This document shows positions 1 through 64,000 of a stretch of 64,000 nt of DNA, piece by piece (within the stretch, counting starts at the first letter, position 1; each line of letters starts with the position of its first letter). Under the pieces are notes generated by a model, which worked only from the letters and a program-made list of their open reading frames with translations, did not search any database and had not been told where the DNA came from. This stretch comes from Roseibium aggregatum (GTDB lineage Bacteria > Pseudomonadota > Alphaproteobacteria > Rhizobiales > Stappiaceae). The stretch covers positions 1 through 64,000 of the forward strand of contig NZ_JABFCZ010000022.1 in NCBI RefSeq assembly GCF_014692675.1, read 5' to 3'. Position numbers and translations under genes: made by a program.

Positions 1-72
1 ATCGGCGGGAACAAGCTGGTCGAGTGTGACCATCTCAAGCGCTGTCTGATCCGGACCGGGTTTCTTCAACAT
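1..72 (-). CDS. IS1182-like transposase, N-terminal fragment at window edge
   Basis: Only the first 24 codons lie in the window, reading leftwards from an ATG at 70-72. The peptide begins MLKKPGPDQTALEMVTLDQL and continues VPAD, the usual start of IS1182/IS5-group DDE transposases (family knowledge, no search run). Such proteins cut and rejoin the element's ends. The catalytic core lies outside the window, so completeness cannot be judged. It sits beside two truncated genes, which fits a locus remodelled by mobile DNA. Confidence 0.65.
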   Translation of the reverse strand, partial: MLKKPGPDQTALEMVTLDQLVPAD

Positions 73-90
73 CAAAACAGTGAATCAAAA

Positions 91-149
91 ACCCCCGGCT
101 AACGCCAGGGGTTTGTCAGCAGTCTGAAGCCCCCACCAGGGGGCTTTTT
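91..149 (+). repeat. Two hairpins beside the transposase start, probable IS end and terminator
   Basis: Two hairpins lie back to back between the transposase start and the lacI remnant. The first (91-112) pairs ACCCC and GGC with GCC and GGGGT around a 4-nt loop, with one mismatch. The second (128-145) pairs AGCCCCC with GGGGGCT and runs into TTTTT, so it can act as a rho-independent terminator for rightward transcription. Hairpins of this kind near IS ends shield the transposase from, or to, outside transcription. The exact IS boundary and a target duplication cannot be assigned here. Confidence 0.45.
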
Positions 150-173
150 GCGTTTTTGGGATCTATTCCGGGA

Positions 174-653
174 TCAGAGATTGGTCGCCAGAAGAATCTC
201 CATCCTGATTTTTCCCGTGAAATCAATGTGCTGCGTTGATCGGTCATGGCTTTGAGCTTGCGGATGGCGCTTCGTGCCAGGTGACCGGGATCCTGCGTGA
301 TCAGCGCATCCAGCTGTCCGCTTTTCAACGAAGCCTCTGTGTAGGGCGTCCGCTCGTGGGCGATGGTCACGATAGGCTGCGGCAGCCGGATCTCGTTCAG
401 GACCGTGAGCGGGACCCGTGCCTCAGAGGAGAGGATATAGGCCGCGACGATGTCCGGGCGCTTGAGGGCTTCGGACATGATCGTCCGGGCGCGATCCGGA
501 TCGCCGTAGGTCTCCAGCGACGGCAGCGCGTGGAGATGAGGAAACCGGGAATTGATGATCCGGTCGAACCCGAGCCGGCGTTCCAGGCTGTCTCGCGACT
601 GCATGGTTTCCGAGACGATCAGGATGCTTCCCGTTTCCGCCCGGACGAAATCC
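174..653 (-). pseudogene. LacI-family regulator remnant, lacks DNA-binding half and has a C-terminal frameshift
   Basis: The leftward frame carries the C-terminal half of a LacI-type ligand-binding domain, for example ILIVSETMQSRDSLERRLGF, then AYILSSEARVPLTVLN and LDALITQDPGHLARSAIRK. The helix-turn-helix and the first part of the ligand domain are missing: similarity stops at about 650, where dhaL sequence begins on the other strand. Near the 3' end the frame changes. The main frame reads SREKSGW, while one base over reads KIRMEILLATNL followed by a stop at 174-176. That fits loss of one base in the A/T run at 209-213. With no start, no DNA-binding domain and a frameshift, it is a pseudogene. 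Confidence 0.75.
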
Positions 654-1139
654 GGCGACGGGGATACCGGGTCGACCCTGGCGAATGCGTCCCGTGCGCT
701 GATCGGATCGATGGACAGCCTGCCGCTGGCCGATTTCACGCAGCTGTTCCGGGCGATTGGGCAGGAACTGAGCCAGACCATGGGCGGGTCCTCCGGCGTG
801 CTCCTGGCGATCTTCTTTGCCGCGGCCGGCGATGCCTCCTCCTCCGGTCTGCAGATGCGGGACGCCCTGAAGGCGGGCCTGGAGCGGATGCAGCAGATCG
901 GCGGCGCCAAGCCGGGCGACCGGACCATGATCGATGCCCTGCAGCCGGCACTCGAGGCCCTCGGTGACGGGTTCGGTGCAGCGGCGGCTGCCGCCCGCAA
1001 GGGCGCCGACCACACCGCTACGCTTTCCAAGGCGAACGCGGGGCGGGCGTCTTACCTGAATGCGGAGCAGCTGATGGGGCATAACGATCCGGGCGCCGAA
1101 GCCGTCGCGCTCCTGTTCGAACACCTCGCCCGGCTCTAG
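648..1139 (+). pseudogene. Dihydroxyacetone kinase DhaL domain, 5'-truncated
   Basis: The frame matches the ADP/ATP-binding DhaL domain of dihydroxyacetone kinases: GDGDTGSTLA near the start (the metal-binding aspartates), then SQTMGGSSGVLLAIFFAAAG, GAKPGDRTMIDALQPALEAL and RKGADHTATLSKANAGRASY, ending in a natural stop. Roughly the first 30 residues of DhaL, and DhaK if this was a fused kinase, are absent. Upstream the frame runs as an open antisense reading of the lacI remnant back to 552, so a 195-residue chimeric ORF exists, but nothing suggests it is expressed. Activity is unlikely. Confidence 0.75.
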
Positions 1140-1165
1140 AAAAGCCCGAAAAGCCGCGCCTGCAC

Positions 1166-1193
1166 TGATCCGCAGGTCCCCCGGATCCGTAAA
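1166..1193 (+). promoter_or_regulatory. RpoE-type promoter upstream of the SDR gene
   Basis: TGATCC at 1166-1171, 16 bases, then CGTAAA at 1188-1193. The same spacing and core recur in front of rpoE (5477-5504) and on the other strand in front of the FAD/DUF1365/methyltransferase operon (5424-5451). TGATCC as the -35 element is characteristic of group IV sigma RpoE promoters in Rhodobacter-type alphaproteobacteria. A transcript would start near 1200, about 55 bases before the SDR start. Confidence 0.6.
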
Positions 1194-1255
1194 AAAGACG
1201 GATCTCGAAATGTCCCGCGCGGGCTCGCCGCCCCGCGGGGAAAAGGGGGACTTGA

Positions 1256-2020
1256 ATGGAGGATCGTCAAAAGCGGGCCTGGGTCGTCGGTGCAAGTTCG
1301 GGCATCGGCGCGGCGGTGGCGCTGAAACTCGCCGATGCCGGTTATCTTGTCGCGGCCAGCGCCCGGAACGAAAAGGCGCTGGATCTGCTCGCGACTGAGG
1401 CCGGTGGACCGGTTCAAGCGTTTCCGGTCGATATCCTTGACCGTGACGCGGTTGAACGGACGTTTGGCGAAATCGAAGAGACCATGGGGCCCGTTGATCT
1501 CGCCGTCTTTGCCGCGGGTATCTACCTCCGCGACGAACCGGGCCGGTTCGATGCGGAACTCGTCTCAAAGACGTTCGGCGTCAATCTGATGGGGACAAGC
1601 CATTGCCTTGAAGCCGTTCTGGCTAAGATGGTGCCGCGCCGCAGCGGGCACGTCGCCATCATCGCGTCGGTGTCCGGCTATGCGGGCCTTCCGGGCGGAG
1701 GCGTCTACGGGGCGAGCAAATCGGCGCTGATCACGCTTGCGGAAGCGATCTATCCGGAATTGAAGGAAAAGGGTATCGCCGTCAGCGTGATCAATCCGGG
1801 CTTCGTGCGCACGCCGCTGACCGCCCGGAACGACTTTCCCATGCCCTTCATGATTTCGGCGGAAGATGCGGCAGAGCGGATCGTGCGGGGACTGCAGTCC
1901 ATGCGGTTCGAGATCGCCTTCCCGAAACGCATGGTCTTCCTGCTCAAGCTTCTTCGGCTGTTGCCTTATCCGCTGTTCTTCGCCGTCACGAAAAAGATGC
2001 TGCGCGCGGACCGCGGTTAA
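1256..2020 (+). CDS. SDR family oxidoreductase
   Basis: A 254-residue classical short-chain dehydrogenase/reductase. It has the cofactor motif GASSGIG (residues 13-19), the AAG version of the NNAG strand motif, and an active site with Ser in ASVSGYAG followed by YGASK, giving the Ser-Tyr-Lys triad. A C-terminal hydrophobic stretch (FPKRMVFLLKLLRLLPYPLFF) suggests membrane association, as in SDRs acting on lipids. The ATG at 1256 follows AAAAGGGGGA. Its 3' end overlaps the convergent methyltransferase gene by 4 bp. The RpoE-type promoter upstream puts it with the singlet-oxygen genes; a role in lipid aldehyde or ketone reduction is inference. Confidence 0.85.
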   Translation: MEDRQKRAWVVGASSGIGAAVALKLADAGYLVAASARNEKALDLLATEAGGPVQAFPVDILDRDAVERTFGEIEETMGPVDLAVFAAGIYLRDEPGRFDAELVSKTFGVNLMGTSHCLEAVLAKMVPRRSGHVAIIASVSGYAGLPGGGVYGASKSALITLAEAIYPELKEKGIAVSVINPGFVRTPLTARNDFPMPFMISAEDAAERIVRGLQSMRFEIAFPKRMVFLLKLLRLLPYPLFFAVTKKMLRADRG

Positions 2021-3237
2021 GGCTGACGGGCAAGCGTGAACTGGACGACGTCCAACCGTCCGGAACGGAAACCGGCGGCGCAATAGTGAAGATAATAGCG
2101 CCACATCCGGTAGAAGCGGTCGTCGAAACCGAGGGTGCGGATTTTCGACCAGTTGTCGGTGAAGGACCGGTCCCAGGCAAGCAGCGTACGCCCGTAGTCG
2201 GCGCCGAAGCGCAGGCTGCCGGTTACCTCAAGCCCGCCTTTCGCGGCACTTTCCTCAAATGCTGTCACCGACGGCAGAAAGCCGCCGGGAAAGACATAGG
2301 TCTGGATGAAATCCGCACGGCGCCGATAGTCCCGGAACCGGCTTTCATCGATGGTGATGACCTGGATCGAGGCCTTGCCGCCGTCCGCCAGCAGATCGCG
2401 AACCCGGTCAAAATAAACGGGCCAGTTTTCTTCGCCGACGGCTTCGAACATCTCGATCGACACGATCTTGCTGAAACGTCCCTCCACATCCCGGTAATCC
2501 TGCAGGCGGATGTCGGCCTGTGCAGACAGTCCCGCCAGCGCCAGGCGCCGGCGGGCGTAATCCGCCTGTTCCTTCGACAGGGTCAGGCCGGTCACCCGGC
2601 AACCGGTTTTTTTAATGGCATGTTCGGCGAAGCCGCCCCAGCCGCAACCGATCTCCAGCACATGGTCGTCGGGGCCGATATCGAGGGCTGCGATGATGCG
2701 ATCGTATTTTGCAGCCTGTGCCTCTTCCAGCGACAGGTCCTCCCACTGGTAGAGCGCGGAGGAATAGGTCATCGTCCTGTCCAGCCACAGGCGATAGAAC
2801 CCGTTGCCAAGATCGTAGTGGAAGGCGATGTTACGCCTGCTGCCGGCCCGCGTGTTGCTGTTCAGCAAATGGCGCAGGCGCGCGGTCCACCGGCCGAACG
2901 CCGAGGCGCGCATCGGGCCCTGAAGCCGGTCTTCGTTGGCAAGTGCCAGTTCCAGGAACGCCAGCATGTCCGGGCTGTCGATGTCGCCGTCCATATGGGC
3001 GCGGGCGAAACCGAGGCTGCCGTTGCCGACGACCTTCCAGAAGGCGCCCGCATTATTGAGTTTCAGCATGGCCGACGGCCCGGGTTCAGACCCCTCGACG
3101 TGAAACTCCCGTCCGTCCGCGAACACGAGGGTCAGCCGTCCGCGGGAAATCCGCTGCGCCCAGCGGCAGATCATGCGTTGCCACAGGGGAGGCCTTTGCT
3201 CGGCGATCAGGGCCGCGGACTGTTCAATCTCACTCAT
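2017..3237 (-). CDS. CFA-synthase-family SAM methyltransferase, UfaM/CfaA-like
   Basis: 406 residues with the cyclopropane-fatty-acid-synthase fold: an N-terminal lipid-binding part, then SAM motif I in VLEIGCGWGGFAEHA (about 190-204) and the downstream VSIEMFEAVGEENW segment. The family transfers a methyl group from SAM to a double bond in a membrane phospholipid acyl chain. It is the third gene of an operon with a FAD oxidoreductase and a DUF1365 protein, one base after the DUF1365 stop. That trio next to rpoE-chrR resembles the Rhodobacter sphaeroides furan fatty acid genes, where this enzyme (UfaM, earlier CfaA) methylates vaccenate. Family assignment is firm; the furan role is inferred from the neighbours. 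Confidence 0.85.
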   Translation of the reverse strand: MSEIEQSAALIAEQRPPLWQRMICRWAQRISRGRLTLVFADGREFHVEGSEPGPSAMLKLNNAGAFWKVVGNGSLGFARAHMDGDIDSPDMLAFLELALANEDRLQGPMRASAFGRWTARLRHLLNSNTRAGSRRNIAFHYDLGNGFYRLWLDRTMTYSSALYQWEDLSLEEAQAAKYDRIIAALDIGPDDHVLEIGCGWGGFAEHAIKKTGCRVTGLTLSKEQADYARRRLALAGLSAQADIRLQDYRDVEGRFSKIVSIEMFEAVGEENWPVYFDRVRDLLADGGKASIQVITIDESRFRDYRRRADFIQTYVFPGGFLPSVTAFEESAAKGGLEVTGSLRFGADYGRTLLAWDRSFTDNWSKIRTLGFDDRFYRMWRYYLHYCAAGFRSGRLDVVQFTLARQP

Positions 3238-3238
3238 G

Positions 3239-4033
3239 TCAGTTTTCTCCGAGGCGGGGGTCGGCGACGATGGTGCTGTCGATGGGGTTTACTGCCGCCC
3301 GGTGACGGTGGACGGCGATCCCCTTGAGCCATAGCAGCAAGGCTTCGAAATGAATCGCGCCCATGATTTTCAGGGTCATGAGCGGATAGGCCGCGAGCGC
3401 CTTGAGGAGCGTACGGTCGCTCAAAGGTCGCCGGCGGCCTGCAAAGGATGCATGGAGGAGCGGGCCATCGGTGTCGGTTTCGTTGATCGCAATCAGGACT
3501 CGGTCCGACGGCGGCGCGATGCGGAACCGGTAGCGGCAGTCCATCGGAATGAAGGGGGAGACATACATCTCCTTGGCGCATTCGTGCCGGAACTGGCCGT
3601 CCTTTCCGGTGCCGGCGGGGATCACGTAGGTGTGTCGTTCCCTGAAGGTATTGCTGACTTCGTAGAGAACGGCGCGCAGCTCGCCCTCGGCCGTGCGGCA
3701 GAAATAGACGGTCAGCGGATTGAAGACGTAGCCGAAGACGCGCGGATAGCAGAGCACGGCAATACGCATTCCAGGGCTCCACAGCCCGGCGTTTTCCAGC
3801 TGCCCCTTCACCCAGTCCTTCAGGCCGTTCCGTTCTCCGGATCCGTGGTCGCGGTCATGAAAGCTGAAAACGGCCCGCCGGTTATGAGCAAACAGCCTCA
3901 GGTTCCCGTCGAGCAAGTCGAGCTCATCGAGATCGAGAAGCAGGGAAAAGACGCGGTAGCGCAGCTTGTGCGGCTTTGGACGGAGGCGGCTGTGGATCAC
4001 CTCTCCGGCAAAAAGGGCGGAGGAAAAGGTCAT
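3239..4033 (-). CDS. DUF1365 family protein, UfaO-like
   Basis: 264 residues of the DUF1365 family, recognisable by SALFAGEVIHSRLRPKPHKL at the N-terminus, LRYRVFSLLLDLDELD, and YPRVFGYVFNPLTVYFC in the middle. The start ATG overlaps the stop of the FAD gene (ATGA), so the two are translationally coupled. In R. sphaeroides the DUF1365 member of the RpoE regulon is, to my recollection, UfaO, proposed to put an O2-derived oxygen into methylated diene acyl chains to form the furan ring. Its biochemistry is otherwise unknown. Always found beside the FAD enzyme, it is best read as its partner. Confidence 0.8.
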   Translation of the reverse strand: MTFSSALFAGEVIHSRLRPKPHKLRYRVFSLLLDLDELDLLDGNLRLFAHNRRAVFSFHDRDHGSGERNGLKDWVKGQLENAGLWSPGMRIAVLCYPRVFGYVFNPLTVYFCRTAEGELRAVLYEVSNTFRERHTYVIPAGTGKDGQFRHECAKEMYVSPFIPMDCRYRFRIAPPSDRVLIAINETDTDGPLLHASFAGRRRPLSDRTLLKALAAYPLMTLKIMGAIHFEALLLWLKGIAVHRHRAAVNPIDSTIVADPRLGEN

Positions 4034-5388
4034 TCTGCGGCCATCCTCGGTTCCGGCACGACGATGCGGTCCGACGGGTTGTCAAGGAACCAGGGTCGCT
4101 TCATGCCGCCAAGCTCTTCCGCGACGGCGAGGCCGGACTGCAAGCCATCCTCATGAAAGCCGCTGCCGAAATAGGCGCCGCAGAACCATGTCCGCCGGCG
4201 TCCCTGCAATTGCCATAGGTTCGACTGTGCCGCCAGGGCATTCCCGTCGAACAGCGGGTGGGTGTAGTGGAAGGTCCGATGGATGTTTCGGGTGTCGCGT
4301 TCCTGGCCCGGATTCAGCGTCACGAACACGGGCATGTCGGTCTTCAGGTTCTGGAGCCGGTTCATCCAGTAGGTCACGCAAAGCTGCTCTTTGCCGTCGC
4401 CGCGCTTTCCGCCGATGTAGTTCCAGCTCGCCCATGCGGCCCTGCGCTTCGGCATCAGTCGGGGATCGGAATGCAGAACGGCGGTGTTCTCCGTGTAGCC
4501 GAAGCTGCCCAACAGGTTTTGTTCCTCAGGGTCCGGGTCGGCAAGCAGGCGGAGCGCCTGGTCCGCATGGGTGGCGATCACGACATGGGCAAACCGGTCC
4601 GATTGTCCGTTGGCGCAGGTGATCGTGACGCCGAGATCGTCGCGGCGGATTTCGACAACGGGCGAGCCGAAACGCAAGGCTCCGTTAAATGCGCCGAGGA
4701 GGCGTTTGACGTAAGTGCGGCTCCCGCCCGTGACGGTGCGCCATTTCGGCCGGTCCTTGATGAGCAGAAGTCCGTGATTGGAGAAGAACCTTACAAATGC
4801 CTTGAGTGGATAGGCGCGCATCTCGCTTGCGGTGGTCGACCAGATGGCCGCCCCCATCGGCAACAGATGATCCTCGATGAAGGTGCGGCTGTAGCCCTCC
4901 CGTTCCAGAAATGCGCCGAGCGAAAGGTTTGCGACATCGGGGCGTTCCAGCGCCTCCGGTGCTTCGCGGTAGAACCGGAGGATACCGGTGAGCATCGACC
5001 AGAACCGCGGGCTGATCACGTTGGTTCGCTGGCTCAGCAGGCCTGCGAGGCCGGAGCCTGAATATTCGAACCGGCCACCGTCCAGAGAGGCGGAGAAGGA
5101 CATGTCGGAAACTTCCGTCGGTACGCCGAGATGGGAAAACAGGGCAACGAGGTTGGGGTAGTTCCGGTCGTTGTAAACGATGAAGCCGGTGTCGACCGGG
5201 GTCTTGCCGGTAATGGTTTCGACATCGACCGTGTTGGAATGGCCGCCCGCGCGGGCCTCGGCCTCGAAGAGCGTGACGTCCCTGGTCTGCGAAAGAAGCC
5301 ACGCGGCCGAAAGACCGGAGATGCCGGAGCCGATGACGGCGATCCGCGCATTGCCTTCGTTAAAACCTGTATTGCCCTGAATGCTCAT
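4030..5388 (-). CDS. FAD-dependent oxidoreductase, UfaD-like lipid desaturase candidate
   Basis: 452 residues of the NAD(P)/FAD-dependent amine-oxidase/phytoene-desaturase superfamily. The N-terminal dinucleotide motif is IAVIGSGISGLSAAWLLS (17-34), followed by FEAEARAGGHSNTVDVE; the C-terminal FAD segment is TWFCGAYFGSGFHEDGLQSG. It is first in the three-gene operon and has its own RpoE-type promoter about 30 bases upstream. The R. sphaeroides equivalent is the acyl-chain desaturase UfaD in furan fatty acid synthesis. Family membership is well supported; the substrate is inferred from synteny. Confidence 0.85.
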   Translation of the reverse strand: MSIQGNTGFNEGNARIAVIGSGISGLSAAWLLSQTRDVTLFEAEARAGGHSNTVDVETITGKTPVDTGFIVYNDRNYPNLVALFSHLGVPTEVSDMSFSASLDGGRFEYSGSGLAGLLSQRTNVISPRFWSMLTGILRFYREAPEALERPDVANLSLGAFLEREGYSRTFIEDHLLPMGAAIWSTTASEMRAYPLKAFVRFFSNHGLLLIKDRPKWRTVTGGSRTYVKRLLGAFNGALRFGSPVVEIRRDDLGVTITCANGQSDRFAHVVIATHADQALRLLADPDPEEQNLLGSFGYTENTAVLHSDPRLMPKRRAAWASWNYIGGKRGDGKEQLCVTYWMNRLQNLKTDMPVFVTLNPGQERDTRNIHRTFHYTHPLFDGNALAAQSNLWQLQGRRRTWFCGAYFGSGFHEDGLQSGLAVAEELGGMKRPWFLDNPSDRIVVPEPRMAAE

Positions 5389-5423
5389 CGCAAACCGACC
5401 GATCCTGTTGTTGGTTTGATGGA

Positions 5424-5451
5424 ACTACGCGACAGGGCTGCCATCGGATCG
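5424..5451 (-). promoter_or_regulatory. RpoE-type promoter for the FAD/DUF1365/methyltransferase operon
   Basis: Read on the minus strand: CGATCC (5451-5446), 16 bases, CGTAGT (5429-5424). It differs from the rpoE promoter only at the first base of the -35 box and in the last three bases of the -10 box. The predicted transcript starts near 5417, about 29 bases before the ATG at 5388, a good distance for a leader carrying a ribosome site. Confidence 0.55.
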
Positions 5452-5476
5452 GTGCAACAGATTTTTTTATGCGCGA

Positions 5477-5504
5477 TGATCCGCCCTCCGGCACGGCGCG
5501 TATT
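5477..5504 (+). promoter_or_regulatory. Autoregulatory RpoE-type promoter for rpoE-chrR
   Basis: TGATCC at 5477-5482, 16 bases, CGTATT at 5499-5504. It lies 130-157 bases before the rpoE start and faces away from the matching promoter at 5424-5451. RpoE of the RpoE-ChrR type activates its own operon once ChrR releases it, so this position is expected. Confidence 0.65.
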
Positions 5505-5633
5505 AGCGGCATGACAATAACAGTTTCGCAGGCGGCCGAGCGATGCCACAATGGTTTTGCGCAAGCCACATGGTCCGCACGTCCGGTGCGGAAACCACGC
5601 GGCGTTGCGATCACCAAAGTGCGCGGAACCTCG

Positions 5634-6188
5634 ATGACTGAAGACCCTGAAGACATGTCACGGCTGATCGGAGCTGTGGCGCGGGTGCAGGATGTTGCCG
5701 CCTTCGAGACGCTGTTCCGCCATTTCGGTCCGCGCGTGAAGGCGTACATGATGCGCCACACCCGGAACCTTCAGACAGCCGAAGAACTGATGCAGGAAAC
5801 GATGATGCTGGTGTGGAACAAGGCCACACTGTTCGATCCCGAAAAAGGAAATGCCTCGACGTGGATCTTCACGATCGCGCGCAACACGTTCATTTCCGCG
5901 TATCGCAAGCAGAACCGGCCGGAATTCGATCCGAACGATCCGGCATTCGTCCCCGATGACGTCGAGCCCGCCGATGTCGAGTTCCAGAACAGACAGGAAG
6001 CGGAAATGGTTCGCACGGCCCTGCAGGACCTGCCCGCCGAGCAGCGCGAACTGGTGCAGCGTTCGTTCTTCGGCGACGTGTCGCACTCGGATCTCGCCGC
6101 GGAATACGGATTGCCGCTCGGAACGGTGAAGTCGCGCATCCGGATGGCGATCGACAAGCTTCGAAAAAGCCTGGGAGAGCGCCGATGA
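5634..6188 (+). CDS. rpoE: ECF sigma factor RpoE, ChrR-controlled type
   Basis: 184 residues from the ATG at 5634, chosen because the upstream frame crosses the promoter and the family begins with this MTEDPEDMSRLIGAVARVQD-like segment. Sigma region 2 is at about 20-85 (FRHFGPRVKAYMMRH, ELMQETMMLVW, ASTWIFTIARN). Region 4 is at about 120-180 (LQDLPAEQRELVQRSFFGDV, SHSDLAAEYGLPLGTVKSRI). It directs RNA polymerase to TGATCC promoters after singlet oxygen or organic peroxide stress. The gene overlaps chrR by ATGA, the usual sigma/anti-sigma arrangement. Confidence 0.92.
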   Translation: MTEDPEDMSRLIGAVARVQDVAAFETLFRHFGPRVKAYMMRHTRNLQTAEELMQETMMLVWNKATLFDPEKGNASTWIFTIARNTFISAYRKQNRPEFDPNDPAFVPDDVEPADVEFQNRQEAEMVRTALQDLPAEQRELVQRSFFGDVSHSDLAAEYGLPLGTVKSRIRMAIDKLRKSLGERR

Positions 6189-6865
6189 GCCCGCGCCACC
6201 ACATCCGGGATGAACTGCTCGCGGCCTATGCGACGGGAGACCTGGCGGAAGGCTGGAGCCTGGCCGTCGCCACCCATCTTGCGCTGTGCCCCGGGTGCCG
6301 GGGGCGGCTTGCCAAATTCGAGGCGGCGGCCGGAGACATGCTTGAGAAGATCGAGCCGTCGGAACAGTCCGTGGACGCTTCGTGGCAGGACATCCGGCAA
6401 CGGCTCTCCGGGCAGATATCCTCTGACCGGAAACCCTCTGGCTCCGTGCCGTCATTGAAGGCCGACAAGCCGCGGCACGACTATGTGTTGCCCGCACCGC
6501 TCAGGAATTATGTCGGTGCCGATGCGGATCAGTTGAAATGGAAATCGCTCGGACGGGGCGCGTACCAGGTTCTGGTGCCGACAGGGGACGAGGAGACCAG
6601 CGTGCGCCTGCTGCGCATCCCCGCCGGCAAGCCCGTGCCCGAGCACGGCCACGGCGGACGGGAACTCACCCTCGTTCTGTCGGGAAGTTTCAGCGACGTC
6701 ACCGGGCGGTTTTCCCGGGGCGACCTGGAAGATGCCGACGAAACCCTGGAGCATAAGCCGGTCGCCGGTGACGAGGAAGACTGCATCTGTCTTGCCGTTA
6801 CGGATGCGCCGCTTCGCTTCAAAAGCCGCCTGTTGAGGCTGGTCCAGCCGATGCTCGGCATCTGA
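6185..6865 (+). CDS. chrR: Zinc anti-sigma factor ChrR with cupin sensor domain
   Basis: 226 residues. The N-terminal anti-sigma domain has His6, His31, Cys35 and Cys38, the same positions reported as zinc ligands in R. sphaeroides ChrR. A linker is followed by a cupin-like domain (about 105-215) with His154, His156, Glu160 and His190 as likely metal ligands (EHGHGGRELTLVLSGSFSD). The protein binds RpoE and is destroyed when singlet oxygen appears. It is translationally coupled to rpoE by the ATGA overlap. All key residues are present, so it is probably functional. Confidence 0.92.
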   Translation: MSPRHHIRDELLAAYATGDLAEGWSLAVATHLALCPGCRGRLAKFEAAAGDMLEKIEPSEQSVDASWQDIRQRLSGQISSDRKPSGSVPSLKADKPRHDYVLPAPLRNYVGADADQLKWKSLGRGAYQVLVPTGDEETSVRLLRIPAGKPVPEHGHGGRELTLVLSGSFSDVTGRFSRGDLEDADETLEHKPVAGDEEDCICLAVTDAPLRFKSRLLRLVQPMLGI

Positions 6866-6875
6866 GGAGAGACCA

Positions 6876-7280
6876 ATGCGCGTGATTGTGCTCAGCTATG
6901 TGTCCGCGGCAGTGGTGTTTTTCGGTCTCGACTATCTGTGGCTCAGCCGGGTGGCGATCGGCTTTTACCGTTCCCATATCGGTCACCTTCTGCGAGACCG
7001 TCCCGACATGGGGGCGGCCGGGCTGTTCTATCTCGCCTATATCGCCGGTATCGTCTATTTCGCCGTCCTGCCCGGCCTGCAGAAAGAGAGTGTGGCCGTC
7101 GCGATCGTCAACGGCGCCGTACTCGGCCTGATCGCCTATGGCACCTACGACATGACCAACCTGGCAACGGTGAAGGGCTGGTCGTTGACCGTCAGCGTGG
7201 TCGACATGGTCTGGGGGGCCGTGCTGACCGCATCGGCGTCTGCTGCCGCCTTTGCCGTGGCCGGTTTGCTGAAAGCCTGA
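6876..7280 (+). CDS. DUF2177 family membrane protein
   Basis: 134 residues with about four hydrophobic helices, starting MRVIVLSYVSAAVVFFGLDY. The segment IAYGTYDMTNLATVKGWSL is a hallmark of DUF2177. The start follows GAGGAGAGACCA, 10 bases after the chrR stop, and the stop overlaps the photolyase start (TGATG), so it belongs to the RpoE operon. Its function is unknown. In other alphaproteobacteria it also sits near RpoE/ChrR or photolyase genes, hinting at a membrane role in photo-oxidative stress. Confidence 0.8.
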   Translation: MRVIVLSYVSAAVVFFGLDYLWLSRVAIGFYRSHIGHLLRDRPDMGAAGLFYLAYIAGIVYFAVLPGLQKESVAVAIVNGAVLGLIAYGTYDMTNLATVKGWSLTVSVVDMVWGAVLTASASAAAFAVAGLLKA

Positions 7281-8830
7281 TGACGGCAAAAATCAGGAAC
7301 CTTGTCCTCGTCCTCGGGGATCAGCTCACCCTGTCGATGTCCAGCCTGCAGGATGCCGACCCGGGTCGGGATCGGGTGCTGATGTGCGAAGTCGCCGAAG
7401 AGGCGACCTATGTCCGCCATCACAAGAAGAAGATCACCCTGATCTTTTCCGCCATGCGGCATTTCGCGGACGAGCTCCGGGACCGGGGATTCGGGGTTCG
7501 CTACGTGAAACTGGACGACGACGGCAACAGCAACTCGTTTACGGGCGAAGTGAAACGGGCCATCGATGAGCTGAAGCCCCAAGCGGTCGTGGTCACCGAG
7601 CCCGGCGAATGGCGGGTGAGGCAGGCGATGGACCGCTGGTCTGACGACTTCGACATTCCGGTCGAGATTCGCGACGATACCCGCTTCCTGTGTTCCCGCG
7701 ATGATTTCCGCAAATGGGCGGGCGACCGCCGCGCACTGACGATGGAGTTCTTTTACCGGGAGATGCGCCGGCGGACGGGCTTGCTGATGGACGGCGACAA
7801 GCCCTGCGGCGGGCGCTGGAATTTCGACGCCGAAAACCGCAAGCCCGCCGCCCCCGACCTTTTTCGTCCCGCGCATCCGACGTTTCCTCCGGATGCCATG
7901 ACCCGGTCCGTCATGGACCTCGTCGAAGCCCGGTTTCCGGATCACATGGGCTCGGCGGACGGATTTACCTTTGCGGTGAGGCGGGAGGATTGCGAGCGGG
8001 CGGCGGACGATTTCATCGCGAACTTCCTGCCGGGCTTCGGCGAGACGCAGGATGCGATGCTCAAGGACGACCCGTTCCTCAATCATTCGCTGTTGTCGTT
8101 CTACCTGAACCTCGGTCTTCTCGATGCGATGGCGCTTTGCAGGGCGGCGGAACGGGCCTACCTGGAGGGTCATGCGCCGCTCAACGCGGTGGAAGGATTC
8201 ATCCGTCAGATCATCGGCTGGCGGGAATACGTGCGCGGCGTCTACTGGCTGTTCATGCCCGACTACGTCGACAGCAATTTCTTCGAGGCCGAACGGCCGT
8301 TGCCGGCTTTCTTCTGGACGGGAAAGACGGATATGGCCTGTCTGGCGCAGGTGATCGGCGAGACGATCGAAAACGCCTATGCGCACCACATCCAGCGCCT
8401 GATGATAACGGGGAATTTCGCCCTTCTGGCCGGGCTCGATCCGCATGCGCTGCATGAATGGTATCTGGAAGTTTATGCCGATGCGTTCGAATGGGTGGAA
8501 CTGCCGAACGTCATCGGCATGAGCCAGTTCGCCGACGGCGGGCTGCTCGGCACCAAACCCTATGCCGCGAGCGGCGCCTATATCTCGCGCATGTCGGATT
8601 ACTGCAAAGGCTGCCGCTACGATGTCCGCGCCAAGACCGGAGAGGGAGCGTGTCCGTTCAATGCGCTCTACTGGGATTTTCTCGACCGGAACGCGGACAA
8701 GCTCTCGGCCAATCGGCGGCTGGCCCAGCCCTACGCCACTTGGCGGCGGATGGGGGAGGAGAAAAAGGAAACCTATCGGCAAAGCGCCCGGGCGTTTCTT
8801 GAAAGACTGGACGCCGGGCTTCCGGTTTAG
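7280..8830 (+). CDS. phrB: [4Fe-4S] cryptochrome/photolyase, PhrB-type (6-4) photolyase
   Basis: 516 residues from the ATG at 7280, which overlaps the DUF2177 stop. The N-terminal photolyase-related Rossmann domain starts NLVLVLGDQLTLSMSSLQDA. The C-terminal FAD domain has Cys354, Cys442, Cys445 and Cys458, each exactly four positions beyond the cluster cysteines of Agrobacterium PhrB (350, 438, 441, 454). That places it in the FeS-BCP group, which repairs (6-4) photoproducts using FAD, a lumazine antenna and an iron-sulfur cluster. As last gene of the rpoE operon it couples DNA repair to singlet-oxygen sensing. Confidence 0.88.
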   Translation: MTAKIRNLVLVLGDQLTLSMSSLQDADPGRDRVLMCEVAEEATYVRHHKKKITLIFSAMRHFADELRDRGFGVRYVKLDDDGNSNSFTGEVKRAIDELKPQAVVVTEPGEWRVRQAMDRWSDDFDIPVEIRDDTRFLCSRDDFRKWAGDRRALTMEFFYREMRRRTGLLMDGDKPCGGRWNFDAENRKPAAPDLFRPAHPTFPPDAMTRSVMDLVEARFPDHMGSADGFTFAVRREDCERAADDFIANFLPGFGETQDAMLKDDPFLNHSLLSFYLNLGLLDAMALCRAAERAYLEGHAPLNAVEGFIRQIIGWREYVRGVYWLFMPDYVDSNFFEAERPLPAFFWTGKTDMACLAQVIGETIENAYAHHIQRLMITGNFALLAGLDPHALHEWYLEVYADAFEWVELPNVIGMSQFADGGLLGTKPYAASGAYISRMSDYCKGCRYDVRAKTGEGACPFNALYWDFLDRNADKLSANRRLAQPYATWRRMGEEKKETYRQSARAFLERLDAGLPV

Positions 8831-8843
8831 GTTCTGGCCTCAC

Positions 8844-9422
8844 TCAAAACGTCGGCGGCGTGCAGGCGCTGACGACGACGCAGCGTTTGTTTCTGAGCGC
8901 CTTGAACCGGTGCGGGGTCGTGCTCTTGAACATGTAGGCGTCGCCCGGCCCCAGCACCTTGCGCTGGTCGCCGACCGTGATCTCGATATGGCCTTCCATA
9001 ACGATGCCGGCTTCCTCGCCCTCATGGCTGAGCATGACCCGGCCGGTATCGGCGCCCGGTTCATAGACCTCGTAGAGCATCTGCAGGTCGTGGCCGAAGA
9101 GGTTGTTGCCGACCTGTCTGTAAGAAATCTTTCCCTTGCCGATTTCCGTCAGCTCATCCGCCGCATAAAACACCTTGCCCTGGCGCTCGGGCTCGTAGGC
9201 GAAGAATTCCGACAGGCCGATCGGGATGCCGTCCAGCACCCGCTTCAGGGCGCTCAGCGACGTGTTGATCTTCGCCGCCTCGAGCTGGGAGATGAAACCG
9301 TTGGTGACGCCGGCCCGCTTGGCCAGTTCCCGCTGGGAATAGCCGTGCGCTTCGCGGATTGCGCGTAGCCGCAGGCCGACGTCTTTGGAGAAGTCATCGG
9401 TGTTTAGTGTGTTTACCATCAT
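8844..9422 (-). CDS. XRE-family regulator with cupin domain, PuuR-like
   Basis: About 192 residues from the ATG at 9422; a GTG at 9434 and an ATG at 9419 are alternatives. The N-terminal HTH is RLRAIREAHGYSQRELAKRA followed by GVTNGFISQLEAAKINTSLS. The C-terminal cupin (about 100-190) contains MLSHEGEEAGIVMEGHIEIT and GPGDAYMFKSTTPHRF. This build matches PuuR-type repressors of polyamine and amino-acid catabolism. It faces a class III aminotransferase, its likely target. An inverted repeat (9409-9428) covers its own start, suggesting autorepression. Confidence 0.85.
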   Translation of the reverse strand: MMVNTLNTDDFSKDVGLRLRAIREAHGYSQRELAKRAGVTNGFISQLEAAKINTSLSALKRVLDGIPIGLSEFFAYEPERQGKVFYAADELTEIGKGKISYRQVGNNLFGHDLQMLYEVYEPGADTGRVMLSHEGEEAGIVMEGHIEITVGDQRKVLGPGDAYMFKSTTPHRFKALRNKRCVVVSACTPPTF

Positions 9423-9428
9423 AAACAC
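9400..9428. promoter_or_regulatory. Operator candidate: GTGTTTA repeats at the XRE gene start
   Basis: GTGTTTA at 9409-9415 and its reverse complement TAAACAC at 9422-9428 form an inverted repeat with a 6-base gap. A further GTGTTTA copy lies at 9400-9406, nine bases away. The element covers the start codons of the XRE gene and lies about 110 bases before the aminotransferase gene, so one bound dimer could control both. Confidence 0.45.
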
Positions 9429-9536
9429 ATACACATGAAAACCGATGAAAACCAGTCACTTGCCGGATTGAAGAAACAGACTTTTCTCCCGACTGAAATC
9501 GATGCTTTCTAACCGTGGTTGCTAAGGAGAAGTGCC

Positions 9537-10877
9537 ATGGATGCCGTCGTCGATAGAAAAGAGCCCGGTTCCAACCAGGTCCTGGATGCCTACTGGATGC
9601 CGTTCACCGCGAACCGGCAGTTCAAGCAGAACCCGCGGATGCTGGTCTCCGCCAAAGGTATGCATTACCAGTCCGATGACGGCCGCACGATCCTCGACGG
9701 AACGGCCGGTCTGTGGTGCTGCAATGCCGGCCACGGCAACTCCGAGATCACCGATGCGGTCGCCCGGCAGCTTTCCAACCTGGACTACGCGCCGTCCTTC
9801 CAGATGGGCCATCCGATCGCGTTCGAATTCGCCGAGCGGCTGAAGCAGATCGCGCCTGACGGGTTCGATCATGTCTTCTTCACCGGCTCCGGATCGGAGT
9901 CGGTCGATACGGCGCTGAAGATCGCGCTGGCCTATCACCGCGCCCGCGGCGATGCGGGCCGGACCCGCCTGATCGGCCGGGAACGCGGCTATCACGGGGT
10001 CGGCTTCGGCGGCATTTCGGTCGGCGGCATCGTCAACAACCGGCGCCATTTCGGCACGCTTCTGACCGGCGTCGATCATCTGCAGCATACCCACGCTCCG
10101 GAGCACAACGCTAATTCCAAGGGCCAGCCGGAGTGGGGCGCGCATCTTGCCGACGATCTCGAGCGGATCGTCGCCCTGCACGGGGCGGAAACGATTGCAG
10201 CGGTGATCGTCGAGCCGGTCGCCGGATCGACCGGCGTGCTGGTGCCGCCCAAGGGCTACCTGGAACGTCTGCGCGCCATCTGCGACCGGCACGGCATCCT
10301 GTTGATCTTCGACGAGGTGATCACCGGTTTCGGCCGCCTGGGCACGCCCTTTGCCGTCGATTATTTCGGCGTCAAGCCGGACCTGTTCACGACGGCGAAG
10401 GCGCTGACCAACGGCGTGGTCCCCATGGGGGCGGTGTTCGCGCAGAATCATGTGCACGAAGCCTTCATGAACGGGCCGGAAGCGAGCATCGAGCTCTTCC
10501 ACGGCTACACCTATTCCGGCCATCCGGTCGCCTGCGCGGCGGGACTCGCCACGCTGGACATCTACGAAAAGCACGGACTTCTGACCCGCGGCGCCGACAT
10601 TGCCGGCCACTGGGAAGACACCGTCCACTCGCTGAAAGATGCGCGCCACGTCAAGGACGTGCGCAACCTCGGCATCATCGCGGGCATCGAACTAGCGTCC
10701 CGCGACGGGGCCGTCGGCCAGCGCGCCTACGAGGTGTTCGTCAAGTGCTTCGAGGCCGGTGTCCTGATCCGGGTGACGGGCGACATCATCGCGCTGTCGC
10801 CGCCGCTGATCGTCGAGGACGCCCAGGTTTCGGAAATGGTCGACACCCTGCGCGACATCCTTGCCGCGACCGAGTAA
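9537..10877 (+). CDS. Class III aminotransferase, omega-amino acid-pyruvate type
   Basis: 446 residues from the ATG at 9537, preceded by AAGGAGA. Class III PLP-enzyme marks are the glycine-rich GSGSESVDTALKIALAYHRA, the PLP-ring aspartate in LLIFDEVITGFGRLG and the PLP-lysine in TTAKALTNGVVPMGAVF. The N-terminal DAYWMPFTANRQFK is typical of beta-alanine/omega-amino acid:pyruvate transaminases. The likely reaction moves an amino group from beta-alanine, taurine or a polyamine-derived amine to pyruvate. The PuuR-like regulator opposite supports polyamine or omega-amino acid catabolism; the exact substrate is unknown. Confidence 0.85.
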   Translation: MDAVVDRKEPGSNQVLDAYWMPFTANRQFKQNPRMLVSAKGMHYQSDDGRTILDGTAGLWCCNAGHGNSEITDAVARQLSNLDYAPSFQMGHPIAFEFAERLKQIAPDGFDHVFFTGSGSESVDTALKIALAYHRARGDAGRTRLIGRERGYHGVGFGGISVGGIVNNRRHFGTLLTGVDHLQHTHAPEHNANSKGQPEWGAHLADDLERIVALHGAETIAAVIVEPVAGSTGVLVPPKGYLERLRAICDRHGILLIFDEVITGFGRLGTPFAVDYFGVKPDLFTTAKALTNGVVPMGAVFAQNHVHEAFMNGPEASIELFHGYTYSGHPVACAAGLATLDIYEKHGLLTRGADIAGHWEDTVHSLKDARHVKDVRNLGIIAGIELASRDGAVGQRAYEVFVKCFEAGVLIRVTGDIIALSPPLIVEDAQVSEMVDTLRDILAATE

Positions 10878-10904
10878 CCGGGCGCTTCGGCCCACGCTCT
10901 GCCG

Positions 10905-11045
10905 TCATCCCGGAAAAGCCGTCAGGCTTTATCCGGGACCGGAGAGTCACGGTCTTTGTCACTTCAACCCTGCTGAATTCGTGAGGTTTCTGCCTCTCCG
11001 GCCCCGGGTCTCACTGCGTTCGCCCGGGGTGACGGCCGAGGGGCG
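10905..11045. repeat. REP-like intergenic palindromes
   Basis: The gap after the aminotransferase gene (10878-11110) holds two palindromes. The first pairs TCCCGGAAAAGCC (10908-10920) with GGCTTTATCCGGGA (10925-10938). The second pairs CCCCGGG (11002-11008) with CCCGGGG (11023-11029). The GTCATCCCGG and CCGGGGTGAC edges are typical of short dispersed repeats in alphaproteobacterial intergenic DNA. A related sequence lies at 33488-33521. Confidence 0.55.
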
Positions 11046-11110
11046 GAGCGTTGCCTGCGGCCCGGTCCGCTTGTTCACGTATCATTGACACCTGACGGGT
11101 TTCGACTTAT

Positions 11111-11138
11111 GTGTGACGAAATTCGAAAATCGTCACAC
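11111..11138. promoter_or_regulatory. TetR operator candidate
   Basis: GTGTGACGA (11111-11119) and TCGTCACAC (11130-11138) are perfect 9-base inverted arms with a 10-base gap. The palindrome lies just before the ATG at 11152, the usual place for a TetR autoregulatory operator. It overlaps a possible GTG start at 11113, which argues against that start. Confidence 0.6.
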
Positions 11139-11151
11139 GTCAGAGGCTGGC

Positions 11152-11769
11152 ATGCAGGACGCCGATACGGTCGAGACCGATACACAAGTCGATACACAGG
11201 CCGATACAGCCAAACGCATCCTGGATGCGGGCGAAGCGCTGTTCCGGCACTACGGTTATTCCAAGACGACGGTTGCCGACATTGCCAAGGATCTCGGCAT
11301 GTCGACGGCGAATATCTACCGCTTCTTCTCCTCCAAGATCGAAATCCACCAGGCCATCTGCAGCCGCATGCTGGGTGCGACCTACCAGAATGCCCTGAAC
11401 ATCGCGGCGCTTCCCCTGAGCGCGGAAGAGCGCCTGCGGCGCTACGCCCATGGGAATTACCAGTTCACCGTCGACACCATGCTCGATCAGGAAAAGGTCC
11501 ACGAGATGGTGATTGTCGCCATCGAGCGTGACTGGCATGTCATCGAAAAACACATCGATCGGCTGAACGGTATCGTCGAGGGCATCATCATCCAGGGGAT
11601 CGAAGCCGGCGAGTTCAAACCCCAGGACACGGCCAGTGCTGCGCGTTGTTTCGGCGCGAGCCTGGTTTCCCTTCACCATCCGCAGCTCGTTTCCCAGTGC
11701 ATGGCCAAGGAGAACCGGGCATGCGCCGATGAGCTGATCGATTTCGCCATTCGCGCGCTCAAGGGTTGA
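11152..11769 (+). CDS. TetR/AcrR family regulator of the adjacent RND efflux genes
   Basis: 205 residues if the ATG at 11152 is used; a GTG at 11113 would add 13 residues but lies inside the operator palindrome. The TetR HTH is KRILDAGEALFRHYGYSKTT followed by VADIAKDLGMSTANIYRFFS (about 18-60). The C-terminal ligand domain (about 80-200) is all-helical. It lies 70 bases upstream of an RND adaptor/pump pair on the same strand, the common arrangement of a local repressor lifted by a pump substrate. Confidence 0.88.
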   Translation: MQDADTVETDTQVDTQADTAKRILDAGEALFRHYGYSKTTVADIAKDLGMSTANIYRFFSSKIEIHQAICSRMLGATYQNALNIAALPLSAEERLRRYAHGNYQFTVDTMLDQEKVHEMVIVAIERDWHVIEKHIDRLNGIVEGIIIQGIEAGEFKPQDTASAARCFGASLVSLHHPQLVSQCMAKENRACADELIDFAIRALKG

Positions 11770-11839
11770 GCCGCCTTTATACGACTGAAAAATTTTCAAT
11801 TTCAGGCGCCGGAGCGCCTTCGCAAGGAAAGCCGAAGGT

Positions 11840-12970
11840 ATGATCAGGAAGACCGTTTTCCCGCTGTTGCTTGTTGCCGTTCTGTCCGCCTGCCAGGAGA
11901 AAAAGGCGGAGGTCCAGAAAGACGAAGTGCGCCCCGTCAAGGTGGTTGAGGTCGCACCGGCCACCTCCGTCCGCAAGCTTGAATATTCCGGCACCGTGCG
12001 TGCCCGCAGCGAAACCGCTGCCGGCTTTCGGGTTTCGGGCAAGATCGTCGAGCGCAAGGTCGACGTCGGCGACCACGTGAAGGCCGGAGACCTTATGGCT
12101 CGCATCGATGCGACCGATTACGAACTCTTCGTCAAGAGTGCGGAGGCCGAACTCGGCGCCGCGGAGCGGCAGGTGGAGACTGCGGACTTCGCCCTGAAGC
12201 GGGCGCAGCAGCTCTACGACAAGAAGTGGGTCGCAAAGGCCGGCCTGGAACAGGCGCAGCTTTCCTATAACCAGGCGGTCGCCAACCGCGACGCCTCCAG
12301 GGCGCAGCTCGACCAGGCGAAGAACCAGGTCGGCTACAGCGAGCTTCGCGCCGACCTGCCCGGCATCATCTCGGCGGTCCATGCGGAAGCCGGACAGGTG
12401 GTCTCCGCGGGCAGCCCGGTTGTGACCATCGCCGCCGACGGCGAAAAGGAAGTGGCGATCGCCGTTCCGGAAACCGACGTCCTGTCCTTCAAGCCCGGCA
12501 AGCGGGTCGAGGTGGGCCTGTGGTCGAACAAGGATCTCAAGTTCAACGGCCGCGTGCGGGAAGTTTCCGGCAGCGCGGATCCGGTTTCGCGCACCTTCGC
12601 GGTCAGGATTTCCCTGCCGGCAGATGACCGGGTGCTGCTCGGTATGACCGCCTTCGTCAATACGTCGGAGAAGGCCGGAGAGGATTTTTATGCCGTGCCG
12701 CTGGCAGCGCTTGCCCGCGGGGACAAGGACAAGAGCATCGTCTGGACCGTCAATCCGATTGATGAAACGGTCCACGCCCGCGCGGTTACGGTCAGCGAGT
12801 TTTCCGGCGACGGCGTCAGGGTTTCCGACGGTCTGAAGACCGGCGATCTGGTGATCTCGGCCGGAACCCAGTTCATGACCGAAAACCTCAAGGTCAAGCT
12901 GCCGGACGGTGTCGCGAAACACACCGCCCTGGCGGCCGGGGACACTGCGCCCTCCAGCCTTACCCGCTGA
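11840..12970 (+). CDS. RND efflux periplasmic adaptor lipoprotein
   Basis: 376 residues. The lipoprotein signal ends in LLVAVLSAC (Cys18 as the lipidated residue). Then come the barrel-sandwich half KIVERKVDVGDHVKAGDLMA, a helical hairpin (about 95-145) and the second half DLPGIISAVHAEAGQVVSAG. The adaptor joins the inner-membrane pump to an outer-membrane channel. It is followed by the pump gene after 19 bases. An AT-rich palindrome TGAAAAATTTTCA at 11786-11798 lies just before the gene and may be part of its control. No outer-membrane channel gene is nearby. Confidence 0.88.
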   Translation: MIRKTVFPLLLVAVLSACQEKKAEVQKDEVRPVKVVEVAPATSVRKLEYSGTVRARSETAAGFRVSGKIVERKVDVGDHVKAGDLMARIDATDYELFVKSAEAELGAAERQVETADFALKRAQQLYDKKWVAKAGLEQAQLSYNQAVANRDASRAQLDQAKNQVGYSELRADLPGIISAVHAEAGQVVSAGSPVVTIAADGEKEVAIAVPETDVLSFKPGKRVEVGLWSNKDLKFNGRVREVSGSADPVSRTFAVRISLPADDRVLLGMTAFVNTSEKAGEDFYAVPLAALARGDKDKSIVWTVNPIDETVHARAVTVSEFSGDGVRVSDGLKTGDLVISAGTQFMTENLKVKLPDGVAKHTALAAGDTAPSSLTR

Positions 12971-12989
12971 TCTTTAAAGCGAGTTGCGT

Positions 12990-15900
12990 ATGTCCTCGTC
13001 CAACGAAAACGGTTCCTTCAACCTGTCCCGCTGGGCGATCGGCCATCCCAGCATCGCGCGGTTCCTGTTCGGGCTGATCATCATCGCCGGCGCGCTGGGC
13101 CTGATGCGCATGGGCCAGAAGGAGGATCCCGATTTCACCTTCCGCGTGATGGTGATTCAGGCCGCCTGGCCGGGCGCATCGATCACCGACATGCAGGACC
13201 AGGTCGTCAACAAGATCGAGCGCAAGCTGCAGGAAACGCCGCATCTCGATTTCGTGCGGTCCTATACCCGCGCGGGCAGCGCCATCATTACCCTGCAGGT
13301 GAAGGGGGATACGACGTCTGAAGAAGTGGCGGACGCCTTCTACCAGGTGCGCAAGAAGGTCGGCGATATCGCCAGCGAACTTCCGGACGGCCTCTACGGT
13401 CCCTATTTCAACGATGAATTCGGCGACACCTTCATCACCCTGCATTCGCTGTCCGGTGACGGTTACAGCTATCCGGAACTGAAGACCTTCGCCATTCAGG
13501 CGCGCGACATGCTGCTGTCGACGCCGGGGGTGGAAAAGGCGGTCATCATCGGCGACCAGCCGCAGAAGATCTATATCGACGTGTCCTCGCACGCCCTGTC
13601 GGAACGCGGCCTGACCTACACCGATCTGCGCGATGCCCTGGCCGGGCAGAACGCGGTCGATCCGGCCGGCAGCATCGATGCCGGCGGCCGGTCCGTGCGG
13701 ATTTCCGTCGGCGGCGGGATCCGTTCCGTTGAAGACATCCGCGAGCTGCGCCTGAAGGCCGGCGGACAGGTCACGCGGCTCGGGGACATCGCCAGCGTCA
13801 CGGCGGGCCTGGAAGATCCCTATCAGCGCAAGTACCGGTTCAACGGCCACGACAGCGTCCAGATCGGCGTCGTCATGGCCAAGGGCTTCAACGTGACCGA
13901 GGTCGGGACGGCGGTCGAAGACACCTACCGGCGGTTCGAGACGGGGCTGCCCCACGGGGTGCATGTCGACCAGATCTCCGACCAGCCGGAAGTGGTGCGC
14001 GAGGCGATCGGCGAGTTCATGCGTGCGCTGGGCGAGGCGCTCGCGATCGTGCTGGTCGTGTCGTTTCTGTCCATCGGCTGGCGCTCCGGCCTGGTGATCG
14101 CTATCGCCATTCCGCTGGTGCTCGCAGCCACCTTTGCCCTGATGTACGAACTCGGCATCGACCTGCAGCGGATCTCGCTCGGGGCGCTGATCATCGCACT
14201 CGGCCTTCTGGTCGACGATGCCATGATCGTCGTCGAACTCATGGAGCGGAAGCTGGAGGAGGGGCTGGTCAAACTGGACGCGGCCGGGTTCGCCTATACT
14301 TCCACCGCCTTTCCGATGCTGACGGGAACGCTGATCACCACGGCCGGTTTCATTCCCGTCGGTTTTGCCGAATCGACCGCCGGTGAATATGTGCGCACGC
14401 TCTTCTACGTGGTCGGGATCGCGCTGGTGGTGTCCTGGTTCGTGGCCGTCTATTTCACGCCGTGGCTTGGGCATATGATCCTGAAGGAACGCCAGCACGC
14501 GGGAAGCCACAAGGATGTCTTCGACACCGGCTTTTACCGCCGGCTCCGTGCCTCGGTCGCCTGGGTGGTGCGTCACCGGATACTCGTGCTGATCCTGACC
14601 TTTGCCACCTTCGGCACCAGCCTGTGGGCGTTCCAGTTCATTCCGCAGAACTTCTTCCCGCAGTCCTCGCGGCCAGAAATCCTGGTCGATATGTGGCTGC
14701 CGGAGGGCACCAGCATCCGCCAGGTGGAAACCCGGGCCAAGGCGCTGGAATCCCGCATCATGGACGATCCGGACAAGCGGTTCGTCGCGACCTATATCGG
14801 CGAGGGTGCGCCGCGGTTCTTCCTGCCGCTCGACCAGCAGCTTCGCAATCCCAATTTCGCCCAGCTTCTGGTGATGGCCAATGACGAACCGTCCCGCGAA
14901 CGGCTGATCGTCAAGTTGCGCGAGATGCTGGCGGCCGACTTCCCCGATGTACGGTTCAAGGTTGACCGGCTGTTTCTCGGCCCGCCGACAGGCTGGCCGG
15001 TGCAGATGCGCGTCATGGGCCCCGACCGGGCGGAAGTCCGGCGCATTGCCAACGAGGTCAAGGCCGCCTACCGCGAAAACCCGATCCTGGGCGCAATCCA
15101 TGACGACTGGCTTGAGCCGGTTCCGGCGATGAAACTGGTGGTCGACCAGGACCGGGCCCGGGCGCTCGGCGTGAGTTCGCAGCGGCTGCGGCAGATGCTC
15201 CAGGCGACCATGAGCGGTGCGCCGCTGTCCGACATGCGCGCCGGCGAGGAGACCATCTCCATCGTCGCGCGGGAACCAGAGCAGAACCGCCATCTCCTCG
15301 ACGCGGTGAACTCGATCGATATTCCCACAGACCTCGGCACCTATGTTCCCCTGTCCCAGATCGCACGGGTCGTGCCTGTCCTCGAACAGGGGATCGAGTG
15401 GCGCCGTGACCGCCTGCCGACGATCACGGTGCGGGCGACCGTGCCGGACGGCGTGCAGTCGAACGAGGTGGTGAAGACGCTCTATGACGAGCTGAAGCCG
15501 CTGCGCGACAGCCTCGCCCCCGGCTACAAGATCCAGATCCAGGGCGGGGCCGAGGACAGCGCCGAGAGCCAGGCGTCGATCGCAGCCAAGGCGCCGGTCA
15601 TGCTGCTTGTGATCGTCGTGTTGCTGATGGTCCAGCTGCAGCATTTCGGCAAGGCCATGCTGGTGCTCGCCACGGGACCGCTGGGCATCATTGGGGCCGC
15701 GGCGGCCCTGCTGATCAGCGGCGCACCCTTCGGCTTCGTGGCCATTCTGGGCGTCATTGCACTGCTCGGGATCATCATCCGGAATTCGATCATCCTGGTC
15801 GACCAGATCGATCAGGATATCGCTGCGGGCATGCCGCGGCCGGAAGCCATCGTCGGTGCCGCCGTGCGCCGGTTCCGGCCGATCATGCTGACGGCGCTGG

Positions 15901-16133
15901 TCGCCGTTCTGGCGCTGATCCCGATCTCCCGCGGCGTGTTCTGGGGACCGCTTGCCTACGCCATGATGGGCGGCATCCTGGTGGCGACCGTTCTCACGAT
16001 CTTCGTGCTGCCGGCGGCCTATGCGCTGTTCTTCGGCCGCGAGCCGAAGGCGAAACAAAAGGCAATTGGTCACGCCAAGGAAGGAACCGTCGCCGGGCAG
16101 GACGAGCTTGCCCCGCCCGTAACGGTATCCTGA
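12990..16133 (+). CDS. RND efflux permease, AcrB/MexF family
   Basis: 1047 residues from the ATG at 12990; an in-frame TTG lies two codons upstream. Architecture is 12 membrane helices and two large periplasmic loops. TM1 is FLFGLIIIAGALGLMRMG, and the proton-relay aspartates lie in TM4 (LIIALGLLVDDAMIVVELME). The second half repeats the pattern, with VILGVIALLGIIIRNSIILV-like TM10-11. It is a proton-driven exporter forming a trimer with the upstream adaptor. Substrate is not predictable. It ends 9 bases before the convergent ThDP gene. Confidence 0.88.
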   Translation: MSSSNENGSFNLSRWAIGHPSIARFLFGLIIIAGALGLMRMGQKEDPDFTFRVMVIQAAWPGASITDMQDQVVNKIERKLQETPHLDFVRSYTRAGSAIITLQVKGDTTSEEVADAFYQVRKKVGDIASELPDGLYGPYFNDEFGDTFITLHSLSGDGYSYPELKTFAIQARDMLLSTPGVEKAVIIGDQPQKIYIDVSSHALSERGLTYTDLRDALAGQNAVDPAGSIDAGGRSVRISVGGGIRSVEDIRELRLKAGGQVTRLGDIASVTAGLEDPYQRKYRFNGHDSVQIGVVMAKGFNVTEVGTAVEDTYRRFETGLPHGVHVDQISDQPEVVREAIGEFMRALGEALAIVLVVSFLSIGWRSGLVIAIAIPLVLAATFALMYELGIDLQRISLGALIIALGLLVDDAMIVVELMERKLEEGLVKLDAAGFAYTSTAFPMLTGTLITTAGFIPVGFAESTAGEYVRTLFYVVGIALVVSWFVAVYFTPWLGHMILKERQHAGSHKDVFDTGFYRRLRASVAWVVRHRILVLILTFATFGTSLWAFQFIPQNFFPQSSRPEILVDMWLPEGTSIRQVETRAKALESRIMDDPDKRFVATYIGEGAPRFFLPLDQQLRNPNFAQLLVMANDEPSRERLIVKLREMLAADFPDVRFKVDRLFLGPPTGWPVQMRVMGPDRAEVRRIANEVKAAYRENPILGAIHDDWLEPVPAMKLVVDQDRARALGVSSQRLRQMLQATMSGAPLSDMRAGEETISIVAREPEQNRHLLDAVNSIDIPTDLGTYVPLSQIARVVPVLEQGIEWRRDRLPTITVRATVPDGVQSNEVVKTLYDELKPLRDSLAPGYKIQIQGGAEDSAESQASIAAKAPVMLLVIVVLLMVQLQHFGKAMLVLATGPLGIIGAAAALLISGAPFGFVAILGVIALLGIIIRNSIILVDQIDQDIAAGMPRPEAIVGAAVRRFRPIMLTALVAVLALIPISRGVFWGPLAYAMMGGILVATVLTIFVLPAAYALFFGREPKAKQKAIGHAKEGTVAGQDELAPPVTVS

Positions 16134-16142
16134 GAGCCGGTA

Positions 16143-17852
16143 TCAGTAGCTGTCGGAAACGGCGACCCTGACGTCGAGAACGGCCTGACGTCTTTCCCTG
16201 CGGATCGCGGTGATCGCCGCTTCCAGGGCGGCGCGCAGGTCCGAACCGCGGGTCATCCGGGCGGTGAAGGCGCGGCTGGCGGCGGCGACCTGCAGGTAAT
16301 CGGGCGCGGGTTCCAGCGACGTCAGCGGCATGGTGTTCGCCTTGGCAGCGGCCCCGTCCTTATAGGCGTTGACGACCGAGCGGCGGACCGCGTTCCACAT
16401 GCCGTTGTTCTTGATGATCACCAGAACCGGCAGGTTCAGGGCCTCGGAAATCTGGTGGCAGGCGACCGGGTTGGAAAAGATGTAGGAGCCGTCGCCCATG
16501 CAGGCGACGCAAAGCCGGTCCCGGTCTGCCAGTTGCGCGCCGAGCGCCGCCGGAAAGGCCCAGCCGAGACCGCCGGCATGGACGTTCATGAACATCCGGT
16601 TGGGACCCTTCAGCTCCATGGCGCCGGCGACAACGCCAAGCTCGCAAAAGACGGCGGCATCGTCGCCCATCACGTCTGAAAGCGTGCGGCTCAAAAACTC
16701 CGCTCCGATGGGATCATCCGCTCCCTTCGCAATCAGCTCGGACATCTTCTCCCGCCGCGGCGCGATTTCCGCAGCAAGGCGGGTCTTGCGCCTTTGGACG
16801 CGGTCTTCATCCGTTTTCAGGGCGGCGGACAGGGCCTCGATGGCGCGCACCGGATCGGAGCCGATGGCCAGGTCCGTCTTGTAGTTGCGCACCGGCATGC
16901 GGGCGAAATGCGGGTCGGACCCGATATGGACGATCCTGACCTCCTCGGAGGGGGCATGGAACCGTTCGATCCAGGGAATATCGGTATCGAGCACGACGAT
17001 CAGATCGGCGCCTGCAATGGCGGCTGCCGGGTCGTAGCCGAGAAACATCGGGTGATCGCTTGGCATGACGTTGCGCACAACGAAGGGCTCGGCAACGCCG
17101 ATGCCGTGGGTCTCCGCAAGACCGGCCAATGCGGTCGACAGGCGGCCTTCGGTGTCACCGCGCTGGCACAGGATGACCGGCTGTTCCGCTTCTCCGAGCC
17201 AGGCCGCCAGCTGGCCGATTGCGTCCGGGTCCGGGCTTGCCGGCGTGGCGGCGGGTCTTTGGCGGGCCGGTTGTTTCGCGCTTTCGGGAATGTCCGCGCC
17301 GAGCGGTTCGCGCGGCAGGCTGATATAGGCCGGTCCCTCCGGGGCGCTGGTTGCCAGCGACAGCGCGCGGCTTACCAGGGCGTCACCCTGTTCGGGATAG
17401 CGCATTTCGTAGTTGAACTTGGTGACGTCGCGGATCAGGGAGGCCTGATCGTATTGTTCCTGGCCGTACTGGATCGGGGTCGCCCGGCTGCCCATGCGGC
17501 CGGTTTCGGTGATCGGGGTGCGTCCGGACATGACCAGGACCGGGATGTTGTCGCTCGCGGCGTTGATCACGCCCATGGCCGCATTGGCGAGCCCGACGTT
17601 GACATGAACCATGACCGCCTGGGCCTTGCCGGTCACCAGATAGTAGCCGTGGGCCATGGCGACCGACGCGGTTTCGTGGGGAACCGTCACTGGCTCGGGG
17701 ATTTCGTCGGCTGGCAATGCGGCAAGCGCTTCGATGATCGGCGGAAAATCGGTTCCCGCATTTGCAAACAGGTAATCCACCCCGGCCCGCTTCAGGCCGA
17801 GCAGCACCGATTCGGCGCCGTTTTTCGGTTCGCGCGGATGCTTTGACGTCAT
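16143..17852 (-). CDS. ThDP-dependent enzyme, acetolactate synthase/benzoylformate decarboxylase type
   Basis: 569 residues from the ATG at 17852, preceded by GGAGGGAACG. The catalytic glutamate lies in VPHETASVAMAHGYYLVTGK (about 60), and the ThDP/Mg motif is GDGSYIFSNP followed by IIKNN. The middle domain runs about 205-335. The family splits or joins 2-oxo acids. It is divergent from a TAXI-TRAP operon with a candidate operator between them, so it may process the imported acid, for example a benzoylformate-like 2-oxo acid. The assignment within the family is open; biosynthetic acetolactate synthase is less likely without the small subunit nearby. Confidence 0.8.
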   Translation of the reverse strand: MTSKHPREPKNGAESVLLGLKRAGVDYLFANAGTDFPPIIEALAALPADEIPEPVTVPHETASVAMAHGYYLVTGKAQAVMVHVNVGLANAAMGVINAASDNIPVLVMSGRTPITETGRMGSRATPIQYGQEQYDQASLIRDVTKFNYEMRYPEQGDALVSRALSLATSAPEGPAYISLPREPLGADIPESAKQPARQRPAATPASPDPDAIGQLAAWLGEAEQPVILCQRGDTEGRLSTALAGLAETHGIGVAEPFVVRNVMPSDHPMFLGYDPAAAIAGADLIVVLDTDIPWIERFHAPSEEVRIVHIGSDPHFARMPVRNYKTDLAIGSDPVRAIEALSAALKTDEDRVQRRKTRLAAEIAPRREKMSELIAKGADDPIGAEFLSRTLSDVMGDDAAVFCELGVVAGAMELKGPNRMFMNVHAGGLGWAFPAALGAQLADRDRLCVACMGDGSYIFSNPVACHQISEALNLPVLVIIKNNGMWNAVRRSVVNAYKDGAAAKANTMPLTSLEPAPDYLQVAAASRAFTARMTRGSDLRAALEAAITAIRRERRQAVLDVRVAVSDSY

Positions 17853-17941
17853 TCGTTCCCTCCGGTGTCCGTCGATCTCCGTCGCCGAACTGCGACAAAA
17901 TGGACTTGTCAAAGCTGCGAATGCAAGTAATAAATGAGCGG

Positions 17942-17962
17942 AAATCTCAATTATTGGGATTT
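17942..17962. promoter_or_regulatory. Operator candidate between the ThDP gene and the TAXI-TRAP operon
   Basis: AAATCTCAA, three bases, then TTGGGATTT: a palindrome matching 8 of 9 paired positions. It lies in the 154-bp divergent gap. The IclR-type regulator encoded in the operon (20919-21761) is the natural candidate to bind it and control both directions. Confidence 0.4.
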
Positions 17963-18006
17963 TTGTCGCCTTTTGGAGAGAGGTGACGATCAAAGGGAGG
18001 AACCAC

Positions 18007-18966
18007 ATGACAAGATTTTTCAAGGCAGCGGCCTTTGCCGCGGCAACTGTCGCCATGGTCGCGGCAGGGTCTGCCCAGGCACAGAATGTCGGGATCGCCA
18101 CGTCGAACCCCGGCTCGCTGTTCCACAACATCGGGACGGCGGTGGCCAATGCGGCCAATGAGGCCGGGCTCAATACCACCATTCAGCCGGCAACCAGCCC
18201 GAACCAGTTCATCCCGTTCGTGAATTCCGGCGGGATCGAGTTCGGCGTCGCCAATCTGCAGGAAGTGAACTACGCGGTTTCGGGCGAGGCCTGGTGGAAC
18301 GGGGTGAAGAACCCGAACATCCGTGTGGTCGGCATGCTGATGCCGTTGAAAGAAGCGATCTTCGTGCGTGCCGACAGCGACATCAAGACGCTTGCAGACC
18401 TCAAGGGCAAGCGGATGACGGACGGCTATACCGCCCAGAACACCATCCTGCCCCAGCTCGACGCGGTCTATGCCACCGCCGACATGACCCGGGCCGACAT
18501 GACCCCGGTCAACGTGACTTCTGTGGTCGCAGGCGCCCAGGCGTTCATGGCCAATGACGCTGACGGCTTCATCTTTGCCCACGGTGCCGGCAAGGTCCGT
18601 GAGGCGGACGCTTCGGTCGGCGGTCTGCGCGCCCTGCCGGTTGCCGATGACAGCGATGAAGCCCTGGCCAAGGCCCGCAAGCACTGGCCGACGGCCTTTT
18701 TCGTCAAGATGAAAGCGGGCTCGTCGCCCGGCGTTCTCGAAGACGCGACCTATATCGCCTTCCCGCAGGTGATTTTCACTCATGCCGGTGTGCCGGACGA
18801 TGTCGTCTATCAGATGGCAAAGGCCATGTATGAGGGCAAGGACGTGATGGCCAAGACCTTCAAGCCTTTCAACGCGTTCAACCCGAAGGACATGAAGGGC
18901 GATCCCGGCGTTGCCGAATTCCATCCGGGCGCTTTGAAATTCTTCAAAGAAGTCGGTCTGGACTGA
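18007..18966 (+). CDS. TAXI-family TRAP transporter substrate-binding protein
   Basis: 319 residues from the ATG at 18007, preceded by GGGAGG. A Sec signal peptide runs to GSAQA (about residue 23). The mature protein starts QNVGIATSNPGSLFHNIGTA, the pattern of TAXI proteins (TRAP-associated extracytoplasmic immunogenic), which bind organic acids in the periplasm. The fused permease follows 9 bases later. Substrate is not visible from sequence; the downstream oxidative enzymes point to an organic, perhaps aromatic, acid. Confidence 0.88.
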   Translation: MTRFFKAAAFAAATVAMVAAGSAQAQNVGIATSNPGSLFHNIGTAVANAANEAGLNTTIQPATSPNQFIPFVNSGGIEFGVANLQEVNYAVSGEAWWNGVKNPNIRVVGMLMPLKEAIFVRADSDIKTLADLKGKRMTDGYTAQNTILPQLDAVYATADMTRADMTPVNVTSVVAGAQAFMANDADGFIFAHGAGKVREADASVGGLRALPVADDSDEALAKARKHWPTAFFVKMKAGSSPGVLEDATYIAFPQVIFTHAGVPDDVVYQMAKAMYEGKDVMAKTFKPFNAFNPKDMKGDPGVAEFHPGALKFFKEVGLD

Positions 18967-18975
18967 GGACGCACC

Positions 18976-20922
18976 GTGCAAGACGAAACGGAAGAGAGGG
19001 GCCCGATGGGCCTCTCTCCAGCAATCCGGCGCCCGATCGCTGATGTGCTGGCTGCCCTCTTGACCCTGATGGCGATCTGCTGGGCCCTGTCCGTGCCCCG
19101 CTATCTGGGCCTCGGCTTTTATCCGCAGCAGTTCTTTGCCGCGATACTCGCCCTGGTCCTGCCGATCGCCTTCCTGGAGCTGCCGGCACGCCGGTTTTCG
19201 CACCGTACCGTCGTGCCTTGGTACGACGTTGCCCTGGCCCTGATCGCCTTTGCTTCCGTTTCCTGGATCGCCGTCGGCTATCCGCAATTCGTGCTCCAGA
19301 TCTTCGCGAAGCCCGCCGAAGTCTGGATCCCGGGCATCATCATCACCCTGTTGACGCTCGAATGTCTCAGGCGCGCGACCGGCTGGACGCTGGTTCTGAT
19401 CATATGCGCCTTTCTTCTCTACGCGCTTTTCGGCGACCTGCTGCCGGGCCGCCTTCAGGGCCGGGCGCAGAACTGGCAGTTGCTTGCCGGCTACATGGCG
19501 CTTGATTCCAACGGCATTCTCGGCCTGCCCATATCGGTGGCCGGGACCGTCGTCGTCGCCTTCATCCTGTTCGGCACCCTGCTGGGTATTACCGGAGGGT
19601 CGAATTTCTTCACAGACGCCGCCATGCTCGGCATGGGGCGGTTCCGCGGCGGGTCGATGAAAATCGCCGTGCTGGCGTCCGGCCTGTTCGGATCGATTTC
19701 CGGATCCGCCGTCGCCAATGTGGTCGGCACCGGGGTCGTGACGATCCCCATGATCAAGCGGGACGGCTATCCCGGCCACAAGGCCGCGGCCATCGAGGCG
19801 GTCGCCTCGACCGGCGGTCAGCTCATGCCGCCGGTGATGGGGGCCTCCGCCTTTCTCATGGCCGAGTTCCTGGCCATTCCCTATTCCGATATCGTCGCGG
19901 CCGCGCTGGTCCCGGCAATCCTCTATTATGTCGCCCTGTTCATCCAGGCCGACCTGGATGCGGCGCGCATGGGTATCCGTCCGGTGCCGAAGTCTGAGAT
20001 CCCGGCCAGGCGGACGGTCGCGCGCGGTCTGCATTTCATTCTCGCCTTTGCCGTCCTGATCTGGCTGTTGTTCTGGAAGGGCTATCAGCCGGAGCGCGCG
20101 GCGCTCTGGTCGGCTGTGGTCCTGATCGCAACCTCGTTTGCCATCGGCTACCGGGGCAGCCGGCCGGCGCTGCGCGCCATCTTCGGCAGCCTGTCCCGAT
20201 GCGGCCATTCCGTGGTCGAGATCATCCTGATTTCGGCGGCGTCCGGTCTCGTGATCGGCGTCTTGAACGTGACCGGCCTGTCGTTCAATCTGACCTATCT
20301 TCTGGTTCAGATCGGCGGCAACAACGCCTTTATCCTGCTGACCCTTTCGGCCATCGTCTGCATCATTCTGGGCATGGGCCTGCCGACCCTCGGCGTCTAT
20401 GTGCTGCTGGCGGCCCTCGTCGCGCCGGCCCTGATCAAGGTGGGCATCGACCCGATCGCGGCCCATCTCTACGTGCTTTATTTCGGCATGATGTCGATGA
20501 TCACGCCACCGATCGCCATTGCAGCCTTTGCCGCCGCATCGCTTGCGAAAGCTCCGGCGATGGCGACCGGATGGGCGGCGATGAAGTTCGGCTGGGTCGC
20601 CTATATCATTCCGCTCTTGTTCGTGTTCTCACCGACCCTTCTGCTGCATGGGGCCCCCTGGGAAATCGCGCTGGCGGTCACGACCGCCGTCGTCGGGGTC
20701 TGGCTGGTTTCCATCGGACTTGCCGGTTACTTTGCCGGTCTTCTGACCCCAGGGGTCCGGGTCCTGTTCGGCCTTGCCGGATTGCTTGCCCTCATACCTT
20801 CGGGGGCGTTTCCCCAGGCCGTCGTCACGGATGTGATCGGCGTCGCCTGCGGTTTTGCGCTGATGGTGTGGCGGCTGATGAGCCGGAAGCCCGCGACAGC
20901 AAAGGACACGGTCGAGTCATGA
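18976..20922 (+). CDS. TRAP transporter fused 4TM/12TM permease
   Basis: About 648 residues from a GTG at 18976; an ATG at 19006, with AGAGAGGGGC before it, is an equally good start. An N-terminal DctQ-like four-helix part (about 15-130) is fused to a DctM-like part with GSISGSAVANVVGTGVVTIP and the repeated ILGMGLPTLGVYVLLAALVA, as in all TAXI-type TRAP systems. It uses the Na+ or H+ gradient to import what the TAXI protein delivers. Its stop overlaps the IclR gene start (ATGA). Confidence 0.88.
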   Translation: MQDETEERGPMGLSPAIRRPIADVLAALLTLMAICWALSVPRYLGLGFYPQQFFAAILALVLPIAFLELPARRFSHRTVVPWYDVALALIAFASVSWIAVGYPQFVLQIFAKPAEVWIPGIIITLLTLECLRRATGWTLVLIICAFLLYALFGDLLPGRLQGRAQNWQLLAGYMALDSNGILGLPISVAGTVVVAFILFGTLLGITGGSNFFTDAAMLGMGRFRGGSMKIAVLASGLFGSISGSAVANVVGTGVVTIPMIKRDGYPGHKAAAIEAVASTGGQLMPPVMGASAFLMAEFLAIPYSDIVAAALVPAILYYVALFIQADLDAARMGIRPVPKSEIPARRTVARGLHFILAFAVLIWLLFWKGYQPERAALWSAVVLIATSFAIGYRGSRPALRAIFGSLSRCGHSVVEIILISAASGLVIGVLNVTGLSFNLTYLLVQIGGNNAFILLTLSAIVCIILGMGLPTLGVYVLLAALVAPALIKVGIDPIAAHLYVLYFGMMSMITPPIAIAAFAAASLAKAPAMATGWAAMKFGWVAYIIPLLFVFSPTLLLHGAPWEIALAVTTAVVGVWLVSIGLAGYFAGLLTPGVRVLFGLAGLLALIPSGAFPQAVVTDVIGVACGFALMVWRLMSRKPATAKDTVES

Positions 20923-21761
20923 GCGTATCTTCCGGAAGCGGCGAGCGGTTGTTCGCGATCCTGGACCTGTTCACCGAGGACAGGCTCGAGTGGACGCCAC
21001 AGGAAATCATGACGGAACTCGGTTACACGCGCCCGACCCTCTACCGCTATCTGCGCACGCTGAAGGACGCCGGTTTCCTCACCTCCCTGCCGGGGCGGGG
21101 CTTTACGCTCGGGCCGCGCGTGGTGGAGCTGGACTTTCTGGTCCGCCGCTCCGATCCGGTCGTGGAGATCGGGCGCGATCAGGTCGAGGCGCTGGCAAGC
21201 CGCTATCCCTGTTCGTCGCTGCTGGTGCGCTATTACGGCAAGAAGCTTCTGTGCGTGCATTCGGCCTGCTCGATCCCCGACCCCAGATCCAGCTATCCGC
21301 GTGGTCGGCCGATGCCCCTGGCGCGCGGTGCGATCTCGCGCGCCATCCTGGCCAACCTGCCGCGCCGCCAGCAGAAGCCGATCATCACGGGCGCGCTGGA
21401 GGATTTCGCCGAAATCGGGATCGGCTCCAGCGTCGAGGACGTCCTCGATTCGCTCAGGGCCATCCGGCGCCGCGGCTATTCCATTGCCCATGGCGAAGTC
21501 ACGCCCGGCGTCGTCGGCATTGCCGCGCCGGTGTTCGATTCCGGCCGCCTGCCCATTGCAGCGCTTTGCGTCACAATCGAGGAAACCGCTTTGAAGGCGC
21601 AGGGTCTGAGCGAGGCGGAAGTCGCCGAGAACGTGCGGGAAGCAGCCGTGGAAATCAGTTTCGAACTTGCCGAACTGCAGCACGATCCAACCGAATTCAA
21701 TGATCGGATTCCGGCCGACGACCGGAAAAACAGCTTGATTGCTCAGGGAGAAAACACGTGA
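20919..21761 (+). CDS. IclR-family regulator
   Basis: 280 residues from the ATG at 20919. The N-terminal winged helix is ERLFAILDLFTEDRLEWTPQ followed by EIMTELGYTRPTLYRYLRTL (about 8-50). The C-terminal effector domain contains RYYGKKLLCVHSACSI and the typical RRRGYSIAHGEVTPGVVGIA with PVFDSGRLPIAALCVT. It is inside the operon, overlapping the permease before it and the amidohydrolase after it. The inducer is probably the imported acid or a product; IclR proteins often control aromatic acid pathways. Confidence 0.88.
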   Translation: MSVSSGSGERLFAILDLFTEDRLEWTPQEIMTELGYTRPTLYRYLRTLKDAGFLTSLPGRGFTLGPRVVELDFLVRRSDPVVEIGRDQVEALASRYPCSSLLVRYYGKKLLCVHSACSIPDPRSSYPRGRPMPLARGAISRAILANLPRRQQKPIITGALEDFAEIGIGSSVEDVLDSLRAIRRRGYSIAHGEVTPGVVGIAAPVFDSGRLPIAALCVTIEETALKAQGLSEAEVAENVREAAVEISFELAELQHDPTEFNDRIPADDRKNSLIAQGENT

Positions 21762-22774
21762 GAAAACTCGATATCTTCAATCATATCTGGCCGAAACCCT
21801 TCTTCGATGCCCTGATCGATCACATCGGTGAAATGACCGACATCACCCGCCGCTCCGGCGACGTGCCGATGATGACCGACCTGGACCGGCGGTTCGAGGT
21901 CATGGACATGTTCGGGCCCGACTACCAGCAGGTACTGTCGCTGGCGTCGCCGCCGCTGGAAAAGCTCTGCAATCCGGACAAGGCGCTCGAACTCAGCCGG
22001 ATCGGTTCCGATTCCCTGGCAGACCTCTGTCAGAAGTATCCCGAGCGCTTTCCCGCCTTCATCGGTACCGCGCCGATGAGCAATCCGGACGCTGTCGTCG
22101 AAGAAAGCCGGCGTGCCATCGAGGATCTCGGCGCCTCGGGGATGCAGATCTTCACCAACGTGTCGGGCAAGCCGCTCGACCTGCCCGAATTCGATCCGTT
22201 CTTCGACTACATGGCAAAGTCCGGCAAGCCGGTGTGGCTGCATCCGGCCCGCGGCGCGAATTTCACCGATTACCTCACGGAAAAGGAATCCGAATACGAG
22301 ATCTGGTGGACCTTCGGCTGGCCCTATGAAACCTCCGCCGCCATGGCGCGCCTGGTCTTCTCCGGTGTCTTCGACCGGCATCCGGGCCTGAACGTCATCA
22401 CCCACCACGCGGGCGGCATGGTGCCCTATTTCGAAGGCCGGGTCGGCCCGGGATGGGACCAGATGGGCGCACGCACGTCGAACAAGGACCTGGCGGCCGT
22501 GCGCAAGGCGCTGAAGCGCCCGCATCTGGAGTATTTCAAGGACTTCTACGCCGATACGGCGACCTTCGGATCGCGCAAGGCGATCGAGCATGCCATCGAG
22601 TTCTTCGGCGAGGACCATGTGGTCTTTGCCTCCGATGCGCCGTTCGATCCGGAAGCCGGGCCGATGTATATCCGCGAGACGATCAGGATCCTTGAGGAGC
22701 TGGACGTCTCGGAGGCAACCCGGGCCAAGCTCTTCCACGGCAACACCGAACGTCTGCTCGGCCTGAAGGGGTAA
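21758..22774 (+). CDS. Amidohydrolase_2 (ACMSD-like) family protein
   Basis: 338 residues from a GTG at 21758 that overlaps the IclR stop. It is a TIM-barrel of the Amidohydrolase_2 family (decarboxylases of aromatic and muconate acids, hydrolases). Visible metal-site parts are His in VWLHPARGANF, the pair in VITHHAGGMVPYFEGR and Asp in VFASDAPFDPEAG. The N-terminal motif, normally HxH or ExH, reads IFNHIWP, so the first ligand is Phe. It acts on the imported or hydroxylated acid, by decarboxylation or ring-product hydrolysis (inference). Confidence 0.8.
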   Translation: MRKLDIFNHIWPKPFFDALIDHIGEMTDITRRSGDVPMMTDLDRRFEVMDMFGPDYQQVLSLASPPLEKLCNPDKALELSRIGSDSLADLCQKYPERFPAFIGTAPMSNPDAVVEESRRAIEDLGASGMQIFTNVSGKPLDLPEFDPFFDYMAKSGKPVWLHPARGANFTDYLTEKESEYEIWWTFGWPYETSAAMARLVFSGVFDRHPGLNVITHHAGGMVPYFEGRVGPGWDQMGARTSNKDLAAVRKALKRPHLEYFKDFYADTATFGSRKAIEHAIEFFGEDHVVFASDAPFDPEAGPMYIRETIRILEELDVSEATRAKLFHGNTERLLGLKG

Positions 22775-22776
22775 CC

Positions 22777-24363
22777 ATGCCGGACGGTTTTACCCACGAT
22801 GTGATCATCATCGGCGGCGGCCCCGTCGGGGTCGGGCTTTCAATCGAGCTCGGCCTCAGGGGCATCACCTCCGCCGTGGTGGAAAAATACGAGACCATTC
22901 AGCCGATCCCGAAGGGGCAGAACCTCACCCAGCGCACGATGGAGCATTTCCACTTCTGGGGCTGCGAGGAAGAATTGCGCAATGCCCGCACCGTGCCGCG
23001 CGGCGCCGGCATCGGCGGGTTGACCAACTACGGAACGCTTCTCAGCGACTACAGCTACGACTGGCTGAACCGGGCCGCGGTCAAGGATTACTACTACAGC
23101 GCCAACGAGCGCCTGCCGCAATATGCGATGGAAGCAGTGCTGCGGACCCGCGCGGCGGAAATCGATGCGATCGATCTTCTCTACGGCTTTGACGGCACGG
23201 GTATCGCGCAGGACGCGGAGGGCGTCACGGTCACTATGACCGAGCACGGCGGCACCGGACAACGCACCTTGCACGGACGGTATGCGGTCGGATGCGACGG
23301 CAGCCATTCCTTTACCCGGCAGGCGGCGGGCATCACCCAGACCCTTGCCGATCACGACCGAAAAATGGTGCTCCTGGTCTTCACCTCCACCGAGCTGCAC
23401 GACCTTCTGGAACGGTATCCGGGCAAGGCCTTCTTCAACGTGCTCCATCCGGATTATGACGGCTACTGGCTGTTCTTCGGCCGGGTCGACCTCGGCACGT
23501 CCTGGTTCTTCCACGCGCCGGTCCCGGCGGATGCCACGGAAGACAATTTCGACTTCAAGGGGTTCGTCCAAAAGGCGGTGGGCCAGGAGATCGAGCTTGA
23601 TCTCGATTATATCGGTTTCTGGGACCTGCGCTTCGCGCTGGCCGATACCTACCGGAAAGGCCGGGTGCTGATTGCCGGCGACGCCGCGCACAGCCATCCG
23701 CCCTATGGCGGTTACGGGGTGAACTCCGGACTTGAGGATGCCCGCAACCTCGGCTGGAAACTGGCAGCAACCCTGAAGGGCTGGGCCGGGCCCGGCCTGC
23801 TGGACAGCTACGACGCCGAACGGCGGCCGGTGTTTGCCTCGACGGCGTCCGATTTCATCGGCAATTACATCGAGCAGGACCGTGAATTCCTCAATCGCTA
23901 CAATCCGGACAAGGATCTCGATGAATTCCGGACCGCCTGGAGCAAACGCAGCGAGGACACGGCGGACGTGAATTCCTTCGAGCCGAATTACGAAGGCTCG
24001 CCCATTGTCACCGGCAGTCCCGCCGGTGCCGCGCCAAGCGCCAAGGGCACCCACGGGTTCAAGGCGCGCCCCGGTCATCACCTCGCCCCGAAGGCCCTGC
24101 CGGACGGACGCAATATCTTCGAGGTTCTCGGCGAGGGGTTCACGCTGGTCTCGTTGAACGGGACGACCCCTCTGTCGGGTGCGTTCGAACAATCCGCCCG
24201 CTCACGAGACGTGCCGCTGAAGATCGTGGAAACGGATGCGCCGGACCTGATCGAAGCCTACGGCAGTGCGCTGATCCTGATCCGGCCGGATCAGTTCGTC
24301 GCCTGGGTAGGCAATGACGGCAGTCCGGACAGCATTCTCGCCAGGGCCATCGGGGCGAACTGA
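22777..24363 (+). CDS. FAD-binding aromatic monooxygenase, PheA/TfdB/MhpA type
   Basis: 528 residues, starting 2 bases after the amidohydrolase stop. It has the FAD motif DVIIIGGGPVGVGLSIELGL (8-27), the substrate/FAD motif VGCDGSHSFTRQAAGI (about 170-185) and the second FAD motif RVLIAGDAAHSHPPYGGYGV followed by NSGLEDARNLGWKLA. These mark class A flavin hydroxylases of phenols and aromatic acids, using NAD(P)H and O2. It probably hydroxylates the compound imported by the TAXI-TRAP system. A stem (CCGGAAG 24368-24374 with CTTCCGG 24386-24392) follows and may serve as a two-way terminator. Confidence 0.85.
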   Translation: MPDGFTHDVIIIGGGPVGVGLSIELGLRGITSAVVEKYETIQPIPKGQNLTQRTMEHFHFWGCEEELRNARTVPRGAGIGGLTNYGTLLSDYSYDWLNRAAVKDYYYSANERLPQYAMEAVLRTRAAEIDAIDLLYGFDGTGIAQDAEGVTVTMTEHGGTGQRTLHGRYAVGCDGSHSFTRQAAGITQTLADHDRKMVLLVFTSTELHDLLERYPGKAFFNVLHPDYDGYWLFFGRVDLGTSWFFHAPVPADATEDNFDFKGFVQKAVGQEIELDLDYIGFWDLRFALADTYRKGRVLIAGDAAHSHPPYGGYGVNSGLEDARNLGWKLAATLKGWAGPGLLDSYDAERRPVFASTASDFIGNYIEQDREFLNRYNPDKDLDEFRTAWSKRSEDTADVNSFEPNYEGSPIVTGSPAGAAPSAKGTHGFKARPGHHLAPKALPDGRNIFEVLGEGFTLVSLNGTTPLSGAFEQSARSRDVPLKIVETDAPDLIEAYGSALILIRPDQFVAWVGNDGSPDSILARAIGAN

Positions 24364-24377
24364 CAGGCCGGAAGGCG

Positions 24378-25040
24378 TTAGTCGTCTTCCGGCGCCTTGT
24401 CCGCCCGTGAAAGAGACGCCGCGGTTTCGCCTGTCATGTCGGCCCTGATCAGGGCCGTCAGCAGGTCCGGGAAGGTCTCGGGTTCGACCAGGGCGGATAG
24501 GTAGGTGATATCTTCCGGCAGGCCGAGGGAACGGGCGGCCGCGTAGGTGCGATCGTCGGCGAAGGGATAAAGTTCCTTCCAGGCGACCTGGACCTCGCGG
24601 CAGAAGATATCCGCGCCGACATCGCCGATCCCCTTGAACTCCTTCAGGAGCTTGCGTTCCGTCAGCGGGTCCCGGTGGGCCGTTTCACGCAGGCCCCGCA
24701 GGTCGCCGCCGTAGTCTTCCAGGATCTTCTCGGCCAGGTCGCCGAGCAATGTGGAGGTCTTTTCGTCGAACCGCGCATAGCCGGCTGCGTTCAAGACGCT
24801 TGTCCGGTCCCGCCATTTGCTGAGGGCGAGCTTGGACGGCGTCGTCCAGCCCTTGTCCGACAGCGCCCGTGCCGCACGCATGGCAAGGCGTGAGGAAATG
24901 GGGGCGCTCATGAGCAGGCTGGCGCACAGCCAGCGGAACAGATCCGAGGGAACGTTGCCGGCCAGATCCAGTCCCAGTTCGCTGGAATAGGTTTCCCCGT
25001 ATCGGCGCAACAAAGCCGATATCAGGCTGTCCTGCGGCAT
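24378..25040 (-). CDS. HhH-GPD-like protein of unknown activity, endonuclease III relative
   Basis: 220 residues, mostly helical. The segment LLKEFKGIGDVGADIFCREV looks like a helix-hairpin-helix of the endonuclease III superfamily, and FADDRTYAAA could hold the catalytic aspartate. The lysine that follows the HhH in glycosylase/lyases (GVGRKTA in EndoIII) is replaced, and there is no C-terminal four-cysteine iron-sulfur loop. It may bind DNA without lyase activity or be a diverged glycosylase. It lies 39 bases downstream of atpG on the same strand, but a functional link is unlikely. Confidence 0.55.
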   Translation of the reverse strand: MPQDSLISALLRRYGETYSSELGLDLAGNVPSDLFRWLCASLLMSAPISSRLAMRAARALSDKGWTTPSKLALSKWRDRTSVLNAAGYARFDEKTSTLLGDLAEKILEDYGGDLRGLRETAHRDPLTERKLLKEFKGIGDVGADIFCREVQVAWKELYPFADDRTYAAARSLGLPEDITYLSALVEPETFPDLLTALIRADMTGETAASLSRADKAPEDD

Positions 25041-25079
25041 GTTTCGGTCCTCTGCTAACCGTTAATCTGTCACTGCAGC

Positions 25080-25988
25080 CTAGCGCTTTTTCCGGATTGC
25101 CTCGAACCCGGCGACCACTTCAAGCAGTTCGTGCGTAATCGTTTCCTGCCGTTTTTTCCGGTATTCGGCAAGCAGGTTTTCCCGGCGTTCGTCGATGTTG
25201 CGTTCGGCATTCTGCATGGCGGCAAGCCGGGACGCGTGCTCGCTTGCCAGGGATTCCGCAAGGGCGGCGTAAAGGACGAGGGTCAGGTGTTGCCGGATCA
25301 GCCAGGAAAACAGTTCGCCTTCGTCCATCCGGTACATGGGAAGCCGGTTCGACGGCCAGGGGGCGGCCGCGAGCCGGTCCAGATAGTCTTGCGAGATCGG
25401 AAGCAGCTCCCTGTGCGTCGCCTCTGCAAGCGCGTGGTCGGTCTTGCGGTTATAGACCAGCGCGACCGGCCCGACGCCTTCCTCGCGGACCCACCGGTCA
25501 ATTTCAACAACGATCGCCTGAACGGAATCAATCAGGCCGTCGACCGATCCCGGCAGGGTGAACAGCCGGTCCGCGGGCAGCTCCAGGGCCTCAAGACGGG
25601 CAGCGGCGCGGACGCCGACGACGCAGATGAAGGGCGGTCTCTCGTCAGGCGTTTTTGCTTCCGCTTCCAGCCGTTCTGATGCGAATTCCGCAATCCGGTC
25701 GTTGAAGCGGCCGCACAGGCCCCTGTCGGAGCCGACGACGATAAGGGCGCGGCGGTGTCCGGTCTTCCGGTCCGGGCCGGTCAGGTCCAGCGGTTCCGCC
25801 TTGTTCCTGCGGTTGTGCAGGACCACCTGCAGCCCCAGGGTAATGGCGCGCTCGTAATCGGCGATCGCGGTGACGGCGTGTTCGTATTGGCGGATGTTGA
25901 CGGAAGACAACGCCTTCATCGTGCGGACGATGGACTGGATTTCCTCGGTGGTGTGCAGGCGTTCCGACAGCGCCTCAAGGGTTTCCAT
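25080..25988 (-). CDS. atpG: N-ATPase gamma subunit
   Basis: 302 residues, with N-terminal helix METLEALSERLHTTEEIQSI followed by VRTMKALSSVNIRQYEHAV, and C-terminal helix ERNIDERRENLLAEYRKKRQ followed by ETITHELLEVVAGFEAI. These two helices form the central shaft that turns in the alpha/beta head and links it to the c-ring. It is the last of nine genes, 2 bases after atpA, as in atpDCQRBEFAG operons. It is diverged from the housekeeping gamma of proteobacteria. Confidence 0.9.
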   Translation of the reverse strand: METLEALSERLHTTEEIQSIVRTMKALSSVNIRQYEHAVTAIADYERAITLGLQVVLHNRRNKAEPLDLTGPDRKTGHRRALIVVGSDRGLCGRFNDRIAEFASERLEAEAKTPDERPPFICVVGVRAAARLEALELPADRLFTLPGSVDGLIDSVQAIVVEIDRWVREEGVGPVALVYNRKTDHALAEATHRELLPISQDYLDRLAAAPWPSNRLPMYRMDEGELFSWLIRQHLTLVLYAALAESLASEHASRLAAMQNAERNIDERRENLLAEYRKKRQETITHELLEVVAGFEAIRKKR

Positions 25989-25990
25989 GG

Positions 25991-27532
25991 TTACCGATCT
26001 CCGCCGGCGTCGGGCAGCAGGACCTGCAATGCCTGTTTCATCGTTTCGATCAGGCCGTCGCGGTCGTCGTGGCGAAGTTCCTCGCCGACTTCAATGCGGG
26101 TACAGATCTCGGGGCAATGTCGGCTTGCTGCCTCGCAGACGCGTTTTTCCGCCTCCGCGATCCGGTCCGGCGGGATCGTGTCGAACAGGCCGCTGGTTGC
26201 GGCCAGCAGCGCGACGATCTGATCGACGACGGACAGATGCACGTGTTCGTTCTGCTTGAGGATTTCGCGCACCCTTAAGCCCCGGTCGATTTTCATCCGG
26301 GTTTCCGGGTCGATCTGGGTGCCGAAGCGCGCGAAACTCTCCAGTTCCTCGAACTGGGCATAGAACAGGCGCAGGTCTCCTGCGACCGAGCGATAGGCGG
26401 GAAGCTGGGTCTTGCCGCCGACGCGGCTGACGGAATCGCCGATGTCGATGGCCGGAAGCTGACCTTTTTCGAACAGGCCCGGCGACAGGTAGATCTGTCC
26501 GTCGGTGATCGAGATCAGGTTTGTCGGCACGTAAGCCGAGATGTTCTGCGCCTGGGTTTCGATGATGGGCAGCGCAGTGACGGAGCCGCCGCCGAATTCG
26601 TCCCTGCGGCGGGCGGAGCGTTCCAGGAGCCTGGAATGGATATAGAAGATGTCGCCCGGGTAGGCCTCACGTCCCGGAGGGCGCCGCAGGAGCAGCGACA
26701 GTTCCCGGTAGGCGCGGGCGTGGCGGGTCAGATCGTCGTAGACGACCAGCACATCCCGGCCTTTTTCCATGAAATGCTCGGCCATGGACGTTGCCACATA
26801 GGGCGCGACAAACTGGAGCCCGGGCGCCTCATCCGCACTGGCGACGACAACGATGGTCCGCTCCAGCGCCTTGCCTTCCCGGAGGGCCTGGATCACCCGG
26901 GCGACCGCGGAGGCCCGCTGTCCGATGGCGCAGTAGATCGAAACGACACCGCTGTCGTGCTGGTTCAGGATGGTGTCGACCGCGATCGCGGTCTTGCCCG
27001 TCTGCCGGTCTCCCAGGATCAGTTCCCGCTGACCACGCCCGATCGGAATGGCCGCGTCGATGGCCTTGATCCCGGTCTGGAGCGGGACGATGACCGGCGC
27101 GCGATGCATGATCGGCAGGGCAGGACGCTCGATCGGCAGCCGGGCTTCCGCCTGGATGACCTTGCCGCCGTCCAGCGGCTGCCCCAGCGGATCGACCACC
27201 CGGCCGAGCAGGCCATCTCCAACCGGCACATCCACGACCCTGCGGGTGCGCATCACCGTGTCGCCGGGGCGGATGTGGTCCGTCGGGCCAAGCACGATCA
27301 CGCCGGTCCGTTCCTCGCCGAGACTGGAGGCGATGCCCATTTCGCCGTGGGGAAAGGAGACCAGTTCATCGGCATAAAGGTCGGTGAAGCCGGCGATTTC
27401 GGCGATGCCGTTGCCCACGCTGAGGACGCGTGCGATATCCGCGACTTCCAGTCTGGCCTCGGTCTTGTCCAGAACCTCGTCCATCTGGTCGAACAACTTG
27501 TCGGTCAGATTTTCAGGCGTGTGCTCAGGCAT
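25991..27532 (-). CDS. atpA: N-ATPase alpha subunit
   Basis: 513 residues, with an N-terminal barrel (DIARVLSVGNGIAEIAGFTD), P-loop GDRQTGKTAIAVD (about 170-182), and the arginine-finger region in the SVSRVGGKTQ segment. Alpha subunits carry non-catalytic nucleotide sites and alternate with beta in the F1 head. The gene lies 11 bases after atpF and 2 before atpG. The ending and several loops differ from the typical alphaproteobacterial AtpA, in line with the N-type group. Confidence 0.92.
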   Translation of the reverse strand: MPEHTPENLTDKLFDQMDEVLDKTEARLEVADIARVLSVGNGIAEIAGFTDLYADELVSFPHGEMGIASSLGEERTGVIVLGPTDHIRPGDTVMRTRRVVDVPVGDGLLGRVVDPLGQPLDGGKVIQAEARLPIERPALPIMHRAPVIVPLQTGIKAIDAAIPIGRGQRELILGDRQTGKTAIAVDTILNQHDSGVVSIYCAIGQRASAVARVIQALREGKALERTIVVVASADEAPGLQFVAPYVATSMAEHFMEKGRDVLVVYDDLTRHARAYRELSLLLRRPPGREAYPGDIFYIHSRLLERSARRRDEFGGGSVTALPIIETQAQNISAYVPTNLISITDGQIYLSPGLFEKGQLPAIDIGDSVSRVGGKTQLPAYRSVAGDLRLFYAQFEELESFARFGTQIDPETRMKIDRGLRVREILKQNEHVHLSVVDQIVALLAATSGLFDTIPPDRIAEAEKRVCEAASRHCPEICTRIEVGEELRHDDRDGLIETMKQALQVLLPDAGGDR

Positions 27533-27543
27533 GTCATCTCGCT

Positions 27544-28329
27544 TCAGGTCGTGGCCGTCAGGTCGCTTCGGCCTGCTGCGTCAAGGGTGTCGCGGACGAG
27601 GTCGTCAAGCTTGTCCAGGTAGCTGCCGGCCGACCACTCGACGATTTCCTCGCCCAGGGTCAGGCGGATCCCGAGCACCACGTCTTCATCGGTCCGGTAG
27701 TCGGGTTCGATGTCGGCACCCAGGTTGTCATGGATTGCGCGGGTGATGCGGCTGCGGGCAGCCGACGGCAGGTCGATGCCGCTTTCCACCACCGCCGTGC
27801 TGCCGGGTCTGGCCGCCGCATCGCTGAGACGGGTCTTGTTTTCCGCATCCAGCGCTTCCAGACGCCGGGCGAATTCATTGGCAACCTGGGCGGCCAGATC
27901 CGTGTCGGCGAAGTCGGACAAGGTGCGCCGGACGACCTTGACCACCTGATCGGCCATGCGTTTGCGCAGCTGGCGAACCAGTTCGGCCTTTTCTTCCTCC
28001 AGCTGTTCCTGCCAGTTGCTGCGCTTTTCGTCGAATTCCTTGCGGACGTCCTGTTCCAGCCGGTCCTTCAGCGCTTCCGCCTCGCGGCGGGCGTCGGCCA
28101 GCACTTTTTCAGCGCGCGCATCGAGTTCCTGCTGCCGTTCTCGCAGGGTTCGGGCTTCCTGTTCCGCTTCTTGCCTGTGCTTGCGTGCATCGGCGAGGCG
28201 TTCTTCGATCCGGGCTTCGCGTTTCGCCATGGCACGCGTGATCGGCGTGTACAGGAAACGCTGCAGCAGCCAGATCAAGACCAGGAAATTCGCTATCTGT
28301 GCGGCGATCGTCAGCCAGTCGAGCTGCAA
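27544..28329 (-). CDS. atpF: N-ATPase subunit b with a delta-like C-terminal domain
   Basis: 261 residues, against about 160 for a normal b subunit. It has an N-terminal membrane helix (IAAQIANFLVLIWLLQRFLY, 8-27), a long charged coiled coil (about 35-135), and then about 75 residues (178-250) that resemble the end of delta/OSCP: AVVESGIDLPSAARSRITRA, and later VVLGIRLTLGEEIVEWSAGS followed by YLDKLDDL. No separate delta gene exists in the operon, so this protein probably serves as both stator stalk and delta. The fusion reading is by eye. Confidence 0.85.
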   Translation of the reverse strand: MQLDWLTIAAQIANFLVLIWLLQRFLYTPITRAMAKREARIEERLADARKHRQEAEQEARTLRERQQELDARAEKVLADARREAEALKDRLEQDVRKEFDEKRSNWQEQLEEEKAELVRQLRKRMADQVVKVVRRTLSDFADTDLAAQVANEFARRLEALDAENKTRLSDAAARPGSTAVVESGIDLPSAARSRITRAIHDNLGADIEPDYRTDEDVVLGIRLTLGEEIVEWSAGSYLDKLDDLVRDTLDAAGRSDLTATT

Positions 28330-28333
28330 GGGG

Positions 28334-28612
28334 TTATCCTCCGGCGACAGTCGTGGCTTGCGTGACGTAAGGATTGGCGAACAGCAGGATCATGGACACG
28401 ACGAAGCAGTAGATGGCCGTCGATTCAATCATGGCCAGGCTGACGAAAAGCGTCCGGGTGATCGTGCTGGAGGCGTCCGGCTGCTGGGCGATGGCGAGCA
28501 GCGCCTGGGAGGCCGCCCGTCCCTCGGCGAGTGCCGGCCCGATGGCGCCGAACATGGTCGTCATGCCGGCCGTGAAAATGGACACGATTTCGATCCATCC
28601 GATTTGTTCCAT
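28334..28612 (-). CDS. atpE: N-ATPase subunit c (rotor ring)
   Basis: 92 residues from the ATG at 28612, which has GGGAG at the right distance; an ATG at 28618 overlaps the atpB stop but its ribosome site is too close. Two membrane helices form a hairpin around AQQPDA. Helix 1 has Glu30 (GPALAEGRAAS) where Na+-binding c subunits have Gln, and helix 2 has Glu63-Ser64-Thr65 and Tyr68 (AMIESTAIYCF), matching the EST..Y sodium-site pattern of Ilyobacter. Two carboxylates per hairpin is a mark of the N-type group. The ring carries the coupling ion. Confidence 0.92.
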   Translation of the reverse strand: MEQIGWIEIVSIFTAGMTTMFGAIGPALAEGRAASQALLAIAQQPDASSTITRTLFVSLAMIESTAIYCFVVSMILLFANPYVTQATTVAGG

Positions 28613-28614
28613 GG

Positions 28615-29343
28615 TCATTCTCCCGGATTCTGGATTTCGTCTGAGGGGCCGGCGGCTTCCGCTTCTTTCGATCCGTGCCGATGGGTCTTCGAGGCGGAGG
28701 CGATATAAACCATCGCCAGAACCGCGAAGATGTAGGCCTGGACCAGGCCGGTGAGCAGGCCGAGAAGCTGCATGATGATGGGAAAGAAGAAGGGGGCGAT
28801 ACTGATCAGGATGCCGACGATGATCGAGCCGCTCATGATGTTGCCGTAGAGACGGACGGCAAGAGCCAGCGTGCGCGACAGCTCGCCGATGATGTTGAAC
28901 GGCAGCATCATAAAGGTCGGTTCGGCGTAGCTGCGCAGATACGCCAGCAGCCCCCGTTTCGTGATGGAGAACAGGGGGACCGCGATCAGGACGCAGATGG
29001 CAAGGGCCGCCGTTGTCGACAGGGATCCTGTCGGCGGTTCGTACCAGGGCAGAACGGTGAGGATGTTCGAGGTCGCGATGAACAGGAACAGGGTTCCGAT
29101 GAACGGGAGATACCGCAAGGGGTCTCCGGCGCCGATGTCGGCGATCTGATCGCGAATGCCGCTGACGATCACCTCCAGCAGCACCTGCCAGCGGGACACG
29201 GTTTCCCCTTCGGACAGGCGCGCCGTGATCGACCAGGACCCGAGCACCAGGATGGCCATGACAAACCATGTGAACACGATCGTCGCGTTCAGCCTGAGGC
29301 CGTGCCATTCGTAAATGATCCACTGGTCCGGACTGATTTCCAT
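28615..29343 (-). CDS. atpB: N-ATPase subunit a
   Basis: 242 residues with about five to six membrane helices. The essential arginine that faces the c-ring lies in LALAVRLYGNIMSGSIIVGI, and the C-terminal helix holds LLGLLTGLVQAYIFAVLAMV YIA. It forms the ion half-channels. The start overlaps the atpR stop by one base, and the stop lies next to atpE. Its N-terminus (SPDQWIIYEWHGLRLNATIV) is of the short N-type form rather than the proteobacterial housekeeping form. Confidence 0.9.
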   Translation of the reverse strand: MEISPDQWIIYEWHGLRLNATIVFTWFVMAILVLGSWSITARLSEGETVSRWQVLLEVIVSGIRDQIADIGAGDPLRYLPFIGTLFLFIATSNILTVLPWYEPPTGSLSTTAALAICVLIAVPLFSITKRGLLAYLRSYAEPTFMMLPFNIIGELSRTLALAVRLYGNIMSGSIIVGILISIAPFFFPIIMQLLGLLTGLVQAYIFAVLAMVYIASASKTHRHGSKEAEAAGPSDEIQNPGE

Positions 29344-29639
29344 TACCGGGAGCCTTCAAGGTTCTTTTGCTTGGCGATGCGCGTTGCCGAAAACCGGACG
29401 ATCACGAAACCCGCAACCGCGGCGGCCAGTTCGTAAAGTCCGAACTTGCCGAGGACGAACCACGCCATCGCTCCGCCGACAAGCGCGAGCCGTCCGAGGG
29501 TGCTGGCGGCAAAGATCCACCCCGGCCCGCCGCCGGTGAAGTTTCGGACAGAAAACCACAACATCACGAAATAGGCGGCGCCCAGGGCCGCGCCGACGGA
29601 AAATGCGATGACAAGATGCAAGGGGGACATGTCAGACAT
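29343..29639 (-). CDS. atpR: N-ATPase accessory membrane protein AtpR
   Basis: 98 residues with about three membrane helices (LHLVIAFSVGAALGAAYFVM, STLGRLALVGGAMAWFVLG, LAAAVAGFVIVRFSATRIA). Conserved arginines lie in helices 2 and 3 (TLGRLAL and IVRFSATR), as described for AtpR. It occurs only in N-ATPase operons, between atpQ and atpB, and is thought to help assemble or regulate the c-ring. It starts 38 bases after the atpQ stop. Confidence 0.85.
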   Translation of the reverse strand: MSDMSPLHLVIAFSVGAALGAAYFVMLWFSVRNFTGGGPGWIFAASTLGRLALVGGAMAWFVLGKFGLYELAAAVAGFVIVRFSATRIAKQKNLEGSR

Positions 29640-29677
29640 GGCCCTCCGTCCGCGTGCTCACGCCATCATTCGGTGAC

Positions 29678-30006
29678 TTAGTCTTCATCATCGTCATCAC
29701 TCTGACTTTCCCGCTGCACCCAGTACCAGGCATTCATGCAGCCGATGGTGACACCGGCCAGAAGCATGGCGAGCGTCCAGGAAAACTTTGGATTGGAAAT
29801 CATCCGGTCGTCCATCCACATGCCCAGGGCGGTGCCGAGCACAGTCGGTATGGCGACCGCCCAGCCCACCAGGCCGAACATGCCAAGGCCATAGAGTTCG
29901 CTCTTTTCCTCGCGCGAGCGGGCTTGCCTTTTGCGCTTCGCCTTGCGGGCGATCTCGTCGGCCTGTTTGCCGGCGCTTTCATCGTAGCTGTGCCTGTCCT
30001 TGCGGG

Positions 30007-30010
<4 letters not shown>
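29678..30010 (-). CDS. atpQ: N-ATPase accessory protein AtpQ (AtpZ/AtpI-like)
   Basis: 110 residues: a charged N-terminal part (KQADEIARKAKRKRQARSRE), two membrane helices (about 42-65 and 75-97) with GMFGLVGWAVAIPTVLGTAL followed by GMWMDDR, and an acidic tail (SDDDDED). The pattern is AtpI/AtpZ-like, a family that assists ring assembly or Mg2+ supply. The start overlaps the atpC stop (ATGA). Position and size match AtpQ of N-type operons. Confidence 0.82.
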
Positions 30011-31837
<1,827 letters not shown>

Positions 31838-31901
31838 TCATCAAAGGATAGGTGATTTTCGTTTTCTTTAAAACGTTTAGTGCGGTGCGAGATGAAGTAC
31901 A

Positions 31902-31915
31902 TTGACCGCGATCAA
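31902..31915. promoter_or_regulatory. FNR-type box between atpD and hemA
   Basis: TTGACCGCGATCAA fits the FNR/FixK pattern TTGAT-N4-ATCAA with one mismatch. It lies 104 bases before atpD (leftward) and about 340 bases before hemA. For atpD the matching -10 position reads TAAACG, which is weak; for rightward transcription it reads TATGAC at 31938-31943. The direction it serves is uncertain. Confidence 0.45.
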
Positions 31916-32150
31916 TGGCGGGTCGGCGGGCGCCCGTTATGACAATGTCCAGGGTCATACCGAAGGCTACGTTTCGTGAATCCTTTCCGGAAGGTATTCT
32001 GAAAACTGCCAATATGGTCCAACCAGGGCCCATTAACTTTTAAATTGCATATTTACATGGCAGCATGAGGGTGCCAAACCGTGCCATGCCGGTACAGCGG
32101 ATCGGGGCTGCGACGAATGGCCCTAAGAAATTTCGACTGAAAGGCTGGCT

Positions 32151-32193
32151 TTGCGATAGCGCAATGATACATTGCTTTTTTGGCATGTAATAT
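32151..32193 (+). promoter_or_regulatory. hemA promoter with CRP/FNR-type box at about -42
   Basis: TTGCGATAGCGCAA (32151-32164) is a perfect 14-base palindrome of the CRP/FNR superfamily pattern TTG-N8-CAA, close to the TTGCG-N4-CGCAA form reported for NnrR. TAATAT at 32188-32193 is a good -10 box. A start near 32200 puts the box centre at about -42, the position used by class II activators. The hemA ATG follows 54 bases later. Confidence 0.5.
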
Positions 32194-32253
32194 TGCCCCA
32201 TTAGAAAATGCACCACCCGGACGCAGGTGCTTGAGTTATGGGAGAGGTTACTG

Positions 32254-33468
32254 ATGGATTATGACGCGCTGTTCCAGGATCAGCTCGACCAGCTGAAGGA
32301 AGAAGGCAACTATCGCCTCTTCGCCGATCTTGAACGCCGTTGCGGCTCCTTCCCGAAAGCGGACAATCACGTCGGCGACGAACAGCGTGAAGTCACCATC
32401 TGGTGCTCCAACGACTATCTCGGCATGGGTCAGCACCCGAAGGTGATCGCGGCCATGCACGAGGCGCTGGATCATTGCGGCGCAGGCGCAGGCGGTACGC
32501 GGAACATCTCCGGCACCAACCACTACCATGTGAAGCTGGAAAACGAGCTGGCCGACCTGCACGGCAAGGAAGCCGCTCTGCTGTTCACCTCCGGATACGT
32601 GTCCAACTGGGCGGCCCTCTCCACGCTCGGCTCGCGTCTCAAGGATTGCGTGATCCTGTCCGATTCCATGAACCATGCGTCCATGATCGAGGGCATCCGC
32701 CATTCGCGCGCGGACAAGGTGATCTGGAACCACAACGATGTGGCCGATCTGGAGCGCAAGCTCGCCGCGATCGAGCCGCACCGTCCGAAGATCGTCGCCT
32801 TCGAGAGCGTCTATTCCATGGACGGCGATATCGCGCCGATCGAAGCCATCTGCGACGTCGCCGACAAATACGGCGCCATGACCTATCTCGACGAGGTGCA
32901 TGCGGTCGGTCTTTACGGCCCGCGCGGCGGCGGCATTTCCGAACGTGACGGCGTTGCCGACCGGGTGACCCTGATCGAAGGTACGCTCGGCAAGGCCTTC
33001 GGTGTGGTCGGCGGTTACATCACCGGTTCGGCTGCCCTGGTTGATTTCGTGCGCAGCTTCGCCAGCGGCTTTATCTTTACGACGGCCCTGCCGCCGGCGG
33101 TTGCCGCGGGTGCCACGGCCTCGATCCGTCACCTGAAGGAAAGCGAATTCGAACGGGCACGGCATCGTTCGGCGGTCGCCAAGCTGCGGGCGCGTCTCGA
33201 TGCAGCCGGCATTCCGCACCTGGACAATCCGAGCCACATCGTGCCGGTGATGATCAAGGATCCGGTCAAGTGCCGCATGATCAGCGACATCCTGCTGGAC
33301 AGTTATGGCATCTACATCCAGCCGATCAATTATCCGACGGTTGCCAAGGGCACGGAACGTCTGCGGATCACGCCGTCGCCGATGCACACCGACGCGGATC
33401 TCGATCATCTGGTGCATGCGCTCAACGACCTGTGGTCGCAATGCGCTCTTGCCCGCGCGGTCGCCTGA
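32254..33468 (+). CDS. hemA: 5-aminolevulinate synthase
   Basis: 404 residues from the ATG at 32254, preceded by GGGAGAGG. It starts [20 protein letters not shown], typical of alphaproteobacterial ALA synthase. It contains [16 protein letters not shown], the PLP-binding aspartate in [20 protein letters not shown] and the PLP-lysine in [15 protein letters not shown]. It condenses glycine and succinyl-CoA to 5-aminolevulinate, the first step of heme and tetrapyrrole synthesis (C4 pathway). It is monocistronic, with about 450 bases of upstream control DNA shared with the N-ATPase operon. Confidence 0.95.
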
Positions 33469-33485
33469 TACCGAAACTCGATTTC

Positions 33486-33720
33486 GTTATCCCGGCTCTC
33501 CGCTTCGCTACGGTCGGGATGAGGTTGTAGTAGGGAAGATCGTGCCGCACACTCCCGTCTCCCCCCTTGAGGGGGAGATGTCACCTACGGTGACAGAGGG
33601 GGGTAACGACGGTGGCGTCACACTTCAGTGCTGCGATTCCCGAGAGGCTGACACCCCCCTCTGTCCGCTGACGCGGACATCTCCCCCTCAAGGGGGGAGA
33701 TGGGGACAAGCGGCGTAGCC
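33486..33720. repeat. Intergenic repeat cluster with a long inverted repeat
   Basis: The hemA-creatininase gap holds a short REP-like sequence (33488-33521, TATCCCGGCTC through GGTCGGGATGA) and then a large inverted repeat. Its outer arms are CCCCCCTTGAGGGGGAGATG (33561-33580) and CATCTCCCCCTCAAGGGGGG (33678-33697); inner parts GACAGAGGGGGGT and ACACCCCCCTCTGTC also pair. This family is known as dispersed non-coding repeats in Rhizobiales; read through, it gives the peptide ISPLEGEMS. Confidence 0.65.
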
Positions 33721-33784
33721 GTCACAGTTTCAGCGTTCGGACCGGCGGGGGGCTTTCTTTGTTTTTTTAAGGTGCCGAAGTCGT

Positions 33785-34597
33785 TCAGGACCCCGGGGTC
33801 CACAGCCGGTTGATGTCGAAGGCGTGGATGTCCTTCATGAGGTCGACGAAAGCCTCCGCCGCCCTGTCCAGCGACTTCTTGCCCTTTTCGGCACTGGCGT
33901 TCGCCGCATTGCCGACGGCGCCTTTCGGGTTGAGGTCCTGGGATTTCCAGCCGAACTGCTGCGGGCCGTGCCCGCGCAGATACTTGAATTCCTTGATGAA
34001 TTCCTGCTGGGAAGACTTGAAGTCCTCCGCCTCGTCCATGCGCACCAGTTCCGGGTGGAGGTGCAGCATGATGGAGGTTTCCACGTCGCCGCCATGAATG
34101 CCGTAGACGAATTCCCCATCCGGGAAGACGCCTTCGGGCTGTCCGAACCGGGACCAGGCGGTCGCGGTCACCAGCATGTCGTGCTTCACCCTGAGTTCCC
34201 GAGCGACGATGTCGATGATCGGCACGTTGCCGCCGTGGGAGTTTATCAGGACCAGCTTGCGGATGCCGGCGCGTGCGACGCTGTCGCCGATTTCCAGCCA
34301 GGCCTTGGTCAGCGTGTCCCAGGAGAGCGTCAGGGTGCCGGGTGAGGAAATGTGCTCGTTCGACTTGCCGATGGCCTGGGTCGGCAGGAAGGTGACCGGA
34401 AGATCTTCCGGCAACAGCTCCAGGACCCGGGCGATCTGACCTTCGGCAATGGCGGTATCCGTATAGACCGGCAGATGCGGCCCGTGCTGCTCGATGGCTG
34501 CGACCGGCAGGACGGCGATCCAGTCCCTGGTGGACGGATCCCTGAAATCCATCGTTGTCATTTCGTGCCAATAACGTCTTGGAAGCATTCTACTCAT
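33785..34597 (-). CDS. Creatininase-family amidohydrolase
   Basis: 270 residues of the creatininase/MftE-like family. Metal-site pieces are AAIEQHGPHLPVYTDTAIAE (about 33-52), SNEHISSPGTLTLSWDT, LVLINSHGGNVP and GIHGGDVETSIML. The family opens cyclic amides in an (Fe/Zn)-dependent way, for example creatinine to creatine or FAPy-type pyrimidines. Substrate here is unknown. A role in degrading nucleobase or pterin breakdown products is possible given the deaminases at 37-44 kb, but they are not in one operon. Confidence 0.83.
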   Translation of the reverse strand: MSRMLPRRYWHEMTTMDFRDPSTRDWIAVLPVAAIEQHGPHLPVYTDTAIAEGQIARVLELLPEDLPVTFLPTQAIGKSNEHISSPGTLTLSWDTLTKAWLEIGDSVARAGIRKLVLINSHGGNVPIIDIVARELRVKHDMLVTATAWSRFGQPEGVFPDGEFVYGIHGGDVETSIMLHLHPELVRMDEAEDFKSSQQEFIKEFKYLRGHGPQQFGWKSQDLNPKGAVGNAANASAEKGKKSLDRAAEAFVDLMKDIHAFDINRLWTPGS

Positions 34598-34759
34598 CCT
34601 TAGCGGAGATCCTGTTGCGGCAGACCATACCGCGCTGCAACGTATCCGTCAGGTGGGGACGGTGTCTATTTTTCAAATGGCCGTTTTTTAAGCCACTCAC
34701 GCAAATCTGATGGCAAGCGTTAAGGCACGTTAAGATTTCGCTAGGCGGTTCATTGGAAA

Positions 34760-35830
34760 ATGCACCGCATGATCGGCGCCCTGTTGTCCAGTTCCGCCGC
34801 ACGCAGCCTTGCGGCAAGCAGGTATGCGGGGTTCGGCTCGAACGATACCGAAGAGAAACTGCCTCTTCGGGGGAGCGACTGCGAGTGCGAGGCCGACAAA
34901 AAGAAACAGGAAAGGCAAGCGGCGACCCAGCCCCCGACCGTTCCTCCCCTGAGCCCCAATGCGATCCTGGCCCTGCAGGGGGTCGATGCGGAAGAGCTTG
35001 CCGCCGCCAAGGAAGATCCGAACGGCAAGGACGGGCAGGCGCTGGCACAAGGCCAGACCGACGGTCAGGATCCGGCGAATGGCAGTGAGGACGCTTCGGG
35101 CTCCGGCGTCGCGGGAGATGGCGGTCAGGGTGCGGGCAATCCGGCTGCCGCTGGCCAGTCGGGAGAAGACGACGGCGCCAACAAGTCGGACGGTCTGTCT
35201 GAGGCGGAAGAAAAGCAGGTCGAGAAGCTGAAGCAGCGCGACAGCGAAGTGCGCGCCCACGAACATGCCCATGCCCGCACCGGCGGCGCCTATGCGGGTG
35301 CGCCGAGTTATTCCTATCAGCAGGGACCTGACGGAAAACGCTATGCCATCGGCGGCGAGGTTTCCATCGACACGTCCGGCGAGCGAACGGCGGAGGCGAC
35401 CATTCGCAAGATGCAGGTCGTCATCCGGGCCGCGACCGCGCCTGCCGATCCCTCGTCCCAGGACCTGAAGGTCGCCCAGCAGGCGCGCGCGCAATTGCAG
35501 GAAGCCCAGACCCAGCTTCGCCAGGAACGCGCCGCCGAACAATCCGGCGGTGACGAAGCGGCCAACGGCCAGGAGACAAGTGGACCTGCCTCTGCCGGCA
35601 ACGGCATCTCCGGGTCGGAGGGGAGTTCAAACCAGAACGGCGCGAACCAGAACGGTTCCAACGGGGGCGGTGACAATAGAGGTGGTATCGCCGGAGCCAA
35701 TTCCGGCTCGGGTTCAGGGCGCGGTGAAGGCAGTTCCTCTTCCGCGACCAGGGCCTATTCCGACGCCCTGCAACTGGTTCAGCAAGCGAACGAAGACCGG
35801 GCCGCGTCGCGCCTGAACGGACTTTATTAA
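34760..35830 (+). CDS. Putative metalloprotease CJM1_0395/SprA-related family
   Basis: 356 residues. The middle (about 150-240) matches the SprA-related/CJM1_0395 family: KQRDSEVRAHEHAHARTGGA, then GAPSYSYQQGPDGKRYAIGG EVSID, and ATIRKMQVVIRAATAPADPS SQD. HEHAH is the putative metal-binding motif, near HExxH but not identical. The N-terminal third and the C-terminal tail are low-complexity (Gly, Ser, Asn, Gln, Asp-rich) and probably disordered. The role is unknown. The 162-bp gap before it (34598-34759) shows no clear element. Confidence 0.7.
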   Translation: MHRMIGALLSSSAARSLAASRYAGFGSNDTEEKLPLRGSDCECEADKKKQERQAATQPPTVPPLSPNAILALQGVDAEELAAAKEDPNGKDGQALAQGQTDGQDPANGSEDASGSGVAGDGGQGAGNPAAAGQSGEDDGANKSDGLSEAEEKQVEKLKQRDSEVRAHEHAHARTGGAYAGAPSYSYQQGPDGKRYAIGGEVSIDTSGERTAEATIRKMQVVIRAATAPADPSSQDLKVAQQARAQLQEAQTQLRQERAAEQSGGDEAANGQETSGPASAGNGISGSEGSSNQNGANQNGSNGGGDNRGGIAGANSGSGSGRGEGSSSSATRAYSDALQLVQQANEDRAASRLNGLY

Positions 35831-35948
35831 AGACCGGTCCTTGCGGGGATGCGCAGGGCTTGCCCGGCCGGTGATTTTCGACTTACTGTCGCCGCCGATA
35901 TCTTCCGTGCGGGCCAAGATCCGCATAACTCTCCAAATTCGGTAACCG

Positions 35949-37094
35949 ATGCAGGCTGTGAAGGCGCGACGCGCCGTTGCGACGATCTTTTTTCTTCTTG
36001 GAACGCTGATCGGGATCTGGGCGTCGCGGATTCCCGATATCAAGGCCGTTCTGGGTTTGGACGAAGCCGGATTCGGGCTTGTGCTCCTGACCATGGCCTT
36101 CGGCGCCTTCGTCGCATTTCCGATCATTGGCCGGCAGATCGACAGGGTCGGTGCCGCCCGCATAACCCGTTGGCTTGCCGTGCTCACGCTCATCCTGTTT
36201 GTCGGCCTGGCGGCGGGCACGAGTGTCCCGGTCATGGTGCCGCTTGTCTTTGCCGTCGGGTTCTGCATCGGGGCGCTGGATATCGCCATGAACGCCTGGG
36301 GCGCGGAAGTGGAGCAGGCGCTGCACAAGCCGGTGATGTCGTCCTATCACGGGCTCTACAGCCTGGGCGCGGGCGTTGGGGCGGCGGTTGGCGCCGGTGC
36401 GATCCGGCTGGGTCTGAGTGTCCCCCAGCACTTCGTCCTCTGGGGTCTGTTGATGGCGATCATGCTCGCCTTCGTTCTGCATATTCCCTGGACCTCGGAA
36501 CCACAGGCGCCGGAAAAGAGAAAGGGACCGCTGCTGGCCATTCCGAAAGGCGCCCTGTTTTTCGTCGGCATCATGGCGCTGATCGCCGCGCTGGGCGAAG
36601 GGGCCGTAACCGACTGGGCTGCGGTTTACCAGATCGAGGAGCTCGGCTTCGGCAGCTCACAGGCGGCGATCGGCTTTGCGCTGTTCTCCGGCGCCATGGT
36701 CGTCATGCGTCTGGCAGGAGACCAGCTTATTGCGCGGTTCGGCCCGGTGCCGGTTGCCCGCCTCAGCGGACTGGCGGCGGCGATTGGAGCGGTGATGCTG
36801 GTGATCGGAACCGATATCTGGCTGATCTGGGCAGGATGCGTGATCATGGGTCTCGGCAATGCGGTCATCTTCCCGCTTGCCATGTCGCGGGCGGCGGCCG
36901 ATCCGGTCATGTCGAAGGGCGCCGCTCTTGCCGCTGTCGCGACACTCGGTTACGGCGCGTTCCTGTTCGGGCCGCCGGTGCTCGGTTTCATCGGCACGGC
37001 GGTATCGCTCCGCGCAGCCTTCGGACTGGTCGCGGTGCTCGCCCTCCTTATCTTTCTGCTGGCCGGAGCCTTGAAGGTCGAAGGGCGGCGATGA
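35949..37094 (+). CDS. MFS transporter, YbjJ-like
   Basis: 381 residues, 12 predicted membrane helices, starting MQAVKARRAVATIFFLLGTL IGIWASRIPDIK, the typical start of YbjJ-type MFS proteins. The loop GFGLVLLTMAFGAFVAFPII GRQIDRVGAARITR carries the MFS motif A variant. Substrate unknown. The GC-rich perfect stem at 37108-37130 after the stop probably ends its transcript. Confidence 0.82.
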   Translation: MQAVKARRAVATIFFLLGTLIGIWASRIPDIKAVLGLDEAGFGLVLLTMAFGAFVAFPIIGRQIDRVGAARITRWLAVLTLILFVGLAAGTSVPVMVPLVFAVGFCIGALDIAMNAWGAEVEQALHKPVMSSYHGLYSLGAGVGAAVGAGAIRLGLSVPQHFVLWGLLMAIMLAFVLHIPWTSEPQAPEKRKGPLLAIPKGALFFVGIMALIAALGEGAVTDWAAVYQIEELGFGSSQAAIGFALFSGAMVVMRLAGDQLIARFGPVPVARLSGLAAAIGAVMLVIGTDIWLIWAGCVIMGLGNAVIFPLAMSRAAADPVMSKGAALAAVATLGYGAFLFGPPVLGFIGTAVSLRAAFGLVAVLALLIFLLAGALKVEGRR

Positions 37095-37107
37095 TGCGGG
37101 TTCGGAC

Positions 37108-37130
37108 GGTGCCGGCGGTTCGCCGGCACC
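37108..37130. terminator. Hairpin between convergent MFS and cupredoxin genes
   Basis: GGTGCCGGCG (37108-37117), loop GTT, CGCCGGCACC (37121-37130): a perfect 10-bp stem. There is no T tract on either side, so termination may be partial or serve mRNA protection from both sides. Confidence 0.5.
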
Positions 37131-37148
37131 GCGCGATTCACGCCGGGA

Positions 37149-37652
37149 TCAGGACGTGATCTCCAGCAGCGTCCACATGCCGGCGGCATAGTGGCCGGGG
37201 ACATTGCAGAAGAGGATGTATTCGCCGGGCTTGAGGTTCAGCCTCAACGCCCCGCCCTTGCCGGGATCGAGCTCGGAAACCTCACCAAGACTACCGGCGG
37301 CTTCCTCGTCGACCTCTTCCAGGTTCTTGTCATAGGGCAGAGGCGTATCGACGCTGGCCACCGGCGCGACGATCATTTCGTGAACCGTATCCTTCGAGTC
37401 GTTTGTCACTTCGAAGGTCACGTCACCGGCCTTTGCCGAACTGACGTCGATCTTGATCCCCATCTTCTCCATTTTCGGATCGGGGTCTTTCATGCCCATC
37501 ATATGCACAAGGCCGTCCATTCCCATGGAATCGGCGCCCTTGTCCCAAAGAGAAACATGAATGGTAGTACCACCTGCCCAAGCAGGCACAGATACCGACA
37601 TGAAGCCGGCGATGAGCGTGCTGAACAGAACTTTCCTGTTGCGAACTTTCAT
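37149..37652 (-). CDS. Secreted cupredoxin (type 1 copper protein)
   Basis: 167 residues with a signal peptide (KVLFSTLIAGFMSVSVPAWA). The cupredoxin ligands are visible: His in DSKDTVHEMIVA, and Cys, His and Met in YILFCNVPGHYAAGMWTLLE. The Met-rich stretch MGMDGLVHMMGMKDPDPKME near the N-terminus could bind further copper. It is probably a periplasmic electron carrier or copper-handling protein. The partner oxidoreductase is not nearby. The 220-bp gap upstream (37653-37872) shows no supported feature. Confidence 0.85.
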   Translation of the reverse strand: MKVRNRKVLFSTLIAGFMSVSVPAWAGGTTIHVSLWDKGADSMGMDGLVHMMGMKDPDPKMEKMGIKIDVSSAKAGDVTFEVTNDSKDTVHEMIVAPVASVDTPLPYDKNLEEVDEEAAGSLGEVSELDPGKGGALRLNLKPGEYILFCNVPGHYAAGMWTLLEITS

Positions 37653-37872
37653 TGTTCGAACTCCGGACTGGTTGCTTCAGTCACCCCCAATGGCTGAAGA
37701 CTAACACCCCGCCGAAGTCGCGTCCTATTCAAACAGTCAATGAATCAAGGGGCTATAGATAGCCGTTGGTTCTCAAACGATCCTGTTGCCAGGTTCAATG
37801 TGATGACCAAAAGCCCGGTCCGACGGGGAGAAGGGCGTCAGCCCTTCTCCCTGAAATTCCCTCGATCCGAAA

Positions 37873-39216
37873 TCAGAGGCTTTCCAGAAACCGCTTGGCT
37901 GCCTGGCCGTGTTCGTAGCGCAGTTCGGCAATGTCGATGCCGGTCGGAACGCCGTCGGCAACCTTCCATTCGCCGCCGATCATGACCCGGTCGGCGGCGT
38001 GGGCGCCGCACAGCACCAAGGCCGCCAGCGGATCGCCGGCACCGGAAAAGCGCAGCTCGTCGAGGGTGTAGAAGGCCATGTCGGCCATCTTGCCGACCTT
38101 GATCGCGCCGATGTCGTCGCGGCCAAGGCAACGCGCCGAGCCTTCGGTCGCCCAGCGGAACGCGTCGTAATGGGTGACCGAGGCGGCGTCATAGGTCAGC
38201 CGGTTGATCATCAGCGCGTGACGGACGCCCTCGATCAGGTTGGAATTGTCGTTGGAGGCGGAACCGTCCACGCCGAGCCCGACCGGGCTGCCGGCGGCTT
38301 CCAGTTCCTTGGTCCGGCATTGGCCGGAGGCGAGCACCATGTTGGAGGTCGGGCAGTGGCAGACGCCGACGCAGGCATGGCCGAGACGCTTGACCTCATC
38401 GTCGGTGAAGTGAATGCCGTGGGCGAGCCAGACCCGCTCGTTCAGCCAGCCGCACTCCTCCAGGTAGTCGACCGGGCGGCAGTTGAATTTCTCCAGGCAG
38501 TAATTGTCCTCGTCGATGGTCTCGCCCAGATGGGTGTGCAGGCGGCAATCGTATTTTTCCGCCAGCGCCACACTGTCCTGCATCAGGCGCTTTGTCACCG
38601 TGAACGGCGCGCAGGGGGCAAGCGCGACCTGGAGTTTCGAGCCTTTCGAGGTGTCGTGATACTTCGACAGCACCCGCTCGCAGTCAGCGAGGATCGTGTC
38701 CTCGTCCTGCACCACCGTGTCCGGCGGCAGGCCGCCGTCCTTCTGGCTGAGGTTCATGGAGCCGCGGGTGATGGTCATGCGCACGCCGACCCGTTCGGCC
38801 TCCTCCGCCTGGATGTCCATGGCCTCTTCCAGGCCTGCGGGGAACAGGTAGTGGTGGTCGGAGGCGGCGGTGCAGCCCGACATCATCAGCTCGGTCAGCG
38901 CCAGGCGCGATCCGAGACGGAAATTGTCGGGTTTCACGTTCCTGGCCCAGATCGGATAAAGCGTCTGCAGCCAGGGAAACAGTTCCTTGTTGATCGCCTG
39001 CGGATGGGCGCGGGTGAGCGTCTGGAAGAAGTGGTGATGGGTGTTGACGAGGCCCGGCGTGATCACGTGCCGGGAGGCGTCGAAGGTCTGGTCGACCGGC
39101 AGCATCGGTTCCTTGCCGGAGGCGACGAGTTCCACGATGACACCGTCTTCCACGACGACGCCACGCTCCGCGCCCTCGGCGAGAACGGCAATGGGGTCCT
39201 TGATCCACAAACGCAT
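37873..39216 (-). CDS. 8-oxoguanine deaminase
   Basis: 447 residues of the TrzN/AtzA-like amidohydrolases. Metal ligands: HHHFF in VNTHHHFFQTLTRAHPQA, His in RLHTHLGETIDEDNYC, HGIHF and Asp in GLGVDGSASNDNSNLIEG. These SNLIEGVRHA and CPTSNMVLASGQCR segments are typical of 8-oxoguanine deaminase (Pseudomonas PA0142 type), which turns 8-oxoguanine into urate. Downstream urate enzymes are not in the window. A hairpin masks part of its ribosome site (39223-39240). Confidence 0.85.
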   Translation of the reverse strand: MRLWIKDPIAVLAEGAERGVVVEDGVIVELVASGKEPMLPVDQTFDASRHVITPGLVNTHHHFFQTLTRAHPQAINKELFPWLQTLYPIWARNVKPDNFRLGSRLALTELMMSGCTAASDHHYLFPAGLEEAMDIQAEEAERVGVRMTITRGSMNLSQKDGGLPPDTVVQDEDTILADCERVLSKYHDTSKGSKLQVALAPCAPFTVTKRLMQDSVALAEKYDCRLHTHLGETIDEDNYCLEKFNCRPVDYLEECGWLNERVWLAHGIHFTDDEVKRLGHACVGVCHCPTSNMVLASGQCRTKELEAAGSPVGLGVDGSASNDNSNLIEGVRHALMINRLTYDAASVTHYDAFRWATEGSARCLGRDDIGAIKVGKMADMAFYTLDELRFSGAGDPLAALVLCGAHAADRVMIGGEWKVADGVPTGIDIAELRYEHGQAAKRFLESL

Positions 39217-39222
39217 TGAAAT

Positions 39223-39277
39223 GGTCCTTTTTCACGGACCTGCAGGCTTAGATAACAGCCCCGGATTTTCGGGCTGT
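39223..39277 (-). promoter_or_regulatory. Leader hairpins of the 8-oxoguanine deaminase gene
   Basis: On the minus strand, ACAGCCC (39277-39271) pairs with GGGCTGT (39261-39255), and GGTCC (39240-39236) pairs with GGACC (39227-39223). The second hairpin includes part of the likely Shine-Dalgarno AAGGACC, 6 bases before the ATG, so its folding could limit translation. No known riboswitch is recognised. Confidence 0.35.
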
Positions 39278-39402
39278 CCGAGTTCCGCGCAGGGAAATTA
39301 AGTCTGGTAAGGCGCGCCTTTCGCGAAACCGCACCGGCCTGTCGGCCGAGGGTCATTCTTTATGCGGTTTCGTGAGAAGCGCAAGTGTTCCTATAGCCTT
39401 TT

Positions 39403-39792
39403 CTAATCCGCCTTCGCCGCGATCACCTCGACTTCGACGACGAATTCCTCGCGGGCAAAGCCGGAGACGATCATCAGGGTCGATGCCGGTGGCGGGTCGG
39501 CGGTGAATTCGTCCCGGGTCTTCATGTAGCCGGGCAGGTGCTCCCGGCCGGTGACATAGGCATTGATGCGCACGATGTCCTGAAACCACATGCCGGCTTC
39601 CTTCAGGATCGCGCCGATGTTTTCAAAGCAGAGACGGGTCTGTCCCTCCACGTCGGCGGGGATGACACCGTCTTCGGTAATCCCGAGCTGGCCGGAGGCG
39701 AACACGAGCCTGTGGCCCGCGGGAACCTCCACGCCATGGCTGTAGCGGGCAAAGGGGGGACGGATGGTGGATGGGGTAATGGCTCGCACCAT
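39403..39792 (-). CDS. RidA family protein
   Basis: 129 residues from the ATG at 39792. RidA/YjgF marks: GHRLVFASGQLGITEDG, QTRLCFENIGAILKEAG and IVRINAYVTG. Archetypal RidA hydrolyses reactive enamines/imines from amino acid metabolism; members beside deaminases often act in nucleobase breakdown. The usual Arg105 environment is not clearly present (PASTLMIVSGFAREEF), so it may be a non-RidA subgroup. It lies 186 bases upstream of the 8-oxoguanine deaminase gene on the same strand. Confidence 0.82.
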   Translation of the reverse strand: MVRAITPSTIRPPFARYSHGVEVPAGHRLVFASGQLGITEDGVIPADVEGQTRLCFENIGAILKEAGMWFQDIVRINAYVTGREHLPGYMKTRDEFTADPPPASTLMIVSGFAREEFVVEVEVIAAKAD

Positions 39793-40057
39793 GGAACCTG
39801 TCGCCTTTCTGTTACGAAGATGTGATTGCAGAATCTTAGCGGGCGCGGACGGCCGCGCAAGCAATGCTTCTGCCGAAGCTTGTGGCATTTATCCGGCAAA
39901 GCTGCATAATAAATAGGCAAGCTTTTGACCCGGCAGAATCCGATTCTTGTTCGGCGGCGCAAAAACGGAAGCGGGGGAGTGGGGGAATCTTCCCGGTTTT
40001 CGGATTGAGGGCGGGTTTGGCATAGGGTTTGCTATTTCATTCCCTGCATGATTGCCT

Positions 40058-40123
40058 GACCCGCTCCCAGGGCCTGTGGAGGCACAGCGGCAGAGCACGT
40101 ATCGGGACCTCCGGTGAGCGGTC
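40058..40123 (+). ncRNA. Structured leader RNA of the NMT1-type ABC operon, riboswitch candidate
   Basis: In the 367-bp gap before the substrate-binding protein gene, GACCCGCTC (40058-40066) pairs with GAGCGGTC (40116-40123), one C bulged. This stem encloses an asymmetric internal loop (11 and 3 nt), a GGAGG/CCTCC stem (40078-40082 with 40108-40112) and a 25-nt apical region. The Shine-Dalgarno AGGAG (40143-40147) lies downstream. Xanthine/urate riboswitches of the NMT1 motif are known upstream of NMT1-domain transporters in proteobacteria. That identity is a guess from context; I could not match the consensus. Confidence 0.38.
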
Positions 40124-40159
40124 ACGGTACTTTTGAGCGTATAGGAGACGGTAGACAAC

Positions 40160-41161
40160 ATGCATATCCTCAAGACACTCGGCGTCGCTGCAGCGGCCCT
40201 TTCTTTCACCACCAGCGCCTTTGCGCTCGATGAAGTGAAGTTCGGCACCAACTGGCTGGCCCAGGCCGAGCATGGCGGCTACTACCAGGCGGTCGCAGAC
40301 GGCACTTATGAAAAATACGGCCTCAAGGTCACCATCGTTCCGGGTGGTCCGCAGGCGGCCAACCGCGCGCTGCTCCTGGCCGGCAAGATCGATTTCTACA
40401 TGGCCGGCAACATGCTTCAGCCGCTGAACGCGCTGGCGGAAGACATTCCGCTGGTCGAAGTGGCCGCGATTTTCCAGAAGGACCCGCAGGTCCTGATCGC
40501 GCATCCGGATGCCGGTATCGAAAAGTTCGAGGATCTGGCCAAGCTGCCGACCATCTTCATGGGCAAGGACGGCTTTGCCTCCTACTTCCAGTGGATGAAG
40601 TCGGCCTACAAGGGCTTCAGCGACGCGCAGTACAAGCCCTACACATTCAACCCGGGTCCGTTCCTGGCAGACAAGCAGTCGGCGCAGCAGGGCTACATCA
40701 CGTCCGAGCCCTATGCGATCGAGACGGAAGGCGGCATCAAGCCGAAGCTGTTCCTGCTGGCCGATGCCGGGTTCACGACCTATTCGACCCTGATCGAGGG
40801 CCGAAAGGACTTCGTGGAAGCCAACAAGGATCTGACCCAGCGCTTCGTCGATGCCACCATCGAGGGCTGGTATAATTATCTTTATGGCGACAACGCCGCC
40901 GCCAACGAACTGATCAAGAAAGACAATCCGGAAATGTCCGACGGTCAGATCGCCTTCTCCATCAAGACGATGAAGGATTTCGGCCTGGTCGAATCCGGTG
41001 CTGCGCTTGAAAAAGGCATCGGCTGCATGACCGACGAGCAGCAGGCGGACTTCTACGACGCCATGGTCAAGGCAGGCGTGGTCAAGGGCGGCATCGACAT
41101 CAAGACGATCTACACGACTGAGTTCGTGTGCAAGGGCGTCGGCATGGATCTGAAGAAGTAA
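40160..41161 (+). CDS. ABC transporter substrate-binding protein, NMT1/THI5-like
   Basis: 333 residues. The signal peptide ends SFTTSAFA (about residue 22). The mature part starts DEVKFGTNWLAQAEHGGYYQ, and GTYEKYGLKVTIVPGGPQAA follows, as in NMT1/THI5-like periplasmic proteins, which bind pyrimidines, nucleobase products, riboflavin precursors or sulfonates. Next come ATPase, permease, a cytosine-deaminase-like enzyme and a FAD oxidase, so a nucleobase-like ligand is likely. A palindrome just after its gene probably protects its mRNA. Confidence 0.87.
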   Translation: MHILKTLGVAAAALSFTTSAFALDEVKFGTNWLAQAEHGGYYQAVADGTYEKYGLKVTIVPGGPQAANRALLLAGKIDFYMAGNMLQPLNALAEDIPLVEVAAIFQKDPQVLIAHPDAGIEKFEDLAKLPTIFMGKDGFASYFQWMKSAYKGFSDAQYKPYTFNPGPFLADKQSAQQGYITSEPYAIETEGGIKPKLFLLADAGFTTYSTLIEGRKDFVEANKDLTQRFVDATIEGWYNYLYGDNAAANELIKKDNPEMSDGQIAFSIKTMKDFGLVESGAALEKGIGCMTDEQQADFYDAMVKAGVVKGGIDIKTIYTTEFVCKGVGMDLKK

Positions 41162-41208
41162 TTCTTCCCGGATCTGTCTCACTTTTCCAAATCCATCTGT
41201 TAGCATGA

Positions 41209-41238
41209 GTCTGTGTGGCGGGGCCCCGCCACACAGAC
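41209..41238. repeat. Perfect 30-base palindrome between binding-protein and ATPase genes
   Basis: GTCTGTGTGGCGGGG (41209-41223) is followed at once by its exact reverse complement CCCCGCCACACAGAC (41224-41238). It lies 47 bases after the binding-protein stop. In RNA it folds into a strong hairpin and probably keeps the binding-protein message more stable than the rest, as in other ABC operons. It also argues that the ATPase starts after it. Confidence 0.7.
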
Positions 41239-41252
41239 ATCGGAGCTTTTTC

Positions 41253-42092
41253 TTGACGATCGATACGGCGAAAGCCGACCTCTCTTCACCGGCGGCAACG
41301 TCAGCCGTTGCATCGAAGCCCCTGATCGCCCTCAAAGGCGTTTCCAAGGTGTTTTCCAACGGCACGACCGCCTTGCAGAACATGACGATGGATGTCCATC
41401 AGGGGGAGTTCATCAGCCTGCTCGGACCGTCGGGCTGCGGCAAGTCTACGGTGCTGCGCATCATCGCCGGGCTTGGCGACGTGTCGTCCGGGGCGATCGA
41501 ATGGCCGACCTCCGGTCACGATGCGACGGGCAAGGCGACGCCGGAAATCAGTTTCGTGTTCCAGGAACCGACACTGATGCCCTGGGCGACGGTATTCAAC
41601 AACGTCTGGCTTCCGCTCAGGCTGAAGGGCGTTTCGAAAACGGCGGCCCGCGAGGATGTGCTTGGCGCTCTTGAAATGGTCGGCCTGGAAAAATTCGCCG
41701 ACGCCTATCCGCGTGAACTGTCCGGCGGCATGAAGATGCGCGTCTCCATCGCACGGGCGCTGGTGACCCGTCCGAAGCTGCTGCTCATGGACGAGCCTTT
41801 TGCTGCCCTGGACGAGATTACCCGCTTCAAGCTGAACAACGACCTCCTGCATCTTTGGGAGAAATTCGGCTGGACCGTGATCTTCGTGACCCATTCGGTA
41901 TTCGAGAGCGTCTATCTCTCCAACCGGATCGTGGTGATGGCCGCCCGTCCGGGCCGTGTCGTCAACGATATGCCTGTCGACGCCGCCTACCCGCGGGAAG
42001 AAGAATTCCGCACATCCACCGTCTACAACGATTATTGCCGGAAGGCGTCCAATGCGTTGCATCAGGCAATGGGGGCGAACGACCACCTATGA
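41253..42092 (+). CDS. ABC transporter ATP-binding protein
   Basis: 279 residues from a TTG at 41253, with CGGAG at suitable distance. An ATG at 41205 is possible but lies before the palindrome, which would then be coding. Walker A is LLGPSGCGKSTVLRI, the Q-loop VFQEPTLMPWATVF, signature LSGGMKMRVSIARALV, Walker B LLLMDEPFAALD, and the switch His is in FVTHSVFESVYL. It resembles the SsuB/TauB/ThiZ group that works with NMT1-type binding proteins. It overlaps the permease gene by ATGA. Confidence 0.87.
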   Translation: MTIDTAKADLSSPAATSAVASKPLIALKGVSKVFSNGTTALQNMTMDVHQGEFISLLGPSGCGKSTVLRIIAGLGDVSSGAIEWPTSGHDATGKATPEISFVFQEPTLMPWATVFNNVWLPLRLKGVSKTAAREDVLGALEMVGLEKFADAYPRELSGGMKMRVSIARALVTRPKLLLMDEPFAALDEITRFKLNNDLLHLWEKFGWTVIFVTHSVFESVYLSNRIVVMAARPGRVVNDMPVDAAYPREEEFRTSTVYNDYCRKASNALHQAMGANDHL

Positions 42093-42961
42093 GCGCGATT
42101 GAAACCGACAAGACCGTCGACATTGCACCGGCCGAACTCGACGAACCGGCGCCGGTCGCAGCGCCCTCCGACAGCCTGGGCGAACGTATTCTGAAAATCG
42201 TCATTCCGATTGCCATGCTGGCGCTGCTGGTCGGCCTGTGGGCCTGGTATGTGAAGGCCTATAACGTGCCCCACTATATCCTGCCGAGCCCCTGGCTTGT
42301 GGCGCAGACCCTGGTCCAGGACTGGGGCATCCTGTCGGCGGCGCTGCTCGTGACCCTGAAGATCACGTTTTCCGCGCTGGCGATCGCGCTTGTGGGCGGC
42401 GTCGGGCTTGCCGTCGTGATGACCCAGTCGCGCTGGATCGAGATCGCCATCTATCCTTACGCGGTGATCCTGCAGGTGACGCCGATCGTCGCCATCGCGC
42501 CGCTGATCCTGATCTATGCGCCGACCACCCAGTCGGCGATCCTGATCTGCGCCTGGATCGTCGCCTTCTTCCCGGTCTTGTCCAATACCGCGCAAGGCTT
42601 GAAGTCGACCGACCACAATCTGCTCAACCTGTTCGAGCTTTACGGCGCCAGCCGCTGGCAGACCCTGTTCCTTCTGAAGATGCCGAATGCCCTGCCTTAT
42701 TTCCTGGCGGGCCTGAGGATCGCCGGCGGCCTGGCCCTGATCGCGGCCGTCGTCGCCGAATTCGCCGCCGGTTCCGCCGGCGCCGGGTCTGGCCTCGCCT
42801 TCCGTCTTCAGGAGGCGGGCTTCCGCCTCAAGATCCCGCGTCTGTTCTCGGCGCTCCTCCTGCTGTCGGCGACCGGCGTCGTGATCTTCTTCTGCACCAG
42901 CATGATTTCGCACCTGCTCCTGCGCCGCTGGCACGAGAGCGCCTTGAAGCGGGAGAATTGA
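42089..42961 (+). CDS. ABC transporter permease
   Basis: 290 residues with about six membrane helices after a polar, acidic N-terminal tail of about 35 residues. The ATPase-contact loop is ELYGASRWQTLFLLKMPNAL PYFLAGLRIA (the EAA motif), near residue 190-215. SsuC/ThiX-like. It pairs with the ATPase upstream and lies one base before the deaminase gene. The N-terminal Pro/Ala/Glu-rich extension is longer than usual. Confidence 0.87.
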   Translation: MSAIETDKTVDIAPAELDEPAPVAAPSDSLGERILKIVIPIAMLALLVGLWAWYVKAYNVPHYILPSPWLVAQTLVQDWGILSAALLVTLKITFSALAIALVGGVGLAVVMTQSRWIEIAIYPYAVILQVTPIVAIAPLILIYAPTTQSAILICAWIVAFFPVLSNTAQGLKSTDHNLLNLFELYGASRWQTLFLLKMPNALPYFLAGLRIAGGLALIAAVVAEFAAGSAGAGSGLAFRLQEAGFRLKIPRLFSALLLLSATGVVIFFCTSMISHLLLRRWHESALKREN

Positions 42962-42962
42962 G

Positions 42963-44291
42963 ATGGGTGTTCTGGGACGAAATCTTACCGGCGACATGCG
43001 CCTGCTCAACGGAACGGCTCCCGCCTGCCTGCTGCCGGAAACGGTGGCCGGCGCGGCCTCCGGCGATCTTGTCCGCGTCGACATCGAGATCGCAGGCGGG
43101 CGGATTGCGAGCATCGCACCCGCCGCCGGAACACCGGCAGACGGGGCAGCCTCGATCGACCTGGACGGTGGCATGATCCTGCCGACCCTGGTCGACATGC
43201 ACACCCACCTCGACAAGGGCCACATCTGGCCGCGCAAATCCAATCCGGATGGCACCTTCGCGAGCGCGCTCCAGGCCGTCGGCGAGGACCGGATGGCGAA
43301 CTGGTCGGCGGAGGATGTGCGGGCCCGCATGGAGTTCGCGCTGAAATGCGCCTATGTGCACGGGACCGGTGTTCTCAGAACCCACATCGACAGCCTGCCG
43401 CCGCAGGATGAAATCACCTGGCCGGTCTTCAAGGAACTTCGGGATGCCTGGAAAGGCAGGATCGATCTGCAGGGCTCCTGCCTCTTCGGGATCGACCGGC
43501 TCGACCTCGACGACGGTTTTCTGGAGCGGATTGCCGAACGGGTCGACGATGCGGGCGGCATCCTCGGCTCGGTCACCTACATGGTCCCGCGTCTCGACGA
43601 ACATCTCGACGCCATGTTCAGGCTTGCGGCCGACAAGGGGCTCGATCTCGATTTCCACGTGGACGAGACGGCCGATCCGGCGGCGCGCACGCTGCACCAC
43701 ATCGCAAAGGCGGCGATCCGGAACCGCTTCGAAGGCAAGATTGTCTGCGGGCACTGCTGTTCGATCGCGCGCCAGGATCCCGTCGAGGTCGATGAAACGC
43801 TCGACCTGGTGGCGGAAGCCGGTATCGGCGTTGTTTCGCTGCCCATGTGCAACATGTATCTTCAGGACAGGCACACGGCACGCACGCCCCGCTGGCGGGG
43901 CGTGACCCTGGTGCATGAAATGGTCGAGCGGGGCATCCCGGTGGCGGTCGCCTCGGACAACACCCGCGATCCTTTTTATGCCTATGGCGACCTGGATTTG
44001 ATCGAAGTCTATGCGCAGGCGACGCGTATCCTGCATTTTGATCATCCGATCGCCGACTGGATCAGAACCGTGTCGACGTCGGCAGCGGACATGCTGAGAT
44101 CCGATGCGGGCAGGCTCGCGGTCGGCGCAGCAGCAGACATGATACTCTTCAGGGCCAGGAACTGGAGCGAACTCCTGTCCCGGCCCCAGGGACCCAGGGA
44201 TGTCCTCCGGCAAGGGAAAACCGTCACGGAAGAACTGCCCGATTATCGAATGCTCGACGGTTTGATGCAGGGAAGGGAAGCGGCAGAATGA
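42963..44291 (+). CDS. codA: Cytosine-deaminase-like amidohydrolase
   Basis: 442 residues. The metal site starts VDMHTHLDKGHIWPRKSNPD (HxH), continues with His in LDFHVDETADPAARTLHHIA, KIVCGHCCSIARQDP and the Asp in VAVASDNTRDPFYAYGDLDL. THLDK and SDNTRDPFYPYG-like segments are typical of bacterial cytosine deaminases, which convert cytosine to uracil but also accept creatinine and isocytosine-type rings. The setting, in one operon with a transporter and an FAD oxidase, suggests breakdown of an imported base. It overlaps the next gene by ATGA. Confidence 0.83.
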   Translation: MGVLGRNLTGDMRLLNGTAPACLLPETVAGAASGDLVRVDIEIAGGRIASIAPAAGTPADGAASIDLDGGMILPTLVDMHTHLDKGHIWPRKSNPDGTFASALQAVGEDRMANWSAEDVRARMEFALKCAYVHGTGVLRTHIDSLPPQDEITWPVFKELRDAWKGRIDLQGSCLFGIDRLDLDDGFLERIAERVDDAGGILGSVTYMVPRLDEHLDAMFRLAADKGLDLDFHVDETADPAARTLHHIAKAAIRNRFEGKIVCGHCCSIARQDPVEVDETLDLVAEAGIGVVSLPMCNMYLQDRHTARTPRWRGVTLVHEMVERGIPVAVASDNTRDPFYAYGDLDLIEVYAQATRILHFDHPIADWIRTVSTSAADMLRSDAGRLAVGAAADMILFRARNWSELLSRPQGPRDVLRQGKTVTEELPDYRMLDGLMQGREAAE

Positions 44292-45694
44292 GCGCAATCG
44301 AACAGCTCAAGAAGGATCTGGACGGGCTCAAGATCGAAGACAACCCGCAGATCGTGAAGCAGAAGAGCCGGGATTTCTTCTGGTATTCCCCGGTTCTCAA
44401 ACATCAGCTCGACCATGTGACCGGCGATCTGATCGTCAGCCCGCGAAACGAGGCGGAAGTCATCCAGGTTCTCAAAGCCTGTTTCGCCCTCGACGTTCCG
44501 GTGACCGTGCGCGGCGCCGGGACCGGCAACTACGGCCAGGCGATGCCGCTGTCGGGCGGCGTGGTGCTGAACCTGGCGGAGATGAACGCCGTCAAGGAAA
44601 TCCGCCAGGGCGTGATCGTCGCCGAGCCGGGCGCCATCATCTACGACATGGATCAGCAGGCGAGAGCCCATTCCGGTCAGGAACTGCGGCTGCATCCGTC
44701 GACCTACCGCACCGCGACCATCGGCGGTTTCATCGCCGGCGGATCCGGCGGGGTCGGCTCGATCAACTGGGGCGGCCTGCGCGATCTCGGCAACGTCATC
44801 CGCCTCAGGGTTCTGACCATGGAAGCCGAGCCCCGGGTACTCGATCTCACGGGCGAGGACCTGCACAAGGTGATGCATGCCTACGGCACGAACGGGGTGA
44901 TCACCGAAATCGAAATGCCGCTGACGGCCGCCTATGACTGGGTGGACGTCCTTGTCGGGTTCGACACCTTCATGGACGGGGTGCATTTCGCCGACGAACT
45001 CGGAAACCAGGACGGGATCCTGGTGAAGGAACTGGCGCCGATCGCGGCGCCCGTGCCGCACGACTATTTCCTGCGGCACCAGAAATATATCCGCAAGGAC
45101 CAGTCGGTGGTGGTGTGCATGGTCGCGCCGTTTGCAATGGACGCCTTTGCCGCCTTCGTTTCCCGCAACGCCAAGGCCTCCATTCTGTACCGGTCCGATG
45201 CGGCGAGCGAATCCGACAAGCAGGGTCTGCCGCCGGCCTATGAACTGGCGTGGAACCACACGACCCTGCGCGGCCTTCGGGTCGATCCCACGATCACCTA
45301 TCTGCAGGTCCTTTATCCGTTCCCCAACCATGTGGAACGGGTGAGAACCATGACCGAGCTCCTGGGCGACGAAGTTCCGGGGCACCTGGAATTCGTCCGC
45401 TTCGACGGCAGGATCACCTGCTTCGGTCTGCCGATCGTCCGCTATACCAGCGAAGACCGCCTCAACGAGATCATGCGTCTTCATGAGGAAAACGGCTGTC
45501 CGATCTTCAATCCGCACCGCTATACGCTGGAAGAGGGCGGGATGAAGCAGACGGACGAGGTCCAGCTGGCATTCAAGCGCGAGGCCGATCCGAAGGGGCT
45601 GCTCAATCCGGGCAAGATGATTGCCTGGGAAGATCCGTCCTACGATTATTCCAGCGACAAGGTGTTCCTGTTCCCGGGCCTGCAGCGGTCGTAG
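44288..45694 (+). CDS. FAD-binding oxidoreductase, GlcD/VAO family
   Basis: 468 residues. The FAD_binding_4 domain (about 45-220) shows VTVRGAGTGNYGQAMPLSGG VVLNLAEMNAV, with later RTATIGGFIAGGSGGVGSIN WGGLRDLGNVI. The C-terminal domain is of the oxygen/acceptor-linked type, ending in KREADPKGLLNPGKMIAWED. It oxidises an alcohol, hydroxy acid or ring nitrogen compound using FAD. As last gene of the ABC operon it may oxidise the deamination product. Specific substrate unknown. Confidence 0.83.
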   Translation: MSAIEQLKKDLDGLKIEDNPQIVKQKSRDFFWYSPVLKHQLDHVTGDLIVSPRNEAEVIQVLKACFALDVPVTVRGAGTGNYGQAMPLSGGVVLNLAEMNAVKEIRQGVIVAEPGAIIYDMDQQARAHSGQELRLHPSTYRTATIGGFIAGGSGGVGSINWGGLRDLGNVIRLRVLTMEAEPRVLDLTGEDLHKVMHAYGTNGVITEIEMPLTAAYDWVDVLVGFDTFMDGVHFADELGNQDGILVKELAPIAAPVPHDYFLRHQKYIRKDQSVVVCMVAPFAMDAFAAFVSRNAKASILYRSDAASESDKQGLPPAYELAWNHTTLRGLRVDPTITYLQVLYPFPNHVERVRTMTELLGDEVPGHLEFVRFDGRITCFGLPIVRYTSEDRLNEIMRLHEENGCPIFNPHRYTLEEGGMKQTDEVQLAFKREADPKGLLNPGKMIAWEDPSYDYSSDKVFLFPGLQRS

Positions 45695-45797
45695 GAACGC
45701 GAATTTTTAAAACCTATAGGACAGGCGAGGCCGCCCGGCTGGCATAAAAAATCAGCGGGCCGTCCCTTCCGCATGTCCGGAATTTGAAAGGCGTCAA

Positions 45798-46379
45798 ATG
45801 CGGGTCCTGGTTCTTTTTTCCCATCCCGTCGAAACCAGCTTCGGGGCCGCCCTGCACGAACGGGTTCTCGGCGCCCTGCGCACGGCCGGGCACGAGGTCG
45901 ATGACTGCGATCTCTACGCGGAAGGGTTCGACCCGCGCCTCACCCGCGAAGAACGGCTCGGCTATCATGACCTGGAAACCAACCAGACGAACGTGAAGGA
46001 TTATGTCGATCGGCTTCTGGCGGCGGACGCGCTGGTGATCGTCACGCCGGTGTGGAACTTCGGCCATCCGGCTATCTTGAAGGGGTTTTTCGACCGGGTG
46101 TTCCTGCCCGGTGTTTCCTTCAAGATGAAGAACGGCAAGGTGGCGCCGAGCCTGCACAACATCCGCAAGCTTGCTGTCGTCACCACCTACGGCGGAACGC
46201 GCCTGCGGGCGTTTCTTGTCGGCGATCCGCCACGCAAGATCGCGACGCGTGTCCTTCGCGCGGTCATCAAGCCGGCCGCGCCGGTCCGTTACCATGCGCT
46301 TTACGACATGAACCGGGTGACCGAAGACCAGCGCAAGGCGTTTCTGGAAAAGGTCGGTACGTCGCTTGAGGCCTTCTGA
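45798..46379 (+). CDS. NAD(P)H-dependent oxidoreductase, flavodoxin-like fold (copy 1)
   Basis: 193 residues of the NQO1/KefF-like flavodoxin fold. FMN-binding parts: VLVLFSHPVETSFGAALHER, and ALVIVTPVWNFGHPAILKGF FDRVFLPGVSF. The group reduces quinones or nitro compounds by two electrons. Its stop overlaps the start of a paralogue (TGATG), and both follow the ABC/deaminase operon at 104 bases. Confidence 0.84.
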   Translation: MRVLVLFSHPVETSFGAALHERVLGALRTAGHEVDDCDLYAEGFDPRLTREERLGYHDLETNQTNVKDYVDRLLAADALVIVTPVWNFGHPAILKGFFDRVFLPGVSFKMKNGKVAPSLHNIRKLAVVTTYGGTRLRAFLVGDPPRKIATRVLRAVIKPAAPVRYHALYDMNRVTEDQRKAFLEKVGTSLEAF

Positions 46380-46966
46380 TGCGCGTTCTGGTCGTCTACT
46401 GCCACCCTTGCGCGGAGAGCTTCAATGCGGCGATCCGGGATACTGTCCTGTCCACGCTTGAAGGCGCCGGGCACGACATCCGGCTGATCGACCTCTATGC
46501 ACAAGGGTTCGATCCGGCGATGTCGGCGGAAGAGCGGCGCGGCTATCACGAGCCGGACAGCAACGTGCAACCGGTCGCGGAGCATGTGGACGCGATCAAC
46601 TGGTGCGAGATGATCGTTTTCGTCTATCCGACCTGGTGGTTCGGACTTCCGGCCATGCTCAAGGGCTGGTTCGACCGGGTCTGGGTGCCGCATGTGACCT
46701 TCGAGATGCCGACCGAAGGTGCGGGCATGAAGCCGAAGATGCAGCATATCAGGAAGATCGCCGTGGTCACGACCTGCGGGGCGACGTGGCTTGTTTCCAA
46801 GCTGATGGGCGAGCCGGGGCGCAAGACGATCCTGCGCGGCATGCGGGCGCTCTGCGCGCCGAATTGCCGGACGCTCTACCTGGCGCATTATAAAATGGAC
46901 ACGTCGACAACGGAGAGCCGGGACCGTTATCTGGCTAAGATTCGCCATCGCCTTGGAAAATTCTGA
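46379..46966 (+). CDS. NAD(P)H-dependent oxidoreductase, flavodoxin-like fold (copy 2)
   Basis: 195 residues, a paralogue of the gene before it: VLVVYCHPCAESFNAAIRDT, IVFVYPTWWFGLPAMLKGWF DRVWVPHVTFEMP, and the shared RKIAVVTT segment. The two overlap and probably form a heterodimer or act on related quinone substrates. Differences in the pocket (WWFGLP against WNFGHP) suggest different ligands. Confidence 0.84.
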   Translation: MRVLVVYCHPCAESFNAAIRDTVLSTLEGAGHDIRLIDLYAQGFDPAMSAEERRGYHEPDSNVQPVAEHVDAINWCEMIVFVYPTWWFGLPAMLKGWFDRVWVPHVTFEMPTEGAGMKPKMQHIRKIAVVTTCGATWLVSKLMGEPGRKTILRGMRALCAPNCRTLYLAHYKMDTSTTESRDRYLAKIRHRLGKF

Positions 46967-47023
46967 GAATCGGCCAAAGTGGCCCAATTGTCATTTGACG
47001 GTTAAATAACGCCATTACCTTTC

Positions 47024-47042
47024 GCCCGGATTAGATCCGGGC
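47024..47042. promoter_or_regulatory. MarR operator candidate
   Basis: GCCCGGAT (47024-47031), TAG, ATCCGGGC (47035-47042): perfect 8-base arms, 42 bases before the MarR start. Such palindromes at this distance are usual for MarR autoregulation. It could also be a terminator stem of the oxidoreductase pair, though no T tract follows. Confidence 0.4.
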
Positions 47043-47083
47043 CGGAACGATTCGGGTCGATTGTTCAGGTAGGGATTTCGACA

Positions 47084-47581
47084 ATGGCATTCAATTACAA
47101 GAAGAGCGTGACGTTCCGTCTCGTTCAGGCCGCGAAGGCGCAACGCGCGCGTTCCGGCGGGCACTTGATGCGGATTGGCCTGCATCCCGGTCAGGAACTG
47201 GTTCTGAAGGTGCTCGCGGACACGGACGGACGCACCATGAGCCAACTGGCCCTGGCGCTCGGCGTCCAGCCGCCGACGGTGACCAAGATGGTCACCCGGC
47301 TGTCCGCGCAAGGGTACGTCCGGCGTCAGGTGTCCGACACGGATGGACGTCTGGCGCGGGTGCATCTGACGGAGGCCGGCCGCGACCTGGTCGCTTCCGT
47401 CGACAAGGCCTGGAAGCGGCTGGAACGGGAGGCCATGGCCGGTCTCGACGACAAGGACCGCAAGAAGCTGCGCAAGCTTCTGCGCCAGGTGGAAAAGAAT
47501 CTGTCCATTACCTTCGACCAGGATCCGGAGCACGAAAGCGATCTGGAGCCGGACCAGGACGGCGCACTCGAAACGGCATAA
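47084..47581 (+). CDS. MarR family regulator
   Basis: 165 residues with the MarR winged helix: TMSQLALALGVQPPTVTKMV TRLSAQGYVRRQVSDTDGRL (about 47-86), and the following VHLTEAGRDLV. The tail is acidic (DQDPEHESDLEPDQDGALET). The dimerisation helices lie at both ends. It may control the two upstream oxidoreductases or the convergent chromate transporter; the palindrome before it supports autoregulation. Confidence 0.87.
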   Translation: MAFNYKKSVTFRLVQAAKAQRARSGGHLMRIGLHPGQELVLKVLADTDGRTMSQLALALGVQPPTVTKMVTRLSAQGYVRRQVSDTDGRLARVHLTEAGRDLVASVDKAWKRLEREAMAGLDDKDRKKLRKLLRQVEKNLSITFDQDPEHESDLEPDQDGALETA

Positions 47582-47609
47582 GGGCAGCCGGCGCCGGACT
47601 CAACGCGCT

Positions 47610-48911
47610 CTAGCCGAGGAAAAAATGGCCGGCGAGCCCGAGAAGGGCAGTTGCGGAAATCACCGTGACGACCCCTCGACGGGCGCCGAACACCAATCCG
47701 GCTGCAACAAGGGCGATCATTACTTTGACCACGTCGAGGCTGGCAGGATCGGGGATGGCCAGTGTCAGCGGTCCGACTGTTCTTTCGGAAACGGTTGCGA
47801 AAAAAACATTCAGGGCAAACCAGACGGCCAGATTGAGAATGGTGCCCGCCACGGCCGCGGTAATGCCGGAAAGAGCCGCGGCGAGCTTCCGGTTGCCCCG
47901 AAGGCGTTCCATCCACGGAGCGCCGACCAGAACGAGCAGGAAGCTCGGTGCAAAGGTCGTCCAGGTCGTCATCGCTGCGGCAAGCAGTCCGCCGGTTAGC
48001 GGCGTAAAGGGTGCCGGCTCCCGGTAGCCGGCCAAAAACCCGACGAACTGGGTGACGAGGATCAGCGGTCCGGGTGTTGTTTCTGCAAGACCGAGGCCGT
48101 CCAGCATTTCCCCGGCTGACAGCCAATCCTTGGTCTCGACAGCCACCTGGGCCATGTAGCTCAACAGCGCGTAGGCGCCGCCGAAACTGACCGCGGCAAG
48201 GGTTGCGAAAAAGCGGGCGACATCAACCAGGATATGATCCGGTGCGAGCAGGAAGAAGGCGGCAATGGGCGGAAGGGCCCACAAAAAAACGCCTGCCCCT
48301 AGCATCTTGAAAGACGTGGCGATTGAAGCCGGTGCGGGCCGATGGCCGCCCGAAGCTTCGGGGAGCGGATACGCGCCGGACCAAACCCCGATCAGGCCGG
48401 CTGCGAGGATGACAAGCGGAAACGGCACCGCAAAGAAGAACAGGGCACAGAAGGAGGCCAGCGCCAGAGCCCAGGAAAGCCGGCTCTTCAAGGCTTTTCG
48501 CCCGATCTTCAGCAAGGCCTGAATGACGATGGCAAGCACGCCCGCCTTGACGCCGTAAAATACGGCTTCGATGGCGGGTATCTTGCCGTAGCGGGCGTAG
48601 ATGAAGCTGACGAGCGCCATGGCAAAGGCGCCAGGCAGGATGAAGAGCAGTCCCGCGATCAGGCCGCCCCTGGTTTTTCCCGCGATCCAGCCGCAGTAAG
48701 TCGCAAGCTGCTGGGCTTCCGGTCCGGGCAGCAGCATGCAGTAGTTCAGCGCATGCAGGTACCGGTCTTCGGTGAGCCATTTTCGCTTTTCGACAAACTC
48801 CTGATGCATCATTGCGATCTGGGCGGCCGGGCCGCCGAAGGAGAAGATACCGACCTTGAAGGCGACCCGGCAAATGTCGGTAAGGCTGGGCGGCTCGGTC
48901 CTGTCCATCAA
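47610..48911 (-). CDS. chrA: Chromate transporter ChrA (CHR family)
   Basis: 433 residues with two homologous halves, as in long-chain CHR proteins. Half one has FKVGIFSFGGPAAQIAMMHQ and RYLHALNYCMLLPGPEAQQL ATYCGW; half two has FFATLAAVSFGGAYALLSYM and LDGLGLAETTPGPLILVTQF VGFLAGYR. The family exports chromate or transports related oxyanions. No chrB regulator is nearby; the MarR gene is convergent. Confidence 0.88.
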   Translation of the reverse strand: MMDRTEPPSLTDICRVAFKVGIFSFGGPAAQIAMMHQEFVEKRKWLTEDRYLHALNYCMLLPGPEAQQLATYCGWIAGKTRGGLIAGLLFILPGAFAMALVSFIYARYGKIPAIEAVFYGVKAGVLAIVIQALLKIGRKALKSRLSWALALASFCALFFFAVPFPLVILAAGLIGVWSGAYPLPEASGGHRPAPASIATSFKMLGAGVFLWALPPIAAFFLLAPDHILVDVARFFATLAAVSFGGAYALLSYMAQVAVETKDWLSAGEMLDGLGLAETTPGPLILVTQFVGFLAGYREPAPFTPLTGGLLAAAMTTWTTFAPSFLLVLVGAPWMERLRGNRKLAAALSGITAAVAGTILNLAVWFALNVFFATVSERTVGPLTLAIPDPASLDVVKVMIALVAAGLVFGARRGVVTVISATALLGLAGHFFLG

Positions 48912-49083
48912 GATATCTTCTGCACCATTTTCTCGCGCAAATCGGTCCCGTCCGGGGATGAAATTCCGGGACAGGGCGTTTGGGCTCAGGCCGTCATGCT
49001 GGCCCGAATTTGAAACCTTCGGTTCAAACTCTTATTTCAGGTTCGGGGAAAAAGGGACAGCGATCCTTTTCGATACCGGACCG

Positions 49084-49332
49084 ATGACGAAACCGAGACT
49101 GAACGAAGAGCGCGGTGCGCGCCGTGCCGCGGCCTTGAAAGCCCGCTTCCGAAAAGTGTCCGACCGCTCGTTCGGACGCACAGGACTGTTCCGGACAAGT
49201 GAAAAATCAACGGCCAAAAATCCAGCGGCCGGAACAAGCCCCGGCGGAAACGCCGGTTCTTTCGGCAAGAGCATCCTGATCTGGTTTGCCATCGGCGTGG
49301 CCGCCTATGTTCTCGGTACGATTCTGACCTGA
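49084..49332 (+). CDS. Small single-helix membrane protein, unknown
   Basis: 82 residues from the ATG at 49084. The N-terminal 55 residues are basic (ERGARRAAALKARFRKVSDR), and one membrane helix ends the protein (SILIWFAIGVAAYVLGTILT). I do not recognise a family. A tail-anchored topology with the basic part in the cytoplasm is likely. It may be conserved only among close relatives. It converges with ogt, and an ACCCGTT/AACGGGT stem (49332-49338, 49369-49375) spans the junction. Confidence 0.55.
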   Translation: MTKPRLNEERGARRAAALKARFRKVSDRSFGRTGLFRTSEKSTAKNPAAGTSPGGNAGSFGKSILIWFAIGVAAYVLGTILT

Positions 49333-49358
49333 CCCGTTTTCAAGCGAACGCCTGTCCC

Positions 49359-49814
49359 TCAGAGCAGGAACGGGTAACCGCCTTCCAGTTTCAGGAGTGC
49401 GATTTTCGTATCCAGGCCGCCGGCGCCGGAATAGCCGCCAAGGCCCGTCGCCGACAGGATGCGGTGGCAGGGAATGATGACCGGGATCGGATTTGCGCCG
49501 CAGGCCTGCCCGATCGGCTGGCCGTAGGTCCCCAGGTCCTTCGCAACATCGCCGTAGGTGCGTGTCTGGCCGTAGGGTATGTCCAGCATGGCCTTGAAGA
49601 CGGCCTGATGCAGTTCGTTTCCCTTCGGCGCGAGCGGCAGGTCGAAGGTTTTCAGGCGGCCGTCGAAATAGGCCTCGAGCTGGGACAGGGCCTCTTCCAG
49701 AAGGGCGCAGGCTTCGCCCTGCGTGCCGCTATCCCATGCAAGCCGGGTCACGGCGTCCCCTTCGACGGTCACGGCGAGCGGGCCGACAGGGGTTGGAAGA
49801 GAGGCGACGGGCAT
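49359..49814 (-). CDS. ogt: Methylated-DNA-protein-cysteine methyltransferase
   Basis: 151 residues from the ATG at 49814. The C-terminal domain shows IPYGQTRTYGDVAKDLG and the active-site motif PCHRILSATGLGGYSGAGGL. It removes alkyl groups from O6 of guanine by transfer to the Cys of PCHR, in one turnover. The short N-terminal domain indicates an Ogt rather than an Ada protein. Confidence 0.9.
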   Translation of the reverse strand: MPVASLPTPVGPLAVTVEGDAVTRLAWDSGTQGEACALLEEALSQLEAYFDGRLKTFDLPLAPKGNELHQAVFKAMLDIPYGQTRTYGDVAKDLGTYGQPIGQACGANPIPVIIPCHRILSATGLGGYSGAGGLDTKIALLKLEGGYPFLL

Positions 49815-49956
49815 GCGCAAGCCTTTCGAGCGTGTCTATCCGTGAGTATATGCCGTACCGTTCCCGTGCAAACCGGCCTTTTGATTTTTTCGTTTCAGGG
49901 ATAAGAAACGGAAATGTCCGCCGCCGGACTTCGGCGCGGCCGACCAGGATAATCCC

Positions 49957-50889
49957 ATGAACACCGGAAATACGGACGCCCTTTCAAAGGGTGATCAAGG
50001 GTCGTCGAGAGCCGTTCTGATCGGCATAGGACTGATCGTTCTTGCCTGTCTCTGCTTTGCGATCCTCGATGCGACGGCCAAGTATCTGGGCCAGACCATG
50101 CCGGCATTGCAGATCGTGTGGGTGCGGTTCGCGTCCCATGTGGTCATCGCCCTTTTCATGTTCCGCATCTGGAGAAATCCGGGCTTTCTGAGAACCGGAC
50201 GTCCGGTCCTGCAGATCGTGCGTGCCCTTTGTCTGCTTTCCACGACCATCTGCAATTTCATGGCGGTGCGGTATCTTCAACTCGCCGAAACGATCTCCAT
50301 TCTGTTCGCGGCGCCCTTCCTCGTGACGGCGATTGCCGGACCGCTGCTGGGCGAATGGGCCGGCGCGCGGCGCTGGGCGGCAATCATCGTGGGCTTTATC
50401 GGCGTTCTGATCGTGACCCAGCCGGGATTCGGCGGCATGCATTGGGCCGCCATCTATTCGGTCGGGGCGATGTTCTTCTATGCATTATACGCCCTGATGA
50501 CCCGCATGCTGGCAGTGACGGACTCGCCGGCCGGAATGCTGATTATTTCCGGACTGGTCGCGGCTATCGCCATGACGCCGTCCGGACTGTCGGTGTGGAC
50601 GCCGCCGGTGGATCTGTTGCACTGGGTCCTGTTGCTGACCACCGGATTCTGGGGCGGGCTCGGGCACTGGTTTTTCATTCTGGCCCACCGGACCGCGCCG
50701 GCCCCCATGCTCGCACCGTTCATCTACACCCAGATCGTCTGGATGATCGCGCTTGGTTATCTGATCTTCGGGGACATTCCGACGGTGAGCACCTTTGTGG
50801 GCGCTTCGGTCGTCGTCGCATCCGGTCTTTACATCCTTTACCGCGAGCAGATCAGGAAGGTGCCGCCGGTAACAGTTGACGCACGGTAG
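49957..50889 (+). CDS. DMT-superfamily (EamA) transporter
   Basis: 310 residues, ten membrane helices in two EamA repeats. Repeat one has DATAKYLGQTMPALQIVWVR FASHVVIALFMF; repeat two starts near AAIYSVGAMFFYALYALMTR. The family exports metabolites or amino acids. Substrate and partners unknown. Confidence 0.85.
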   Translation: MNTGNTDALSKGDQGSSRAVLIGIGLIVLACLCFAILDATAKYLGQTMPALQIVWVRFASHVVIALFMFRIWRNPGFLRTGRPVLQIVRALCLLSTTICNFMAVRYLQLAETISILFAAPFLVTAIAGPLLGEWAGARRWAAIIVGFIGVLIVTQPGFGGMHWAAIYSVGAMFFYALYALMTRMLAVTDSPAGMLIISGLVAAIAMTPSGLSVWTPPVDLLHWVLLLTTGFWGGLGHWFFILAHRTAPAPMLAPFIYTQIVWMIALGYLIFGDIPTVSTFVGASVVVASGLYILYREQIRKVPPVTVDAR

Positions 50890-50998
50890 CTATTGCGGGC
50901 TTAATGACAGCGGGTCTTATGAGTTGAGCAAGGACATTCCCGGTCGGCAAGGTCGGATTTTTGGAAGATGCCGGCGGATCGGGAAGTGGAGGTGTGTG

Positions 50999-51646
50999 AT
51001 GTCCGTATCGCGCCGGGACTTTCTGACTGGCAGCGCCGCACTCGGCGGAGCGCTTCTGCTTCGTTCACCGTCTTATGCGAATGCAGCAGCGGACGCCTAT
51101 TTCAGAGGATATGCGGAAGACAACGGCTTCCGCTATCGCCTGACCAACTTCAAGAAGATCGACCCCGTCTGGCAGCGTCAGGTGGTGAAATATTTCAGTA
51201 CCGAGTCTCCGGGAACCGTGGTCGTCGATTCGACCAATCATTTCCTCTATGTCGTCTACGAGAACAACACCGCGCTCCGCTACGGTGTCGGTGTCGGCAA
51301 GGAAGGGTTCCAGTGGTTCGGCAGGGCGCGGATCGACCGCAAGGCCATCTGGCCCCAATGGGTGCCGCCTCCCGAGATGCTGCAGCGCCGGCCGGACCTG
51401 CCGCGCAGGGTCGAAGGTGGAGCAGCGAACAATCCGCTCGGTCCGCGCGCCATGTATCTCTACCGGGACGGGGCCGATCTCGGCTACCGGCTGCATGGAA
51501 CGCTTGAACCGTGGAGCATCGGCCGTGATGTTTCCAGCGGATGCATCCGCATGTTCCCGGAAGATGTGATCGACCTTTACCAGCGTTGCCCGAAGGGGAC
51601 GCGCGTGCTGGTGCTTGAGCACCTCGGCGAAAAGAATGCCGGCTGA
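50999..51646 (+). CDS. L,D-transpeptidase (YkuD), Tat-exported
   Basis: 215 residues from the ATG at 50999, with GGAGG at the right distance. A twin-arginine signal (SRRDFLTGSAALGGALLLRS) is followed by the YkuD catalytic domain, with RLHGTLEPWSIGRDVSSGCI RMFPEDVIDLY holding the catalytic His and Cys. It makes 3-3 peptidoglycan cross-links or anchors proteins to the wall. The 3-Cys-Arg ending of the domain is complete. A terminator follows at 51672-51698. Confidence 0.88.
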   Translation: MSVSRRDFLTGSAALGGALLLRSPSYANAAADAYFRGYAEDNGFRYRLTNFKKIDPVWQRQVVKYFSTESPGTVVVDSTNHFLYVVYENNTALRYGVGVGKEGFQWFGRARIDRKAIWPQWVPPPEMLQRRPDLPRRVEGGAANNPLGPRAMYLYRDGADLGYRLHGTLEPWSIGRDVSSGCIRMFPEDVIDLYQRCPKGTRVLVLEHLGEKNAG

Positions 51647-51671
51647 GGAATGCCTGGCGTTGTGATGATGC

Positions 51672-51698
51672 GGGCGGCTCCAGGGCCGCCCTGCTTTT
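51672..51698 (+). terminator. Rho-independent terminator after the L,D-transpeptidase gene
   Basis: GGGCGGC (51672-51678) pairs with GCCGCCC (51685-51691) around a 6-base loop, followed by TGCTTTTAT. It lies 26 bases after the stop. Confidence 0.7.
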
Positions 51699-51711
51699 AT
51701 GGGGGGAAGAC

Positions 51712-52239
51712 GTGACAACGAACGGGTATTTCCGAAGGATCGGATCGGCGGGGTTTCTGCTTTCCTGTCTTGTTCTGGCCGGATGCAACACTGCTGATCT
51801 GACCACGCCTGACGTGACGAATGCCAGGGCCACCGGTTTTGTCGATATCAAACCGGGGTCCGAGGAAGAGTTCATTTTGAACGTCGGACGCCGGATCTAC
51901 TTCGAACAGGGCTCGGCCGTCATCACCGACGAAGCCAGGATGACCATCGTCCGTCAGGCCGACTGGCTCAAGAAGAACAAGGGGTGGCTGATCAAGGTCC
52001 AGGGTCATGCCGACGATCCGGGCGGCGAAAGCGCCAACAAGGCCCTGTCGACAAAACGGGCCGAAGCCGTGCTGAACGCCCTTGCCGAACAGGGCGTCTC
52101 CCGCAAGCGCATGTGGGCGAAAGGCTACGGAATCGAACGCCCGGTGACCGACTGCGATGAAATCACGTGTCAGTCCCAGAACCGCCGTGTCGTCGTGAAC
52201 CTGCGCGAGGAATTCGACGCTTCGGCGCCGGGCCGGTAA
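51712..52239 (+). CDS. OmpA-family lipoprotein
   Basis: 175 residues from a GTG at 51712, with GGGGGGAAG upstream. The lipobox LVLAGC puts the lipidated Cys near residue 24. The C-terminal OmpA domain (about 55-170) contains RIYFEQGSAVITDEARMTIV, VQGHADDPGGESANKALSTK RAEAVLNALAEQGV and NRRVVVNL. Such proteins bind peptidoglycan and link it to the outer membrane. It may work with the neighbouring L,D-transpeptidase, though a terminator lies between them. Confidence 0.87.
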   Translation: MTTNGYFRRIGSAGFLLSCLVLAGCNTADLTTPDVTNARATGFVDIKPGSEEEFILNVGRRIYFEQGSAVITDEARMTIVRQADWLKKNKGWLIKVQGHADDPGGESANKALSTKRAEAVLNALAEQGVSRKRMWAKGYGIERPVTDCDEITCQSQNRRVVVNLREEFDASAPGR

Positions 52240-52281
52240 GAAAAGGCTTTGAGCGGGGATAGCCCGGGCCTATGTCTTTGG

Positions 52282-52313
52282 GGGCAATCGGGATCCAGAT
52301 CCGGTTGCCCTTT
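52282..52313 (+). terminator. Rho-independent terminator after the OmpA gene
   Basis: GGGCAA (52282-52287) and CGG pair with CCG and TTGCCC (52305-52310), followed by TTTC. It lies 43 bases after the OmpA stop. Confidence 0.65.
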
Positions 52314-52362
52314 CATGCCTCCCTCCTGACGGCGGGGCTCGGATTAGGTTGCGGCCCAGAAG

Positions 52363-53496
52363 ATGAAGAAGAAATCAGGTTCGAACAAATCCCCGTCCGG
52401 CACTTCCGGCTCCGACAGGCCGACCGGCGAAACGGACGGGAGCGTTAATCCGGCTTTGCCGGCAAATCCGGGAAGGCGTCTTACCCTCGGACATATTGCG
52501 GATCAGCTCGGAATTTCGACCGCGACGGTGTCGCTCGCCCTGCGCGACAGCCCGCTGGTCGCGGAAGAAACGCGCGCCAAGGTCAAGCGGACGGCCGAAG
52601 AGATCGGCTATATCTACAATCGCTCCGCGGCGTCGCTCCGGACTGCGCGCAGCCAGATCGTCGGCGTTGCCGTTCACGACATTCAAAACCCCTACTTCGC
52701 GGAAATCTTTTCCTCGCTCGAGGATGTGCTGGAAGAACAGGGGCAGATGATCTTCATCTGCAATCACCGGGATGACGTGAAGCGGCAGCGGGCTTTCGTC
52801 AACACGCTGCTTCAGCATCGGGCGGACGGGCTGATCATCTGCCCGTCGGTCGGCACTACGGCCGAGGAAATCAACCGTCTGGTCGACCAGGGAATTCCGG
52901 TCACCCTGGTGTGCCGGGAGGTGGCCGGTGCCTGGGCGCCGTGTGTTCGTGGCGACGATGTTGCCGGCGGATATGCAGCGACACGCCACCTGGTGGATCA
53001 GGGGCACAGGTCCATCGCCATGATCGGCGGCCGCCGGGCCAGCTCGACCGGCCGGGACCGGCATGCCGGTTGGAAAAAGGCGCTTGAGGAAAACAGGATC
53101 GATCCGTCGGCGCAGCTCGATCTGCCGGAGCTGATGACCCAGGCCGACGGCCGGGACGCCGTCGCCCGGGTTCTGGATGCGCCGCAACGGCCGACGGCGG
53201 TCATGTGCTTCAACGACCTGATAGCGTTCGGCATGATGCCCATGCTGCGCCGGGCCGGTGTGGAGCCCGGACGGGACATCGCCCTGACCGGCTATGACGA
53301 TATCGACGGGTCTGCAAATCTGTTGCCCGCCCTGACGACGGTGTGCAATCACGCAGACAAGATCGGGCGCCTGGCGGCCCTGACGCTGTTGCGCCAGATC
53401 GCGGGCGAGCGGGTGCCGAATACGCCCATCCTCATCGAGCCGGAGCTGCGGATCCGCGAGAGCTCGACGAGGTTCGCGGGAAAACCAGGCGGCTGA
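52363..53496 (+). CDS. LacI-family regulator
   Basis: 377 residues. A Ser/Gly/Pro-rich N-terminal extension of about 38 residues, then the HTH RLTLGHIADQLGISTATVSL ALRDSPLVAEETRAKV (about 39-75), hinge and periplasmic-binding-like domain (about 95-365). The ligand, probably a sugar or polyol, is unknown. No transporter or catabolic genes lie beside it in the window, so its target is elsewhere or itself. Confidence 0.88.
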   Translation: MKKKSGSNKSPSGTSGSDRPTGETDGSVNPALPANPGRRLTLGHIADQLGISTATVSLALRDSPLVAEETRAKVKRTAEEIGYIYNRSAASLRTARSQIVGVAVHDIQNPYFAEIFSSLEDVLEEQGQMIFICNHRDDVKRQRAFVNTLLQHRADGLIICPSVGTTAEEINRLVDQGIPVTLVCREVAGAWAPCVRGDDVAGGYAATRHLVDQGHRSIAMIGGRRASSTGRDRHAGWKKALEENRIDPSAQLDLPELMTQADGRDAVARVLDAPQRPTAVMCFNDLIAFGMMPMLRRAGVEPGRDIALTGYDDIDGSANLLPALTTVCNHADKIGRLAALTLLRQIAGERVPNTPILIEPELRIRESSTRFAGKPGG

Positions 53497-53530
53497 GGCG
53501 CAACCGATATTCCCGAAAAAGAAGTGCCTT

Positions 53531-56500
53531 TCAATCGGCCGTTTCGGGCGCGAAGTCTTCGGCCTTGAAGAACAGGCACCGATTTCGTCCGGCTTCCTTG
53601 GCCCTGTAAAGCGCCTGGTCGGCGTGTTGCATCAGGGTTGAGAATTCCACATCCGCTTTGGCAACGGTCGCAAGCCCCATGCTGCAGGTGATGTCCCAGG
53701 TAATCGGTTCCACTTGGCATTGTTCGACCACCTGCTGGCGAATGCGTTCGCAGACCATCAGCGCGTCGTCACCCTCCGTGCTGTCGAGAATAATGCAGAA
53801 TTCTTCGCCGCCGACCCGGCCGAAAACGTCCACGGCGCGAAGGGCATCGGAAATAATCCCGGCGAATTTCTTCAGAACGTCGTCGCCTGCGGAATGGCCG
53901 AAGGTATCGTTGATCGACTTGAAGTGATCGATGTCGATCATCACGGCGGTGAATTTCCGGCCGGTCCGGCGGAACCGGGCGATTTCCGTAGCCGCCCTTT
54001 CCATGAAGGCGCGCCGGTTCAGGACGCCGGTAAGATCATCGATGCTGGCGATCCGTTCCAGGCGGACCTGCGCTTCCATCAGGGCGATGTGGTCCTGCTC
54101 GCGGGCGATTTCGTTACCGATCCAGTCGGCGAATTGCCGGATAAGCTCCTGCTCTGTTTGCGAAAACGGACGTTCGCGCGGCTCGCTCGCCGTGAAGTTG
54201 ATCGTGCCGTATCTTTCGCCGTCTACGAGAAGGGGGGCGCCGATATAGGCCTCCAACCTGAATTTTTCGTAGCAGGGATGATGGGCGAGAGCCGAAGTTT
54301 TGGTGTGGGCGATGGCGACCGGTTTGTCCGCCTTGAGCGTGTGAGCGCAATAGGTTTCGCCGAGGTCGAACGAGGCGCCGACCTCGATCTCGCCATTCGG
54401 GGATTCCGCGTAGATGACCGAATAACGGTCTTCGATGATCCGGCTGATAATCCCGAACGGCAGTCCGAAATGCTCGCAGCCCAGTTTCAGGATCTGATTG
54501 ATCTTCTGATCGGTTGTCAGCTCCCGTGTAGACGTGATCGAGTAGAGTTTGGCGAGCGTGCGTTCCGTCTGTTTTCTTTCGGTGATGTCGGTCGAATAGA
54601 TGATGATGCCGACGTGTTCGCCCGACGCGTTCAGCTTGGGTGTGTATTCGATGCTGACTTCGCGCTCGATGCCGGTCGGATAGCGAATCCTGTCTTCGAA
54701 ATAGATGTGCTCGCCCTTCAGGGCGCGCTGGAAATACGGCTCCGACTTGTTCCTGCTTTCGGCGGCCAGCGTGTCTCGGACCTTAGTTCCAAGCAATTCC
54801 TCGCGGGGCTTGCCGATCCAGTCCGCAAACACCGTGTTGATGAAAACGCAGTTGCCTTCGAGATCCATTTCGATGATGGCGCAGGACAGGTTGTCCGTCA
54901 TGTCCGTCAGGTCGCGGTGTGCCTTTTCAGTCTGAGCCTGTGCGGTTTTCAGGTCGGTCACATCCGTGACGTAGAGGATGACCCCGATGCGATCGCCATT
55001 CGCATTCGATTTCGGTGTGTATTCGACGTGAATGTTGCGGTCGCCACGGTCCGGGAAACTGTAAACCGTTTCGAAGGCGGCGTTTTCTCCCTTGAGAGCC
55101 CTTTTATAATAGGGAAGGGCTTCCTTCAGGAACTCGGGATTGAGGACCTGGACCATGGAGGAGCCGACCTGGTCCTTGCCTCCCAGCCACCGGTTGTTGG
55201 TCTCATTGCTGAAAACGCAAATGCCGTTGAGGTCTATTTCCGCGATGGCGCATGACAGGTTGTCTGCAAGATCGGACAGGTCCCGGTGTGCCTGTTCGGT
55301 CTGTGCCTGGGCCGTCATCAGGTCGGAAATATCGTTGACGTAAACAATGACGCCGACCTGATTGCCTGCGGCATCTCTCTTCGGGGTAAATTCGACCTGT
55401 ACGTTTCTGGTTATGCCATCTGGATAGGCGTAAGTTGTTTCGAATGTCGCAGGTTCTCCATTGAATGCGCGCTGAAGGTATCGTTCCGATTGCTTCATGT
55501 AGTCCGAGTCGAGCTTGGTCCGGGCCGGAATCCCCAGAAGACTCTCCTTGCCGCAATCATGCCACTGCGCCATTGTCTCGTTGACGAAGACGCAATTGGC
55601 GTCGAGATCGTATTCCAGGATGGCGCAGGACAGATTGTTCGTCAGATCGGAGAGATCGCGATGGGCCTTTTCCGCCTGCGCCTGGGCCTGCTTGATGTCC
55701 GTGATATCGGTCGCCAGGACGACGAGGCTGGAGAATTCGCCTGCGGCGTTTTTCTTCGGGATGTAATCGATCCAGACATCGCGCGCCTGGCCGTCGATGA
55801 AGTCGTTTCGTGTTTCGAACGAGATTTTTTCGCCCGCAAGCGCCCGCTTGAACAAGGGATCCGATTTTGTGCGGTTTTTGGCCGGCAATCGTTCGCGCAA
55901 TTGGGTCCCGAGCAGTTCCTCTTTTCTTCCGCCGAACCACGTTGCGCTGGTTTCGTTGAGGAATATGCAATTTCCGTCAAGATCGTATTCGGTGATCGAG
56001 CAAGAGAGGTTGTCCGCCAGATTCGAAAGATTGTGCAGGGCATTTTCGGCCAGGGACTGCGCTGCTTTCAGATCGGTAATGTCGGTCCGGATGCCGGCCC
56101 GGCCTCCCGAAAGGGTCAGGCGTTCGGCGATCTGAAGCCAGGAACCGTCTCCCAACGCCTGTTCAATGACTTCGCCGTCCGCGGCCAAATGCCGGTCCAT
56201 CCGGATTTGAAGCCATTCCTCGCGGCTCAGGTTGCCGAGGTCATATTCGTTTCGGTCCAGACCGTATTCGAGAATTTCCCTGAAAGTGGCGCCCGGAACC
56301 ATCGCCGGTGCGCTGTGCGCATAGATCTCCCGGTATTTTTCGTTGCAGATGACAAGCCGGTCGTCCTTGTCGTAGACGGCAAAACCGTCGGAAATCGTCT
56401 CCAGAGCATCCTCAAGGGTGGCGACGGCGTCGTTCAGCATAGCCTCGAGCGCCAGGCGATCGGTGATGTCGCGGGCGATAAACAGAAAGCCGACGGGATC

Positions 56501-56869
56501 CGAGGCTCCGTCATAGAGGGCGGCGCTCACGACTTCCGCGGTGAAGATGCAGCCATTTTTCCGGCGAAGCCGGACCGTGAAACGGTTGTCGGTCGAAAGC
56601 GAATCGACGTCGTCATAGATCTTTCGGTTGGCGGTGAATTCCTTCGGATTTGCGTAGAGATTGACGCTTGTCGCGCCGATCAACTCCTCTCTGGAATATC
56701 CGAAAACCTCTTCGGCTGCGCGATTGACGAACAGGATGCGCCGGTCCGGTCGTGTAACGACGACACACTCATCCAGGGGTCCGAAGGATTTCTCCAGGTC
56801 CATGTTCAAAACGTCGGTTAATGTGTGCTCGTTCATTTGCTGCCGCCGCTTTTTTCGTAACGCCAGCAT
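53531..56869 (-). CDS. Multi-PAS/GAF diguanylate cyclase
   Basis: 1112 residues from the ATG at 56869, which has AAGGA upstream; an ATG at 56836 is an alternative. Order: PAS (25-140), PAS_7-like (150-270), four tandem PAS copies of about 124 residues (about 280-770; NLSC at 287, 412, 537 and 660), GAF (785-925), GGDEF (940-1105). The active site reads GGEEF, preceded by the inhibitory-site pattern RAVD five residues earlier. It makes cyclic di-GMP in response to signals at the PAS and GAF domains. No signal peptide or membrane helix is seen, so it is cytosolic. Confidence 0.88.
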   Translation of the reverse strand: MLALRKKRRQQMNEHTLTDVLNMDLEKSFGPLDECVVVTRPDRRILFVNRAAEEVFGYSREELIGATSVNLYANPKEFTANRKIYDDVDSLSTDNRFTVRLRRKNGCIFTAEVVSAALYDGASDPVGFLFIARDITDRLALEAMLNDAVATLEDALETISDGFAVYDKDDRLVICNEKYREIYAHSAPAMVPGATFREILEYGLDRNEYDLGNLSREEWLQIRMDRHLAADGEVIEQALGDGSWLQIAERLTLSGGRAGIRTDITDLKAAQSLAENALHNLSNLADNLSCSITEYDLDGNCIFLNETSATWFGGRKEELLGTQLRERLPAKNRTKSDPLFKRALAGEKISFETRNDFIDGQARDVWIDYIPKKNAAGEFSSLVVLATDITDIKQAQAQAEKAHRDLSDLTNNLSCAILEYDLDANCVFVNETMAQWHDCGKESLLGIPARTKLDSDYMKQSERYLQRAFNGEPATFETTYAYPDGITRNVQVEFTPKRDAAGNQVGVIVYVNDISDLMTAQAQTEQAHRDLSDLADNLSCAIAEIDLNGICVFSNETNNRWLGGKDQVGSSMVQVLNPEFLKEALPYYKRALKGENAAFETVYSFPDRGDRNIHVEYTPKSNANGDRIGVILYVTDVTDLKTAQAQTEKAHRDLTDMTDNLSCAIIEMDLEGNCVFINTVFADWIGKPREELLGTKVRDTLAAESRNKSEPYFQRALKGEHIYFEDRIRYPTGIEREVSIEYTPKLNASGEHVGIIIYSTDITERKQTERTLAKLYSITSTRELTTDQKINQILKLGCEHFGLPFGIISRIIEDRYSVIYAESPNGEIEVGASFDLGETYCAHTLKADKPVAIAHTKTSALAHHPCYEKFRLEAYIGAPLLVDGERYGTINFTASEPRERPFSQTEQELIRQFADWIGNEIAREQDHIALMEAQVRLERIASIDDLTGVLNRRAFMERAATEIARFRRTGRKFTAVMIDIDHFKSINDTFGHSAGDDVLKKFAGIISDALRAVDVFGRVGGEEFCIILDSTEGDDALMVCERIRQQVVEQCQVEPITWDITCSMGLATVAKADVEFSTLMQHADQALYRAKEAGRNRCLFFKAEDFAPETAD

Positions 56870-56957
56870 GCGTCAAATCCTTAAATAAGATTATAATTCT
56901 ATTAAGTAATACCCCTAAAATTGTTGCCTTTTTCGGGAGAATATTGCCATTAGGTTG

Positions 56958-56974
56958 TTCTAAGTATTTTTTAC
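56958..56974. promoter_or_regulatory. Conserved 17-mer upstream of the large cyclase gene
   Basis: TTCTAAGTATTTTTTAC, 89 bases upstream of the start at 56869. It matches 16 of 17 bases of the sequence at 58732-58748, upstream of the paralogous cyclase. In the direction of the genes it reads GTAAAAAATACTTAGAA. Confidence 0.45.
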
Positions 56975-57139
56975 GATAGGGAAAATTCAAACTTTCCTAA
57001 CGGCAAGTCGTGATTTCCCGAGTATCGTTTAAAATAGCTTGTCAATATTACTGTGCACGTCGGGATATGCTGGCAATATGCTCTAAACGGGTGCGCGCCT
57101 TTCGGGGAACGGCAGATGCCGACAAGCGGACATCCCGTC

Positions 57140-58612
57140 CTAACCGGCGGCCATGCGCAAGCGGACTTCAGGTCTGTAGGCCAGACAGCGACTGCGACCG
57201 GCTTTCCGGGCCCGATAAAGCGCCTGGTCGGCCCGTTGAAGCAGTTCGGAGAACCGGCTGTCCTCAGCTGTAACGGTTGCAAGGCCCATGCTGCAGGTGA
57301 TGTCCCCCGTGACGGGCTCCACCTTGAACTGTCTGATCACGTTTTTCTGGATGTGATTGCAGGTCATCAGGGCATCGTGTTCTTCGGTATCGTCCAGAAT
57401 GGCGCAGAATTCCTCGCCGCCAATGCGGCCGAAGACGTCCACGGGCCGCAGGCTTTCGGAAAACAATTCGGCGATCCCCTTCAGGACCTCGTCGCCGACC
57501 GAATGGCCGTAGGTGTCGTTGATCGACTTGAAGTCGTCGACGTCGATCGTCACGGCGGTGAATTTCCGGCCTGTCTGATGAAACCGGGCAAGTTCCGTCT
57601 CGGCGCGTTCCAGAAAGGCGCGCCGGTTCAAAACGCCGGTAAGGTCATCATTGCTGGCAACCTGTTCCAGCCGGATCCTGGCTTCCATGAGCGCATCATG
57701 ATCCTGCTGCCGAGCAATTTCGTTGCCGATCGAGTCCGCGAACTGGCGGATCAGTTCCCTCCCGGTCTTCGAAAACGGACGCTCCCTCGGTTCGGGCGCC
57801 GTGAAATTGATGGTGCCGTAGGTGTCGCCGTCCACGAAAACCGGGGCGCCGATATAGGCCTCCAATGCAAATTTTTCATAGCAGGGAAAGCCGGCGAATT
57901 CGGACATGCTCGCATGGTCGATGGCGAGCGGGGCATTTTCGTCGAGGGTGCGGCTGCAATAGGTTGCGCCGAGGGCGAACGAGGCGCCGGCCATGATTTC
58001 GCCGTTCGGGCTTTCGGCGTGGGTGACCGTATAATGGTCTTCGATGATCCGGCTGATAACCCCGAACGGCAGCTCGAAATGATCGCAGCCGAGTTTCAGG
58101 ATCTGCTCGATCTTCTGATCCGTCGTCAGCTCCCGTGTCGACGTAATCGCATAAAGGTCCGCGAGCGTGCGCTCCGTCCGGTTCCTCTCGGTGATGTCGG
58201 TGGAGTAGATGATGACGCCGGTCTGGTCTCCCGAGGCATTCAGTTTGGGTGAGTATTCGATGCGGACCTCGCGGGTGATGCCGGTTGGATAACGCTTTTT
58301 GGTCTCGAAGCAGACATGCTCGCCTTTCAAGGCGCGCTGATAATACGGCTCGGATCTGTTCCTGCTGTCCGACGGCAAAGCGTCTCTGATCCTGGTGCCG
58401 AGCAGGTCTTCGCGCGGTTTGCCGAACCAGCTCGCAAACAGGTCATTGATGAAGACGCAACGCCCTTTGCTGTCCAGCTCGACAATGGCCCCCAACAGGC
58501 CGTCGTCGGATTCCGCAAAACGGACTGGCGCCTTTTCAGCCGAAGGAGTGGCGGACTCGACGAATTTTTCCGCGTCCGGGTTCAGAGTGTTTGTCAGTCT
58601 GGTCTGGGTCAT
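57140..58612 (-). CDS. PAS/GAF diguanylate cyclase, paralogue of the upstream-region neighbour
   Basis: 490 residues: one PAS (about 38-150), GAF (165-300), GGDEF (320-480), with active site GGEEF and inhibitory-site pattern RPVD. It is collinear with the last 480 residues of the 1112-residue protein, with shared runs such as LYAITSTRELTTDQKIEQIL, so one arose from the other by tandem duplication. The PAS lacks the NLSC cysteine (LLGAI) but keeps the second (RCVF). The two genes are 270 bases apart. Confidence 0.88.
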   Translation of the reverse strand: MTQTRLTNTLNPDAEKFVESATPSAEKAPVRFAESDDGLLGAIVELDSKGRCVFINDLFASWFGKPREDLLGTRIRDALPSDSRNRSEPYYQRALKGEHVCFETKKRYPTGITREVRIEYSPKLNASGDQTGVIIYSTDITERNRTERTLADLYAITSTRELTTDQKIEQILKLGCDHFELPFGVISRIIEDHYTVTHAESPNGEIMAGASFALGATYCSRTLDENAPLAIDHASMSEFAGFPCYEKFALEAYIGAPVFVDGDTYGTINFTAPEPRERPFSKTGRELIRQFADSIGNEIARQQDHDALMEARIRLEQVASNDDLTGVLNRRAFLERAETELARFHQTGRKFTAVTIDVDDFKSINDTYGHSVGDEVLKGIAELFSESLRPVDVFGRIGGEEFCAILDDTEEHDALMTCNHIQKNVIRQFKVEPVTGDITCSMGLATVTAEDSRFSELLQRADQALYRARKAGRSRCLAYRPEVRLRMAAG

Positions 58613-58731
58613 CGGTCGTCACCATTCTTGGTTGCAATGATAACATACGTAACTTCCCTAGCGTAATATATAATAATTGTGAGAAAAATTTGGTTATTCG
58701 AGATTATTGATAATATTTTATTCTTGTAGTA

Positions 58732-58748
58732 TTCTACGTATTTTTTAC
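58732..58748. promoter_or_regulatory. Conserved 17-mer upstream of the small cyclase gene
   Basis: TTCTACGTATTTTTTAC, 120 bases upstream of the start at 58612, in a markedly AT-rich stretch (58640-58820) unlike the rest of the window. It is the counterpart of 56958-56974. Confidence 0.45.
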
Positions 58749-58814
58749 ATTGAAGCGTATTACGTGATTTTAGAATAGATAATACTTTAATTAAATTTGT
58801 AATTATATTCGATC

Positions 58815-58946
58815 AGAATGACTCTGATGATCCTGCCTTGGACACTAATTCTCCGGGCAGGATCCTTCGAACCCACGCTCACAAGTCAGTCTGTCGAAAT
58901 CGGAATGCGGGGTGCGGAAAACGGGTTCCCCGACACCCCTGTTTTT
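58815..58946 (+). ncRNA. Small RNA candidate in the cyclase-lyase gap
   Basis: The 360-bp gap 58613-58972 has no gene. Its right half has RNA signals on the plus strand: a 9-bp perfect hairpin (GATCCTGCC 58829-58837 with GGCAGGATC 58856-58864) and, at 58909-58946, a terminator. The AT-rich stretch before it could hold a promoter (TATATT near 58805). No coding frame is present and no plus-strand gene lies upstream for 5 kb, so the terminator needs another explanation. 5' end approximate; family not recognised. Confidence 0.33.
58909..58946 (+). terminator. Rho-independent terminator of the small RNA candidate
   Basis: GGGGTG (58909-58914) and CGG pair with CCG and CACCCC (58934-58939), one A bulged, followed by TGTTTTT. 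The T tract is only on the plus strand, so it serves rightward transcription. Confidence 0.55.
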
Positions 58947-58972
58947 CCCGGTGCGTGGCAGAGACAGTCAGA

Positions 58973-59845
58973 TCATGTCTCGCGGGCGGAAGACCGGTAT
59001 TTCTCCGAAACCTCGTAATAGTCGTTGAAACCGATCTTCTGCCTGAGCGTCTTGAAATCCATCAGGTGCGGGGTGCGGTCGCCGTCCTGTTTCATCACGG
59101 CGAGCGTGTCGGTCATGGCCTTCATTGCGGCTGCCATCAGCGTCAGCGGATAGGCGGCGATGGCGTAACCCAGATCGCGCAATTCAGCATGCGACAGGTC
59201 CGGCGTTTCGCCGCCTTCGACGATATTCGCCATCTTCGGGCCGGGAAGTTCGGCGCAGACGGTGCGCATTTCCTCCACCGTCTTCGGCGCTTCGACGAAC
59301 AGGATATCCGCCCCCAGTTCGGCGAATTTCGCCGCCCGTTCGATCGCCTCGCCCAGGCCGTGGTCATGGCGGGCGTCGGTGCGCGCCAGGATCAGGATGT
59401 CGGCGCCGTCTTCGCGGGCGTCATTGGCGGCGCGGATCCGGTCGAAGGCTTCCTCGCGGGAGACGACGGCCTTGCCCGGGGTGTGGCCGCAGCGTTTGGG
59501 CGCAAGCTGGTCCTCGATCATGACGGCGGCAGCCCCGGCCTTGGCAAAGCCCGCGACCGTGCGCCGGACATTCATGGCATTGCCGTAGCCGGTGTCGCCG
59601 TCGGCAAGCAGCGGGATCGACGTGGCGTCGGTGATGTTGCGCACCTGATCGAGAACTTCTCCGTAGGACATCAGGCCGAGGTCCGGTGCGCCGATGCGCG
59701 AGGCGGATGCTGCGAAGCCGGACATGAAGGTCAGGTCGAATCCGCCTTGTTCGATCAGTTTGGCGGACAGGGCGTCGAAGCAGCAGGGCATGACGTGCAG
59801 TTTGTCTTGCGCGAGAAGCGCGCGCAGCTTTGCAGCCTGGGACAT
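58973..59845 (-). CDS. Isocitrate lyase/PEP mutase superfamily enzyme
   Basis: 290 residues from the ATG at 59845. It shows the superfamily signature PKRCGHTPGKAVVSREE with the catalytic Cys, metal-site DGDTGYGNAMNVRRTV and ILARTDARHDHGLGEAIERA. Relatives cleave methylisocitrate or dimethylmalate, or decarboxylate oxaloacetate. It is the last gene after TRAP transporter genes dctPQM, 11 bases after dctM, so it probably cleaves the imported hydroxy or dicarboxylic acid. Exact substrate unknown. Confidence 0.85.
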   Translation of the reverse strand: MSQAAKLRALLAQDKLHVMPCCFDALSAKLIEQGGFDLTFMSGFAASASRIGAPDLGLMSYGEVLDQVRNITDATSIPLLADGDTGYGNAMNVRRTVAGFAKAGAAAVMIEDQLAPKRCGHTPGKAVVSREEAFDRIRAANDAREDGADILILARTDARHDHGLGEAIERAAKFAELGADILFVEAPKTVEEMRTVCAELPGPKMANIVEGGETPDLSHAELRDLGYAIAAYPLTLMAAAMKAMTDTLAVMKQDGDRTPHLMDFKTLRQKIGFNDYYEVSEKYRSSARET

Positions 59846-59856
59846 GAAGAGTGACC

Positions 59857-61131
59857 TTAGAGTTTGAACGGTATGTAAAGCGCGAGATCCGGCCAGATAT
59901 AAAGCAGGAACACGCTGACCAGCATCAGCAGCAGGAACGGCAGGACGCCGCGCGACACGTCGCCGAGGCTTGCGCGCGCCACCGACTGGATCACGTAGAG
60001 ATTGAGCCCGACCGGAGGCGTGATCAGGGCGCATTCCACGAGGATGACCATATAGACGCCGAACCAGATCGGGTCCAGACCCATGGCCTGGGCCGCGGGC
60101 AGGAGCACCGGCGTCATGATCAGGACCATGGACAGCGCCTCGAACACCAGTCCCATGCACAGAAGCACGATCGACACGACGATGAGGAAGGCGAAAGGCG
60201 TGTGGATCGTCTGGTCGATGAAGACGGAAATGTCCTGGGGGATCCGGTAAAGGGTGATCGCCTTGCCGAAGACCTTGGCGCCGGCGATAATCAGCAGGAT
60301 CGCGACCGTCGTCGCCATGGCTTCGAACGCCGCGTCCTTGAAGCCCTTCCAGGTCAGGGTGCGCAGGATGACGGCGGTAATCACAAGCGCGGCAGCGAAA
60401 CCGACGGCGGCGGCCTCCGTCGGCGTGGCAGCACCCGTGTAGATCGCGCCGATGACGATTGCGGCCAGAAGGATGCTTGGCGCCGCCCGAAGGCTGGCAT
60501 CCTTGCGCTCGCGCCAGCTGGCCGCCGGTTCGGGCTTGTAGCCTCCGAACCAGCGCGCATAGACCATCGAAAAGGCGATGAAGAAGATGACGAGCAGAAT
60601 GCCCGGGCCGATGCCGGCGAGAAACAGGGCGATGACCGATTGCTCGGTGACGAAGCCGTAGACGATCATCGGGATCGAGGGCGGGATCAGGATGCCGAGC
60701 GTTCCGCCGGCCGCCAGCAGGCCGTAGACGAAGCGCCGCTCGTAGCCGCGCTGGATCATTTCGGGGATGGCGACGGTGCCGATGGTGGCCGCCGTTGCCA
60801 CCGACGAGCCGGAAATGGCGGCGAAGATGGCGCAGGACAGGATCGTCGCGACGGCAAGCCCGCCGGGCCAATGGCCGACCCAGGCGTGGACGGCGGCGAA
60901 CAGGTCCTTGCCGACGCCACCCTTCAAAAGCACGTTCGACATCAGCAGAAACAGCGGCACCGCCAGCAGGATGAAGCCGTCAAGGGTCGACAGGATCGCC
61001 TGGGGCGCCATGAGCGGCGAAAACCCGCCGGCAATCAAAAGGGCCAGGCCGAGACCGCCGAGCGCAAAGGCAACGGGCACGCGCAGGAGCAGCAGGGCGA
61101 ACAGCGCGACCAGGATCATGAGCGTGCTCAT
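59857..61131 (-). CDS. dctM: TRAP transporter large permease DctM
   Basis: 424 residues with about 12 helices. Signatures: AVPLFLLMSNVLLKGGVGKD LFAA and AISGSSVATAATIGTVAIPE MIQRGYERRFVYGLLAAGGT LGILIPPS. It is the ion-coupled membrane subunit. Its start overlaps the dctQ stop (ATGA). Confidence 0.92.
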   Translation of the reverse strand: MSTLMILVALFALLLLRVPVAFALGGLGLALLIAGGFSPLMAPQAILSTLDGFILLAVPLFLLMSNVLLKGGVGKDLFAAVHAWVGHWPGGLAVATILSCAIFAAISGSSVATAATIGTVAIPEMIQRGYERRFVYGLLAAGGTLGILIPPSIPMIVYGFVTEQSVIALFLAGIGPGILLVIFFIAFSMVYARWFGGYKPEPAASWRERKDASLRAAPSILLAAIVIGAIYTGAATPTEAAAVGFAAALVITAVILRTLTWKGFKDAAFEAMATTVAILLIIAGAKVFGKAITLYRIPQDISVFIDQTIHTPFAFLIVVSIVLLCMGLVFEALSMVLIMTPVLLPAAQAMGLDPIWFGVYMVILVECALITPPVGLNLYVIQSVARASLGDVSRGVLPFLLLMLVSVFLLYIWPDLALYIPFKL

Positions 61132-61631
61132 TCAAAGCCTCCGTGCGGGGCATCGGCGTCGCGTTCGCCGGTGAGGGAACGCCAGGCTTCCAGCAGCGCC
61201 TGCAGGAACAAAAGCGCAAAGCCGGCCGGCACGGCCAGTTCGGTGACCCAGGTCGGCAGGTCGAGCATGGACCCGGTCGTGCGTCCGCGCTCGAAGGAAT
61301 CGAAAAAGATATCCCATCCCTTCCAGGTGACCAGCGCACTGAAGGCGGCAATGCAGAGCATGGCGAACGCTTCGGTGAACCGGCGCTGTTCGGGCGAGAG
61401 CAGGTCGACGAGTGCATCGACCGCAATGTGGCGCCGGGCCCCGAGCAGCCAGGCCATGGCCAGCAGCGAGCCCCAGATCAGGGCGAGCTGGGACAGTTCC
61501 GCCGCCCAGATCGTCGGCGCGGAGAAGAAATAGCGGGCGACGACCTCATAGGTCAGCATGAAGCCGGCCATCACGAAGAGGGCCGCGGCAACCCACGCAA
61601 GCGCTTTGGTCAGAAATTGGAAATAGGCCAT
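61128..61631 (-). CDS. dctQ: TRAP transporter small permease DctQ
   Basis: 167 residues from the ATG at 61631, four helices: LTKALAWVAAALFVMAGFML TYEVVARYFF is the usual first part, with ELSQLALIWGSLLAMAWLLG in the middle. It supports DctM in the complex. A strong hairpin lies between dctP and this gene. Confidence 0.88.
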   Translation of the reverse strand: MAYFQFLTKALAWVAAALFVMAGFMLTYEVVARYFFSAPTIWAAELSQLALIWGSLLAMAWLLGARRHIAVDALVDLLSPEQRRFTEAFAMLCIAAFSALVTWKGWDIFFDSFERGRTTGSMLDLPTWVTELAVPAGFALLFLQALLEAWRSLTGERDADAPHGGFE

Positions 61632-61655
61632 GGACGGTCGGTCGCAGACGGGAAA

Positions 61656-61682
61656 GCCCCGGACGGATAATCCGTCCGGGGC
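61656..61682 (-). repeat. Strong hairpin between dctP and dctQ
   Basis: GCCCCGGACGGA (61656-61667), loop TAA, TCCGTCCGGGGC (61671-61682): a perfect 12-bp stem 19 bases after the dctP stop. In the gene direction it is followed by TTTCCC. It probably acts as a leaky terminator or 3' shield so that more DctP than DctQM is made. Confidence 0.65.
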
Positions 61683-61701
61683 AAGGATGACGGGAGGGTG
61701 A

Positions 61702-62706
61702 TCAAAGGGCCTGTGCTGCTGCGAGCACCTTGGCGCCGAGATCCCCGGCCTTTTCCTTGTAGGTGTCGTAGACCGGCTGGGCGACGGCTTTCCAGGCGGC
61801 GAGTTCATCCGCCGTCGGCTTGTAGACCGTCATGCCGTTTTCCTTGGCTGCCGCATAGGCGTCGGCCTCGATCTGGGACATGCGGTCGCGCACGTCGGCT
61901 TCTGCCTTCATGGCGGCTGCCTCGATCAACTCCCGGTGCTTTTCGGGCAGGCCGTTCCAGAAGTCGGTGTTGACCACGACGATGAATTCGATGTCGGCGT
62001 GGTTGGTCTCGGTGATCGTGTCCATCACTTCCCAGAGCTTGCGCGACTTCACGCCGGACACGCCGGTCATGCCGATGTCGACCGTGCCGCGCTGGTAGGC
62101 GAGATACTGCTCGGACCCGGAGATCAGCGTCGGCGCGCCGCCGGCGGCCGTGACGAAGTCGCCGAGGGTCTTGCCGAAGACACGGACCTTCTTGCCCTTC
62201 ATGTCGGCCGGGGTTTTCACCGGGCCGCCGTTGGACAGCATGATCGCGCCGCCATAGGCCTGCCACCACAATACGGTGGAGCCGGTGCCTGCGATCGCTT
62301 CGTCCAGGGGTCCGCGAACCGGAGAGCCCTTGGCAACGGCCGCGCGGACCTTGGCTTCCGAATCGAACAGGAACGGCTGGTAGAAGATATCGACGGCCGG
62401 AATGTCGCCGACGTAACGGGTGAGCGAAGCAACGCCCATCTCGATGGCGCCGGAACCGACGGCGGCCGGGACTTCCTTGTCCTTATAAAGCTGCGCGCTG
62501 TCGTAGATTTCCACGGCGATCTCACCGTTGGAGGTCTTTTCGACCTCTTCCTTGAACAGCACCAGGTTCTGGCCGAGGTGGCTCTTGAGCGGAAGTTGGA
62601 GCGAAATGCGCAGTGTGGTGTCGGCGGCAAGGGCCGAACCGGATGACAGGCCGGCGAAAAGACCGGCGGCAAGGGCCGCGCCGGCGGCCCAGGTAAGAGC
62701 TTTCAT
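61702..62706 (-). CDS. dctP: TRAP transporter substrate-binding protein DctP
   Basis: 334 residues from the ATG at 62706, with AGGAACAAT upstream. The signal peptide ends SSGSALA. The body begins DTTLRISLQLPLKSHLGQNL VLFKEEVEKTSNG, and KKVRVFGKTLGDFVTAAGGA PTLISGSEQYLAYQRGTVDI lies in the middle, as in DctP. The conserved arginine that binds the carboxylate is in KVRVFGKT. The ligand is a carboxylic acid. Confidence 0.9.
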   Translation of the reverse strand: MKALTWAAGAALAAGLFAGLSSGSALAADTTLRISLQLPLKSHLGQNLVLFKEEVEKTSNGEIAVEIYDSAQLYKDKEVPAAVGSGAIEMGVASLTRYVGDIPAVDIFYQPFLFDSEAKVRAAVAKGSPVRGPLDEAIAGTGSTVLWWQAYGGAIMLSNGGPVKTPADMKGKKVRVFGKTLGDFVTAAGGAPTLISGSEQYLAYQRGTVDIGMTGVSGVKSRKLWEVMDTITETNHADIEFIVVVNTDFWNGLPEKHRELIEAAAMKAEADVRDRMSQIEADAYAAAKENGMTVYKPTADELAAWKAVAQPVYDTYKEKAGDLGAKVLAAAQAL

Positions 62707-62952
62707 GATTGTTCCTCCCAATGTTTATGGCAGTGAGATTGACCCAAGGTTCGAAGGCGGTCAACTCGTTCCGCAATTGAAATATCGATGGAAATGCATC
62801 CGGTGCATTCGGGCAAGCACGGCACTCAGGAAAAGAGTTTTGCCGTGAAATGTGTTTTCCGGGGCTTGCCAGAAGACCGTTTTGCCTTGAACGTTCAGGG
62901 AAGATGGAACAGGTCGTTCCACATTAATTCCGCCAGATTTTCCGAGGGTCCA

Positions 62953-63900
62953 ATGAGCAAAGTCGATATTCTCATGCCGCGTGCCATGCTGCCGGTCGTC
63001 ATGCGCGGACTGGAGGAAAAATTCACGGTGCACAAGCCGTTCGAGGCGGCGGATCCGGACGGGCTGATGGCGGAGGTCGCGGACAGGATCCGCGGGATCG
63101 CCGTACTGGGCACCCGGATCGATGCGGAGTTTCTGGTCAAATTCCCGAATGTGGAGATCGCTTCGAATTTCGGCGTCGGCTACGACAACATCAATGTGGC
63201 CGACTGTTCGGCGAAGAACATCGTCGTGACGAACACGCCCGATGTGCTGACCGAGGAGGTCGCCGATACCGCGCTCGGTCTTCTGATCATGACCGCCCGC
63301 GAACTGTCGGCGGCCGAAAAATGGCTGCGCGACGGTAAATGGGAATCGAAGGGTCCCTATCCCCTGACCGGCGCGACCCTGGTCGGCCGGACACTCGGGA
63401 TTTTCGGCCTCGGCCGGATCGGCAAGGCAATCGCCAAACGCGCGGAAGCCTTCGGTCTCAAGGTCCATTATTACGGCCGCACACGCCAGGCGGACGTCGC
63501 CTATCCCTATCACGACAGCCTGCTTGGCCTGGCGGATGCCTGCGACACCCTGATGGTGGTCGCGCCGGGCGGTCCGGAGACCCATCATGCGGTCAATAGT
63601 GAGGTCCTCGCCGCACTCGGGTCAAACGGCATCCTGATCAATATCGGCCGGGGAACCGTGGTCGACGAAGCCGCCCTGATCGAGGCTCTGGAAAAGCGTG
63701 TCATCTATGGTGCAGGTCTCGACGTGTTCGAAGACGAACCCCATGTGCCGGCCGGGCTGATGGCGCTCGACCGGGTCACACTGCTGCCCCATGTGGGCTC
63801 CGCGTCGGTGCAGACGCGGGATGCGATGGGGCAGCTCGTGGTCGATAATCTGACGAGCTGGTTTGAAACGGGCAAGGCCGTGACGCCGGTTCCCGGCTGA
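62953..63900 (+). CDS. 2-hydroxyacid dehydrogenase (glyoxylate/hydroxypyruvate reductase type)
   Basis: 315 residues from the ATG at 62953, preceded by CGAGGG. NAD(P) motif GIFGLGRIGKAIAKRAEAFG (about 148-167), catalytic Arg in INIGRGTVVDEAAL, Glu in DVFEDEPHVP and His in LLPHVGSAS. It interconverts 2-hydroxy and 2-oxo acids. It is divergent from the dctPQM-lyase operon, across 246 bases without a clear operator, and may prepare or finish the same substrate. Confidence 0.87.
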   Translation: MSKVDILMPRAMLPVVMRGLEEKFTVHKPFEAADPDGLMAEVADRIRGIAVLGTRIDAEFLVKFPNVEIASNFGVGYDNINVADCSAKNIVVTNTPDVLTEEVADTALGLLIMTARELSAAEKWLRDGKWESKGPYPLTGATLVGRTLGIFGLGRIGKAIAKRAEAFGLKVHYYGRTRQADVAYPYHDSLLGLADACDTLMVVAPGGPETHHAVNSEVLAALGSNGILINIGRGTVVDEAALIEALEKRVIYGAGLDVFEDEPHVPAGLMALDRVTLLPHVGSASVQTRDAMGQLVVDNLTSWFETGKAVTPVPG

Positions 63901-63913
63901 GGCTCTACAGCGG

Positions 63914-64000
63914 TCAGGCCTTGCTGTTTGCCGCCAGGAACTCCTCCATGCGCTTCAGGGCGCGGAGGATGTTTTCCGTCGAGTTGGCATAGGACAGGCG
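63914..64000 (-). CDS. Aminotransferase, C-terminal fragment at window edge
   Basis: 28 codons and a stop at 63914-63916, reading leftwards. The peptide begins RLSYANSTENILRALKRMEE and ends AANSKA; the RLSYANSTENI segment is the end of class I aspartate-type aminotransferases, where its Arg binds the substrate carboxylate. Everything upstream lies beyond the window. Confidence 0.7.
   Translation of the reverse strand, partial: RLSYANSTENILRALKRMEEFLAANSKA

Follow-up and report, generated by a model that had tools for sequence, protein, structure and literature searches.

The analyzed stretch of Roseibium aggregatum DNA, referred to below as the window, comprises 64,000 nucleotides of contig NZ_JABFCZ010000022.1 from its first base on, in a genome of 5.66 Mb. 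It contains a cluster made up of genes for an ECF11-type sigma factor RpoE, its anti-sigma factor ChrR, a DUF2177 membrane protein, and a photolyase-related protein, an operon of ufaD-, ufaO-, and ufaM-like genes on the opposite strand, and a gene for a short-chain dehydrogenase/reductase (SDR). The features of the cluster and the promoters predicted for it are listed in Table 1.

Table 1. Genes and predicted promoters of the RpoE-ChrR cluster in the window.
Feature	Position	Strand	Basis
RpoE (ECF11)-type promoter of the SDR gene	1166..1193	+	TGATCC 1166-1171, N16, CGTAAA 1188-1193; predicted start ~1200
Short-chain dehydrogenase/reductase (SDR)	1256..2020	+	Pfam adh_short, E 1.3e-41; synteny
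UfaM-like CMAS-family methyltransferase	2017..3237	-	Pfam CMAS, E 2.5e-86
UfaO-like DUF1365 protein	3239..4033	-	Pfam DUF1365, E 1.8e-80
UfaD-like FAD-dependent oxidoreductase (amine oxidase)	4030..5388	-	Pfam Amino_oxidase, E 5.3e-26
RpoE-type promoter of the ufaD-ufaO-ufaM-like operon	5424..5451	-	CGATCC 5451-5446, N16, CGTAGT 5429-5424; predicted start ~5417
RpoE-type autoregulatory promoter of rpoE	5477..5504	+	TGATCC 5477-5482, N16, CGTATT 5499-5504; predicted start ~5511
Proposed leaderless ATG (5511-5513) and 41-codon RpoE extension with Cys12	5511..5633	+	Comparison of 45 rpoE promoters
RpoE (ECF11 sigma factor) core	5634..6188	+	2q1z_A, E 2.4e-45; Pfam; start homology-based
ChrR anti-sigma factor	6185..6865	+	2z2s_B, E 1.9e-54
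DUF2177 membrane protein	6876..7280	+	Pfam; 10 nt after chrR, codirectional
Photolyase-related protein (DPRP)	7280..8830	+	Pfam DPRP, E 1.4e-87; start overlaps the DUF2177 stop

The best match of the sigma factor was the structure of R. sphaeroides RpoE, with the runner-up at E 3.6e-18. The zinc ligands of both ChrR domains are kept, namely, H6, H31, C35, and C38 and the cupin-like H141, H143, E147, and H177, as read by eye from the alignment with 2z2s_B using the ligand list in the part of the source available to us (PMC6852236; all papers cited here were available in part). The SDR and ufaM-like genes are convergent, and their stop codons overlap by 4 nt (2017 to 2020; read in the window only). 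A scan of positions 1 to 9600 listed no terminator between these two genes and found no sigma-70-like promoters, of which 1.6 were expected by chance. A structured element in the SDR 5' leader was ruled out by a folding z-score of 1.01 against shuffled sequences. The DUF2177 gene adjoins the cluster or has its own upstream motif in several other loci, and the photolyase-related gene was not found at the corresponding place in the sister genome G018.

Three RpoE-type sites with the same spacing had been proposed before the SDR gene, the FAD/DUF1365/methyltransferase operon, and rpoE-chrR. All three were confirmed in the sequence as TGATCC or CGATCC-N16-CGTA at 1166, 5451 (minus strand), and 5477, and the gene calls place them before the units named. 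The central two, described as facing away from each other, are indeed divergent in one gap, with the -35 elements back to back and 25 bp apart. An autoregulatory TGATCC-N16-CGTA, expected before the rpoE gene of an ECF11 sigma factor and ChrR pair, is thus present at 5477 to 5502. The three sites are conserved in G018, each with N16; the SDR promoter there reads TGATCCGCAGGCCCTCCGGATCCGTA.

Within the window, TGATCC-N16-CGTA was observed twice against 0.05 expected from 100 shuffles. The whole-genome scan suggested with the original prediction returned matches, but their number carried no weight: 11 at N16 out of 139 over spacings of 6 to 26, the other 20 spacings giving 128 with a mean of 6.4. 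The motif count was rejected as evidence, since the N16 total is not clearly above that of other spacings, and the majority of the 11 matches are probably due to chance. By open reading frames, only the match at L009, besides the two in the window, is in a plausible promoter position; it precedes a gene named by eye as a WYL/YafY-type regulator. All the others except the undecided L011 fall within reading frames or right at their beginning. The case for the three promoters rests on their position and conservation.

The predicted start of the rpoE transcript at 5511, 8 nt after CGTA, is the A of an ATG, on which the original prediction was silent. This ATG shares the reading frame of rpoE, with no stop codon in the 41 codons that lead to the start set by homology at 5634, before which no Shine-Dalgarno-like stretch was found by the pattern used. 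In a set of 45 distinct rpoE promoters (motif within 300 bp upstream, identical motif strings dropped), 35 had an ATG at offset 8 (13 promoters) or 9 (22 promoters) after CGTA; offset 10 was seen in 2, and offsets 3 to 7 in none. All 35 ATGs were in frame and open, giving extensions of 11 to 63 codons. The other 10 promoters of the set had no such ATG, and in 10 further RpoE loci the pattern used gave no motif within 300 bp.

The same position was seldom occupied by ATG at RpoE-type promoters of other genes: in 1 of 53 ufaD promoters (out of frame), 1 of 32 chrR-first promoters (in frame; loci with an RpoE match excluded), 1 of 8 SDR promoters (out of frame), and none of 5 DUF2177 promoters. 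The in-frame ATGs of the chrR-first promoters cluster at offsets 32 to 36 (17/32), a normal leader length. The difference between rpoE and ufaD promoters in ATG position gave P of 2e-16 in Fisher's test, a value that treats related sequences as independent; after clustering of RpoE at 80, 65, and 55% identity, the ATG was present in 28/38, 22/30, and 14/21, respectively. Across 385 genomes of the class, CGTA-N8,9-ATG was found in 96 and CGTA-N5,6-ATG in 51. RpoE followed in 7 of the 30 loci checked for the former spacing, all 7 in frame, versus 1 of 30 for the latter, not in frame; one of the seven, L276, repeats the promoter of L262 from the first set. Out of 89 plasmid records, five annotated copies were inspected. 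The in-frame ATG is present in four of these, all annotated with another start: in three, the annotated start follows the ATG by 19, 46, and 33 codons, and in one it precedes the ATG by 12 codons, at the -35 element of the promoter. The pattern's motif is absent before rpoE in the fifth copy. An inner ATG or GTG with a Shine-Dalgarno-like stretch was present in 7 of the 35 loci with the leaderless ATG and in 6 of the 10 without it, a contrast that is suggestive only.

With an ATG at this position in 35/45 rpoE promoters versus 1/53 ufaD and 1/32 chrR-first promoters, the rpoE mRNA is probably leaderless, and RpoE is probably extended at its N terminus and longer than annotated. The promoter would be fused to the start codon, the transcript beginning at or within 1 to 2 nt of the ATG at 5511, and ribosomes would read it as a leaderless mRNA into RpoE with an N-terminal extension of 41 residues.

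Between the window and G018, the changes at the first, second, and third codon positions numbered 5, 5, and 8 in the extension and 5, 11, and 50 in the third-position-biased body of RpoE. As the changes in the extension are nearly even over the codon positions, constraint at the protein level appears to be weak or to act together with constraint on the DNA. From family to family, the extension shows little conservation. Cys12 occurs in 11/14 aligned extended proteins, in 11/34 over all extensions long enough, and in 10/11 proteins from the window, G018, and nine related named loci. It was not accepted as proof of protein-level selection because 10 of the 11 come from one related group and the codon is always TGC.

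The alternative that survives best keeps the transcript start at 5511 but leaves its ATG unused: translation of RpoE would begin at 5634, after a leader of 123 nt, with the ATG as a by-product of the start sequence preferred by the sigma factor. It draws on the mixed codon-position pattern between the window and G018, on the length of the R. sphaeroides RpoE construct in the PDB, 184 aa, and on the precedent of Bradyrhizobium ecfF (PMC3420878, in the part available). We nevertheless consider it unlikely, as ATG is rare at ufaD and chrR-first promoters of the same type, a preference for an initiation sequence leaves the frame and openness of 35/35 ATGs unaccounted for, and an inner ATG with a Shine-Dalgarno-like stretch is found in 3/35 only. 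Somewhat less likely still is the preservation of the extension for a DNA or RNA element within the first 60 nt of the transcript, such as TGCCA near +34, rather than for protein. The Cys12 codon is TGC in 11/11 and part of TGCCA in 9/11, which would suit such an element, as would the near-equal changes over the three codon positions; frame and openness, however, are kept in 35/35 despite lengths from 11 to 63 codons.

For the SDR promoter, the best SDR match was taken in 61 genomes, and 13 with a weak match (E above 1e-30; G037, G040, G042, G044, G045, G047, G050, G051, G052, G054, G055, G056, and G058) were removed. The remaining 48 are not independent, as 36 of the 47 relatives belong to the genus of the window. 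The region searched for TGATC[CT]-N16-CGTA was the 300 bp upstream of the SDR gene or of the chrR or rpoE genes heading its operon. The motif was found upstream of the SDR transcription unit in 42/48 genomes, and in the same regions it occurred in 0/48 at spacings of 8 to 15 and 17 to 24 and in 0/48 in the opposite orientation. It stands before chrR-SDR in 37 of the 42, directly before the SDR gene in 3 (the window, G018, and G060), and before rpoE-chrR-SDR in 2. In G060, whose SDR shares 51% identity, TGATCC-N16-CGTA precedes the SDR start by 83 bp, and its spacer differs in sequence.

Four of the six genomes lacking the motif contain ChrR. Two of the six are explained by the position of the motif, which stands before rpoE in G006 and 350 bp before chrR, beyond the 300-bp limit, in G057. 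Two others, G038 and G048, gave neither a ChrR match (at E 1e-10) nor an RpoE match (at E 1e-15), and the last two, G039 and G041, are without explanation. A comparison with named Rhizobiales scanned 80 loci, with detail for those having an organism name of interest or an SDR. Among those with the same cluster, the SDR motif is degenerate in L124 and L125 (TGAACC) and in L123 (TAAACC), no good motif precedes the SDR gene in L122, L126, and L131, and the one match in L127, at N15, is poor. When sampling was widened within the class (40 of 69 matched genomes examined), TGATC[CT]-N16-CGTA was present within 3000 bp upstream of the SDR gene in 18/40, compared to 1/40 each at N15 and N17 and 0/40 at N12 to N14 and N18 to N20. 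In this sample, the motif was within 250 bp of the SDR gene itself in 0/40, and where it was present, the SDR gene sits behind another gene. These sequence comparisons place the SDR gene in the regulon in many lineages, with differing layouts and local loss. A chance match at 1166, with the SDR gene outside RpoE control, would fit the roughly six TGATCC-CGTA matches per spacing expected in the genome and the four named loci with a poor motif or no good one, but is very improbable given 42/48 at N16 versus 0/48 at other spacings and the retention of the site in G018 and, with another spacer, in G060.

The reading of the cluster as a regulon with three promoters is therefore well supported by sequence conservation. 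The SDR gene had been put forward as a further member of the singlet-oxygen response. Its membership held, as the gene is very probably part of the regulon, whereas its novelty did not, because an SDR, RSP_1087, is already in the published core regulon. A study of P. syringae gives the consensus TGATCC-N16-CGTA and the R. sphaeroides core regulon as rpoE-chrR, the SDR gene RSP_1087, RSP_1088, RSP_1090, RSP_1091, phrB (RSP_2143), and cfaS (RSP_2144) (PMC5507510, in part). An SDR gene of the RSP_1087 type behind the motif, as the ECF11 core regulon requires, is found in the window with the site at 1166, and by synteny it is the probable counterpart of RSP_1087. Deletion of RSP1087 left furan fatty acids unchanged in R. 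sphaeroides according to the accessible part of one report (PMC7380195).

The regulon had also been described as local. The three local units stand, but the regulon is probably not only local and, on moderate evidence, extends to the second rpoH-like gene of the genome, located elsewhere, which has TGATCT-N16-CGTAAA upstream with CGTA about 35 nt before its likely ATG. The three rpoH-like loci gave 3 matches of at least 9 out of 10 motif letters (spacings of 15 to 17, both strands), one of them in promoter position. This agrees with the RpoE to RpoHII cascade given for R. sphaeroides in the portion available of PMC6852236.

The arrangement of the sigma and anti-sigma factor genes differs within the genus. 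In 33/36 genomes of the same genus, chrR heads the SDR operon and the strongest rpoE match is elsewhere in the genome, so that the sigma and anti-sigma factor genes are unlinked there. The window and G018 carry a linked, Rhizobiaceae-like rpoE-chrR cluster, and similar clusters are located on plasmids of Rhizobium, Aminobacter, and Ensifer; on a Rhizobium daejeonense plasmid, the gene order is the same, except that a small gene separates the motif from the SDR gene. These plasmid-borne clusters suggest that the lineage of the window received its cluster by transfer.

Taken as a whole, the locus is best explained as an ECF11 sigma/anti-sigma factor cluster in which, by analogy with R. sphaeroides, singlet oxygen would lead to the loss of ChrR and the release of RpoE. 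Free RpoE would transcribe three local units, rpoE-chrR-DUF2177-photolyase, ufaD-ufaO-ufaM, and SDR, the first of them from a promoter fused to a leaderless ATG. The ufaD-ufaO-ufaM genes would be furan fatty acid genes, with their role and induction taken over from R. sphaeroides. We regard this complete explanation of the sequence as likely. The regulon itself is already known; the leaderless, extended RpoE looks new, and no report of a leaderless rpoE start was among the open-access literature matches listed.

A precedent for such a protein is SigR' of Streptomyces, an unstable, N-terminally extended form of SigR made from an autoregulated promoter, with an extension of 55 or 58 residues depending on the paper (PMC4921905 and PMC5472188, both in part). 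The window resembles SigR/RsrA in the combination of a redox-type ECF sigma factor with a zinc anti-sigma factor and in an upstream in-frame ATG on the autoregulated transcript, which by its sequence would give an N-terminal extension, as in SigR'. The sigma system is a different one, and in Streptomyces the stable short form comes from a second promoter farther downstream. The ATG in the window also differs in sitting at the predicted transcript start, and a likeness in instability would be analogy only. The foremost candidate among uses of the extension is an RpoE' resembling SigR', put forward tentatively by this analogy. A broader proposal, possible rather than probable, is that throughout ECF11 the sigma factor is normally made leaderless as an extended RpoE', solely or chiefly upon firing of the autoregulated promoter, and that the extension, with Cys12 in one clade, tunes its stability or response, as an independently arisen alphaproteobacterial counterpart of SigR'. 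If RpoE is indeed extended and made from a leaderless mRNA, RpoE as studied so far may be missing its natural N terminus in many species, and the switching-off of the singlet-oxygen response gains a simple handle, a sigma isoform produced under stress whose own autoregulated transcript begins with its start codon. A leaderless mRNA needs no Shine-Dalgarno pairing, which could matter with ribosomes damaged by oxidation.

Two other ECF sigma factor genes have starts that can be compared with that of rpoE. In Mycobacterium tuberculosis, sigE has a leaderless mRNA (PMC4921905, in the part available); unlike the window rpoE, this mRNA comes from sigEp1, which has a WhiB7-binding motif, and not from an upstream sigma-type promoter. 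For Bradyrhizobium ecfF (group 16), the mapped start, 6 bp past the -10 box, overlaps the annotated ATG, which its authors took to favor a later start codon (PMC3420878, in part). The window rpoE is similar in that the predicted start site falls on an ATG, but ecfF belongs to a different sigma group and has a different motif.

The closest known system is RpoE-ChrR of R. sphaeroides, for whose rpoE the available parts of the cited papers make no mention of a leaderless start. The sigma factor and ChrR match 2q1z and 2z2s, the motif is shared, and the SDR belongs to the core set. In R. sphaeroides, rpoE-chrR is preceded by the RSP_1091-1087 operon, and each of the two has an RpoE-dependent promoter (PMC3818230, in part), whereas in the window the SDR gene has its own promoter and converges with the ufa operon. 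The cluster in the window, unlike that of R. sphaeroides, also includes a ufaM-like gene and a photolyase-related gene. The separate SDR promoter with the convergent SDR and ufaM pair is a layout variant that is also found in G018.

In 33 of the 36 same-genus genomes, the SDR operon behind the ECF11 motif, an RpoE-type promoter (TGATCC-N16-CGTA, variant TGATCT), includes chrR, and the best rpoE match lies at another genomic site; the exceptions are G006, G028 and the sister genome G018. Sigma and anti-sigma genes are unlinked in these 33 genomes. In the window and at five other loci, a DUF2177 gene adjoins an ECF11 cluster or directly follows its own motif.

An inverted repeat, GATCCGT-N7-ACGGATC, overlaps the -10 element and start of the SDR promoter, is conserved in G018 (by eye), and is a possible operator. 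The convergent SDR and ufaM-like genes overlap by 4 nt at their stop codons, with no terminator listed between them, and if induced together, each unit would be transcribed into the other. Upstream, a short minus-strand remnant resembling a LacI-type regulator adjoins a plus-strand dihydroxyacetone-kinase-like end (both by eye); this arrangement has the appearance of an old junction immediately before the cluster.

Features and loci (G000, genome of the window; C, contig; L, locus)
Feature	Location	Detail
chrR within SDR operon behind motif	L049, L054, L061, L120, L121	examples
DUF2177 gene	window 6876-7280; L050, L103, L112, L144, L173	beside cluster or behind own motif
Inverted repeat	window 1184-1204	
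Stop codon overlap	window 2017-2020	
Putative junction	window 170-1139	
TGATCT-N16-CGTA between ufaM and SDR	L135, L137, L141, L142, L143; also L249, L262, L268, L271	
TGATCC-N16-CGTATT	G000:C52:68880-68905 (L009)	66 nt 5' of ATG
Second rpoH-like gene	G000:C22:2947-3750 (L232)	TGATCT-N16-CGTAAA upstream

In photolyase-like genes (named by eye) at L302 and L303, the ATG also lies 8 nt after the CGTA of the motif; rpoE may not be the sole gene with a putative leaderless start. At the nine loci tabulated for it, the ufaM-SDR interval carries TGATCT-N16-CGTA approximately 1.1-1.2 kb beyond the SDR gene, oriented towards it. At L009, a WYL/YafY-type regulator gene, named by eye, whose ATG follows the TGATCC-N16-CGTATT motif by 66 nt, is a candidate further target. 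The motif before the second rpoH-like gene marks a likely RpoHII link, consistent with the RpoE to RpoHII cascade of R. sphaeroides.
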